Shown here one piece after another: positions 1 to 43,623 of a DNA stretch of 43,623 nucleotides (its first letter is position 1; each line of letters begins with the position of its first letter). Origin of the DNA: Candidatus Nitrosocosmicus sp. (GTDB lineage Archaea; Thermoproteota; Nitrososphaeria; Nitrososphaerales; Nitrososphaeraceae); assembly GCA_031177355.1 (NCBI GenBank), contig JAPSGR010000014.1:1-43623 (forward strand). The letters run 5' to 3'. The notes beneath the pieces are model-generated. The model ran no database searches. It worked only from the letters and a program-made list of their open reading frames with translations, and was not told the origin of the DNA. The translations under genes were made by a program, and so were the position numbers.

Positions 1-1
1 A

Positions 2-82
2 CACAATATGAGTGATATGACAATGTCAATGGACAATTCTACTACTGGTATGACTGACAATGCAACAATAGCAGTAAACTAA
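2..82 (+). CDS. C-terminal end of a Met/Asn/Thr-rich protein (partial)
   Basis: An open frame enters from the left edge and stops at TAA 80-82. The 26 visible residues are rich in Met, Asn, Asp, Ser and Thr, with the pattern MSDMTMSMDNSTTGMTDN. No domain can be recognised from the tail alone. The composition resembles the Met-rich segment of the secreted protein at 27792-28841, so an exported, possibly copper-binding protein is conceivable, but that is inference. The tail is followed at once by a strong T-tract, which supports a real gene end. Confidence 0.6.
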   Translation, partial: HNMSDMTMSMDNSTTGMTDNATIAVN

Positions 83-110
83 ACATACAGTACCAAAAAA
101 CAGTAAATTC

Positions 111-127
111 TTTTTTTTATTTTTTTT
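111..127 (+). terminator. Oligo-T terminator after the partial gene
   Basis: Two runs of eight and seven or more T, separated by one A, lie 30 bases after the stop of the left-edge gene. Archaeal RNA polymerase terminates on such T-tracts without needing a hairpin. Confidence 0.5.
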
Positions 128-292
128 GTATCAAAATTAATAGTAGACAGACCATTACTTGACTTTATCAAGGCTGTCATTATTGCATTAAAGAACTATA
201 ACACTAGTGCTGCACAATATAGCATATTTTAGGTTTCAAAGCACATTGTTTAATGCAGGTAGAAAAGAGATAGTAGTATTCGCAATCTCAGC

Positions 293-320
293 CTCATCAT
301 CACCATCTACTGATGATGAG
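293..320. other. Perfect 10-bp inverted repeat in an intergenic stretch
   Basis: CTCATCATCA at 293-302 and TGATGATGAG at 311-320 are exact reverse complements with an 8-base loop. The gap 83-573 holds no credible gene. The hairpin could be a regulator site or an RNA structure, and its role is unknown. Confidence 0.4.
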
Positions 321-573
321 ATGTGGACTAATTTTTTGACAGTAAATAATTACATGTTTTTATGAAACTGTCTATTCATTATTCAGTCAGGTATTTTGCA
401 TGTATTTCCATTATTGTGATCAAACTATAGTTTTACAACAGGATCTTGGAATATTAAAGACTTGCATCGACATTCAGGAGGAATAGTCGACATGTGCCTG
501 TACATTATAAGAACTGTATATTAGAATTATCTTTTTGAGATAGGATAAATACATTGCTGCACTAACAATTACA

Positions 574-780
574 ATGTCAGAAGAACCACTTAACAGAGAC
601 GAAGATCTTCAAGAAGATGTACGAGATACAGCTGAAGATACCAAAAGCGGCTTTGATGAAGCAGGAGACAAAATCAAAGCAGGTGCCAAAGCAATGGGAA
701 ACAAAATAAAAGACTCAGATAATGACATGGGTTCAGAATACAATAAGGAAAAGTTCAAAGAGGAAGGAAAAGATTACTAA
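574..780 (+). CDS. Small hydrophilic LEA/CsbD-like stress protein
   Basis: This 68-residue protein is extremely polar (Glu, Asp, Lys, Gly), with no Cys, no Trp and no membrane segment. The middle, around residues 27-46, has an amphipathic pattern with the motif GDKIKAGAKAMGNKIKD. This resembles CsbD-like and late-embryogenesis-abundant proteins, which are thought to protect macromolecules during desiccation or osmotic stress. The ATG is the only start in frame and has no clear ribosome-binding site, fitting leaderless archaeal transcription. It stands alone. The stress role is inferred from composition, and the family assignment is tentative. Confidence 0.7.
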   Translation: MSEEPLNRDEDLQEDVRDTAEDTKSGFDEAGDKIKAGAKAMGNKIKDSDNDMGSEYNKEKFKEEGKDY

Positions 781-1399
781 TTGTAATCTAAAATTTTTTT
801 AGATCAGTTTTTGACAATGTACTTTGGAGAATTGTCTATTCAGTTCTCATAACTGATTAATTATAAAGTTACAAATCCGCAATAGTGTGAAAGTAAAATA
901 AATCTATAAAGAACCGGGGTCTTGTTCGCTAGGTCATAGAATAAAAACAAAGTCTAGATTTTTAGTGATATTTTTTATTATAAAGAAGTCTTGCTAGATT
1001 GATGCTAATATAATATAATACCATTCAAAAATTAATAGAAGACATAGAATTTGTTAAATGAATGGGATAATTTTCAATGAGAGATCAATTTCAAAAGCTA
1101 TAAGGAAAGGAAACACATATTTTAATGAATGGACCCAACTAATAAAAATTCATCTAATTAATTAGCCTAATCCCTCACCCGTTTGTGACATATCCAATGA
1201 TGCTTTCGCAATAACTGCAGGCATATTAATAAGATAAGGACAAATAACCAACGCATTAAAACATTACAAGTTTAAAGGACGTCGAAAAACTCCAATTTTA
1301 GATATACCATCCATGGTAAAAAAATAGTCATAATTTTAAAAAGAAAAGAAAACTAATAATTGAGATTATAACTGGGCAGTTCCCAGTTAATTATTTCAA
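781..1399. other. AT-rich spacer without a credible gene
   Basis: A short T-run at 795-801 may end the LEA-like gene. A 30-residue minus-strand frame near 1165-1260 has coding-like composition but no supporting context. Nothing else is recognisable. Confidence 0.4.
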
Positions 1400-1804
1400 T
1401 TAGTTGTCGTTGTTGTCGTTGTTGTCGTTGTTGTCGTTGTTGTCGTTGTTGTCGTTGTTGTCGTTGTTGTCGTTGTTGTCGTTGTTGTCGTTGTTGTCGT
1501 TGTTGTCGTTACTGCTTATGTAAATTGGTGCAAAACAGTCTCTTATCTGTTGTTCAGTAGCAAAGCCTGTAGTTCCAGCTTCATCTTCAAGACAATTCTG
1601 AAAATCGTCATAATTTTGCCTATCTGAGTTGTTGTCTCCACCACCATTATTTGTCTGATCTTCAGTGTTTGATTGGCCTATGGTGTTTGATTGGCCTATG
1701 GTGTTTGATTGAGCAAAAGAGGGGTTTAATACATTGCCTGAGGAAAGTAACATTGCGGCCAATACGAATGAAATTCCAAAAAGCATTATTTTCTTTGTAG
1801 TCAT
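1400..1804 (-). CDS. Secreted protein with conserved Cys domain and (NDN)12 tail
   Basis: This 134-residue protein has a clear signal peptide (residues 1-31, ending SFAQ). Two exact copies of QSNTIG and a near copy follow, then a compact region, YDDFQNCLEDEAGTTGFA then IRDCFAPIY, holding two Cys. The C-terminus is twelve NDN triplets. The Cys region matches the protein at 30502-30834 (YEEFVNCL, GFASEDEIRDCFRPIY), so the two are paralogues with different tails. The protein is probably exported and surface-bound. The Asn/Asp tail could bind cations, but function is unknown. A second tandem repeat near the mature N-terminus shows that two parts of the gene are slippage-prone. Confidence 0.85.
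   Translation of the reverse strand: MTTKKIMLFGISFVLAAMLLSSGNVLNPSFAQSNTIGQSNTIGQSNTEDQTNNGGGDNNSDRQNYDDFQNCLEDEAGTTGFATEQQIRDCFAPIYISSNDNNDNNDNNDNNDNNDNNDNNDNNDNNDNNDNNDN
1403..1510 (-). repeat. Perfect 9-bp tandem repeat, 12 copies
   Basis: The unit GTTGTCGTT is repeated twelve times without a mismatch and ends exactly at the stop codon of the host gene. On the minus strand it encodes Asn-Asp-Asn triplets. The perfect identity implies recent expansion or ongoing slippage, and any change of unit number keeps the frame. Confidence 0.95.
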
Positions 1805-2786
1805 TGTAAAATCTTTCAGCTAATAAACTATAAAAGGCTAACTGAAAATGAATAGAAAACAATAGTGTGCCAACAGCTGCATACAAGTTGAAGTAAACTA
1901 GAGGTATGGATTTTCTTATAAGCCCTCCCTGTTCAGTCATAAAATATTTCACACAACTAACACAGTTTTGAACCTAATAATCCAAGAGTATCTAATATTC
2001 TTTAATACATAAAATCTCAATATATAGTATGAGCAAAGGTTAGATTTACCGAATAACAACAAATGCTGCGCTATTTAGTTGATAAATACTTCATGGAAAG
2101 GGGTTCTAACTAGGCCGCTAAAAATAATTCATCATCTCGGCAATATAGTAGTCAGACATACGGCGTCAAATTAACATTTCTTTCCTTTTCCTTCCCTTCT
2201 CTTCTAATATGAAATGAATATAACTCAAAGATAGAATTAAAAAAATTTCTGACACGTTGAGACAACCAAAAATGAGTTACGTTATAATTTGATGTAGAGT
2301 TAGAGTTGAACCATAATAAAGTCGGTGATTTTAGGTTAACCACTTTATTACATTACTTGAACTACTTACCAAAGAATATCTTTTTTCATGAAGGATAAAC
2401 AGTATATAGTATTTAGGTGAAACCTATACGTTGACATACTCACGCAATAAATTGAGTAGAAGATCTAGTGAATAAAGAAAATTAATCATTGAATATAAGC
2501 ATAATAAAATTTCAAAGGAAAAAGGTTTGCAAAACCAGCAAAATGCTTAAACTAATTTCAGATTCAGTTATTGTATGTAATACTAGACAGCTAGTCAGTT
2601 TATAATGTCCTAAGACATGGACCCCTAACTAGCGCAATTAAGTTCTATACACAGTTTCACTGAATTATTGCCAAATTAATAGTAGTAAAGATCTCGATAT
2701 ACAGATATTCTAATCTTACAGGATAGTTTTGGAAGTATTTTCTTTTTTTACTTATTGTTCAGGCGCCCGTTTAACAATAAACAAGT
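1805..2786. other. Long AT-rich spacer
   Basis: No frame here has convincing coding character. A 63-codon minus-strand frame at 2152-2343 lacks family features and is probably chance. The divergent promoter of the NDN protein must lie near 1805-1850. Confidence 0.4.
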
Positions 2787-3218
2787 TCATCCTTGCAGTC
2801 TCTTTGATTCTCTTCCCTCAGTATTGTCCTTATCCTTTACATGTTGTTTTGAATGAGTGTTTATCGAAGGAGATACTTTAGAATCGTATTTGCTATTTTG
2901 CGATTGTTCTTCTTTTAAAGACGTGACATTGTTTTTACTGTAACCAACATAAGATTCAGCAATTGTATCATGATTCCTTTGGCTTAATTCTTGTGCAACA
3001 TACTCGCGTATTTTACTTGAATTAATAAAATTATCTATAGGCGGATTTTCTTCCAATTTATTTATAATGGATTTTGATATATCCTTAGCAAGCATAAACG
3101 GTGTTCCCGCCCTGCTAATTCCTCTTACAAGTTTCTCTTCCTCAAACTTTTCGGAATTCCCGCTTCTTTTTTCTACAATTAATTTTGATATGGAACTCTG
3201 ATTTTGACTATTTTCCAT
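2787..3218 (-). CDS. Stand-alone ATP-cone domain protein
   Basis: Residues 12-95 of this 143-residue protein fit the ATP-cone: VEKRSGNSEKFEEEKLVRGI, then a helix ending SKSIINKLEE, then SSKIREYVAQEL and a region HDTIAESYVGY. ATP-cones bind ATP or dATP and act as allosteric switches at the N-terminus of ribonucleotide reductases and in NrdR. No reductase domain or NrdR zinc ribbon is attached. The remaining 50 residues are polar and low in complexity. It may be a nucleotide sensor acting in trans. No ribonucleotide reductase gene lies in the window, so the partner is unknown. The domain call is firm and the role is inferred. Confidence 0.8.
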   Translation of the reverse strand: MENSQNQSSISKLIVEKRSGNSEKFEEEKLVRGISRAGTPFMLAKDISKSIINKLEENPPIDNFINSSKIREYVAQELSQRNHDTIAESYVGYSKNNVTSLKEEQSQNSKYDSKVSPSINTHSKQHVKDKDNTEGRESKRLQG

Positions 3219-3854
3219 TTCATTTCAATCATTACGCATAAAAGTATAAATGAATAACATAATTTCTATTCAACCAACGCAAATAAGATACAGGTTCTTA
3301 AGATACAACAGGAGTATAGTGTTAGTAACATTTATTACATCATTATTTTGATGTTTTAACCTAACCAAACGAAATATTATATCATATTTTACTATCAATT
3401 TGTCAAGTTTCTAATTGGATTCGGCATTACAAGATATTTAACATCTGTCATGCTCCTTTCCTTTTGTGTTATTAGATTTAATGTATTTGCATCCATAGTT
3501 AACTTTTTATCAATAATTAATATTTAAATTAAAGGAACAAAATGTTTCACATTTGTTCTTACAGTATTTTCAAGGCCAATGACGAATAGTTTAATCACAA
3601 ATAGCAGGCATTAGTGAATGAAACTATCAATATTTTGAAATTAAAACCTTTCATTTGTCTGAATAGATAAGCTTTCTTAATCTTATATAATATTTAAAAT
3701 TCCTCGTCGAAAATATTCTTTTACAGCACCATCGATACATTTACAGAGTAAACGTTAGCAAAACCCTGTTAAAATTTTGATAATAGGTTTAGAGGGACGG
3801 AAAAGATCGGGAGTCATTTTGACTCTGTTAATAAGAGATGGTTTATTGTATACA
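3219..3854. other. Intergenic stretch, nothing recognised
   Basis: AT-rich with no sustained frame and no RNA gene that I can see. The 3' part lies downstream of the minus-strand zinc-ribbon gene. Confidence 0.4.
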
Positions 3855-4100
3855 TCAGCGGGTTTCAAAACCCACAAGCTTGTTGCCACAATATGGGCAA
3901 TAGAGAATGTTTTCTAAAATGCAATATCCAAAGCCGTCAATGACGCAGTAATATTTATCATCGGTAAAGGAAGAACCTTCTTCGGTGATTTTACTATTGC
4001 GTCTTGCCCTCAAAAACTCTATACAACAACACTGCTGGTCTTCACCACTCTCAATCTCCTTTTTAGTAGTAACACCTTCCATAACCATAACAACCCTCAC
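3855..4100 (-). CDS. Small CPxCG zinc-ribbon protein
   Basis: This 81-residue protein ends in ILYCPYCGNKLVGF, a typical half zinc ribbon. An upstream Cys cluster, QQCCCIEF at about residues 22-29, could supply the other metal ligands. The layout CC-x2-F, then a variable linker, then hydrophobic-CPxCG-x-KL recurs in the divergent neighbour at 4580-4939, so the two look like distant paralogues. Small CPxCG proteins are frequent in archaea and are mostly uncharacterised; roles in nucleic-acid or protein contacts are suspected. The annotated start could be the first Met or M5/M7. Function unknown. Confidence 0.7.
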   Translation of the reverse strand: MRVVMVMEGVTTKKEIESGEDQQCCCIEFLRARRNSKITEEGSSFTDDKYYCVIDGFGYCILENILYCPYCGNKLVGFETR

Positions 4101-4579
4101 CCTAAATAGGCATATCGTTAATGATTTCGACTAGATATGCAATCAATCCAACAGCCTCCAAATTATAAAGACATTACCCATTTCTTATCTGATAGAATTG
4201 TTTTCTATAAGTATGTTAAAAAGCTTTATTATTAAATATAATTCAGGAATATAGTCAAACAAGCACTTTAAGGATAATACTGCCAACTTTACTATTTTCT
4301 TTATTCTATCAAATTTGGGTTTATATTGGCTTTTAAGATCTGGTTTATAGTTAAGAATAATGAAGTCATAGTGATATGGGTTAACATACCCTCTACAAAA
4401 AAATGCTGCACAGGTTTGATGCCATTGAAACTCCTAGATTATAGATTTATTTGTAGCCGAACGGTTTGTCAACTAAAAGTTTTTTACAAATATATTGAGA
4501 TTTTGATTTCAATACTTTGATAAAATTTGGTGAAGGGCTATTAATCATCAAGTCATTAAATAGTTGGTAGGGAATCCGT
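4101..4579. other. Shared divergent control region of the two zinc-ribbon genes
   Basis: This stretch separates the divergent genes at 3855-4100 and 4580-4939 and must hold both promoters. A 64-codon plus-strand frame at 4326-4520 has no family features and is probably chance. Confidence 0.4.
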
Positions 4580-4939
4580 TTGAGTGATTATGAATTTTAT
4601 GAAGAGAGAGTATCGTGTGAAAAATGTGGTAGTAATGATAAAGCATACTTATGGCTTGACAAAAACGAGCAAGTATATTTGATAAGTTGCGATAATTGCG
4701 GTGTCAATGAGAAGCAGAGGGCCTCGGCAGCTCCTGAGAACAAAAAACAGGTCTTTTGCTGCGAAGGTTTTAAAGAATTCTCAAATCAAGAATTATACAT
4801 TGATAAAAATCCAAGAGTGTTTGAGATTAGGAGAAAACTTTTCTACTATCTTGAAAACAGTCCTAACCCGATTGTTGAACAAATAAAGTTTTGCCCTTTT
4901 TGTGGAGTAAAGTTGATTGTTGTTGGCATAGCTGAGTAA
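4580..4939 (+). CDS. Small double zinc-ribbon protein with CPFCG tail
   Basis: This 119-residue protein has an N-terminal C-x2-C pair (CEKCG, residues 12-16) and a second pair (CDNCG, about 37-41), which together could form a four-Cys zinc ribbon. The second half repeats the architecture of the divergent neighbour: FCCEGF, a linker of about 45 residues, then KFCPFCGVKL. The start must be TTG at 4580, because the frame has no Met codon at all; GAATCC precedes it rather than a clear ribosome-binding site. It could bind nucleic acid or act as a metal-dependent adaptor. Function is not known. Confidence 0.7.
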   Translation: MSDYEFYEERVSCEKCGSNDKAYLWLDKNEQVYLISCDNCGVNEKQRASAAPENKKQVFCCEGFKEFSNQELYIDKNPRVFEIRRKLFYYLENSPNPIVEQIKFCPFCGVKLIVVGIAE

Positions 4940-5770
4940 TTAAATGAGAAGATCTTTTTCAATAAATTGGAGTTCTATGAAGAGTTTGGGTATGAAAATG
5001 ATACTCCACTCGTAATTTAAGAACTATGCTATTGATGAATTTCTTTTCTACTGTATCTTTAATACCCTTTACATGTTAGTCGTTATATTGGTTAAGCATT
5101 ATTCACATACCTGCTAAATCCTTTCGACCATCTTTATCTACACCTTGTAGAATTTACCCATAACGTTGTATAAAATATCAGCATTTTTACTTTTCTATCG
5201 ATTAATTAATAAATTAAACTAACTCTTGCTTATTTCAAATGTAATAAGGTATCAATAAAGGTCTTGTTTCTTATCACGTGAACTCGGCATCTATATTACA
5301 TATAATGCCTCAGACCTTCCCATGTTTTTATTTCCATTACATTATCAAGCAGGTTTTGCATGATAATTTTTATCGGGTGACCGGTTGATGGCAAACTTAT
5401 GACATGGCTGTAGCCTTATTACCCTTTTATTTGATAATCTAACTTCTTAAAGTTCGACCCACCAAATAAAAGTGAAATAATATTTACAACAAAGTATTTA
5501 ACTCCTAATCATTATATCCACCATTCGAAATGACAACAGAAATTCAATCAAAAGATTGAGATAGATGGTAAAAATGCTTGGGATTTCATAAACTTACGCA
5601 TGTCATTGTTTAGAATCAATAATATAGAGATGTAAAGTAATTGATAAAACTACCAAAAAAGTCATTTTGAGAAGAGACGCATAATTAGGAAAATATAGAG
5701 AAATGGATAACAAGATAAATAACAATCCCCATCAGATTATGTTTTTATTTTATTTTTACTAAAAGTACCT
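4940..5770. other. Long intergenic stretch
   Basis: No credible coding frame, tRNA or repeat was found in these 830 bases. A T-rich stretch just before 5771 probably contains the ChaB promoter. Confidence 0.4.
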
Positions 5771-6025
5771 ATGCCTAATAAAAAAAGAGGTGATAATGAG
5801 GAGCTGTCTGAGGCAACAGAAAAAAGAATAGATGAACTTCCAAAGCACGCACAACATATCTTTAAAAAAGCTCATGCTAGCGCAATTAAGGAATATGACG
5901 ATCCAGAAAAAAGAAGAGGAGGTAAAGAGGAATCTGCCGAAGAAGTTGCACATAAGGTTGCATGGGCAGCTGTGAAAAGAGAATACAAGAAAAAGGGGGA
6001 CGAATGGATCAAAAAGGAGGACTGA
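5771..6025 (+). CDS. chaB: ChaB family protein
   Basis: This 84-residue basic/acidic protein matches the ChaB fold throughout. The core ELPKHAQHIFKKAHASAI is followed by a charged loop with the DPEKRRGGKEESAE segment, then VAHKVAWAAVKREYKKKGDEW. In E. coli ChaB is listed as a regulator of the ChaA cation antiporter, but the biochemical role is poorly established and ChaB proteins occur widely in archaea without ChaA. There is no chaA-like gene here. It is monocistronic with an ATG start and no strong ribosome-binding site. Family certain, function uncertain; a stress link is plausible. Confidence 0.92.
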   Translation: MPNKKRGDNEELSEATEKRIDELPKHAQHIFKKAHASAIKEYDDPEKRRGGKEESAEEVAHKVAWAAVKREYKKKGDEWIKKED

Positions 6026-6428
6026 CAAAGATAATGCAATCTAAATTTATAACGTTTAATTCTCGATAAGTCAATAATTTATATATTTATACACTTTAGA
6101 GATATAGTTAATCTATTTATCACCTTGGTAATAGTAACTAATGTTATAATTCTGCAGTTTAAAGAAAATACATACCCTTTCTATTCATAAATCATAGTTT
6201 TGATCACAAGAATTTCAATTTAACTGGAGAGTATTATCATTGTTACTTTCTATCCAGCCATTAATATTGCGGTTATTTATATTGTTAAAGACATTGTAAA
6301 TAAAATGAATGTATTTGTTCTGAAGACTGTACACCAAAATAATAAATTTTATAGATTACGAATTAAAGCATGTAACCAATACAGGTAAAGGATGAAATAT
6401 TAATTACTGTATAGTAATTTCATAAATC
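6026..6428. other. Convergent intergenic stretch
   Basis: This lies between the ends of chaB and the reductase gene on the other strand. It is AT-rich, with no gene seen. Confidence 0.4.
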
Positions 6429-6986
6429 TTATTCATTGTTTTTTTTATTAATTTTATATTTAATTTGAACAAAGCCAGAATCATATACAGTTGTTTTTAA
6501 ATGATGCATGATCAAGTCTTTCGACAATAACCCACTAAATGACTTTCCTTTTCCTATAAGAATCGGAACTATAGTAACAGTAATTTCATCAACTAATCTT
6601 GCAGATAAAAAATCTTGTATTACTATGCCGCCGTCCACATATATGTGATTAACAGATTTATTAGAAAATTCACTTATCAATTGTTGAGGGGATGATATAT
6701 TACGTGTTGTTACAGTTTTTTCTAATTTCTCAGGAATTTGGATATCCTTTGAAGTCAATACAATCATTTTAGTTTCTTTGTATAGCCATCGGTCAAAGGA
6801 TATAACCCGTTCAAAAGTTTTCCGTCCCATTATTATCAAGTCTACCGACTCCAAAAAACTATTAAAACCAAAATCTTCACTGGAAGTTACTTTTTTGTTG
6901 GCATCATCTAGCCAATCGATATCGCCGTCCTCTCTTGCAATGAATCCATCTAGGCTAGTACCAATAAATACAGAGACTTTTACCAT
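6429..6986 (-). CDS. Dihydrofolate reductase/RibD C-terminal-like reductase
   Basis: This 185-residue protein has the usual length and motifs of the DHFR-like RibD_C family (YyaP/YwjB type). The N-terminal strand is VSVFIGTSLDGFIAREDGDI, followed by a WLDD element. A central LIIMGRKTFE motif, VLTSKD, and a late VDGGIVIQDFLSARLVDE with IVPILIGKGKSFSG complete the Rossmann-like NADPH site. Members reduce pterin- or pyrimidine-like substrates with NADPH, but stand-alone copies are mostly uncharacterised. It is a lone gene in the cytoplasm. It is unlikely to be the main riboflavin RibD because the deaminase half is absent. Family assignment strong, substrate unknown. Confidence 0.88.
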   Translation of the reverse strand: MVKVSVFIGTSLDGFIAREDGDIDWLDDANKKVTSSEDFGFNSFLESVDLIIMGRKTFERVISFDRWLYKETKMIVLTSKDIQIPEKLEKTVTTRNISSPQQLISEFSNKSVNHIYVDGGIVIQDFLSARLVDEITVTIVPILIGKGKSFSGLLSKDLIMHHLKTTVYDSGFVQIKYKINKKNNE

Positions 6987-7286
6987 GAATCCTTTTAAAA
7001 TGATTAAAATAAATGTATTAATATTCTAAACATATAGGAAAAGGACCTTGTATAGGTCGAGTGAGAAGCCTATACATCAAACTGAAAATAATATTTTTAG
7101 GCAATATCCTATGTTATTTTATAATGGCAAAATGCAACGAAAACGGTCATGGTCGTCAAGTTATTGACGTTTATACAACTAATATATATTGTATTAGCGT
7201 TTTTAAGTGTATTTAGACTAATTTAATTTTAGAATAACTAAAACTCTCTTCCTGGAATCTTCTCGACATCGAAGAATATACTCTAT

Positions 7287-7607
7287 TTAGCCTAAATTCA
7301 AATTTTTCTTTAGAGTATCTAAATGAATGACTATGTTGTCTAATTGCTCTTTCATATCTTGTTTAAACTTGAACAACTTCAACTCTACATAGATGTCTTC
7401 TTTTTTATCTTGCAATAGCAACTTGTCACGCTCATTCAAAGGTAAAATAGATGATTTTTCGTACAACGACAATCTGTCAAAATACATCTGATAAATTTCC
7501 TCAGCACTTTTATCTTTCCCTATTATCTCTGCATTTATTTCATTATCCAAATCAAGAAGTTTATTGACAAATGTATGACTAGATTTTGAGAATGCTAATT
7601 CAGACAT
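7287..7607 (-). CDS. Small coiled protein, member of a two-copy family (copy A)
   Basis: This 106-residue helical protein has no Cys and no membrane segment. From residue 34 on it aligns without gaps to the protein at 11756-12121. Shared positions are EEIY, RLxLYEK, PLxExDxLLL, KKxD and LKxFxFKQ, then a closing amphipathic helix with LDxL. The N-terminal third differs between copies. I recognise no known domain. The regular heptad-like ending suggests a coiled coil, so a homo- or hetero-oligomer of the two paralogues is possible. Both genes stand alone. Real gene very likely, function unknown. Confidence 0.75.
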   Translation of the reverse strand: MSELAFSKSSHTFVNKLLDLDNEINAEIIGKDKSAEEIYQMYFDRLSLYEKSSILPLNERDKLLLQDKKEDIYVELKLFKFKQDMKEQLDNIVIHLDTLKKNLNLG

Positions 7608-8296
7608 TTATTGATAAATTCGATCATAACTCTTATAATCCTTTTTATATCTTTAAAACAGTTTTCCAAAACTATGCTGATACTTTTAGTATTTAATACA
7701 TCTTATCAAGTTCTGATCATAATAATGGAATTAAACTAGATCTTTAATCTCCGTGTATTGATTTGTTGCAACTCTCAATTATATAGGTAATATAAAATAC
7801 TTTACCCCAGTTTTCATGGATGGTTTACAGAATCATACTCCTCTTTCGACAGCAAACTTCCTATTATCCCAAACGCAATCGGGCATCAACATAGTTAGTA
7901 TCTTTTTACTAATAGTTTTTTGAACTTTTCACTATTTTAATATATATTATTTGCTAATTATGAAATGAGATTCGGAAAGAAACAAATGAAACAATAAGTT
8001 TGTAAGCAGGATAAAGAAGAAATAAAAAATTAGATCAAATTATCGAGATAGTGTTTTATTATCCCTTTAAGAGGATAGAACAACATCAGGTTAACTAAAT
8101 GATAAGTAATTGATAATTTAGTTTGATTGTTAAATAAGGTGATATTGACATACCGATACAAATTTTAATCATTGTATTGTAAAGTGGTTCATTGTAGTTA
8201 TCTTATAGGGGAAATTGTTGAGGGATTTGATAGCTCATTGACTCTTATTAGATATATAGTTTACCAGTTCTAAGTACATAATGCCAATAATTTTTT
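7608..8296. other. Intergenic stretch with one possible tiny gene
   Basis: Apart from the 35-codon frame at 7816-7923, nothing is recognisable in this 690-base spacer. Confidence 0.35.
7816..7923 (+). CDS. Possible 35-residue tail-anchored microprotein
   Basis: An ATG-started frame encodes a polar N-terminus (MDGLQNHTPLSTANFLL) followed by a short hydrophobic end (INIVSIFLLIVF). A TATA-like ATATAAAATAC lies about 25-30 bases upstream, where a leaderless archaeal promoter should be. There is no homologue in the window, and length alone makes chance occurrence likely. Confidence 0.22.
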   Translation: MDGLQNHTPLSTANFLLSQTQSGINIVSIFLLIVF

Positions 8297-9091
8297 TTAT
8301 TTTTTTGCTACTGTTAAGAGATATCCCATTCGCAACATATTGTTTGAAACAAATTGCTCCAAAATATTGATATAATCTTTTTTAAACGACTTTATTCTGC
8401 TTTCATTATTTCCATCCTTCAAGGCTTCTATGACTTGAATCATAAAACCGGCTTTGGTAATCGTATCTTGCCAATAGTGATTTGGACTCAAAATAGGAAC
8501 ATGGATTGTTTCTCTTTCAAAGAAAATATCTCTAACATAGGGCAAGAGTTGTTTTATTTTGTCTGGAATGCCCCAATCATAAGGTGAAAATGTTTCAGAG
8601 GCGGGTAATGGATTATATTTTGAAACTACTTTAGACAGTCTTCCAACAACCAATTCCGGTGGCCAACTTGTAAAACCTAGACGCCCACCTTTCTTTAAAA
8701 CTCTTGTCATTTCTCTACCTGCTACCTCTTGATTAGGTGCAAAAATGTGACCAAATGTTGATAAAACCACATCGAAGGATTCATCTTCAAATGGCAGGTC
8801 TTCTGCATCCCCTTCTTTCCAATCAATCCCACTAATTCCGGCTACTCTTTCTTCTTCTTTTGCCAACGCCAAAAGTTTTGGTGTAATATCAATACCAGTC
8901 ACTTTTGCTCCTTTAATCCGAGCAGTTATAGCTGTATTTCCATATCCACAGGCAATATCTAACACTGATTCACATGCTTGTAACCGTGTCAGTCTAATCA
9001 GGTCAGCGGATACAGGAGGAAAAAATTGGCCCCTGCTTCTATAGTCACCCAAACTCCATATTTCTTTGACTTCATCTTTAATAGTAGGCAA
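8297..9091 (-). CDS. Class I SAM-dependent methyltransferase
   Basis: This 264-residue protein has the standard class I fold. Motif I is VLDIACGYGNTA (about 43-54), the acidic end of beta2 is VTGIDITPKLL (about 64-74), and motif II/III are KEGDAEDLPFEDESFDVVLS and VLKKGGRLGFTSW. The N-terminus (GDYRSRGQFFPPVS) and the C-terminal FERETIHVPILSP segment are typical of UbiE/Methyltransf_11-like enzymes acting on small molecules. The C-terminal half probably sets substrate choice. The acceptor cannot be told from sequence. The downstream DUF2243 gene ends upstream of this start on the same strand, about 115 bases away, so co-transcription is possible but not shown. Confidence 0.9.
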   Translation of the reverse strand: MPTIKDEVKEIWSLGDYRSRGQFFPPVSADLIRLTRLQACESVLDIACGYGNTAITARIKGAKVTGIDITPKLLALAKEEERVAGISGIDWKEGDAEDLPFEDESFDVVLSTFGHIFAPNQEVAGREMTRVLKKGGRLGFTSWPPELVVGRLSKVVSKYNPLPASETFSPYDWGIPDKIKQLLPYVRDIFFERETIHVPILSPNHYWQDTITKAGFMIQVIEALKDGNNESRIKSFKKDYINILEQFVSNNMLRMGYLLTVAKK

Positions 9092-9205
9092 TTATGATAT
9101 ACACGTCATATTGTTGAATAAATTATATTCGCTGAAATTATTAATCTCTTTCAAAGCACAATAACCTGTGTATCAATACGCTAATGAAAGAACGGCTAAA
9201 AGTAT

Positions 9206-9727
9206 TTAGGTATAGGTATTAGTTTTTTGTAACCTTAACAGTATTGTTCCCAGAACTACAATAGCTATTCCACCTATGACTAAGAAAATCAGATCGAATA
9301 CAAATGGATCCGCCACTTCAATTACATGGTGCATTTGCAAAATGTGATGATTGATTATCCCCTCTATAGTGTTAAAGCCACCAAACCCAATTAGAATCAA
9401 ACCAATAAATGACCGTTTATCAGACCAAAAATAATCCTTATTTTTAGAACTTTGAGCATACCATAGAAGAATTATCCCCAATACTATCATTAATAAAGAG
9501 AATGCAAGAAATACCCCGTCATGTAAAAGATTTATTTGCAAGGACTCGATTGTGTTGGGTATTATCTTATGAGAAGAGGTATGATGCCATTGTAGTATAG
9601 CATGGAAAATAATAATATCTATCAGCCCAGCAAGACCAATTCCAATTAGTATTGCAGAGGCAATCGATTTTTTCTTGTTTTCAATTTCTCCAGGCCTAGA
9701 ATCACCTTTATATTCATTATCTGACAT
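9206..9727 (-). CDS. DUF2243 four-helix membrane protein
   Basis: This 173-residue protein has four predicted membrane helices at about 21-44, 67-91, 107-130 and 141-163. Conserved His clusters occur as FHAILQWHH in or after helix 1, LHDG before helix 2 and NHHILQMHH after helix 3. This pattern is the hallmark of DUF2243 proteins. The paired His residues on the same face suggest metal or haem binding in the membrane, but no function has been established that I know of. The soluble N-terminus is 20 charged residues. It lies upstream of the methyltransferase on the same strand. Confidence 0.85.
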   Translation of the reverse strand: MSDNEYKGDSRPGEIENKKKSIASAILIGIGLAGLIDIIIFHAILQWHHTSSHKIIPNTIESLQINLLHDGVFLAFSLLMIVLGIILLWYAQSSKNKDYFWSDKRSFIGLILIGFGGFNTIEGIINHHILQMHHVIEVADPFVFDLIFLVIGGIAIVVLGTILLRLQKTNTYT

Positions 9728-10128
9728 TAATTACAAAAAATTAAATAACATACAATTTAAAGTACAAGGTTAGATCTTCTATTTTTTTAATCATTACTCT
9801 ACCTGAAATACAAAAAGTATAATTACAATGAAAAATTAATCAAAAAAATTTTTTAAATGCCACTATTCCTATTCACGATTTAGCTTGTTATAGACAATAT
9901 CGAGATATGTCTGTAAATGGCAGTCTAGCAATTACCTCGTATTATTGACTTCTATAATCATTATATTTTATAGTATGAATATAGATATTAAAAAATAAAA
10001 GAATATGAATGAATTATTAACTTGTGTGTATTAGTTTTATATGAGCAATGAGGTAGTTAATAGTCATATTGTATTAACTACAATTATCATCTCTGTTATT
10101 ATAGTTTGTTAAATTATGATTATTACAC
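9728..10128. other. Divergent promoter region for DUF2243 and Dps-like genes
   Basis: This AT-rich divergent spacer contains TATTATAGTT about 25-30 bases before the Dps-like ATG, a reasonable TATA-like element. No gene seen. Confidence 0.4.
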
Positions 10129-10686
10129 ATGGAAACACAATCGATTAGCTCAGATAATAGTAAAAATTATCAACAAAGATTTAATGAAATTGAAAAAAAT
10201 CCACTTTCATTACCTACCGATTATGCTAAGCAAATTATTCAACAAATGAATACAGATCTTGCGAGTCATTTCATTATTTATTTTCAAATGAAAAAACAAC
10301 ACTGGATAGTCAGTGGACCAGATTGGAAACATATAAGCGAATCTTTAAACGGTTATGCCAAAGCTATCTTAGAAAATGCTGAAGAATTAGCTGAAAGAAT
10401 CGATGCATTGGGCGGAATACCTTTGTCAAATCCATCGCATTTTTCTGAACAATCTTATGTTGATTTCGAAGGGGATGATAATTATGATATTGGAGTCATG
10501 TTAGCAAATGATCTCAAAGCAAATCAAATTATAATTGAACAATTAAGAAAAAGGATCAATTTCGCCAAACAAAATGACGATCACGGCACAGATGATAAAT
10601 TGAAAGATATCCTTGAAAACAGCGAAGAAATTGCCCAAGAATTGGATCATTATTTGAAAAATCAAAGTTTGGAAAGATCAATATAA
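10129..10686 (+). CDS. dps: Dps-like ferritin-fold protein
   Basis: This 185-residue four-helix protein keeps the Dps core. QMKKQHWIVSGPDWKHISE (about 53-71) carries the ferroxidase His58 and the HW-x3-GP signature. LENAEELAERIDALGG carries Glu89, but the usual Asp four residues earlier is Glu85. Dps proteins form 12-mers that oxidise Fe(II) with peroxide and protect DNA. The N-terminal extension of about 35 polar residues (Gln, Asn, Lys) could contact DNA. It is monocistronic, with no close neighbours of related function. The Asp-to-Glu change is conservative, so ferroxidase activity is likely but not assured. Confidence 0.88.
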   Translation: METQSISSDNSKNYQQRFNEIEKNPLSLPTDYAKQIIQQMNTDLASHFIIYFQMKKQHWIVSGPDWKHISESLNGYAKAILENAEELAERIDALGGIPLSNPSHFSEQSYVDFEGDDNYDIGVMLANDLKANQIIIEQLRKRINFAKQNDDHGTDDKLKDILENSEEIAQELDHYLKNQSLERSI

Positions 10687-11009
10687 GGAAGTTAAAGGAT
10701 CGACATTAGAATTAATAATTAGCAACTTTTTTTGCAGTAACTACATAGCAAAGGAAAAGAGCATGGATCAATTACGATAAGTTAAAAAAGACACCTACTG
10801 TAGCATATCGAAGGAGACATCCCGGTCATAATATTATTATTATAATCATTGACAGTACATAATCAATAGTATAACTAGTGATATATCTTAATTTTATATC
10901 TCGATATCAAAACAATATTTAATCGCGCATTTACAAAAACAATAAGCATGATCTATCTTTAAATTCTTGACATTATAGAAGTATATAAAAGATTATAGTA
11001 TTATAGAGT
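10687..11009 (+). other. Intergenic stretch
   Basis: AT-rich. A TATA-like TATATAAAAG lies about 25 bases before the ATG of the next gene. No gene seen. Confidence 0.4.
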
Positions 11010-11348
11010 ATGAAGAGTATTACAAATTTTAATGTCAAAACAAAGGTCTTCTCCCATACATTGTTACTTGTGGGGATTTTACCAACACTAATGCTATTTA
11101 CTACAACGATGCTTAGCAACCCAAATGTTTATTCTCAAGGTAATGACTCCAATATGACTACACCTGCAACCTTAGAAGAATTAGATACTACAGAATTTTC
11201 TCAAATAGTTATAACTTCTTCACAAGTTAATGAATTGAATAGCACCATAAATAACGCCATAAAAGCAACGGAACAAGAAAATATGACCCAAGTGCTTTTA
11301 GAGTTAAAAGTACTGCAAAATCAATTGGATCTGTTAAACGATCCTTAA
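11010..11348 (+). CDS. Small secreted helical protein
   Basis: This 112-residue protein has a signal peptide (hydrophobic 17-35; likely cleavage after VYSQ near 43). The mature part is about 70 residues, Asn/Thr-rich at first and then two amphipathic helices (LNSTINNAIKATEQENMTQV, then LLELKVLQNQLDLL). The helical hairpin resembles the N-terminal half of the secreted protein at 31419-31862 (LTQAQSTVANNNSELASTQL). A TATA-like TATATAAAAG about 25 bases upstream suggests a leaderless transcript. Function unknown. This type of short exported helical protein is common in soil ammonia-oxidising archaea. Confidence 0.7.
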   Translation: MKSITNFNVKTKVFSHTLLLVGILPTLMLFTTTMLSNPNVYSQGNDSNMTTPATLEELDTTEFSQIVITSSQVNELNSTINNAIKATEQENMTQVLLELKVLQNQLDLLNDP

Positions 11349-11755
11349 GAAACAATAGAAATACATAATTTACTTACCTATTTTTATAAATAATCACTAA
11401 CAGATTTATTAAACAAAATAATGTAACTTTGCTGATAATTCCTGAAAAATAATTGGAACAAAGCAATAAACTTATAGAGACCAAGTATTTTAGGGTTTTT
11501 GAATGATTAAAGATACCATACCGATCTACCCATGCAAAAGATTCAGTAGGCACTAAATTTACAATGTTAACCATAATAATCTTTTAATTCTGTTTATGGC
11601 AATATGTACATATTAAATATCTATTTGCTGATCGCTAAAACAAATAATTTAAAAAAGTTTGATAAAACTTGAATAATTTGAATATAGTTTGGTAAATAGA
11701 ACTGAAATTGAATTTATTATAAGGTTTATAAGGTTTGAAGTAAATATCATAATTA
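11349..11755. other. Intergenic stretch
   Basis: A 66-codon minus-strand frame at 11374-11574 looks like chance, with no family features. The sequence before 11756 is AT-rich and probably carries the promoter. Confidence 0.35.
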
Positions 11756-12121
11756 ATGTCCCTGTCAACTTATGAACTTGCAAGCAGAGCAATGGCAATA
11801 TCAATCATAAGCCAAGATACTGAACTGATGGCTAAAATGCATGGCAAGAATATTAAAGTAGAGGAAATATATGAGTTATTTAGACAGCGACTGTTATTAT
11901 ATGAGAAAGCTTTAGCTATGCCTTTATGCGAAACTGATCGTTTATTATTAGATGTAAAGAAAGCAGATGTTGGTATGGATTTAAAGATGTTCAGATTCAA
12001 GCAAAATATTAAAGAGGATTTAAGCCAAGTAATTTCCCGGTTAGACAAGTTAGAAGATCAACTTGCTACTTTACAAAACAAGCAGTGGGAGAACCAAGTA
12101 TCGAACGACCTGTCGATATAA
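11756..12121 (+). CDS. Small coiled protein, member of a two-copy family (copy B)
   Basis: This 121-residue helical protein is paralogous to copy A at 7287-7607, on the opposite strand 4 kb away. Conserved blocks are VEEIYELF, RLLLYEKA, MPLCETDRLLL, KKADV, LKMFRFKQNIKE and a terminal LDKLEDQL heptad. Residues 1-30 differ from copy A and are less charged. No domain is recognised, and there is no signal or membrane segment. Conservation of the central block between copies indicates a folded, selected protein. Its stand-alone position gives no clue to pathway. Confidence 0.78.
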   Translation: MSLSTYELASRAMAISIISQDTELMAKMHGKNIKVEEIYELFRQRLLLYEKALAMPLCETDRLLLDVKKADVGMDLKMFRFKQNIKEDLSQVISRLDKLEDQLATLQNKQWENQVSNDLSI

Positions 12122-12464
12122 TTACCTTCTTGGACAAAATAATCAGATTAGACATATTCTAGGAGATAATATTTCAAATATCTTATGTTCTTATAACAAT
12201 TTATAATATGCCAGGATTAGTAAGATACAACACTAACCTATTAAACCAGCATATTATATATAAAAAGTGAATGTATGAAAGAACATTAAATAGTCATTCA
12301 CAAATAATTATAAACAAGATTGAACATTAAGGTGAATATTTTTTGTACTTTTGAACGGATTCCCCTTTCTTCTTATGACTCGAGTTATTTTTAGCACTAT
12401 GGTTACTATTTAGGATACCTTATCTGGGGCAGTAGTGTTTAATAGCCTTTACTTACGACTGCAA
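12122..12464. other. Intergenic stretch before a decayed gene
   Basis: AT-rich, no gene seen. Confidence 0.35.
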
Positions 12465-12877
12465 ATGAATGATTACAAAAGAAAAAAACTATTTGAAGAA
12501 ATTGATAAACCATTAAACAGCAAAATTGTATTTGAAGACGAGAAAAAAAGAATTATAGAACGATAAATTAGTTGGTCTGGACAAATAAAAGGAATTAGAT
12601 CATTTCCAAGCGGAACCGCTAATGGACACGGAAACTCAAAGATATTTGAAAATGGAGTGTCAATTTCTGACTGGAATGGTATTTTTACCACCGAAGAAAA
12701 ATATGAGATATCCTTTATTGGAAAGGACGCATCAAAAAATGGTAAATTTTATGTACTAAGAACGTTTTTACCGTTGTTGAGGAACTTCTCTGGATGAATG
12801 GATTGGTTTGTATTTTGGATGGGAAATATGATAATGAAAACAATTCATTTGTATGTACTGGATACAAGTTAATGTAA
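12465..12877 (+). pseudogene. Broken gene: in-frame stop plus one-base deletion
   Basis: An ATG frame runs 33 codons (MNDYKRKKLFEEIDKPL...) to TAA 12564-12566 but continues with good coding character in the same frame (ISWSGQIKGIRSFPSGTANG, later ISDWNGIFTTEEKYEISFIG) to 12764. At a run of five T (12765-12769) the coding signal shifts frame. One more T would join FYVLRTF to TVVEELLWMNGLVCILDGKY and on to TAA 12875-12877. Restored, it would be a soluble beta-rich protein of about 137 residues that I cannot assign with confidence. Two independent lesions argue for real decay rather than a single sequencing error. Confidence 0.7.
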
Positions 12878-13068
12878 AAATTATGTAGTATTTAGATAAT
12901 TTCTTTAATACACTTGCATTGCATTAGCCAGCAGAATACTCTAACTTCAAAATCAAACTATAGGTAACTTAAAGATAATATTATATTATAGACGGGAATA
13001 AAGATATAAAAAATACAAAGCATAGAGTCTAACAACATACTTATTAGTAACGGTTTCTCATATTCTAT

Positions 13069-13992
13069 ATGAATTCGCGTGTAATTTGGTGTACCCTGAT
13101 AGTCGCCACTTCTATCGTTTCTTATACTGTTTTCTTGAATGTAGTATATTCACAAGCTACGGAGTATTCGATGCAAGAAATCAAACCGGATGTGTATATC
13201 GTATCTGCAGGCGGATACAATTCATTGTTCTTGGTGTCACAGGAAGGAGTCGTTGTAGTTGATGCTCCACCAGCAATAGGAGACAAGATATTTGCAGCAG
13301 TGTCAAATGTCACGGATATGCCTATCACTCACCTGATATATAGTCATGCTCACAAAGATCACATTGGAGCTGCCAACCTTTTTGAAAATGTAACAATAAT
13401 AGCACATAATGAAACCGCCAAAATTCTAAATGAAAGAAACGACACAAATAGACCGATTCCAGACAAGAACTTTACTAAGGAGATAAACCTATCAATAGGT
13501 AACCAATCTCTCCTGCTTCTATATCCTGGTCCATATCACCAACAGGGTAACATATTTGTTTACCTTCCTGAACACAAGGTTCTCATGGCAGTAGACAATG
13601 TTATCCCTAGAGGCCTTCTGTGGAAACATCTTAGCGTTACTCCTGACGTTCCAGCCTTAATCAAATCGATTGATCAGATAATGGCTTTTGACTTTGACGT
13701 TTTCGTTGGTGGACATGGACAGCCTGGGACAAAGGATGATATCATAGTACAGCAAGAGTACGTAAATGACCTGCGTAAAAACGCCGTGACGGCCTTAAAT
13801 GAAGTAAATTACACAGAAGTCATTAAAGGTATAAACGGTAGCAGCAGTGCTACAACCGAGGCATACTTTAATGCCCTAACGAAATCGTGTGCCGATAATA
13901 TAGATGCAAAATGGCAAGCCAAACTAGAAGGAGTAGGAGTATGGACAGATGAGCACTGCGAAAGAATGATAATTAGTGAGAGTGTTGATTAA
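13069..13992 (+). CDS. Secreted metallo-beta-lactamase-fold hydrolase
   Basis: This 307-residue protein has an N-terminal signal or anchor (10-30). The MBL fold shows the zinc motif HAHKDH at 93-98, a third-ligand His in GPYHQQGN, an Asp in MAVDNV and the last His in GGHGQPG. These are the expected ligands for a two-zinc site. The sequence before the fold (PDVYIVSAGGYNSLFLV, VVVVDAP) is that of the hydrolase subgroup that includes SoxH-like and quorum-quenching enzymes. A helical C-terminal tail of about 80 residues contains two Cys that could form a disulphide outside the cell. Substrate unknown. A strong T-tract follows the stop. Confidence 0.88.
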   Translation: MNSRVIWCTLIVATSIVSYTVFLNVVYSQATEYSMQEIKPDVYIVSAGGYNSLFLVSQEGVVVVDAPPAIGDKIFAAVSNVTDMPITHLIYSHAHKDHIGAANLFENVTIIAHNETAKILNERNDTNRPIPDKNFTKEINLSIGNQSLLLLYPGPYHQQGNIFVYLPEHKVLMAVDNVIPRGLLWKHLSVTPDVPALIKSIDQIMAFDFDVFVGGHGQPGTKDDIIVQQEYVNDLRKNAVTALNEVNYTEVIKGINGSSSATTEAYFNALTKSCADNIDAKWQAKLEGVGVWTDEHCERMIISESVD

Positions 13993-13996
13993 ATAC

Positions 13997-14018
13997 TTTT
14001 TTTCTTTTTCTTCTTTTT
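13997..14018 (+). terminator. Oligo-T terminator after the MBL-fold gene
   Basis: Three T-runs of seven, five and two to five bases, broken by single C, begin a few bases after the stop codon. This is a typical archaeal terminator pattern. Confidence 0.6.
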
Positions 14019-14343
14019 AGATCATCTGCAAAGTCTCATATGGCATCGGCCCAAAAGGGAGAATCATAATAGCAACCAGATTGTGCTCTTAGTATATTAA
14101 ATAATTCACTTAAGATACATAGTAGAACTTCTTTTAATTACGGATAGATTGATTTTTACTTTAGACGACAAGCACTATATTTTTTGTCAAAATATACTAT
14201 GATAACACCTGAAGATAAAAGGTGTTCAAACAAGGTAAGATCTGTCCGGAATTAGAGTCGAAATGCTATTAAAAATTGATGACTCTATCTCCATGATATA
14301 ATAATTAATATAAGAATTACTTTAAACCAAGCTCAAAAACAAT

Positions 14344-14388
14344 ATCAGTGCTTTTTGTATCAGTGCTTTTTGTATCAGTGCTTTTTGA
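14344..14388. repeat. Triplicated 15-bp direct repeat
   Basis: ATCAGTGCTTTTTGT occurs twice exactly and a third time with a final A, head to tail and in no gene. It could be a slippage product or a set of protein-binding sites. Confidence 0.85.
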
Positions 14389-14638
14389 ATTTATCATCAG
14401 CTATTATCTTCACTTTGAGAAATCATCAGTGAAATAAGATATTGTCAGAACTTGTACCAGAATCTATGTGCAAACTCTAATTTTCCCACATATGTTATGG
14501 ATCTAAAATCAAGTGGCCTTTAAATAATTAATATATTATGCAGGTCAAAGTTGATTTTATTTGAAGGGAGATCCAACTCCACAAGTCCACATGGAAATGG
14601 ATATCTGGTTTTAAATACTTTAATACATATTTTCTTGT

Positions 14639-14743
14639 ATGGTAGGAAATAAAAAAGGTGACAAACAGATCGATAAAAATGCAGCAAAGGAAAAAAGTAA
14701 TGATTCCAATAAAAACGAGAGGAGAGTAGTAAAGAAGTCTTAA
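14639..14743 (+). CDS. Possible 34-residue Lys-rich microprotein
   Basis: An ATG frame encodes MVGNKKGDKQIDKNAAKEKS and 14 more residues, highly basic and without hydrophobic core. Composition is unlike random AT-rich translation, yet length and lack of any homologue in view keep confidence low. Confidence 0.28.
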   Translation: MVGNKKGDKQIDKNAAKEKSNDSNKNERRVVKKS

Positions 14744-15042
14744 AATATAGTAAGGTTTCTTTTGAAATGATTGCGCGGGTAATCATTTTTCTGTTCCTTA
14801 GTAATAAAAAAGAAAGTTAAGATATATGCCCTAAAAGTACACATTTTGTAAGATCCCCATCTATGGGAACTTGTGCATCTATTAACCATCATGAATTGAA
14901 GAAAAAATAATAAAATAACCATACATCCATTGCGACGATAAAAAAAGATAAGAATTGTTAGGCGATTTTACGACGCCTTAGGACAACAGAAATGTTTACA
15001 GATATCGATTAAGATTGATTACATAATTTACAAGTACAACCT

Positions 15043-15384
15043 TCATTGATTCATTCTTTTATCCATACATGTAGGCATATTCCCTCCATGACTTTCACGG
15101 TATTCCTTTAGTAATTGGTCTCTCACATGTTCTGCATTTTGAGTGATTAAATAACTGACTCGTGTTGCTTTGCTTATACAAGGATCTAACAGTGATTCTA
15201 ATAATGATTGTTTTAAATTCATACTACTTCCTATATACAAAATTTTCATACTATGATGAACTTTGAAAACTCCTGATTTTTCAGGAATAGATCTCGTAGA
15301 GATATTAGATTGGTTAAAATCTAACCATTCAGACCAAACATTTGCTTCATTTTCTCCATCTTCTTTTTGTTTCTTCATATTCAT
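15043..15384 (-). CDS. GIY-YIG-like domain protein
   Basis: This 113-residue protein has the GIY-YIG core: SGVFKVHHSMKILYIGSSMNL (about 37-57), where GVF (38-40) and YIG (50-52) are the two signature strands, followed by helix QSLLESLLD. The usual catalytic Arg after NL is Gln or Ser here, and the later catalytic Glu may be in LLKEYRES. Loss of the Arg suggests a weak or non-catalytic version, or a subfamily with shifted residues. GIY-YIG proteins cut or bind DNA. No partner gene is adjacent. Domain call moderate, activity doubtful. Confidence 0.6.
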   Translation of the reverse strand: MNMKKQKEDGENEANVWSEWLDFNQSNISTRSIPEKSGVFKVHHSMKILYIGSSMNLKQSLLESLLDPCISKATRVSYLITQNAEHVRDQLLKEYRESHGGNMPTCMDKRMNQ

Positions 15385-15736
15385 CTATATCTTACACAGT
15401 CTATACATAAAAATGGAAAGTTCCAATTCCAATATTATATTAAGAGTCATAATGGCAATGTGATATCAGCTAGTTAATATTTTATTATCCTTAATACGTG
15501 GTTCAACACCCTTGATCAGCATATGTATACAGGACCGAGAAAATCTTAAATGATTTGTTTAATAATTACTTTCACAAATTTAGTATTTAGGATAGTTTTT
15601 ATGGATAGGTTTCAATTTTATCTGTTACCATAGTTTAAAAAATATATTTTCTATTGATGTGATCGCTATTATTTTTTTGATCAGCACAACCCCAAGAACT
15701 TAAAAGATAAAAGATGAAATTATGCTTCTCTCACTC
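15385..15736. other. Intergenic stretch
   Basis: AT-rich. No gene, tRNA or repeat recognised. Confidence 0.4.
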
Positions 15737-16489
15737 TTAAATAAACCAATTTGACCAAAAAGCATTATTATTGGGAGATGAATCAACTAAATAATCTGGT
15801 GGCTTATCAAGATGCGTGTCATTTACCCTAATCATAACCGCAGTAGTGTAATTGAAATTCAAGATATTCCCTATGAAAATAGGATCGATTGATACTTCCA
15901 CTTTGTTGAGCGTCATATTATCTATTCTAATCATTGGTAAAGTATAGATATCATTAACATTATCATAAATCGCCAGATACCATCCCTTATTCCTAAAATT
16001 TGAATCACTACCAAAATTAGGAATAATTATAGTATAAATCTGATTTTTGTTAGTCATTGGATCGAGACGACTTAATACCCACATATATGTTGTCTCATGC
16101 TTCTTGTTCTTATTTGGATCATCATCCACATTGATAGTGAAAATCATGATATCATTATTTGTCTTGTCTATCTGAGTAGAAACAATGTCGTGAAATCCAT
16201 GTATTTCTGGCATTTGAGTAGTTTTATAAAGGGTAACTAATTGAGTATCATATTTGGCGTCTATGGTGCTATCAACCCTTTCCTTATCCATTGCTTCTAA
16301 CTCGATAAGAAATGGCATGCCAGTATTATCATTATAATTACAATAAATAATGCAGATACTGTTAGAATGAAACTTGCTGTTATTAGTTATTAAATAAGAC
16401 ATAAGAATCGATATTGAAAAAGAAATTATGATGCTTGTAGTAATAATTGTTAATTGGCGGCCACCCATATAATGATAGTAATTTTTCAT
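15737..16489 (-). CDS. Membrane-anchored extracellular protein of unknown function
   Basis: This 250-residue protein has one N-terminal hydrophobic segment (about 14-35) without a clear cleavage site, so it is probably a signal anchor with the rest outside. The exterior part is beta-rich and contains DDDPNKNKKHETTYMWVLSR, a GWYLAIYDNVNDIYTLP segment and several N-x-S/T sequons (NMT, NYT, NDT). Two Cys near residues 47-51 may pair. I do not recognise a named domain; proteins of this outline are frequent in soil ammonia-oxidising archaea. Start could also be M8. Stand-alone gene. Confidence 0.7.
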   Translation of the reverse strand: MKNYYHYMGGRQLTIITTSIIISFSISILMSYLITNNSKFHSNSICIIYCNYNDNTGMPFLIELEAMDKERVDSTIDAKYDTQLVTLYKTTQMPEIHGFHDIVSTQIDKTNNDIMIFTINVDDDPNKNKKHETTYMWVLSRLDPMTNKNQIYTIIIPNFGSDSNFRNKGWYLAIYDNVNDIYTLPMIRIDNMTLNKVEVSIDPIFIGNILNFNYTTAVMIRVNDTHLDKPPDYLVDSSPNNNAFWSNWFI

Positions 16490-16878
16490 AGATGATAAAA
16501 ATTAAGAGTTTCCCTAACAACGAATTGTAAATATGACAAAAGGATATGGACTCCAAAATCGTAATGATGTTTAAATTTGTATACTTATTCAGAAATTCTA
16601 TAACATCAAGTTTAGCTTAAAAAATTAAGCTTAAATAGATTAGACATTACTTAATCTGCGATCCATCTTTTGACAATGGCTTTTTTCTTGACAAGTAATA
16701 TGATATTAATTCTGGTTTTTAACAATGCAAGGTGATCTGAAACAACTACTACTATTACCATTTTGTTTACTTTAATTAGCCCTAGACGAATTCCCAAAAT
16801 TATTACAATCCTTTAATAAATTTTCTTCTCTTAGTCAAAAAAATATATCTATTGAATTGTAAAAAAAATATTTTGTAG
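16490..16878. other. Intergenic stretch
   Basis: Between two minus-strand genes. AT-rich, with no gene recognised. Confidence 0.4.
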
Positions 16879-17172
16879 CTAAAGTGGTATTGCCTCTCCC
16901 TTTCTATTTTCTAGTTCATTGATACCTTCTTGAGTAATTTGAAAATTTTCACCATCTGAGGAATAGATGAGGCTTTGAGCAACCAAATCCTCAATTGCTT
17001 GATCGAACAGCGGAGACATGCTGGGATCTAAGGTTTCCATTAATTCCCCAATATTAAGTGATGGGTCACTTTCTGATGCATGCAGAGTTAATAATTTATC
17101 CAACACAAAACTTTCTACATTATGAAGTGCTCCTTTGTCATTCTCATCCTCATAATTGGATATTTTATCCAT
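16879..17172 (-). CDS. Small acidic protein, possible winged-helix fold
   Basis: This 97-residue acidic protein has no Cys or membrane segment. Residues 19-90 show a helix-helix-helix-hairpin order: VESFVLDKLLTLHA, LNIGELMETLD, LFDQAIEDLVAQSLIYSSDG, then a short hairpin ENFQITQEGINELE. The ending ITQEGINELE is typical of archaeal winged-helix proteins, where the wing is followed by a last helix. It may therefore be a small transcription regulator or a subunit of one. No neighbour suggests a target. Confidence 0.6.
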   Translation of the reverse strand: MDKISNYEDENDKGALHNVESFVLDKLLTLHASESDPSLNIGELMETLDPSMSPLFDQAIEDLVAQSLIYSSDGENFQITQEGINELENRKGEAIPL

Positions 17173-17440
17173 GATCGTAACTGAATTCTAACCTTAAATT
17201 CTTATCTTTACCTTGCAAAAATACAATATCGTATTAGAGTAAATATAGGCCAATTTAGGATAGAAGAATGCTCATTACTTTATTAATTCAATCTTTTTTC
17301 AGTCAAAAACATTTTGAAATTATTATGATAGTTCAATATTTGAATCAGACGGCAAAAAAAGGAATGTTTTTGGTATAGTCGATAATGATATGTTTCGTCA
17401 TGAGTTTTAAATTTATTAGTTATCTTATCTATATCTAGAT

Positions 17441-18406
17441 ATGGACCTATGGTATAACAAAGATATTGCACCTATATTTGAGAACAAAAAAAGCAAAAGC
17501 ATTTTCCACCACTTCAAAGTTGGAAAATATAGTGGCAATACACTGAATGTATATCAAGGCTGTCAACACAGATGTGGTTATTGCTATGCAACCTATGAAT
17601 GGTCCCCTGAATTCTACGATAAAATCTATGCAAAGTACAATGCTCCAGAACTATTGGAAAATGAAATTAAGAATTGGCGATCAGGTCCCATTAAACCTGT
17701 TATGATATCATCTGCAACAGATGCATATCAACCAGCAGAATTAAAGTATGAGCTGACCAGAAAATGTGTTAAAGTATTACAAAAGTATAATATTCCTTAT
17801 TATGTCTTCACAAAATCAACACTAATTTCTAGAGACTTGGAACTCCATAAAAATTATAGAGATAATTGTTTCATAGTTTGGTCCATCACCACCAATGACG
17901 AAACTGTACGGCGTAGTTTAGAGCCCGGAACTCCTCCCGCATCGGTAATGTTTAAAATGATAGAAAACTTTGCTAAAAATGGAATACGTTGTGCTGTAAA
18001 TATCGATCCCATAGTCCCCTTAATTACAGACTCTATAAGAAATATCGATGAGATTATCGTAAATTGCCAGAAGGCAGGGGTTAAAAACGTTTTTGGGGCA
18101 TTTTTGAGACTCAGATATGATATCTGGTATAGAATGAAAATTGTATTTAAATTATTAGATAAAGATTATGAGACGTCAGTTAAATACTACAACAAATTGT
18201 ATAACTTTACCGAGCCAATCCAGCATAATCGCAATTTAACAATTGATAATAATTATGAGATCAACTTTCTGTATAATCTTGAAACTAAAGTACGTAAAAA
18301 TGGTATGAGTATTGATTTTCCAAAGTTGAGAGAAGGGAGATCGTATAAGAACTCTAAGTTCAAGAATATTGATAAGAATCAACTTACATTGACTAATTAT
18401 AACTGA
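17441..18406 (+). CDS. Radical SAM protein of the spore-photoproduct-lyase-like group
   Basis: This 321-residue protein carries the iron-sulphur motif GCQHRCGYCYA, with Cys41, Cys45 and Cys48 in a C-x3-C-x2-C arrangement. This is followed by the radical SAM barrel: PVMISSATDAYQPAE, a strand YYVFTKSTLI, VWSITTNDE with RRSLEPGTPP, and IRCAVNIDPIVP. These match the SplB-related family (COG1533) found next to DNA-repair genes in some bacteria, though most members are uncharacterised. The C-terminus is basic. The ATG at 17441 gives the normal family N-terminus. No partner gene is nearby. Reaction unknown. Confidence 0.88.
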   Translation: MDLWYNKDIAPIFENKKSKSIFHHFKVGKYSGNTLNVYQGCQHRCGYCYATYEWSPEFYDKIYAKYNAPELLENEIKNWRSGPIKPVMISSATDAYQPAELKYELTRKCVKVLQKYNIPYYVFTKSTLISRDLELHKNYRDNCFIVWSITTNDETVRRSLEPGTPPASVMFKMIENFAKNGIRCAVNIDPIVPLITDSIRNIDEIIVNCQKAGVKNVFGAFLRLRYDIWYRMKIVFKLLDKDYETSVKYYNKLYNFTEPIQHNRNLTIDNNYEINFLYNLETKVRKNGMSIDFPKLREGRSYKNSKFKNIDKNQLTLTNYN

Positions 18407-18839
18407 AGCTATTAATGGAAAAAATCTGCATAAGTTAACGAGTATCGCAATTGTGTCTTAGTTGAGCTATCATGCTGCTATTCATTAGATAGATAGATAG
18501 TCATAAAATTATCCTATCAATATTTTCCTCAAATAGAAAGACTGAACAATATGACTGAGACGATAGGAACATTGTTTCCGTTGCTTTTGATGAAATAGTA
18601 AATATTTAAGATATAAAAAAATTGAAATGCAGAGATTTGAAAATCATAATGGTGATTGCATTTTGCATTTACTTTTTTTTGAATCTAATTAACTCACATA
18701 TATTTTATCATATCTACATTTCTTCAGGTGAATTAAGTTACCTTTAGTAAAATTGTTATAGTATGTTTTTACATATGATTTTACGGTAAGGGTTTTTGAT
18801 ACAAGTTATATTGTTTATTATTAAGTAATAATTACTAAA
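18407..18839. other. Intergenic stretch
   Basis: AT-rich with a short TAGA repeat near 18486-18501. The promoter of the following repeat protein should lie near its 3' end. Confidence 0.4.
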
Positions 18840-19304
18840 TTGACCAATATTAATAAGAAACAAATATCCGTTTTATCCCTTATCACGGTTTTAACTATAG
18901 CGATGACCCTGTCCCCACTAGGAATAAACTATAATACTAATGTCGCATTTGCTGGAGGAAATGATCACCATGATGATGACGATGATGGAAACAGCGCATC
19001 ACAAATAATAGCTCAAGTTCAGCGTTCTATTCAGAATAGTCAAGTAGTATCAGGTGGAGATACGGAGAACTCTGGTAATAACTTTAACTTCCAAAACCAA
19101 GAAAACTCTGGTAACAATGCATTAGCACAAGATTCAGATGATGACAACGGTAACGGTAATAGTGCATCCCAGGCAATTGTACAGTCTCAGTCCTCTGAAC
19201 AAAACAGCCAGGTAGTCTCTGGTGGAGATACAATAGGCTCTGGTAACAACATCAACGTCCAAAACCAAGAAAACTCTGGTAACAATGCATTAGGTCAACA
19301 ATAA
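18840..19304 (+). CDS. Secreted N/Q/S-rich repeat protein, copy 1 (curlin-reminiscent)
   Basis: This 154-residue protein begins at TTG 18840; there is no ATG before the signal peptide (hydrophobic 10-25, cleavage near VAFAGG 38-40). The mature part starts with an Asp/His stretch and then has two repeats of about 48 residues. Each runs GNSASQ, a Q/S-rich segment, NSQVVSGGDT, then SGNNxNxQNQENSGNNALxQ, split by an acidic DSDDDNGNG linker. Spaced Gln and Asn with Gly turns resemble curlin and other amyloid or beta-solenoid repeats. A homologue lies at 21081-21701 in inverse orientation. A cell-surface or matrix role is an inference; no known domain is certain. Confidence 0.75.
   Translation: MTNINKKQISVLSLITVLTIAMTLSPLGINYNTNVAFAGGNDHHDDDDDGNSASQIIAQVQRSIQNSQVVSGGDTENSGNNFNFQNQENSGNNALAQDSDDDNGNGNSASQAIVQSQSSEQNSQVVSGGDTIGSGNNINVQNQENSGNNALGQQ
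19071..19130. repeat. 60-bp inverted repeat, left arm
   Basis: This stretch inside repeat 1 of the plus-strand gene is the reverse complement of 21087-21146 with a single mismatch (A against G). The arms are 1.96 kb apart and enclose the flavin reductase gene and its decayed relative. Confidence 0.9.
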
Positions 19305-19309
19305 CAATC

Positions 19310-19318
19310 TTTTTTTTT
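19310..19318 (+). terminator. Oligo-T terminator
   Basis: Nine consecutive T start six bases after the stop codon of the repeat protein gene. Confidence 0.6.
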
Positions 19319-19574
19319 GTTTGTCTATATTATCCTAGTATTGTTTATCTTTACTACCTACGGCAATTATTAATCTGATGATTAGGTTAACATTATAGAA
19401 ATATTTTCTTTTACTAAAATTCAAACCTTTATTATTGTTGTATTTATATTTAAAATTAGAATTATGACAGATTTTCCATAATATTCACACTCGTCTCACA
19501 TGATCAATGAAAAAGAGAAAGACAATTACCAGGTTTTTTCTACACAATATCAATTAAAACAAAATATTCAATAA

Positions 19575-20234
19575 TTACTGTCTCCGCCTATCTAGTTTAT
19601 TTTTCCATTCTCTATAACTTTGTCTTGAGAGTCTAAAAAGATCAGAAGTTGCACGCGTATAAAAATCTCGACCATGCACCCTTCCTACCGATTTGATGAG
19701 TTTTGTAAGAACATAATGATCATTTTCTTGTAAAGTTACATATTCTTTCTGAATGTGTAAGTAAATTATTTCACCCAGTACTATTCGCGTATTTCCAATT
19801 TCTAAAGTACTTATATGACGACATTCAAGATTGGAAGCAGATTCTTTAATTCTAGGTGGTTTGACTTTTACTGACGGCAATTTGGTTAATCCAGCTATCT
19901 CAGATTCATCCATTTCTGGAGGAAAATCGATGGAGGTAAGATTTACCTGTTCTATTATATCTTCACCTACTGTATTTATTACAAATTCTCTTGTTTTCTG
20001 GATATTGTATCCAGTATCCTTTAAACCTAATTTACGAGATTCATCTTTTCCGATCCCAAGAGCTACTATTGGCGGATCATTGCCCATTAAATTAAAATAT
20101 GAAAATGGAGCTGCATTCACTACACCATACTCATCCAAAGTAGTAACGAAGGCAATTGGTCGAGGAATAACTAAAGAAGTCAATAGAGTATATCGATTTG
20201 GAGCAGATATGTTTGAAATATCGATTTCGACCAT
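19575..20234 (-). CDS. Flavin reductase-like FMN-binding protein
   Basis: This 219-residue protein matches the flavin reductase/DIM6-NTAB split-barrel family. IPRPIAFVTTLDEYGVVNAA (about 23-42) and PFSYFNLMGNDPPIVALGIG form the FMN pocket. DTGYNIQKTREFVINTV is the typical helix and strand after it, and SNLECRHISTLEIG with IVLGEII is the closing barrel part. Such proteins bind FMN and reduce it with NAD(P)H or act on other flavin substrates. The basic tail (WKNKLDRRRQ) is unusual. A fossil of a second, different flavin reductase lies just upstream on the same strand. Substrate unknown. Confidence 0.88.
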   Translation of the reverse strand: MVEIDISNISAPNRYTLLTSLVIPRPIAFVTTLDEYGVVNAAPFSYFNLMGNDPPIVALGIGKDESRKLGLKDTGYNIQKTREFVINTVGEDIIEQVNLTSIDFPPEMDESEIAGLTKLPSVKVKPPRIKESASNLECRHISTLEIGNTRIVLGEIIYLHIQKEYVTLQENDHYVLTKLIKSVGRVHGRDFYTRATSDLFRLSRQSYREWKNKLDRRRQ

Positions 20235-20323
20235 GTTTTAATTCCTCTTATATTGCTGATTGTTCCTCCTATATTTCTATAATATGTTTTGTACCCTATT
20301 ACGTTCATCTTGACTAGGCTTTA

Positions 20324-20506
20324 TTACATCATGTAAAGTCCAGTATTTCCATTGTGATAGATTAATGATTGCTTTCCAGTATTATCAGTTGCCTTAAATA
20401 CTTCGCCAATTAACATCATATAACAGCCAAATATTATTTCATTAAATAGTCTGCATTCGAGGTTCAAGGATGCTTCCTCTAGCATCAAAGAATTTAATTT
20501 CTTTGC
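20324..20506 (-). pseudogene. Remnant of a second flavin reductase gene (C-terminal part)
   Basis: On the minus strand a frame of 60 codons reads AKKLNSLMLEEASLNLECRL, then a segment MMLIGEVFKATDNTGKQSLI and YHNGNTGLYMM before the stop. ASLNLECRL, LIGEV and LIYHNG are the end of the flavin reductase barrel, but the FMN-binding N-terminal half is absent and a stop codon precedes the fragment. It differs from the intact neighbour, so it is a decayed relative of another subfamily, not a simple duplicate. Confidence 0.65.
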
Positions 20507-21080
20507 TTAATAAAATTAAAATCCCAGCCCCTTTAAAGCATTAATTTATCCTAGTTTCTCCCTCTATATCCACGAGATATGCTAGATAAAATTGATTGAT
20601 CCGTAGAACACAAGCTTCCTTCGAACCCTTCTGAGTATTAAATAATTTTACGGTGGTTCTTGTAGGGCTTTGAAAATGCTATCAGTCCTGGCGAGTAAGA
20701 AGGTAGAGAAAATGGTGAGTCCATTCACATGTCATCATATTCCGATTATATGAACCATTGGAAGTTATAATGTTTGAAACGAGATTTTCAGATAGAGAAT
20801 CTATTGAACTGTTGAATAGTGATTTGCTGGAAGCAGATCGAGTAAAAATTCAGTATCTTTGATATTACTTTAAATATTATTATAACGTCTTTCACGGATA
20901 CCTCCAATAGTTGAATTAGATAACATGAACTTCCATAATAAATGACAAACAACCCAAAATTTTTCCAGTATCCCCTCCATAACATTTCGTTCATCTAAGA
21001 TTTCAAGATAATACTTGTATTCTGGAAGGACGAATTCATTAAAATAAAAATAAAAATTATATTTTTAAAAAAAATGGGAT
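20507..21080. other. Spacer, probably decayed DNA
   Basis: Short frames only, including one of 30 codons near 20770 and one of 68 codons on the minus strand at 20788-20994, none convincing. The region may be further remains of the decayed gene. Confidence 0.35.
21067..21074 (-). terminator. Oligo-T terminator (minus strand)
   Basis: A run of eight A on the plus strand (T in the transcript) follows the stop of the minus-strand repeat protein gene by a few bases. Confidence 0.5.
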
Positions 21081-21701
21081 TTACTGTTGTGCTAATGCAT
21101 TGTTACCAGAGTTTTCTTGGTTTTGGAAGCTAAAGTTATTACCAGAAGCTTCAGTGTTACCACCAGAAACTACCTGGCTATTTTGGCTAGAAGATTGAGA
21201 TTGACCTATGCCTTGGTTAGCACTGTTTCCGTTGTCATCATCATCGTCGTCGTCATCATCATCATTTCCACCGCTTTGGGCTGCTGCGTTGTTACCAGAG
21301 TTCTCTTGGTTCTGGAAGCTAAAGTTGTTGCACGAGGCATCAGTGTTCTCACCTGAAACACATTGTGAGTTTTGGCTGGAAGATTGAGATTGACCTATGC
21401 CTTGGTTAGCACTGTTTCCGTTGCCATTATCTTTATCGTCATCATGGTCATCGTCGTCATCTATTGATTTTGAACCAAAGTCACCATCGTAATCGTCATC
21501 ATAGTGTGCTCTTAAATTCTTATCACATGCTTCTTCATTATCTTCATAGTAATCTTCATCATCTTTACATTGATCTATATCTACGCCATAGTGTGCAAAT
21601 GTGCTCTGGAAATTTGATGTTGCTGGTCCAAATGTCATCATTGCTGCAAATACTGCTACTATTAGTAATGTGGATGTTTTTGTATTTTTTAACGTTAACA
21701 T
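21081..21701 (-). CDS. Secreted N/Q/S-rich repeat protein, copy 2 (curlin-reminiscent)
   Basis: This 206-residue protein has a signal peptide (to about 36, TFAHYG). A Tyr/Asp/Glu/Cys-rich segment follows (residues about 40-75; DQCKDDEDYYEDNEEACDKN). Two repeats come next, each GNSANQGIGQSQSSSQNSQ then a VSGGNT-like part and SFQNQENSGNNAxAQ, separated by an Asp-rich linker. The first repeat has two Cys (SQCVSGENTDASCNN) where the others have Val and Gly, which could cross-link neighbouring strands. It is homologous to the 18840-19304 protein, and one 60-base stretch is nearly identical. A function such as surface fibre or matrix is inferred only. The host organism may use it in aggregation. 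Confidence 0.78.
   Translation of the reverse strand: MLTLKNTKTSTLLIVAVFAAMMTFGPATSNFQSTFAHYGVDIDQCKDDEDYYEDNEEACDKNLRAHYDDDYDGDFGSKSIDDDDDHDDDKDNGNGNSANQGIGQSQSSSQNSQCVSGENTDASCNNFSFQNQENSGNNAAAQSGGNDDDDDDDDDDNGNSANQGIGQSQSSSQNSQVVSGGNTEASGNNFSFQNQENSGNNALAQQ
21087..21146. repeat. 60-bp inverted repeat, right arm
   Basis: Reverse complement of 19071-19130 with one mismatch; it lies in the last repeat of the minus-strand gene. See the left arm for context. Confidence 0.9.
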
Positions 21702-22055
21702 TTTAAACGTATATTCTTTATGGAAAACATTTAATAAAATAATTTTTGAATATGATTACCATATATAGTTCTAGTTTAAGATTTCAGAATAATATTCTAT
21801 AAGCTTTATTACTAATGCAATCTTTGTAATCTGAATTGGATATGAATAGGTAGATCAAGAAAAAAAGTTAGGTTATTTATTAAAGATTATTAGAAATAAG
21901 GATAACAACAAGGATTTAGATAATACATACAAAGTTTATCGTATAAAAATATGGACTGTCTAATAATTACTGCTAAAGTCAAAAGATGCAGAATTGTATG
22001 GTTGTAAATAAATATGACAAATACATGAAAGAATTAAGACTCATAAGGTGTTTAG
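21702..22055. other. Divergent promoter region
   Basis: AT-rich spacer between the divergent repeat protein and GSDH-family genes. No gene seen. Confidence 0.4.
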
Positions 22056-23534
22056 ATGAAGGGTTTTGTCATACTTTTTGTTGCTTTGGTAGCCACAATA
22101 TTCGTAATGATTACTCATTATAATTATTTTAACATAAATAAAATTTTCATGGAACCTTCACAAAACGATGAACAGATCGAGATTAATCCTAATTATAAAG
22201 ATCGTATCAAAGTGGACTTGTTTGTAGAGGGACTGTCATCTCCTACAAGTATGACGTTTATAGGTAACAATTCAATATTAGTACTGGAAAAGGATTTGGG
22301 AAATGTCCGTTTGATATCAAATGGGACATTGCAAAAGGATCCTATTTATACGGTAAAGAATATTTCAAATGAAAAAGAACAAGGTTTGTTAGGCATAGCT
22401 GCATTACCGAATTATGAATCAATAGAAGAAATTTCAGGCAAGAATTTCATCTTTAATTTATCCACTACTCCAACCAAAGATCTACACCAATATTCTTCGC
22501 CAATAAAACAATCTAGTAATAAATTTATTTATAAAGTATACTTATATTTTACCGAAAAAGTATACGGTCCTAATGCTAGCAATCACAGTTCAGAACAGTA
22601 TTCCAATACTATGAACCGAAATAGAGTTTATGAATATGATTGGAATGGTAAGGATAATGGTTATTTATCCAATCCCAAGTTATTACTGGATATGCCGGGG
22701 TCTCCCGGTCCTTATCATAACGGAGGAAAAATGCATGTCGATAACTATGGCAACTTATACATAGTGATAGGAGACTTAGTTACCATAAGTAATACATTAC
22801 AAAACTACCCCGGTGGGAAAAATAAATCTATTTCCATACCCAATAATTCTTCAGTCATCATCAGAGTTACCCCGTTAGGGGAGTCATTGATACCAAAAGA
22901 CAATCCATTTTATTCTTACTATTCTAATGACGCGTCACTTGAATCAGCCAAATATTATTATTCTTATGGAATAAGAAATAGTTTCGGAATGGACACTGAT
23001 CCATTGACTGGAAAATTATGGAACACCGAAAATGGTGAAAACAACTACGATGAAATCAACCTTGTACAAGCAGGTTTTAATAGTGGATGGTATAAAATTA
23101 TGGGCCCTGTTTTTAGAAATAATGGTACCTCAATATCTGATCTCATCTCATTGAATGGATCTCATTATTCTGATCCGGAGTTTAGTTGGCGTTTGCCAGT
23201 CGGCCTAACAGACATCGAGTTCCTAGAATCTTCAATTCTAGGCAAAGATTTAGAAAATAATATTTTTGTAGGAGATATCAATAATGGGAACTTATACTTT
23301 TTTAAGATTAATTCTAACAGAACAGGAATTGACATAAATAACAGCATTCTTACGAATGGTAATGAAAATGAACTGAAAGATCTAGTTGCAGATACCAAGG
23401 ATGAACTGGAAAATATTATCTTTGCAAGCGAATTCAATGGAAGAATTACAGATCTAGAAACAGGAGTGGATGGAAGTTTATACATATTGACATATTTTGA
23501 TGGTAGAATTTATAAAGTAACTCCGCAAAAATAA
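22056..23534 (+). CDS. GSDH-family (PQQ-type) beta-propeller oxidoreductase, membrane-anchored
   Basis: This 492-residue protein starts with a hydrophobic signal or anchor (3-22). The rest matches the glucose/sorbosone dehydrogenase family: VEGLSSPTSMTFIGNNSILV, a turn EQGLLGIAALP, GPYHNGGKMHVDNYGNLYIV with the conserved His, YSYGIRNSFGMDTDPLTGKL then WNTENGENNYDEINLV, and FNSGWYKIMGP. The order of motifs fits a six-bladed propeller that binds PQQ and calcium and oxidises sugars outside the membrane. A 60-residue low-complexity insertion sits near 125-185. It lacks the cupredoxin tail of its paralogue at 38085-39938. PQQ supply is unproven in these archaea. Confidence 0.85.
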   Translation: MKGFVILFVALVATIFVMITHYNYFNINKIFMEPSQNDEQIEINPNYKDRIKVDLFVEGLSSPTSMTFIGNNSILVLEKDLGNVRLISNGTLQKDPIYTVKNISNEKEQGLLGIAALPNYESIEEISGKNFIFNLSTTPTKDLHQYSSPIKQSSNKFIYKVYLYFTEKVYGPNASNHSSEQYSNTMNRNRVYEYDWNGKDNGYLSNPKLLLDMPGSPGPYHNGGKMHVDNYGNLYIVIGDLVTISNTLQNYPGGKNKSISIPNNSSVIIRVTPLGESLIPKDNPFYSYYSNDASLESAKYYYSYGIRNSFGMDTDPLTGKLWNTENGENNYDEINLVQAGFNSGWYKIMGPVFRNNGTSISDLISLNGSHYSDPEFSWRLPVGLTDIEFLESSILGKDLENNIFVGDINNGNLYFFKINSNRTGIDINNSILTNGNENELKDLVADTKDELENIIFASEFNGRITDLETGVDGSLYILTYFDGRIYKVTPQK

Positions 23535-23804
23535 TGGGATCCCTTTTAGGAATTAATATTTGCAGGCCTTTATGGATAAGATCCAAAAACATTAATGAAT
23601 TTAACATCAAAAAGATATATTTTTTATTAAATCTATCAAGAGGTTAATTCAAATAGATAGTGACATGAATAAACATTAAAAAATTGTTTGTGGACTTATT
23701 GAACAAAATATAATATTTTCCAAACATAATATTAGTTGTAAAAAAAACAGAATCTTCATAATAGAAAATAAATAGAGTTTTTATAGAAATTAATGTAATC
23801 GGCA

Positions 23805-25574
23805 TTGATATTGAGGACCCCTTTGTCTGCCCCTGCAATACTTTTAGTACTTGTATTTATTGCTGGCCTAGCAACAATGTCCTTAGAGTTTTCTGTTAGC
23901 AGACTACTAATTCCTACATTTGGAAGCTCAATATACACTTGGGGAAGCTTAATCGGAGTTGTTTTGCTGGGTCTAAGTGGTGGATATCATCTTGGAGGAA
24001 AATTGGCTGATAAAAATCCAAGTTTCGAAAAATTTTGTTCTATCTTATTTTCATCTGGACTATACATAATCTTTATTCCTTTCATTTCCTCCCCAATTAT
24101 CGACTCTACTACTGATATAATTAATGCCTTCTTAGATAATAACATCGGCAGTTATGCAAATAATCTTAATTCGTTATTTGCAACCTTTCTTTTAATCATA
24201 ATTCCAACTCTCCTGCTTGGTATGATCTCCCCATATGCCATAAAACTAGCCACTAGATCTCTGGATAAACTTGGAAATATCTCTGGGAATCTGTATTCAG
24301 TATCAACAATTGGAAGTATAATTGGTACATTTCTGACAGTGTTTTTATTGATCCCATTTGTTCAAATCAATCACATATTGTATAGTTTAGGGATCTTGTT
24401 ATTAGTATCATCTACAATTGGATTAAAGATAATGGCTAAAGTACTTGTTCTATTTCTTTTACTAATTTTGTCTTTGTCGATACTATTTAAGGATATGAAT
24501 ACATCATTTTTCTTAGACTTTCAAAAATTGCATTTCCATCCTGGTCATGTTATATACGAAACCGAAACACTGTATAATCATTTGGATGTGATAGATAATT
24601 ATAATTCTATAAACAATAGAGCATTATTCTTAAATGGTTACCTCCATAGCATAATGGATAAGTCAGAACCATATTCTCTTGAAAGCAAGTATACAAAATT
24701 TTTTCCTTTAGGATTATTGATAAAAGAGAACGCTACAAAGGTATTATTCATAGGAGGAGGTGGGTTTTCAGGTCCGAAATATTTTCTCCAATACTATACG
24801 AATATGTATGTGGACGTGGTAGAAATAGATCCAGAAATAGTAGAGGTGGCCAAAAAATATTTCTTTTTAGATGGATCTAATCCTCGATTAAAGATTTATA
24901 CTCAGGATGCACGGGAGTTTCTAAATAATTACCCTGGAAAATACGACGTGATAGTTTTGGATGCATTTTCAAAGAGTTACGTTCCGTTTCATCTTATGAC
25001 TGTCGAATTCTATAGATTATTATCAGATAAATTGACAAGTGGTGGCACTGTTATATCCAATCATATTGGTATTCCAAATGAGGATCAACCATCATCTGAT
25101 CTATATAGAGCAAACTTAAAGACATTCTCAGAAATTTTTCCCAAAGCTTTTGTTTTCTTAACAGACTACTCGAAATCTTTGCAGAACATAATAATAGCAT
25201 TAGTAAAAGGAGGACCACCTAATGAGAACAATATTTCAGATAAAAGAGAAATAGCCGACTTACAGGAATTTAACACCAAAGTGATAGAAGAAATAAATTA
25301 TAAAGATTATGTGTTGGAGACCTCATTGATAAATAAGGACGATGTTCCTATATTAACCGACCAGTACGCACCAGTAGAAAATCTTCTTAATCCTATTTCA
25401 GGCAAACCGTATAGTATAAACGAGCAAAATAATAATATAATAGCATCATCTGACAAAGAGAATAATGACTCACTTACTGTTAAACCTTCCCTACCAACCA
25501 TATCAATTACCATTATATCTATAATCTGGATTTTTTTGTTAAAGCAGGTGTGGAGAAATGATTTCATAAAATAG
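23805..25574 (+). CDS. Membrane-fused spermidine-synthase-like protein
   Basis: This 589-residue protein starts at TTG 23805 (TTG 23811 is possible). Six to eight membrane helices come first (about 10-230; for example GSLIGVVLLGLSGGYHLGG). A soluble aminopropyltransferase-like domain follows, with glycine-rich LFIGGGGFSGPKYFL (about 313-327), acidic DVVEIDPEIVEVAKKYF (about 338-354) and VIVLDAFSKSYVPFHLMTVE (about 380-399). A C-terminal hydrophobic segment (about 565-580) ends it. True spermidine synthases have a D-x-T/S-D-P motif where this has LDAFSKSYVP, so polyamine synthesis is doubtful. The family is widespread as fused permease-synthases of unknown substrate. Confidence 0.82.
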   Translation: MILRTPLSAPAILLVLVFIAGLATMSLEFSVSRLLIPTFGSSIYTWGSLIGVVLLGLSGGYHLGGKLADKNPSFEKFCSILFSSGLYIIFIPFISSPIIDSTTDIINAFLDNNIGSYANNLNSLFATFLLIIIPTLLLGMISPYAIKLATRSLDKLGNISGNLYSVSTIGSIIGTFLTVFLLIPFVQINHILYSLGILLLVSSTIGLKIMAKVLVLFLLLILSLSILFKDMNTSFFLDFQKLHFHPGHVIYETETLYNHLDVIDNYNSINNRALFLNGYLHSIMDKSEPYSLESKYTKFFPLGLLIKENATKVLFIGGGGFSGPKYFLQYYTNMYVDVVEIDPEIVEVAKKYFFLDGSNPRLKIYTQDAREFLNNYPGKYDVIVLDAFSKSYVPFHLMTVEFYRLLSDKLTSGGTVISNHIGIPNEDQPSSDLYRANLKTFSEIFPKAFVFLTDYSKSLQNIIIALVKGGPPNENNISDKREIADLQEFNTKVIEEINYKDYVLETSLINKDDVPILTDQYAPVENLLNPISGKPYSINEQNNNIIASSDKENNDSLTVKPSLPTISITIISIIWIFLLKQVWRNDFIK

Positions 25575-25612
25575 TAAAATATAATATTTTTCACAGGTCG
25601 TTATGAGATATC

Positions 25613-25630
25613 GACACACATATGTGTGTC
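25613..25630. promoter_or_regulatory. Perfect 18-bp palindrome
   Basis: GACACACATATGTGTGTC is its own reverse complement, with no mismatch. It lies about 40 bases after the stop of the spermidine-synthase-like gene and 365 bases before the next start. It could be a dimer-binding operator or a small hairpin. Confidence 0.5.
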
Positions 25631-25962
25631 CTAATTTATAATGTTGATTTTTATTTGCTAAATCTATGATTATAATAGCAGATTATTTTTATTTATTATC
25701 CCCTGATTTACACCTACAAGGTTAAATATACAACTAAGAAAGGACTGTTTATAGAATAAATAAATAGGGTTAAAAGATTTCTATGTATGATTTTATCAAA
25801 TTTTTAGTCCACTTCCAGGTTAAAACATACATAGTAGAAACACAGGAATTCATTTCTTAGAGGAGGTATTAGGAGGTCCATTTTTTCTACAAATTTCATA
25901 ATCTCTTATCTAGTCTAGAATGCTCTGTTTTTATTTTTTTTATAACCTAATAATACATCAAA

Positions 25963-25978
25963 GTAATATACTTATATA
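25963..25978 (+). promoter_or_regulatory. TATA-like element deciding the next start
   Basis: TAATATACTTATATA lies 17-32 bases before ATG 25995, the spacing expected for a leaderless archaeal transcript. This supports 25995 over the upstream ATG 25920. Confidence 0.35.
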
Positions 25979-25994
25979 CACAAATACTATCACA

Positions 25995-26339
25995 ATGGAA
26001 TCAGATTACAAATTCAGATATGTTGATGAATACATTACAAACCTACTTGATGGAAATTTGACTCTTCAATATGAGGACATAGATTTAAAAGGAGAAAAAA
26101 AACCTGTCGAATATTTAGATAAAATTGAAAAATGGCTTGAATTTCGAAATCGGGTTAGAGATGAAGATCCAGATGAATTTACAAAACTGACAGGAGAATT
26201 ATTTACTCATCTATTAGCGATTAGACTGGCAGGAGTCATAGTAGATCATACATGTGAATATTGTGACATGACCGACGGTAGTCAAAGTTCAAGATATGTA
26301 GACAATGGGGATGAGACATTAACAACCCCGCCCCATTAA
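25995..26339 (+). CDS. Conserved-looking hypothetical protein with CEYC motif
   Basis: This 114-residue protein starts at ATG 25995, because a TATA-like box precedes it and the 25 upstream in-frame codons (from 25920) are hydrophobic and AT-driven. It is acidic and helical (EYLDKIEKWLEFRNRVRDED, then FTKLTGELFTHLLAIRLAGV). It ends in HTCEYCDMTDGSQSSR, where C-x2-C plus His could bind metal. No known domain is recognised and there is no signal peptide. It is a lone gene. Confidence 0.65.
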   Translation: MESDYKFRYVDEYITNLLDGNLTLQYEDIDLKGEKKPVEYLDKIEKWLEFRNRVRDEDPDEFTKLTGELFTHLLAIRLAGVIVDHTCEYCDMTDGSQSSRYVDNGDETLTTPPH

Positions 26340-26587
26340 AGTAATTCGAGAATTAAAACATTAATTAGCTAATGTATATTGGACAGGGGACAGAATGTTT
26401 ATTTGAATTAAGTTTCATCCCCAATTAATTTTATTATTTATAGTTACAAAGTACGACATTTATAACGAAATTTGCAGTCCAATTTAATAAAATCTTTAGT
26501 TTTAAAAAAACTCAGACCAACCAAGAACGTTGACCACTTTGAAATAAAAAGATTATTTATTAATTAACTAGAATATCAAATATTTAC

Positions 26588-26923
26588 ATGGAGAGAAATA
26601 CGAGAAATATATTATTGCTGTTCATACCCATCACAATTGGAACTGCGATAATAATAGGACTTGTCGCTCCTGCAGCATATTTTGATCTGTGTAGACAAAA
26701 AGCCAATGATATATCTAACAAGATCTATATAATGGAAGGCGGAAAAGAAGAATTCCTTCGATCCTGGGATTATCAAAACTTATCAAGTGAAGTGCAAAAA
26801 GAATTACGAAACTTAAATTCTGTCGTAACGCAGTGTCCGGAATTAGGATCTTTATCCATCAACGACTCACAATTCTACTTTAGAGATCAAGAAACTCTTA
26901 ATAATGTGGTTAATCAAGTTTAA
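26588..26923 (+). CDS. Small membrane-anchored exterior protein
   Basis: This 111-residue protein has one hydrophobic segment (about 8-32, LLLFIPITIGTAIIIGLVAP) as signal anchor. The rest is polar and helical, with two Cys (FDLCRQK, TQCPEL) about 45-50 residues apart that could pair. It ends in a short FYFRDQETLNNVVNQV. ATG is the only sensible start. No domain recognised. Confidence 0.62.
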   Translation: MERNTRNILLLFIPITIGTAIIIGLVAPAAYFDLCRQKANDISNKIYIMEGGKEEFLRSWDYQNLSSEVQKELRNLNSVVTQCPELGSLSINDSQFYFRDQETLNNVVNQV

Positions 26924-27791
26924 ATGCAATAATCTATTTGACCTGTAAACCACTGATTATTTCTGTTTCTAAAAAATATATTAAAAATCATTCTCCAAAC
27001 ACTGTATTCTCGATAACAAAATTTTTATCCTAACTGATCCTATTTCAATTAAATCACCCAAACTTTCAAGATTCCACTTAATTCCCTAAGTCGGTAAGTC
27101 TGTATAATAAATAAATAAGACTCAATTCGAGTCGGCTTTGAAATAAAGTAAACAAGCATAATAGATTAGTCACGGAGTAATAAGTGCTATGAGATTGTTA
27201 AACTAATCCTGACAAAATTAAACTGATTTGGTGTCAGATAAATATGGAAATTAAGGATAAGAAATTTGATAGACTATTAATTAATTATGTTGTAGTATGC
27301 AAAATCTAGTCACTAATGCAAATGTACACAATTGAGTAAAACGCACCAACAAATGCAAACATCCATTTCTATATATAGGTACATGAATTAAATAGTCAAG
27401 AGATAGATATATCAAGCATCTAAGTGATTATAAGAATACATAATAAAAAGAGCAGGTCATTGTTACTAAAAATTTTATCGCAGTAATAATATTGAGCGAT
27501 AAGCATCTTCGTCGAATCATTAAAAAAAAATCAATATCAAATGAATAAACTAGAAACGACAGTTATAGAAGTAAACCTTCAAAATAGTATTTCCACATTT
27601 ATCTTTAGAGCTGTCTGAATTAAAAGTCAAGTGTTTGTTTTAATTAAGTCGCACATACTTAGAAAGATAAATGCAACCTCAGATTAATATTATCGCTAAA
27701 TGTATTATAGTTCTCGGATTTAGTGTGTTGTCTGTGTTCGTGAAATTTTCAAACGAAGTATTATTATAAGATTTAATAGATATTAAATTAT
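26924..27791. other. Long spacer with one possible microprotein
   Basis: 870 bases with no long frame. Only the 32-codon frame at 27671-27769 looks gene-like. A weak inverted repeat GACTC-N5-GAGTC lies near 27119. Confidence 0.35.
27671..27769 (+). CDS. Possible 32-residue single-helix membrane microprotein
   Basis: The ATG frame encodes MQPQINIIAKCIIVLGFSVL then SVFVKFSNEVLL: a short polar start and one hydrophobic helix. It ends 22 bases before the GTG of the next gene and could be a leader peptide of it. Low confidence because of its length. Confidence 0.28.
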   Translation: MQPQINIIAKCIIVLGFSVLSVFVKFSNEVLL

Positions 27792-28841
27792 GTGAAGAAG
27801 AGATATGTAATCATAGCTTCTTTCCTATTATTATGCGTATTATCAAACGTCATTATTCATAATATTTTTGACCTCAATTACAAAATTTCGACTGATAAAT
27901 ATGTATTTGCACACAGCTTTCCTCAGAATAATTATGCTAAATTACTAGCGTCTCTGGATCAATTTCAAACAGAATCAAACCTGGTTAAGGAAAATTTGAT
28001 CAGTAATGATACTGCAATGGCACAGAAACATGCTAACGAAGCAAATAGTATATTTTATTGGGATCTATTAGTTGAAATTGTTAAACAAGATAAACAAGTC
28101 GGTGATGAGCTTAAGTTAGCGGTAGGAGATTTACTTAATCTCACTAATTCAATCTCAAATAATACAAGCACTTCATCCTTGGAACTGCAGCAAATAAATC
28201 AAAAAGTAGATAAAATTACTACAAACATAAATTCTAACACCTATAAAATCATTAATAATACCGCAGCCTTAAAGCAATCAGAGGATTCTAACTTTCTTAA
28301 TATAATTACAGGATTCTTTTCTGACTTATTTAGCGGTAGTAAAAATGACAATAGTAATAGCAACGATGCATCAATACATCCAATCAGATTCGCGGAACTA
28401 GTGGACAATGTGCTTAGAAATTACGGGGACGCTTACGCAGTTAATTTTGATATGACAGATATGGCAAATATGGCAAATATGGCAATGACCAATAACGGCT
28501 CCGATAAGATAAATCATACGATGATGAATATGTCTTCATCAACTAATGATCAAGGTTCAAACGCTGGCAAAAGTGAGTCGATAATAAACATGGCGAACTA
28601 CCAGAGCGCGATGGGGATGGCCAACAAATTACTTGATATTTTTAACAAAGAACTCAATCCAATAATAACATCTAAAAATGAATCCTCCGTTTTCAGTAAT
28701 ACCCTCGAGAAGGGTATAAATCAACTCATAAATTCAATTGAAGATAAAGCTGAACCTATGGAGATAATGATGATAGTCCATACACAGATTCATCCTAGTT
28801 TAGCAGAAGCATTTAACTTACAGATTCTTTCAGCTTCATAA
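27792..28841 (+). CDS. Secreted helical protein with Met-rich segment
   Basis: This 349-residue protein starts at GTG 27792. The signal segment is about 5-22. The exterior part is helical (KLLASLDQFQTESNLVKENL; later long Asn/Ser-rich linkers and FFSDLFSG). A Met-rich stretch (about 218-255; MTDMANMANMAMTN, then HTMMNMSS) could bind copper(I), and an ending EPMEIMMIVHTQIHPSL carries two His. No known domain is recognised. The composition recalls the left-edge partial protein. Copper chelation would fit the copper-dependent life of ammonia oxidisers, but that is inference. A receiver-domain gene follows 110 bases later. Confidence 0.7.
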   Translation: MKKRYVIIASFLLLCVLSNVIIHNIFDLNYKISTDKYVFAHSFPQNNYAKLLASLDQFQTESNLVKENLISNDTAMAQKHANEANSIFYWDLLVEIVKQDKQVGDELKLAVGDLLNLTNSISNNTSTSSLELQQINQKVDKITTNINSNTYKIINNTAALKQSEDSNFLNIITGFFSDLFSGSKNDNSNSNDASIHPIRFAELVDNVLRNYGDAYAVNFDMTDMANMANMAMTNNGSDKINHTMMNMSSSTNDQGSNAGKSESIINMANYQSAMGMANKLLDIFNKELNPIITSKNESSVFSNTLEKGINQLINSIEDKAEPMEIMMIVHTQIHPSLAEAFNLQILSAS

Positions 28842-28950
28842 ATTTTTGGAGTTTAAGATCTTTCCGAAATAGAATTGCTCGTATGTAAACATCCATATTT
28901 GATTGCTTTTGCTATTAGATAAGGTTAAATAATCATAAGAAAATTAAATT

Positions 28951-29334
28951 ATGATGTCATCTGCTTACTCGATTTTGGTAGTAGATGATGAAAGTGAGCT
29001 GGCTACATTATTTAAGACATTTTTAGACAAAGAGGGTTATACTGTATTCTCTTTTACCGATCCTAGTTTAGCCTTAGAGTACTTCAAACAGGCACCAAAA
29101 AAATATTCTCTGGTTATAACTGATTTAAGAATGCCTAGTTTATCCGGTTTACAACTTGCAAAAAAAATAAGAGAGGTAAATACCGAAGTTAAGATATTCT
29201 TGATGACAGCCTTTGAGACAAAAGATTTAGAAAACCAAGTGGATTATAAGGAAGCGAGAATTGACAAATTGATTCAGAAACCTATCCGTTTTTCTGATCT
29301 TAGGTATTTAATAAACAAAGCCTTGAATGTTTAA
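28951..29334 (+). CDS. Stand-alone response-regulator receiver (CheY-like)
   Basis: This 127-residue protein is a single receiver domain with no output domain. The acidic pair is Asp12-Asp13 (VVDDE), the phospho-acceptor is Asp58 (VITDLRMPSLSG), the switch residue is Thr86 (LMTAFE), and Lys110 (QKPIR) completes the site. All key residues are present, so it should accept phosphate from a histidine kinase. It would then act on partner proteins rather than DNA. No kinase or chemotaxis gene is near. The start could be either of two adjacent Met codons. Confidence 0.92.
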   Translation: MMSSAYSILVVDDESELATLFKTFLDKEGYTVFSFTDPSLALEYFKQAPKKYSLVITDLRMPSLSGLQLAKKIREVNTEVKIFLMTAFETKDLENQVDYKEARIDKLIQKPIRFSDLRYLINKALNV

Positions 29335-29540
29335 TGACACAATGTGAGAGAAATATTTTATTAATACATAAGTAAAATGTATCCAGATTCAAAACGCTTC
29401 TTTAATTATTTCATAGAAAAAGTCCACCAAAAAAATATGGGGTTGAAATCATAAATACAATCTAAACAAAGAATATTATCTAAATAAATCAATTGAAAAT
29501 ACCGAGATAAAAAATAAATTAAATTATAATATCGATTAGT

Positions 29541-30080
29541 CTAGACGCATAGATCGGGTATTTCTATACAAATAAGATGTTGAGTTCCATAGATCGGTGT
29601 GGTTCCAAAGTGATTATTGGTTGCGTTACCATCAACACTAATCGCTATCGTACTATCATCGAGTAACTCTATTTGTGTTGGTACGTTTGTAACTGGGCCA
29701 TCACTGAATGTTATTGTCGTAGTTCCATTAAAGAGCGTAGAGTTTGAAGTGCTATCAACAAAAGGCTCACCAGATAATCTCAAATCATATATTGAATGAG
29801 TGTGCTCCGCTGTTCCGTCTATCTTTGTCATGTAGAAGGTGGTATTAAAAGTAGGAGATGAAGAATTGAAATCGGTGAATTTATACACACCTCCTAATAT
29901 CCATACAGGTTCTGTTGAATTACCATCATTTGAGTTGCTGGTGATTGATCCCTTCAAAACATTCGCGTCGGGATTGGAAGGATTTTGAGCAAAGAGTTGA
30001 TTAAAATTGGTAACGGCGATCATAGAAACAGAAATAGATAGTAAAAAGAATGTCTGAATTATTCTATTATTGATTTTCAT
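29541..30080 (-). CDS. Secreted beta-rich protein of a small paralogous family
   Basis: This 179-residue protein has a signal peptide (to about 32, LFAQ). The mature part is a beta-sandwich-like sequence: WILGGVYKFTDF, a strand with FYMTKIDGTAEHTHSIYDLR, FNGTTTITFSDGPV and ISVDGNATNNHFG. Several N-x-T sites occur. Its C-terminal pair of Cys (LICIEIPDLC) may bond. The decayed gene at 37249-37710 matches it over FNGTxTIT and NxFG/NHFE positions, proving a family with at least one lost copy. No function known; the exterior location is clear. Confidence 0.75.
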   Translation of the reverse strand: MKINNRIIQTFFLLSISVSMIAVTNFNQLFAQNPSNPDANVLKGSITSNSNDGNSTEPVWILGGVYKFTDFNSSSPTFNTTFYMTKIDGTAEHTHSIYDLRLSGEPFVDSTSNSTLFNGTTTITFSDGPVTNVPTQIELLDDSTIAISVDGNATNNHFGTTPIYGTQHLICIEIPDLCV

Positions 30081-30501
30081 TATCTTCTGTCAAAAGACAT
30101 AGTATTTAAGTTGTAACTACTGAGTTAGATCAAAAAATTGCTCTTTCATTGAGCATACAATAAATAATAGACTTTATTTATCTTTGATTATCGAATTTTT
30201 GAATAAATAATTCGAGCAAATTATCCTAAAAGACTAAAATTCTCATTGGTGTTGTGTTGTCATTTTATTAGTTCGCCCGTATATCAACGTATTAAAACTA
30301 GAATAAGAACAACATTTACAATCCTAAATTAGGTTTAAGCTACGTCATTCATGTTTATATCAAATCAGTTAACAAGCGAATGTTATGCAGTAACAGGATA
30401 ACTAGATGTTATAATTTTATTTAGAAATAGCCGAGATTGGCAAAAAAAGTAGGGTTTTATTGTATGATTAACCTATAATTGGACAGAATCATACTCATCT
30501 A
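30081..30501. other. Intergenic stretch
   Basis: AT-rich, between two minus-strand secreted-protein genes. No gene recognised. Confidence 0.4.
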
Positions 30502-30834
30502 CTAGTTAGTGGAATCCTCACTTGCATTTGAATCCACTTCGTCACCGCTGTTATCACTGCCATTGTCAGATGCTATTGAATTAGTATTTGCCTCTGGATC
30601 GTAAATAGGTCTAAAACAATCTCTTATTTCATCTTCACTAGCAAATCCTTTGTCACCTTCTGATTGGGCTAAACAATTTACGAATTCCTCGTAATCACTA
30701 GAGCCGGACGTATCCTCCTCATTACCACCTGATTGAGCAAATACAGGTAAATTTACGATACCCGATGAAGTGGCAACAAGTACAAATGTTAGTACGATAA
30801 TAAAGCTGATGGATATTTTGCTATCTTTAATCAT
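30502..30834 (-). CDS. Secreted acidic paralogue of the NDN-tail protein
   Basis: This 110-residue protein starts at the Met encoded at 30834; starting at 30870 would put 12 polar residues before the signal peptide, unlike its paralogue. The signal peptide ends near PVFAQ. Residues from about 48 have YEEFVNCLAQSEGDKGFASE then IRDCFRPIYD, the same two-Cys region as the protein at 1400-1804. The tail is acidic and Ser/Asn-rich without tandem DNA repeats. Conserved Cys and aromatic positions suggest a small disulphide-bonded domain on the cell surface. Function unknown. Confidence 0.78.
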   Translation of the reverse strand: MIKDSKISISFIIVLTFVLVATSSGIVNLPVFAQSGGNEEDTSGSSDYEEFVNCLAQSEGDKGFASEDEIRDCFRPIYDPEANTNSIASDNGSDNSGDEVDSNASEDSTN

Positions 30835-30870
30835 TTTATTGATATAATCAACATCATATAAAAGAGACAT

Positions 30871-31418
30871 AGTAAAACACAGTGAAAGGGATATCTTATT
30901 TATTGGTTCAATTTATCTAGCGGTTATCTATAGATTAAAATCGGTATCCATGTTTGGATTTTTTGGACATACCGCATTAACAACTAAAATGCCTCTTTTA
31001 TTACTGCAATTTGAGTTGTCGGTTATTGACAATATTCAAATTCAAATAAATATTTGGCAACATCAAGGTGTTTAAATGTATCAAAAAAGTATATTGGCAA
31101 GTCTTTTTAACAAAAAAATTTTTTATAGAATATAAAAATGTGGAAGGTCAGTATATAGTGTTGTGATCAAACCTTTGGTATGTTGAACCGTTTACAAAAA
31201 CATCAGTTAGATAGTTACTTAATTATAAGGAATGCAAACAGTTTTAAAAAAAGACATTGTAGACACAAAGTTTAATCCCAGTGATGGTCAATAAAATAGA
31301 ATATCCATCATGATATCGAATAATTACTCAGCAAAGGTCAAAACTTTGATTTATAGTAGATATTTGATTTCAGAATCATAACTTTCTTTAAATATACCTA
31401 AATAATAATGAATTTAAA
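30871..31418. other. Divergent intergenic stretch
   Basis: AT-rich spacer with several T-runs and no convincing frame. Confidence 0.4.
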
Positions 31419-31862
31419 ATGAAAATAGTTATTTTCTTTGGCTTCGTGTTATTATCGATGCTGTTTGTAGGGGTTGGAGTATCATCTGAGAATTTCAAGG
31501 AATTTGAAGTCTCAGGTCAGGCCAGCACTAGCAGTAATGAAGAAAACACTAGAGTTTTGGATCAGTTGATAACAAATCTAACTCAAGCACAAAGTACTGT
31601 CGCAAATAACAACTCAGAATTGGCTAGTACTCAATTAACTGCTATTATTGGAGAATTATCTGATATAATCGGCAAGATCACCACCAATAACAATGGACAG
31701 TATCTGGATACTCATACGCATTTCTTTAACCACAAAGGACATGCACATAGTGTGACACATACACACCCACATCATTCTGACCATCACGGTCACCATGAAA
31801 GCTGGACTGAAAAGCACCACATCTTCGATCCTAGTAACTGTAAACCTGGATTAATGTGCTAA
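31419..31862 (+). CDS. Secreted protein with His-rich metal-binding tail
   Basis: This 147-residue protein has a signal peptide (to about 22). A helical middle (LDQLITNLTQAQSTVANNNS then QLTAIIGELSDIIGKI) resembles the mature part of the protein at 11010-11348. The last 50 residues hold about 15 His: THTHFFNHKGHAHSVTHTHP then HHSDHHGHHESW. The ending NCKPGLMC has two Cys. The tail should bind zinc, nickel or copper outside the membrane. Whether it serves storage, supply or detoxification is unknown. A T-tract follows the gene. Confidence 0.75.
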   Translation: MKIVIFFGFVLLSMLFVGVGVSSENFKEFEVSGQASTSSNEENTRVLDQLITNLTQAQSTVANNNSELASTQLTAIIGELSDIIGKITTNNNGQYLDTHTHFFNHKGHAHSVTHTHPHHSDHHGHHESWTEKHHIFDPSNCKPGLMC

Positions 31863-31881
31863 CAACAATTTATCAATAAAC

Positions 31882-31893
31882 TTTTTTTCTTTT
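31882..31893 (+). terminator. Oligo-T terminator
   Basis: Seven T, one C and then three T within 35 bases of the stop codon of the His-rich protein. Confidence 0.5.
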
Positions 31894-32048
31894 GTATTAT
31901 AAATATCAAATTAGATATCACTTAAATGGTATTATTGAAAAAATAGACATAATCCTGTATTTTAAAGTAAATCTTTCCCTTTCCTATGTGACTTAAAATC
32001 CTCAAGGTTGGTCAATAAATCTGAGCAATTTATAATATAATTAACAAT

Positions 32049-32642
32049 ATGACTACAATCATCGGAATAAAAACAACGGAAGGAGTTGTATTAGCATCAG
32101 ATAAAAGAGCAAGTAAGGGCTTTTTTATTGGCTCAAAAATAGTACAAAAAATTTCTAAAATAGATGAAACGCTTGCAATAGCAATAGCTGGGCAGTTATC
32201 TGATGCTGAACATTTGATAAAAGTGGCTGCTGCGGAGCGAAAATTGATAGAGCTGAGAAGAGGATTTCCCCTGAGTGTTAAAGAATCTTCTAGACTAATT
32301 GCAAATCTAGCATATTCTGGACTCCGTAGTTATCAGCCATACTATGTGGAATTACTAGTAGCAGGGGTAGACTCCAGTGGATCGCATGTTAATGTAGCAG
32401 ATATGAGTGGAGCTATAACCAATGAGGATTATGCAGCCTCCGGATCTGGCGCACCAATAGCTTATGGAGTACTCGAAAGTCTTTATGACAAGAACATTAC
32501 AAATGACGAGGCAAAAGAGATCGCAAAAAAGGCAGTTTTAGCAGCAATGGAGCGCGACCCAGGATCAGGGAATGGTACAGATATTGTGGTGATTCCTAAA
32601 CTGATAACATCTACCGCTGCTTCAGGGCAGTTAATAGCATAA
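32049..32642 (+). CDS. psmB: 20S proteasome beta-type subunit without propeptide
   Basis: This 197-residue Ntn hydrolase begins MTTIIGIKTTEGVVLASDKR. Removing Met exposes Thr as nucleophile, and counting from it Asp17 (ASDKR) and Lys33 (KIVQKISK) fall exactly where proteasome beta subunits need them. SGSGAP, and later ERDPGSGNGTD with Asp and Ser of the 166/169 pair, complete the active site. No propeptide is present, so maturation needs only Met removal. The alpha-like gene follows after 17 bases, preceded by GAGAGGT, so the two form one operon. It probably pairs with that alpha or with the main proteasome elsewhere. Confidence 0.92.
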   Translation: MTTIIGIKTTEGVVLASDKRASKGFFIGSKIVQKISKIDETLAIAIAGQLSDAEHLIKVAAAERKLIELRRGFPLSVKESSRLIANLAYSGLRSYQPYYVELLVAGVDSSGSHVNVADMSGAITNEDYAASGSGAPIAYGVLESLYDKNITNDEAKEIAKKAVLAAMERDPGSGNGTDIVVIPKLITSTAASGQLIA

Positions 32643-32659
32643 GAGAGGTACGATAAAGC

Positions 32660-33343
32660 ATGATAGAAGAAAATAGTTCGGCGACTTCGCAATATAGTGT
32701 AGGAAATAATGGTAGATATCCTTACTATTATGGACAAGGCGGCAGACTAGTATTAGTAGATAGCGCCCTAGAGGCAGTCAACAAAGGTTCGACTACTATT
32801 GGTATAAGAACCCCAGAATTTGCTTTGATAACAAGTCATATCAAACCCACATTACCATTAGTCGACCCAAATGAAAAAATATTCACAATCGATAAGCATA
32901 TCGGAGCAACAGGCGCAGGATATATAGCAGATATCGAGCAATTAATAGAAGAAATAAGACTACAGGCGCAAAAACATCGATTGTCTTATGAAAGTCCAAT
33001 TGACATAAAAACCGTTGCTAAGTATCTAAGCACCTATCTTCATAATTACACAATATACGCAGTGAGACCACAGGCAGCTTCCGTCATAATTGCTGGGGCA
33101 GATGAAACTGGAATTCAACTATACCAAGTTGACCCTAGTGGAACTTATTTAAAAGGAAATGGATTTGCAATAGGCCATGAAGCAGATACTGCAATTGAGG
33201 TAATTCAAAAAGAATACACCAAGGATCTAACAATTGATAAGGCTTTGGAACTAGCAAGGCAAGCAATTGAGGCAGCAATTGGTGAGAAACCCATTGTCGA
33301 ATCAGGAATAGTGACTACAAAAGGATTTTCGAAATTGAGTTAA
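32660..33343 (+). CDS. psmA: Divergent 20S proteasome alpha-type subunit
   Basis: This 227-residue protein aligns over its length to archaeal alpha subunits: GRLVLVDSALEAVNKGSTTI (about 28-47), EKIFTIDKHIGATGAGYIAD, SYESPIDIKTVAKYLSTYLH, AVRPQAASVIIAGADETGIQ and a KALELARQAIEAA helix. Compared with Thermoplasma alpha, the gate residues Tyr8, Asp9, Pro17 and Tyr26 fall on Asn17, Gly18, Gln26 and Ser35. The pocket lysine used by activator tails (Lys66) is kept as Lys73. This suggests a ring with an altered gate, able to dock an activator. It is co-transcribed with the beta gene. Alignment was by eye. Confidence 0.85.
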   Translation: MIEENSSATSQYSVGNNGRYPYYYGQGGRLVLVDSALEAVNKGSTTIGIRTPEFALITSHIKPTLPLVDPNEKIFTIDKHIGATGAGYIADIEQLIEEIRLQAQKHRLSYESPIDIKTVAKYLSTYLHNYTIYAVRPQAASVIIAGADETGIQLYQVDPSGTYLKGNGFAIGHEADTAIEVIQKEYTKDLTIDKALELARQAIEAAIGEKPIVESGIVTTKGFSKLS

Positions 33344-33439
33344 AAGTATCCTAATTGAAGAACCCAATACAATCTATATTTTTGAATCTTTCTGAATTAA
33401 AATTAGCAATGAATAAAAGATAAATCAAGATTTATTGGA

Positions 33440-34357
33440 TTATTTTCCTTTTTTAATTTTATATTTTAAATCGTCCGTAAACACCTGGGGAAGGGTCTTT
33501 TTCAAATCAGGATTTTCGGTTAAACCTTCTTTTAGTTCTTTTATTATTTCACCGACAATTTTATTTGAATAGGACATTGCCTCAATTTTCTTACTATCAG
33601 TTTCAGCATCTGACTCTACTATAAGGTATTCCGATACTATACTTACATTAATCTTGAATAATTCCTTATTACTGTATTTATCCACGGCTATCCATTCAAG
33701 TCTATATCCAGTATCCTTCTTTACTAGTCCCAACCATCTTAGATTCCCAAACCATTTATGAATTATGCCAGCTACTAGATGCTCCACATCCAATTTGACA
33801 GGAAGATGGATTTGTAGTAATTGTTTGAATCGCTTGATTTTTTTTGAGTTTGCTATTTCTTCTGATAAATTCTCTTCTTCATTACTGAATACATCATTTG
33901 TTGAATTTTCAACTAATGAAATAACAGTCGATGCGCTCATTTCATTAAGTCTGTACCCTGATGGCGATTTCTCTATAAAATTAAGGTCAATTAGCCGCCG
34001 TAAAGACCTTGCAAGTGTTTGTTGATGCACATTGAGCTTTCGTTCTAAAGCTTTGAATGAATAGGTTGACCAAAGATGTTCACTTAACAACCACAGGATT
34101 CTTTGATCAACTTTATGAAGATCCTTGACTGATAAAATATAATCATCTGTAGGAAAGGAATCCTTATTTATTCGATGATCATGACCTTCTGAATTTACAT
34201 TAGCAATTCTCGCAAACATCCGATTAGTTTTACCAAATAGTTCATGATTAATTGAGACTAAATTAATAACATCTAGAATCGCATCATCAACAGTCACAAA
34301 ATGTTCAGGTATGATTAAACCAGAAGATTGCATATGATTATTCGAACCGTGGTCCAT
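33440..34357 (-). CDS. Winged-helix DNA-binding protein with long C-terminal domain
   Basis: This 305-residue soluble protein has a winged helix at about 82-138: KVDQRILWLLSEHLWSTYSF then LERKLNVHQQTLARSLRRLI, which is the recognition helix, and a wing FIEKSPSGYRLNE. The first 70 residues are polar with a possible dimer helix. Residues 165-300 form an alpha/beta region (FKQLLQIHLPVKLDVEHLVA, WFGNLRWLGLVKKDTGYRLE) that I cannot name. It is probably a transcription regulator. Its gene is convergent with the proteasome operon and upstream of nothing it must regulate; targets unknown. Confidence 0.7.
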   Translation of the reverse strand: MDHGSNNHMQSSGLIIPEHFVTVDDAILDVINLVSINHELFGKTNRMFARIANVNSEGHDHRINKDSFPTDDYILSVKDLHKVDQRILWLLSEHLWSTYSFKALERKLNVHQQTLARSLRRLIDLNFIEKSPSGYRLNEMSASTVISLVENSTNDVFSNEEENLSEEIANSKKIKRFKQLLQIHLPVKLDVEHLVAGIIHKWFGNLRWLGLVKKDTGYRLEWIAVDKYSNKELFKINVSIVSEYLIVESDAETDSKKIEAMSYSNKIVGEIIKELKEGLTENPDLKKTLPQVFTDDLKYKIKKGK

Positions 34358-34838
34358 AAATCGGATAAACAGATTTAAGCGTCAATTTAGCAGCTTTAAT
34401 GTTTGGTAACCACAAGCTCTTTTTGTATAATTCTTTTCTCAATTTCAAAATTTATAAAGCAAAATCCTTTTAAAAACTTTGGTCATATAATCAAATTAAA
34501 CATTCAACATTTAACTCCATAAACGAACATACATGAGTCTGTACCAATATTATTGATATATTTGAATTAAAATAAATGGTACATTGATACTGAAAGATTA
34601 TAATAGAGCCAATTCAAGCCCGGTAAGGATATCCACTCAAAGGTGTATAAAAATAGCACCTTCCAATTCTATAACAGATAAGAGATGATTATCGATTCAT
34701 GTACAAAATAGACTTTTTAGCTAGCAAATAGGTTTTGCTGTCGATAGAGATACATACATAAATAAATACATTAAATTTCAAAAAAAAAAAATTGAAATTT
34801 GTTTCTTATTCAATGGTATGCGCGTATCTTGTGGTTTA
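34358..34838. other. Intergenic stretch containing the exporter terminator
   Basis: AT-rich, with a hairpin plus T-run at 34773-34800 on the minus strand. No gene recognised. Confidence 0.4.
34773..34800 (-). terminator. Hairpin terminator of the ABC exporter operon
   Basis: AAATTTCAA and TTGAAATTT are perfect 9-base arms around a run of ten A on the plus strand (T in the transcript). It lies 39 bases beyond the permease stop codon. Confidence 0.6.
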
Positions 34839-35651
34839 TCAAAGAGTTTGACGCTTAAAAAGCCAAGTTGCAATCGGAACAGTGATTATGATTATGCCTA
34901 TACACCATGCAAATGCAAGCCATCCAGAATCTCCCACAGGTGTACCCACAAGCCAAGAGCGGATTGCCTCAATCACATGAGTAAGAGGTTGATTTTCGGC
35001 GAACAATCGAAGAGCAAAAGGCATAGTTTCCGTAGGAACAAAGGCACTGCTAACAAATGTTAGTGGAAAAATAACTATAAAACCAGTCCACTGGGCGGCT
35101 TCAATACTTTTTACTATCAAGCCCATAATTGCAGATATCCATGAAATCGCTAGGGAAAAGAGGGCAGCCAATACGAATATTAATACCCAATCAATAAAAC
35201 CTGCAGCTGGCTGGAATCCTACCAAAAAACTAACTCCGATTACAATCAAACCGGTGATCATATTTCTGACAAGATCGGCCCCTACATGTCCAATTAACAG
35301 AGCGGATCTAGAAATAGGAAGTGACTTGAATCTGTTGATTATACCTCGTTGCAGATCTATAGCCAAGTTCATTGTGGTATAGTTTGCCCCAAAGGCAAGC
35401 ATTTGAACAAATATTCCGGCAACTAAAAAATTAACATAGCTTATACTGCCAGTATCTATGGCACCTCCAAATACATATCGAAATAATAAAAAAAACATTA
35501 TTGGAAAAAGAGCAACCGAAAAAAGCTGATCCAGATTTCTTGTTATATGTCTAATACTACGTTTTGCCAAGACCCAAGAATCACTAAATAGCCAGAAAAT
35601 CCTTGATCGAGATTCTGTTTTTATGTCACTATTGATATAATGTCTACTCAT
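34839..35651 (-). CDS. ABC-2 type permease of a DrrAB-like exporter
   Basis: This protein of about 270 residues has six membrane helices, including LFSVALFPIMFFLLFRYVFG, FLVAGIFVQMLAFGANYTTM, LIGHVGADLVRNMITGLIVI and GFIVIFPLTFVSSAFVPTE. NRFKSLPISRSALL and VIEAIRSWLVG are typical of the ABC-2 (DrrB) family. The ATPase stop lies one base before ATG 35651, so I use that start; the frame is open to 35690, which would overlap the ATPase. Together they should export a hydrophobic drug or lipid-like compound. No biosynthetic genes are near, so the substrate is unknown. Confidence 0.88.
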   Translation of the reverse strand: MSRHYINSDIKTESRSRIFWLFSDSWVLAKRSIRHITRNLDQLFSVALFPIMFFLLFRYVFGGAIDTGSISYVNFLVAGIFVQMLAFGANYTTMNLAIDLQRGIINRFKSLPISRSALLIGHVGADLVRNMITGLIVIGVSFLVGFQPAAGFIDWVLIFVLAALFSLAISWISAIMGLIVKSIEAAQWTGFIVIFPLTFVSSAFVPTETMPFALRLFAENQPLTHVIEAIRSWLVGTPVGDSGWLAFAWCIGIIIITVPIATWLFKRQTL

Positions 35652-35652
35652 T

Positions 35653-36726
35653 TTATGACAATCCCACTTTATTGTTTTCGCCCTCTGCATTTGTCAAATG
35701 ACCAGTGAGAGTAAGAAAGACATCATCTAATGTAGGACTATGAAATGAAATGTTTTCAACTTCGATATTTGCCTCATCTAATTGACTGAGAACCTGTTTC
35801 AATTGGCGTACACCTCCCTTGGTTGCAAAACTTATTTTTCTAGATGTTTTATCAGTACGTAAGTTGTCTTCTCGAATTATCTTAGTAGCTCGTTCAAAAT
35901 CGATATCATTAATAACTGTAATTTCCAGTCGTTCTGACCCAACTCGTAGTTTCAGTTCTTCTGAAGTTCCTTCTGCAATAATCTTTCCCCCATTCATTAC
36001 TATGATCTTATGTGCCAGATGATCAGCTTCATCCATATCCTGCGTGGTAAGGAGTATTGTTGTTCCGCGGGATACTAATTGTTTAATTATATCCCACATT
36101 ATTAAACGGCTTTGAGGGTCAAGGCCTGTAGTGGGCTCATCTAGAAAGAGAATCGGAGGCGAAGCGATCAAGCTAACGGCTAAATCCAGACGTCGTCGCA
36201 TCCCACCTGAATATGTCTTTACGGCCCTATTAGAAGCGTGTACCAAATCAAATAATTCGAGCAACTCGTCGGTTCTTCGATCAATATCTTTGTAACTTAG
36301 TCTATACAGTCTTCCAATCATTTGCAGGTTTTCTCTACCAGTCAAGTATTCATCGAGTGCAGCATACTGTCCAGTCAACCCTATCACACTTCGCACTTTA
36401 TCAACCTCTTTTACTACATCGAAATTATTAATTTTAATAATACCACTGTCAGGCAGTAACAATGTACTGAGGATATGAACTGTAGTTGTTTTTCCTGCAC
36501 CATTGGGCCCCAAGAGAGCCACAACGGTACCTTTTTGAATATTAAAATCAATATCTTTGAGAACTGCAACATTTTTAAAAGACTTTTTCAATCCCGTGAC
36601 AGATACTGCATTCTCAACGGATATGGACCCTGATAATAATCGATCATTATTCTTCTTCTTCATTTCGTTACCCATCTTAATAACCAAACAATCAACTACG
36701 TCCTTTAAAAATGCAAATAATCTCAT
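35653..36726 (-). CDS. ABC transporter ATPase of a DrrAB-like exporter
   Basis: This 357-residue protein carries the full ATPase set: Walker A GPNGAGKTT (about 73-81), signature YSGGMRRRLDLA, Walker B LFLDEPTTGLDPQSR, and the H-loop position as TTQDMDEAD, where Gln replaces His as is common in the DrrA group. A C-terminal domain of about 85 residues (ITVINDIDFERATKI, PTLDDVFLTLTGH) is typical of DrrA. M18 (36675) or M22 are alternative starts giving a shorter N-terminus. The permease gene follows directly, forming a two-gene operon. Confidence 0.92.
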   Translation of the reverse strand: MRLFAFLKDVVDCLVIKMGNEMKKKNNDRLLSGSISVENAVSVTGLKKSFKNVAVLKDIDFNIQKGTVVALLGPNGAGKTTTVHILSTLLLPDSGIIKINNFDVVKEVDKVRSVIGLTGQYAALDEYLTGRENLQMIGRLYRLSYKDIDRRTDELLELFDLVHASNRAVKTYSGGMRRRLDLAVSLIASPPILFLDEPTTGLDPQSRLIMWDIIKQLVSRGTTILLTTQDMDEADHLAHKIIVMNGGKIIAEGTSEELKLRVGSERLEITVINDIDFERATKIIREDNLRTDKTSRKISFATKGGVRQLKQVLSQLDEANIEVENISFHSPTLDDVFLTLTGHLTNAEGENNKVGLS

Positions 36727-37248
36727 TAAGAAAAATGGAAATCTGAATATTCATAAAATAAAGAGAATGATCAAGATTTTTAATAGTCGAGTCATCTAGT
36801 TCTATTAACTTAACCAATTCTTATACTAAGATGGTTTGATATAAAAATCATTAAGGGATAAAAAGTATAGTACTTATTTGTACAATGCCTCGATATGTAT
36901 TTCACTAATCTTATAATGCAATAACAGGTATTAATTTAGAGGGAAGTTATACCATATTATAATAATATGTAGTAACAAGATATTATTGTCAAATAAGGAT
37001 AATTGATATTATTAGTTATCTCATATAGAAAGTCACACATATTTATGAAATTTTAAAATTATAGTTTATTTTGACCTAGTCACATTAATAAATCGTACAA
37101 ATACAATAATAGATAATTTCCAAATCATAGTTTCATAACTATGTGATAATTGGTATCAATTTGTGTGGTTTGAATAAGCACAATAATGAATCCATATTAG
37201 GTGGTACTAATATGTACGAACTAACATATACAATAATTCTCTCATTAA
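36727..37248. other. Intergenic stretch
   Basis: AT-rich spacer before the decayed secreted-protein gene. No intact gene seen. Confidence 0.4.
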
Positions 37249-37710
37249 AAAAATATATTTACAAAAATTACTTTTATAATTGGATTCACTACACTGTTCC
37301 TAACAACAGTTATATTATCGATAGGTAATTCTGTAGTGGTTCAAGCACAGCAGATAAACTCCACAACAGTAATACTCAATCACACTCAAACCGATTCTAT
37401 GGGCAATTTAAGCTGGATAAATTCCGAGGATTAGTCAATTACCGGATTAAACAGATCTAATCCGGCTTTTAGTGCCATAATAGAAATGTTCAAGCCAAAC
37501 GGATGCGCAAGACATAAAAATGAAGTTAGCAATTTTGACCTTACTGAAATATCTATAGATAAGGCCGATGTCACAAATTTTAATGGGACCCTGACTATTA
37601 CCCCCAGAGATAGCCCTATTATAGATTCGGTTACTGTAATAGTATTCTCAAATGAAATTGTTGATGTTTACTTTGACCCAGAAAGAATAGGAAATCACTT
37701 TGAAAATTAA
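37249..37710 (+). pseudogene. Decayed secreted-protein gene related to 29541-30080
   Basis: The frame opens after a stop at 37246 with no ATG, GTG or TTG, then encodes a good signal peptide (IGFTTLFLTTVILSIGNSVV then VQAQQ). It runs to an in-frame TAG at 37432-37434 (SWINSED*SITGLNRS) and continues in the same frame to TAA 37708-37710. The later part (FNGTLTITPRDSPI, VDVYFDPERIGNHFEN) aligns with FNGTTTITFSDGPV and the NNHFG region of the intact minus-strand gene. A lost start codon plus a nonsense codon indicate a dead paralogue. Confidence 0.68.
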
Positions 37711-38084
37711 TCGATATGAAGGATACGAAAATAGATAATGCGATTAGAAGATAAAAACAGTCTCCATTCCATTTTTTGTAAATTTTATTTTTTTCAAACT
37801 GATATTGTCGCACAAGATTATAAATAATTTTGTCACTATGCTTAAAGGTCACAAATAAAGAGGATAGTCTACTTATTGTTATACCAGGTAACAAAAAAGG
37901 CTCAAAGTAAATCGAAAGAGCGTATAATAACAATAATAAAATAAGATAGAGAGAAAATATTCGTTAGTAATCAACTGATGAGCATATAGAGCCTCAATTC
38001 TAATTGCCTACAAATTTTATCTCTTGGATATATTGACTCTGATGATATACCTTATCGATATTTTTGGTTTATCTATATACACAA
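37711..38084. other. Convergent spacer
   Basis: AT-rich. A minus-strand frame at 37631-37933 overlaps the pseudogene and is not convincing. Confidence 0.35.
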
Positions 38085-39938
38085 TCAGCCTTCTTCGTCT
38101 TCATCACTGGAGGATTCGTCTTCATCACTGGAGGATTCGTCTTCATCACTGGAGGATTCGTCTTCATCACTGGAGGATTCGTCTTCATCACTGGAGGATT
38201 CGTCTTCATCACTGGAGGATTCGTCTTCATCACTGGAGGATTCGTCTTCATCGGAATCGAATGAACCTGTCCCAACACCGCTAACGACTACCTCTCCGAC
38301 CATCGTGGGATGGTATATACAATAATATTCGAATTCTCCAGGGTCATTAAAGGTAAGGGTATAGTATTGATTAGGAATTATAGCGTCAGAATCAAATAAA
38401 CTACCTTCATCCGGATCACCATCTCGACCAGATGTTACTGTGTGAGAGATAGTGTCTCCGTTGTACCATGTTATGGTTTGACCAGCTTCAATTTCTATTG
38501 GTTCTGGTGAATAAGAATTGTCACCATCTATTCCCAGTATTACTGCAGGGATGGATTGGTTACGTGATGCTTCCTGTTCGGCAGATACAATAGGTGGAGC
38601 CCTAGGCATAATACTATCAGTTATTGGCAATATTCGAAAGATAGAACCAGTATAGCTTAATACGTACAAGTATCCATCAGGACCTACTTGTATATCAGTA
38701 ATGCCACCAAAACCTTGCCCAAATATTAGAGGTTGATTCTCCTTTGGATCTTCAACTGTATTATCCTGCAATGCTGCTGTATTACCCACATACGTGTCGT
38801 TTATGAAAATGGCATCTCGATCTTCATTAAGCGTAAATCTGTACAATAAACCATTATTAATATCTCCTACAAACATGTTGTTCGCATAATCATCACCCAA
38901 TCTATGAGAGTTTAGAAATTTCAGAGCAGTTATACCTACAGGCCATTCCCACACAAACTTTGGATCGGCATACTGACTACTTCCAAAATACACTAGATCG
39001 CTCACAGTAGTTCCATGACCTAATATATCATCCGCTGCAAATCCCTGAATCTGGTACCATCCACTATTAAATCCAGGAAAAACTAGATTAATTTCGTCAC
39101 CACCGGTAGGCCCATTTTCGGTATCCCATAAATTGCCCGTTAATGGATCAAAATCCATTCCAAAGCTATTACGTATTCCCATAGAATAGTAAACATTTAG
39201 GGGCAAACCTTCACCAAAAATAGGATCATCGGGATCAACAATTCCACCATCTTGGGTGATCCTTAATACTCCGCCTAAACCATTAGGTGCCGGTCCATCA
39301 ATGATATTTTGAGCCTGAGTTCTGTGTCCACCAACTTCTCCTACCATATAATAAACATTATTATCAGGACCAATCCGGATTTTACCTCCATTGTGTTCAC
39401 CCCTTCCATTTGGTGGAGTGGCAGTTAAATCTAATAATAATACAGGATTAATCAATTGACCATCCACAAACTCGTATCGATATAACCTGTTACCTAATGG
39501 ATCAACAAACCTGTCAACATCACTGCCGTCAACACCATCACCTGATTCGGTATAAGAAAGAAAAACATATGTTTTCCCATCTGGTTGCTTTGCTATTGCA
39601 ATACCTAATAATCCTCTTTCGATGGCATTAGCTACCGGCACATCAAGAACTGGTTGCGGAAATACAACGCCGTTTGTAACTCGCTTCACTTGACCGGTGT
39701 TCTTTTCAGTCACCAGTATATCATTGGGTCCTAGAAACGCCATACTTGTAGGGAAATCCAAATCATTTGCTACCTCCTCAACGGTAAGGGTATCATCGTT
39801 TACTGTAGGACCCGTCGGGGATAACGGTGCTTTTGCGTAAGCACCATAAGAAAATTGAACATAAGAAGAAGTGATGGAAGAAATTAGTATTAAAGAAATA
39901 GCGAAAAAGGCAATCAGTGGTTTTAGTCTGCTAAACAT
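38085..39938 (-). CDS. Secreted GSDH-family dehydrogenase fused to a cupredoxin and acidic repeat tail
   Basis: This 617-residue protein has a signal peptide (to about 33). The GSDH propeller (about 50-440) shows DFPTSMAFLGPNDILVTEKN, GRGEHNGGKIRIGPDNNVYY, MGIRNSFGMDFDPLTGNLWD, GPTGGDEINLV and FNSGWYQIQG. A type-1 copper cupredoxin (about 465-555) carries His499 (TISHTVTSG), Cys540, His543 and Met546 (CIYHPTMVG), the full ligand set. The tail is (S)DEDESS repeats. The design suggests sugar or aldehyde oxidation with electron passage to the fused copper domain, outside the cell. PQQ use and the substrate are inferred from the family. Confidence 0.9.
   Translation of the reverse strand: MFSRLKPLIAFFAISLILISSITSSYVQFSYGAYAKAPLSPTGPTVNDDTLTVEEVANDLDFPTSMAFLGPNDILVTEKNTGQVKRVTNGVVFPQPVLDVPVANAIERGLLGIAIAKQPDGKTYVFLSYTESGDGVDGSDVDRFVDPLGNRLYRYEFVDGQLINPVLLLDLTATPPNGRGEHNGGKIRIGPDNNVYYMVGEVGGHRTQAQNIIDGPAPNGLGGVLRITQDGGIVDPDDPIFGEGLPLNVYYSMGIRNSFGMDFDPLTGNLWDTENGPTGGDEINLVFPGFNSGWYQIQGFAADDILGHGTTVSDLVYFGSSQYADPKFVWEWPVGITALKFLNSHRLGDDYANNMFVGDINNGLLYRFTLNEDRDAIFINDTYVGNTAALQDNTVEDPKENQPLIFGQGFGGITDIQVGPDGYLYVLSYTGSIFRILPITDSIMPRAPPIVSAEQEASRNQSIPAVILGIDGDNSYSPEPIEIEAGQTITWYNGDTISHTVTSGRDGDPDEGSLFDSDAIIPNQYYTLTFNDPGEFEYYCIYHPTMVGEVVVSGVGTGSFDSDEDESSSDEDESSSDEDESSSDEDESSSDEDESSSDEDESSSDEDESSSDEDEEG
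38095..38241 (-). repeat. Perfect 21-bp tandem repeat, 7 copies
   Basis: TCGTCTTCATCACTGGAGGA plus T is repeated seven times without mismatch, with a degraded eighth copy to about 38252. On the minus strand it encodes the acidic seven-residue unit SSSDEDE at the C-terminus of the fusion enzyme. Confidence 0.95.
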
Positions 39939-40493
39939 TGGTAAGTCTATTGATATAAAGAATAATTTTAATTTAATTAAGGTTTCGTAATATTGTGCGA
40001 AAAGATTATCCGAAAAGCCTAATTATCAGTTATTGAAAGGTCTATCTTCCATGAAATTCCATCACTATACAAAAGTTTGAATATTCCCCATATCTCCAAA
40101 ATTTAACATTTTCAACAAAAATTCGCATTTGTAATCAAATTTATGAATCATCCGCGAGATTGAATCTGACTATTATATAACAAAATCCATTTCAGTCTAA
40201 TTTGTATGTTGAATATATGTAACATGATTTTCACCTTGTAATTCCATCTTTCGTATTTCATACGGATAACGATTTGATAACTAATTCCAAAACAATATAC
40301 ATCTATTTTAGCTCTTGTATATAGCCAAAAAAGAAATGCGAAATTTAAAAAAGGTGCCAAAGTATCAGATATTTTAAACATAATATTAATAAAGAGTAGA
40401 TCTTTTTTCAAAAATTGAAGACCAAGTAATACGGAGAAAACCTTAGACAAAGACTAAAATGAAAATTAAAGATAAATCAATAATGAGATAAAA
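39939..40493. other. Intergenic stretch
   Basis: A 100-codon minus-strand frame at 40148-40450 has no family features and unlikely composition. Otherwise nothing recognised. Confidence 0.4.
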
Positions 40494-41483
40494 TTAATCC
40501 TTCTTTAAAAAATATATCTCATTTTGGCCGGTAACTGTTAACCCGGAGTGTGGACCTCCACCAACCGCTAAAATTTTATCATCAATAGAGGCCACACCTA
40601 GTCCATGTCTAGCAGTAGGCATAGGGGACTCTATAGTCCAGGTATCAGTTTTTGGATCATAGCGTTCATTGTTACCGAAGGTTCCTTGATTTTGTTCTCC
40701 GCCTAGAACGTAGATTAAACCATCAACAGAAGTTGCACCGATACCACTTCTTTTCGACGGCATAGGGTTAAGATCTTTGGTCCATTTATCTAGTACAGGA
40801 TTATACTTTTCTACAATATCGACATTTACTAATGAACCAGTAATTCTTCCTCCAATGACATAAATTTCCCCATCAACAACTGCAGACGCAGCATGATGTC
40901 TAGCTGTTGGCATATCAGAAAGAATAGTCCAATTTCTCGTCACTGGATCATATCTTTCTACAGTGGCAAGGGCATCACCACGAATATCTCCTCCCATCAC
41001 GTACAACTTATCAGCAACAAAATTTGCTGTCGGTGAACCCCGCTTGGTTGGCATTGCCGGCGCATTGGTCCAATTATTAGTAATTATATCGTAGATAAAC
41101 ATCTTATTACTAGGAATCCAGTCTCCTGTATATCCCCCTATAACGTAAACTTTTCCATCGTTTATAGCTGATGAAGCATGATGTAATGTAATAGGTAAGG
41201 GTTCTATTTTTTCATTCCAGGTATTACTTGGAACATTGTATGCTTCGATCAAATTTGAAGTTTTACCATCTGCAGTAAAGCCTCCAATTACATATAAAGT
41301 ATTATTAAAAGTAGCTGCAGTAACTTCAGTTCGGGGATTAGGCATAGGCGTGCCCACTATCCACGTTCCACTTTCATCTAAACTTTGAGCTGCGGCATTA
41401 GTGTAGTTATCCATTACTGCAATTAGGTACACGCCAATACATACCCCAAAGATCAAAACATAACAACAACACTTAAAACTCAT
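40494..41483 (-). CDS. Secreted six-bladed Kelch propeller protein
   Basis: This 329-residue protein has a signal peptide (to about 33). Six Kelch motifs follow at about 50-residue spacing, each with a hydrophobic-x-YVIGG-type strand: LYVIGGF, VYVIGGY, LYVMGGD, IYVIGGR, IYVLGGE and ILAVGGG. Each is followed by a Y/N-x-W strand (NTWNEK, NNWTNA, RNWTIL, DKWTKD, DTWTIE) and PMPTxRxxxxA. The propeller is complete and needs no partner to close. Kelch propellers bind proteins or sugars; some are oxidases (galactose oxidase-like), but no copper ligands are evident. Surface binding is the safest reading. Confidence 0.9.
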   Translation of the reverse strand: MSFKCCCYVLIFGVCIGVYLIAVMDNYTNAAAQSLDESGTWIVGTPMPNPRTEVTAATFNNTLYVIGGFTADGKTSNLIEAYNVPSNTWNEKIEPLPITLHHASSAINDGKVYVIGGYTGDWIPSNKMFIYDIITNNWTNAPAMPTKRGSPTANFVADKLYVMGGDIRGDALATVERYDPVTRNWTILSDMPTARHHAASAVVDGEIYVIGGRITGSLVNVDIVEKYNPVLDKWTKDLNPMPSKRSGIGATSVDGLIYVLGGEQNQGTFGNNERYDPKTDTWTIESPMPTARHGLGVASIDDKILAVGGGPHSGLTVTGQNEIYFLKKD

Positions 41484-41995
41484 ATGTATAATTTACAAAG
41501 ATCTAATATAAAAGAAGTGACAATACTCAAAATTGATAACAAACATGATCAGGAGATTCAGGGTTATCCTTAAAGAATATATCACAAGTACCTGAGAACT
41601 CATGTATGCAGTCCACTTTCAAGTGCATCAATCAAATAAACGAAAAAACTTTTGTTAACTCCTAATATTTGTATTCCCAAATCGTGATACGCTTAGTTTT
41701 ACATTATTCCTATAGGAAGATAACATAAAGCCAGATAATCGCAATGGCCTGCAAGTACCTGTTCTTAAAGTAATATTGTTACTATCAGCGTAAATATGAT
41801 ACCCCACAAGGATTTATATTAACATACATATGTTACTATTGATCGTAACTAATAAACCAACTGATACAAAGTAAAAAAGAATAAGAAAATTGATTTATGT
41901 TCAAGATATGCCATGGAGCCCAATAGCAAAGGTTAAATATATGCACCCATAAAAATTAGAATTATTATATCACATTATTAAATTATAATGTATAT
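41484..41995. other. Divergent control region of Kelch protein and mpgS
   Basis: AT-rich. Inverted arms GTTAC and GTAAC at 41832-41849 and the TATA-like box at 41983-41990 are the only notable signals. Confidence 0.4.
41983..41990 (+). promoter_or_regulatory. TATA-like box of mpgS
   Basis: TTATAATG lies about 25 bases before ATG 42011, the expected spacing for a leaderless transcript. It is too close to GTG 41996 to serve that start. Confidence 0.4.
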
Positions 41996-42010
41996 GTGGA
42001 TATAACACAG

Positions 42011-43231
42011 ATGAGATTAGACTTTCCGCCAAAACATACTGAAATAATAGGTGCAGTAAAGATTCACTCACTTCAGAAAATATATGAAATAGATTCAGGA
42101 AATATTGCGAACTCTAAAAATCAGCAAATTAACAATTCTACAATAGCGTTTGACCACAAGGACCTTTCGAAAATATGTACAGACATGGCCATAATAATCC
42201 CGGTAAAAAACGAAAAATTAAGCTTACTGGAAGGCGTATTGAGCGGCATTCCAAACGAATGTCTGATCATCATTGTATCAAATAGCCAAAGGACACCAGT
42301 TGATAGATATGCCATGGAAGTAGAGATGGTAAAGCAGTTTTCTCAATTTTCAAATAAGAGAATCTCGATCATACATCAAAGAGATCCTAATCTTAGCAGG
42401 ATATTTCACAAGATTAATTACACCTCAATTTTGGATCAACACAGCCAAGTTCGTCGTGGAAAGGCGGAAGGAATGGTAATTGGAATATTGCTATCTAAGA
42501 TGCAAGGGAAGAAATATGTCGGATTTATTGATAGCGATAACTATTTTCCTGGAGCGGTAAATGAATACGTTAAAATATTTGCATCAGGATTTGCAATGTC
42601 AAAATCACCTTTGAGTAACATACGAGTCTGTTGGAGATCAAAACCGAAAATTGCAAATAACAAGATTTACTTCCCGCGGTGGGGACGAGTCTCTGAACAC
42701 AGTAACAAGTATTTAAATGATTTAATTTCTTATATTACAGGCTATGAGACAGATATAATCGCAACAGGTAATGCAGGTGAACATGCAATATCCATGTCAC
42801 TCGCTGAAAATATGGAATTTGCAAGTGGATATTCAGTAGAACCCTATGAACTAATTAACATACTAGAAAAATTTGGAGGAATAATAAAAGACTCTACGAG
42901 AGTCCATAAAGATAACGTAGAAATATTTCAAATCGAAACTAGAAATCCTCACTTCCATGAAAATAAGGGCGATGAGCATGTTGCAAGTATGCTTCAAGAA
43001 TCTCTTACGGTAATCAACAATAGTAAGATTTGCAATACTGATATCACTAGAGATATCAAAAATCATTTGCTCGTCTTACAGCAAAAAACTAACCCGATTA
43101 GTTCAAAGTTTAACGGCAGTACAACTAATCATTTAATGGAACCAATCAAAACAATTCCCATAGATAAATTTAATGAGCTAGTAATCGACAGTCCTAAATT
43201 ATTACAACATTTTAATGCCAGTGAATTGTAG
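42011..43231 (+). CDS. mpgS: Mannosyl-3-phosphoglycerate synthase
   Basis: This 406-residue GT55 enzyme transfers mannose from GDP-mannose to 3-phosphoglycerate, the first step to the osmolyte mannosylglycerate. The N-terminus MRLDFPPKHTEIIGAVKIHS from ATG 42011 lines up with the start of Pyrococcus MpgS, so the upstream GTG at 41996 is less likely. Key parts are AIIIPVKNEKLSLLEGVL, IIIVSNSQRTPVDRY, RRGKAEGM, the metal-binding FIDSDNYFPGAVNEY (Asp174-Ser-Asp176), RWGRVSEHSN, TGNAGEHA and ETRNPHFHENKG. No phosphatase (MpgP) gene is next to it, so it must lie elsewhere or another phosphatase serves. Family certain. Confidence 0.96.
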   Translation: MRLDFPPKHTEIIGAVKIHSLQKIYEIDSGNIANSKNQQINNSTIAFDHKDLSKICTDMAIIIPVKNEKLSLLEGVLSGIPNECLIIIVSNSQRTPVDRYAMEVEMVKQFSQFSNKRISIIHQRDPNLSRIFHKINYTSILDQHSQVRRGKAEGMVIGILLSKMQGKKYVGFIDSDNYFPGAVNEYVKIFASGFAMSKSPLSNIRVCWRSKPKIANNKIYFPRWGRVSEHSNKYLNDLISYITGYETDIIATGNAGEHAISMSLAENMEFASGYSVEPYELINILEKFGGIIKDSTRVHKDNVEIFQIETRNPHFHENKGDEHVASMLQESLTVINNSKICNTDITRDIKNHLLVLQQKTNPISSKFNGSTTNHLMEPIKTIPIDKFNELVIDSPKLLQHFNASEL

Positions 43232-43374
43232 ATAGGCGATTTCTACTCGGAACTTCCATATATATATTATTAGAAACTAACACAAATAATTTTTTGACTC
43301 AAGTGGTCATTAGTATTTCAATATATAGAATCTAATACAAGTTTTTATTGCTCATCTTCAGATTCTAATTCTAT

Positions 43375-43623
43375 ATGCTTAGTATACCGATCATTTTTGT
43401 ATTAGTCTTCACAATTGGAACTTTATTAACTGCATTTACCATACCCTCAGTACAAGATGTAAAGGCGAGCACAGATAATCAAACCGCTTTTAATTCTGAA
43501 AACTTTAACACCGATCAACTAGTTGCAAATAACACAGCAGTTGCAAATAACACAGCAGTTGCAAATAACACAGCAGTTGCAAATAACACAGCAGTTGCAA
43601 ATAACACAGCAGTTGCAAATAAC
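43375..43623 (+). CDS. Secreted protein with VANNTA repeats (5' part only)
   Basis: The ATG frame encodes a signal peptide (about 3-30; IPIIFVLVFTIGTLLTAFTI), a short linker and then VANNTA hexapeptides that run off the right edge. Each unit has an Asn-Asn-Thr sequon, so an N-glycosylated surface stalk is plausible in an archaeon. Total length and any C-terminal domain are unknown. Confidence 0.75.
   Translation, partial: MLSIPIIFVLVFTIGTLLTAFTIPSVQDVKASTDNQTAFNSENFNTDQLVANNTAVANNTAVANNTAVANNTAVANNTAVANN
43522..43623 (+). repeat. Perfect 18-bp tandem repeat, at least 5.7 copies
   Basis: The unit GTTGCAAATAACACAGCA is repeated without mismatch to the window edge and keeps reading frame (VANNTA). 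Total copy number is not visible. Confidence 0.93.

Follow-up and report, generated by a model that had tools for sequence, protein, structure and literature searches.

A probable second proteasome with a remodelled alpha-ring gate and a linked winged-helix gene in Candidatus Nitrosocosmicus and other archaea

The stretch of DNA analysed here (the window, 43,623 nucleotides of Candidatus Nitrosocosmicus sp.) carries two adjacent proteasome subunit genes, which we call beta3 and alpha2. With moderate confidence, we interpret this locus as encoding a second, self-contained 20S-type proteasome, in which the axial gate would be remodelled and the dock for the ATPase kept intact, together with a linked, probable winged-helix regulator. 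The parts of the locus are the following:

32049..32642, + strand: beta3, proteasome beta subunit of 197 aa, Met followed by Thr1 (PF00227, 160 bits)
32643..32659, + strand: gap of 17 bases between beta3 and alpha2, with an SD-like GAGAGGT at 32643-32649, ahead of alpha2
32660..33343, + strand: alpha2, alpha-type proteasome subunit of 227 aa with a remodelled N-terminal gate (PF00227, 152 bits; PF10584 absent)
32714..32746, + strand: codons 19-29 of alpha2, RYPYYYGQGGR, an aromatic stretch in place of the canonical R-AITVF-SPDGR; form conserved among 119 alpha2 sequences
32876..32878, + strand: Lys73 of alpha2, corresponding to Lys66 of the activator pocket (Lys in all 119 alpha2 rows)
33440..34357, - strand: MarR-like winged-helix protein whose C-terminal domain is of the KWF..LRWxG type; in the window it is convergent with alpha2

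A previous reading of the locus made without database searches (the sequence-only reading) had described a beta ORF and, 17 bases after it, an alpha-type ORF. Both ORFs were found at these coordinates and match PF00227, and in the PDB their closest relatives by sequence search belong to archaeal 20S proteasomes (alpha and beta subunits). Just 5' of beta3, the window also encodes a small protein (31419-31862, + strand) whose N-terminus is signal-like and whose C-terminus is rich in His; a gene of equal size is conserved at this position in the genus, and Pfam gave no convincing match for it. Further downstream lies a gene (38085-39938, - strand) for a protein resembling glucose/sorbosone dehydrogenases that has a cupredoxin domain and, at its C-terminus, a tandem repeat of SSDEDE.

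The search of the whole genome for other alpha and beta genes that had been suggested earlier turned up three more. Altogether, the window genome has five PF00227 genes, namely alpha1 (C88), beta1 (C6), beta2 (C83), beta3 and alpha2, and the reading of the pair as the ordinary proteasome was rejected on account of the three further genes. The same layout was observed in twelve more genomes from Nitrososphaeria, Thermoplasmata, Marsarchaeota and the families f27 and f37, although in some of them a few housekeeping genes were not found. In a phylogeny of 95 proteasome subunits (no haloarchaeal alpha among them), we recovered branches for alpha1 (support 98/87), alpha2 minus f27 (100/99), f27 alpha2 (100/99), beta2 (100/98) and beta3 (100/99), and alpha2 together with f27 was split from all alpha1, Thermoplasma included, with support 100/95. 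Two sets in the genome, separate alpha2 and beta3 clades and the constant linkage of the pair make the earlier proposal of a second, distinct set beside the housekeeping proteasome well supported, with a corresponding particle predicted from these data. In two genomes of family f9 (G044, L049 at 89-844, - strand; G058, L051 at 95-820, - strand), we noted a second, different alpha paralog and no alpha2/beta3; this paralog falls inside the alpha1 clade, and the tail of the L049 copy is altered (YDMTPTMYSPDGR).

Of 400 genomes of the class that were searched with an alpha2 profile, 81 were carriers; 80 of these scored 333-418 bits, and the remaining one, a fragment, 204 bits. The other alphas listed scored no more than 179 bits, a clean separation. 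In the rest of the phylum, alpha2 was detected in f37 (279-285 bits) and f27 (198-228 bits) and was absent from the other families sampled, where the next best score was 180. The class of one Thermoplasmata carrier had alpha2 in 18 of 300 genomes. Among the carriers with a name are Nitrosocosmicus, Nitrososphaera MAGs, Nitrosotalea devanaterra, Marsarchaeota G1 BE_D and several soil 'Euryarchaeota' MAGs. In family f9, which includes the Nitrosotalea devanaterra contig (G098), alpha2 is absent from most of the genera sampled. At every locus, alpha2 and beta3 are adjacent unless the contig ends first, and this holds for Nitrosocosmicus, other Nitrososphaeraceae, Nitrosotalea, f27, f37, Marsarchaeota and soil Thermoplasmata. 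Thermoplasmata alpha1 clusters with Thermoplasma, whereas Thermoplasmata alpha2 and beta3 cluster with the Thermoproteota copies, suggesting that the two genes crossed between phyla together and that alpha1 did not move with them. Contamination of MAGs is an unlikely source of the Thermoplasmata copies, since they come from many separate MAGs, on contigs with GC of 63-70% (32% in the window), and form their own sub-branch at 53-55% identity to the window.

Two single cases were noted during this survey. Nitrosotalea sp. TS has two alpha2/beta3 loci (L104 and L105) on two contigs, with equal scores and a winged-helix gene beside each, either a duplication or an assembly artefact. In a soil Thermoplasmata MAG (G692, L220 at 1447-2166, - strand), one 239-aa ORF fuses a ribbon-helix-helix domain (RHH_1) in frame to a PF10584+PF00227 alpha-type domain, a possible DNA-binding proteasome-like protein.

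Judged by its residues, beta3 is a catalytically complete beta subunit. For the alignments, Thermoplasma acidophilum alpha and beta served as reference sequences. The residues that the sequence-only reading had noted in a propeptide-free beta, Thr1, Asp17, Lys33 and Asp166/Ser169, are all present in beta3, together with Ser129. The N-terminus of beta3 is Met-Thr-Thr, so removal of Met alone would expose Thr1; the autocatalytically removed propeptide, a trait of catalytic beta subunits, is absent. Among the relatives of beta3, Thr1 and Asp17 occur in 108 of 108 rows reaching that far, Lys33 in 109 of 109, Ser129 and Ser169 in 110 of 110 and Asp166 in 109 of 110, and Met immediately precedes Thr1 in 106 of 108. 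Beta3 narrowly misses the cut-off of the NCBI equivalog TIGR03634 (PsmB; 202 versus 224 bits) and scores 20-23 bits against the curated HslV models (cut-offs 157 and 137). In the Nitrososphaeria genomes examined (L001, L003 and others), the catalytic equipment of the ordinary particle is unusual, with Ala in beta2 where Thr1 is expected and Asn166/Thr169 in beta1. Thus, beta3 is the sole beta subunit with the textbook catalytic set in these genomes.

The particle that we propose would probably consist of homoheptameric outer rings of alpha2 and catalytically active inner rings of beta3. Alternatively, alpha2 and beta3 may be exchange subunits that enter the housekeeping particle, giving mixed alpha1/alpha2 rings and beta3 beside beta1 and beta2, and alter its gating and activity under some conditions. 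The two sets coexist in every sufficiently complete genome examined, mixed alpha1/alpha2 particles are known from haloarchaea, and an additional fully canonical beta could be useful next to the deviating beta1 and beta2. However, the strict pairing of alpha2 with beta3 and their transfer across phyla without alpha1 favour self-sufficiency, and alpha1 shares only about 37% identity with alpha2. We consider subunit exchange unlikely and retain the separate alpha2/beta3 particle as the preferred reading.

Alpha2 is a 20S alpha-type subunit at the superfamily level, as defined by the proteasome Ntn fold with an additional N-terminal helix, H0, and by the activator pocket. It lies on the alpha side of the subunit tree with support 100/100, its AlphaFold model (pLDDT 87) has the 20S alpha fold with H0 at residues 31-42, and Foldseek matched its core to 20S alpha chains at TM of about 0.85. 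Its score is below the cut-off of TIGR03633 (PsmA equivalog; 155 versus 287 bits), which the alpha1 of the same genome passes (293 bits). As had been claimed, Tyr8, Asp9, Pro17 and Tyr26 of Thermoplasma align with Asn17, Gly18, Gln26 and Ser35 of the window protein, and the retained Lys66 aligns with its Lys73. In the same alignment the canonical gate motif is complete in the alpha1 of this genome, and PF10584, the Pfam signature of the alpha N-terminus, was found in this alpha1 (51 bits) and not in alpha2, so the loss of the gate residues is no artefact of alignment. Misalignment of the gate was also rejected because the alignment of the 23 canonical alphas with the 119 alpha2 rows is good from Arg20 onwards, with the absence of PF10584 as an independent check, while positions 8-9 stay alignment-sensitive.

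We compared residue frequencies between 119 non-redundant alpha2 rows and the 23 canonical alphas, all of which have Tyr8, Asp9, Thr13, Pro17 and Tyr26. In alpha2, position 8 is mostly Ser, Asn or Gly and position 9 mostly Gly, Asn or Ser; Arg10 is kept in 105 of 119 rows, Ile12 is replaced by Pro in 95, and at positions 11 and 13-15 the residue, where there is one, is mostly aromatic, with Tyr15 in 118 rows. Position 26 is Ser, Asn, Ala or Arg in 87 rows and Tyr or Phe in 32, and the activator-pocket residues Gly34, Lys66 and Gly80 are each invariant (119/119). The four-residue loss proposed earlier thus holds in part: the losses of Tyr8, Asp9 and, for the most part, Tyr26 are general in the Nitrososphaeria section of the alpha2 clade, whereas Pro17 is kept in 99 of 119 rows and its change to Gln, seen only in Nitrosocosmicus and, separately, in some Thermoplasmata, is local and not a trait of the family. 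Going by these sequences, the alpha2 relatives are a graded series: at one end YDR is retained and the switch altered, at the other all of these elements are replaced. Some alpha2 of family f27 (L181 GYDRPFVMYTPDGR, L182, L183) retain YDR with an altered IT switch, others of this family have YER, YGR or no such motif, and those of Thermoplasmata and Marsarchaeota are without YD and retain Tyr26. The alpha2 tail up to Arg20 is mostly 17-30 residues long and that of most alpha1 is 20, so it is not cut short. Among the alpha1 sampled from 23 genomes, we also observed Tyr81 throughout, which corresponds to L81Y, a substitution partly opening the Thermoplasma gate.

The sequence-only reading had suggested that alpha2 seems to have lost its gate and is perhaps open-gated, and neither suggestion is borne out in that form. 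The tail is mostly of canonical length or longer and carries a conserved new aromatic motif, and in archaeal proteasomes Tyr8, Asp9, Pro17 and Tyr26 stabilise the open form, so that mutating any of them severely lowers degradation (PMC6696185). Their loss alone is therefore no proof of an open gate. YDR also maintains the closed state, and Ile12/Thr13 act as a switch; in Thermoplasma, basal activity rises about 3-fold with I12A, about 2-fold with I12F and about 6-fold with I12T, none of these variants responds to PA26, and of the three only I12A is activated by PAN (PMC10349882). As alpha2 is without both YDR and the IT switch, both gate states are expected to be altered. The conserved aromatic residues and the fully conserved ATPase pocket argue for a gate that may have been rebuilt more than abolished. 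In the model we favour, YDR, the Ile12-Thr13 switch and Tyr26 would have given way to a Pro- and aromatic-rich collar (RYPYYYG), the pockets for the HbYX tail of the ATPase would be retained, and entry would be governed by the collar and not by the canonical switch; basal leakage would then be higher, or the trigger another one. The collar is a prediction from sequence conservation, as tail residues 1-22 are disordered in the AlphaFold model. The persistence of YDR in some alpha2 of f27, the oldest branch, counts against this remodelled-gate model.

A simply open alpha2 ring, with YDR and IT lost and the tail disordered, would degrade peptides and unfolded proteins without any ATPase. The elevated basal activity of the three Ile12 variants, the contribution of YDR to closure and the disorder of the modelled tail are all in keeping with such a ring, which we nevertheless regard as rather improbable: a full-length tail with a conserved aromatic motif is unexpected if useless, the four gate residues serve the open state, so that mutating them costs activity, and the complete conservation of the ATPase pocket would make no sense.

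For the remodelled-gate particle, the earlier idea that it is served by a particular ATPase is unsupported so far. Several Cdc48-like ATPases that differ in their tails are encoded in the genome, and those of genomes G000, G007 and G098 have C-terminal endings that include QYR, YYR, HFR and FYG. The HbYX-tailed (FYG) Cdc48 paralog, the sole paralog examined as a candidate for a dedicated ATPase, does not track alpha2: it is present in the alpha2-negative G001, G008 and G010, and no ortholog of it was seen in the alpha2-positive G022 and G029. In this comparison, limited to the FYG-tailed paralog, no dedicated ATPase was found, which counts against the model we favour. The simplest reading is that the ATPase is shared with the housekeeping particle, in which case a common AAA ATPase would dock normally on alpha2. 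At least five Cdc48-like ATPases with two AAA domains are encoded on contigs C6, C25, C27, C44 and C114 of G000, ending in QYR, FYG, VDR, KKQ and VVK.

The winged-helix gene, which had gone unmentioned in the sequence-only reading, belongs to the finding. By clustering of neighbouring ORFs, one gene family was found in 59 of 97 loci, encoding a MarR-like winged helix with a conserved KWF..LRWxG-type C-terminal domain; it lies within about 5.8 kb in 41 of the 44 loci that have at least 5.5 kb of flank on each side. MarR_2 matches 40 of 41 family members at E<=0.01 (the window copy does not reach the curated cut-off), and the top Foldseek matches are regulators of the MarR-like kind (E of about 0.002-0.04), with nothing significant for the C-terminal domain. 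The order wHTH-beta3-alpha2 on one strand, with wHTH just upstream of beta3, occurs in 8 of 8 f27/f37 loci, and the gene is also just upstream of beta3 in Marsarchaeota and some Thermoplasmata loci; in Nitrosocosmicus and Nitrosotalea it is downstream of alpha2 on the opposite strand. The alpha2/beta3 set looks ancient. Given the upstream, same-strand position of the winged-helix gene in the deep lineages, the ancestral unit looks like a three-gene operon, wHTH-beta3-alpha2.

Among the 81 alpha2-positive genomes, 68 have a strong winged-helix ortholog and 5 a weaker one; the 319 alpha2-negative genomes include 4 with a strong ortholog and 34 with a weaker relative, which counts against the module reading. 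Shared ancestry inflates such co-occurrence, and linkage in differing arrangements is the better evidence. We suggest that the winged-helix protein probably regulates transcription of its own module. It is a doubtful but conceivable extension that the protein also acts as a sensor or adaptor through which its substrates, or the protein itself, reach a collar-controlled proteasome, making the locus a dedicated module of regulated proteolysis. If true, archaea would have a particle devoted to a single pathway, with its three genes inherited and transferred together.

That alpha2 and beta3 are a decaying duplicate under relaxed constraint, with no specific function, is highly improbable: positions 8 and 9 are variable, and the module is absent from most class genomes sampled and from three of the window's genus, but Tyr15, Arg10 and Pro12 are kept at the frequencies given above, the catalytic and pocket residues are invariant, and in those three genomes (G001, G008 and G010) the pair and the winged-helix gene are all missing together. 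A phage origin and a role as a defence system were also considered and rejected. No match was found among 50,697 phage records, and PADLOC returned no hit for alpha2 or beta3 as parts of a defence system.

We compared the alpha2/beta3 set with known systems. It resembles the archaeal 20S proteasome (PsmA/PsmB of Thermoplasma, Archaeoglobus and Sulfolobus) in fold, in the division of labour between alpha and beta, in the Thr1 active site and in the HbYX pocket with Lys66. It differs in that YDR, the IT switch and Tyr26 of alpha2 are replaced, both subunits score below the NCBI equivalog cut-offs, beta3 is without a propeptide, and the pair forms its own clade with a linked winged-helix gene. 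Haloferax PsmC is a haloarchaeal second alpha gene beside the housekeeping alpha, like alpha2 here. In contrast to PsmC, alpha2 always comes with its own beta. Other prokaryotic proteasome homologs of the same Ntn-hydrolase family (HslV, Anbu, BPH, WPH, PHI, ACC and others) often co-occur with a housekeeping proteasome (Fuchs et al. 2021, PMC8665760). Alpha2 and beta3 differ from these in being genuine subunits of the alpha and beta types, with beta3 at 20 bits against an HslV cut-off of 157. Thaumarchaeota and Nitroso- taxa are not mentioned by Fuchs et al. 2021 (PMC8665760). The curated actinobacterial models also fail, with 16.6 versus 139 bits for 20S_bact_alpha and 73.6 versus 192 bits for 20S_bact_beta. 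In the human 20S proteasome, natural departures from YD or IT in alpha1, alpha2 and alpha3 likewise alter gating (PMC8907193, PMC10349882); there the variants are single in a hetero-heptamer, whereas an archaeal alpha2 homo-ring would bear them in every subunit. A literature search, with most subscription journals outside its cover, retrieved no published description of the alpha2/beta3 set.

In textbooks the archaeal proteasome stands for the simple 20S particle, and it is the chief model of gate function. An alpha2 particle, with the same activator pocket and no YDR/IT, would be a natural experiment on which gate parts are needed for control by ATPases, and the graded alpha2 series allows the steps of the gate change to be tested singly. 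If the interpretation is true, many soil ammonia oxidisers, as well as unrelated archaea that acquired the set, would run two proteasomes.
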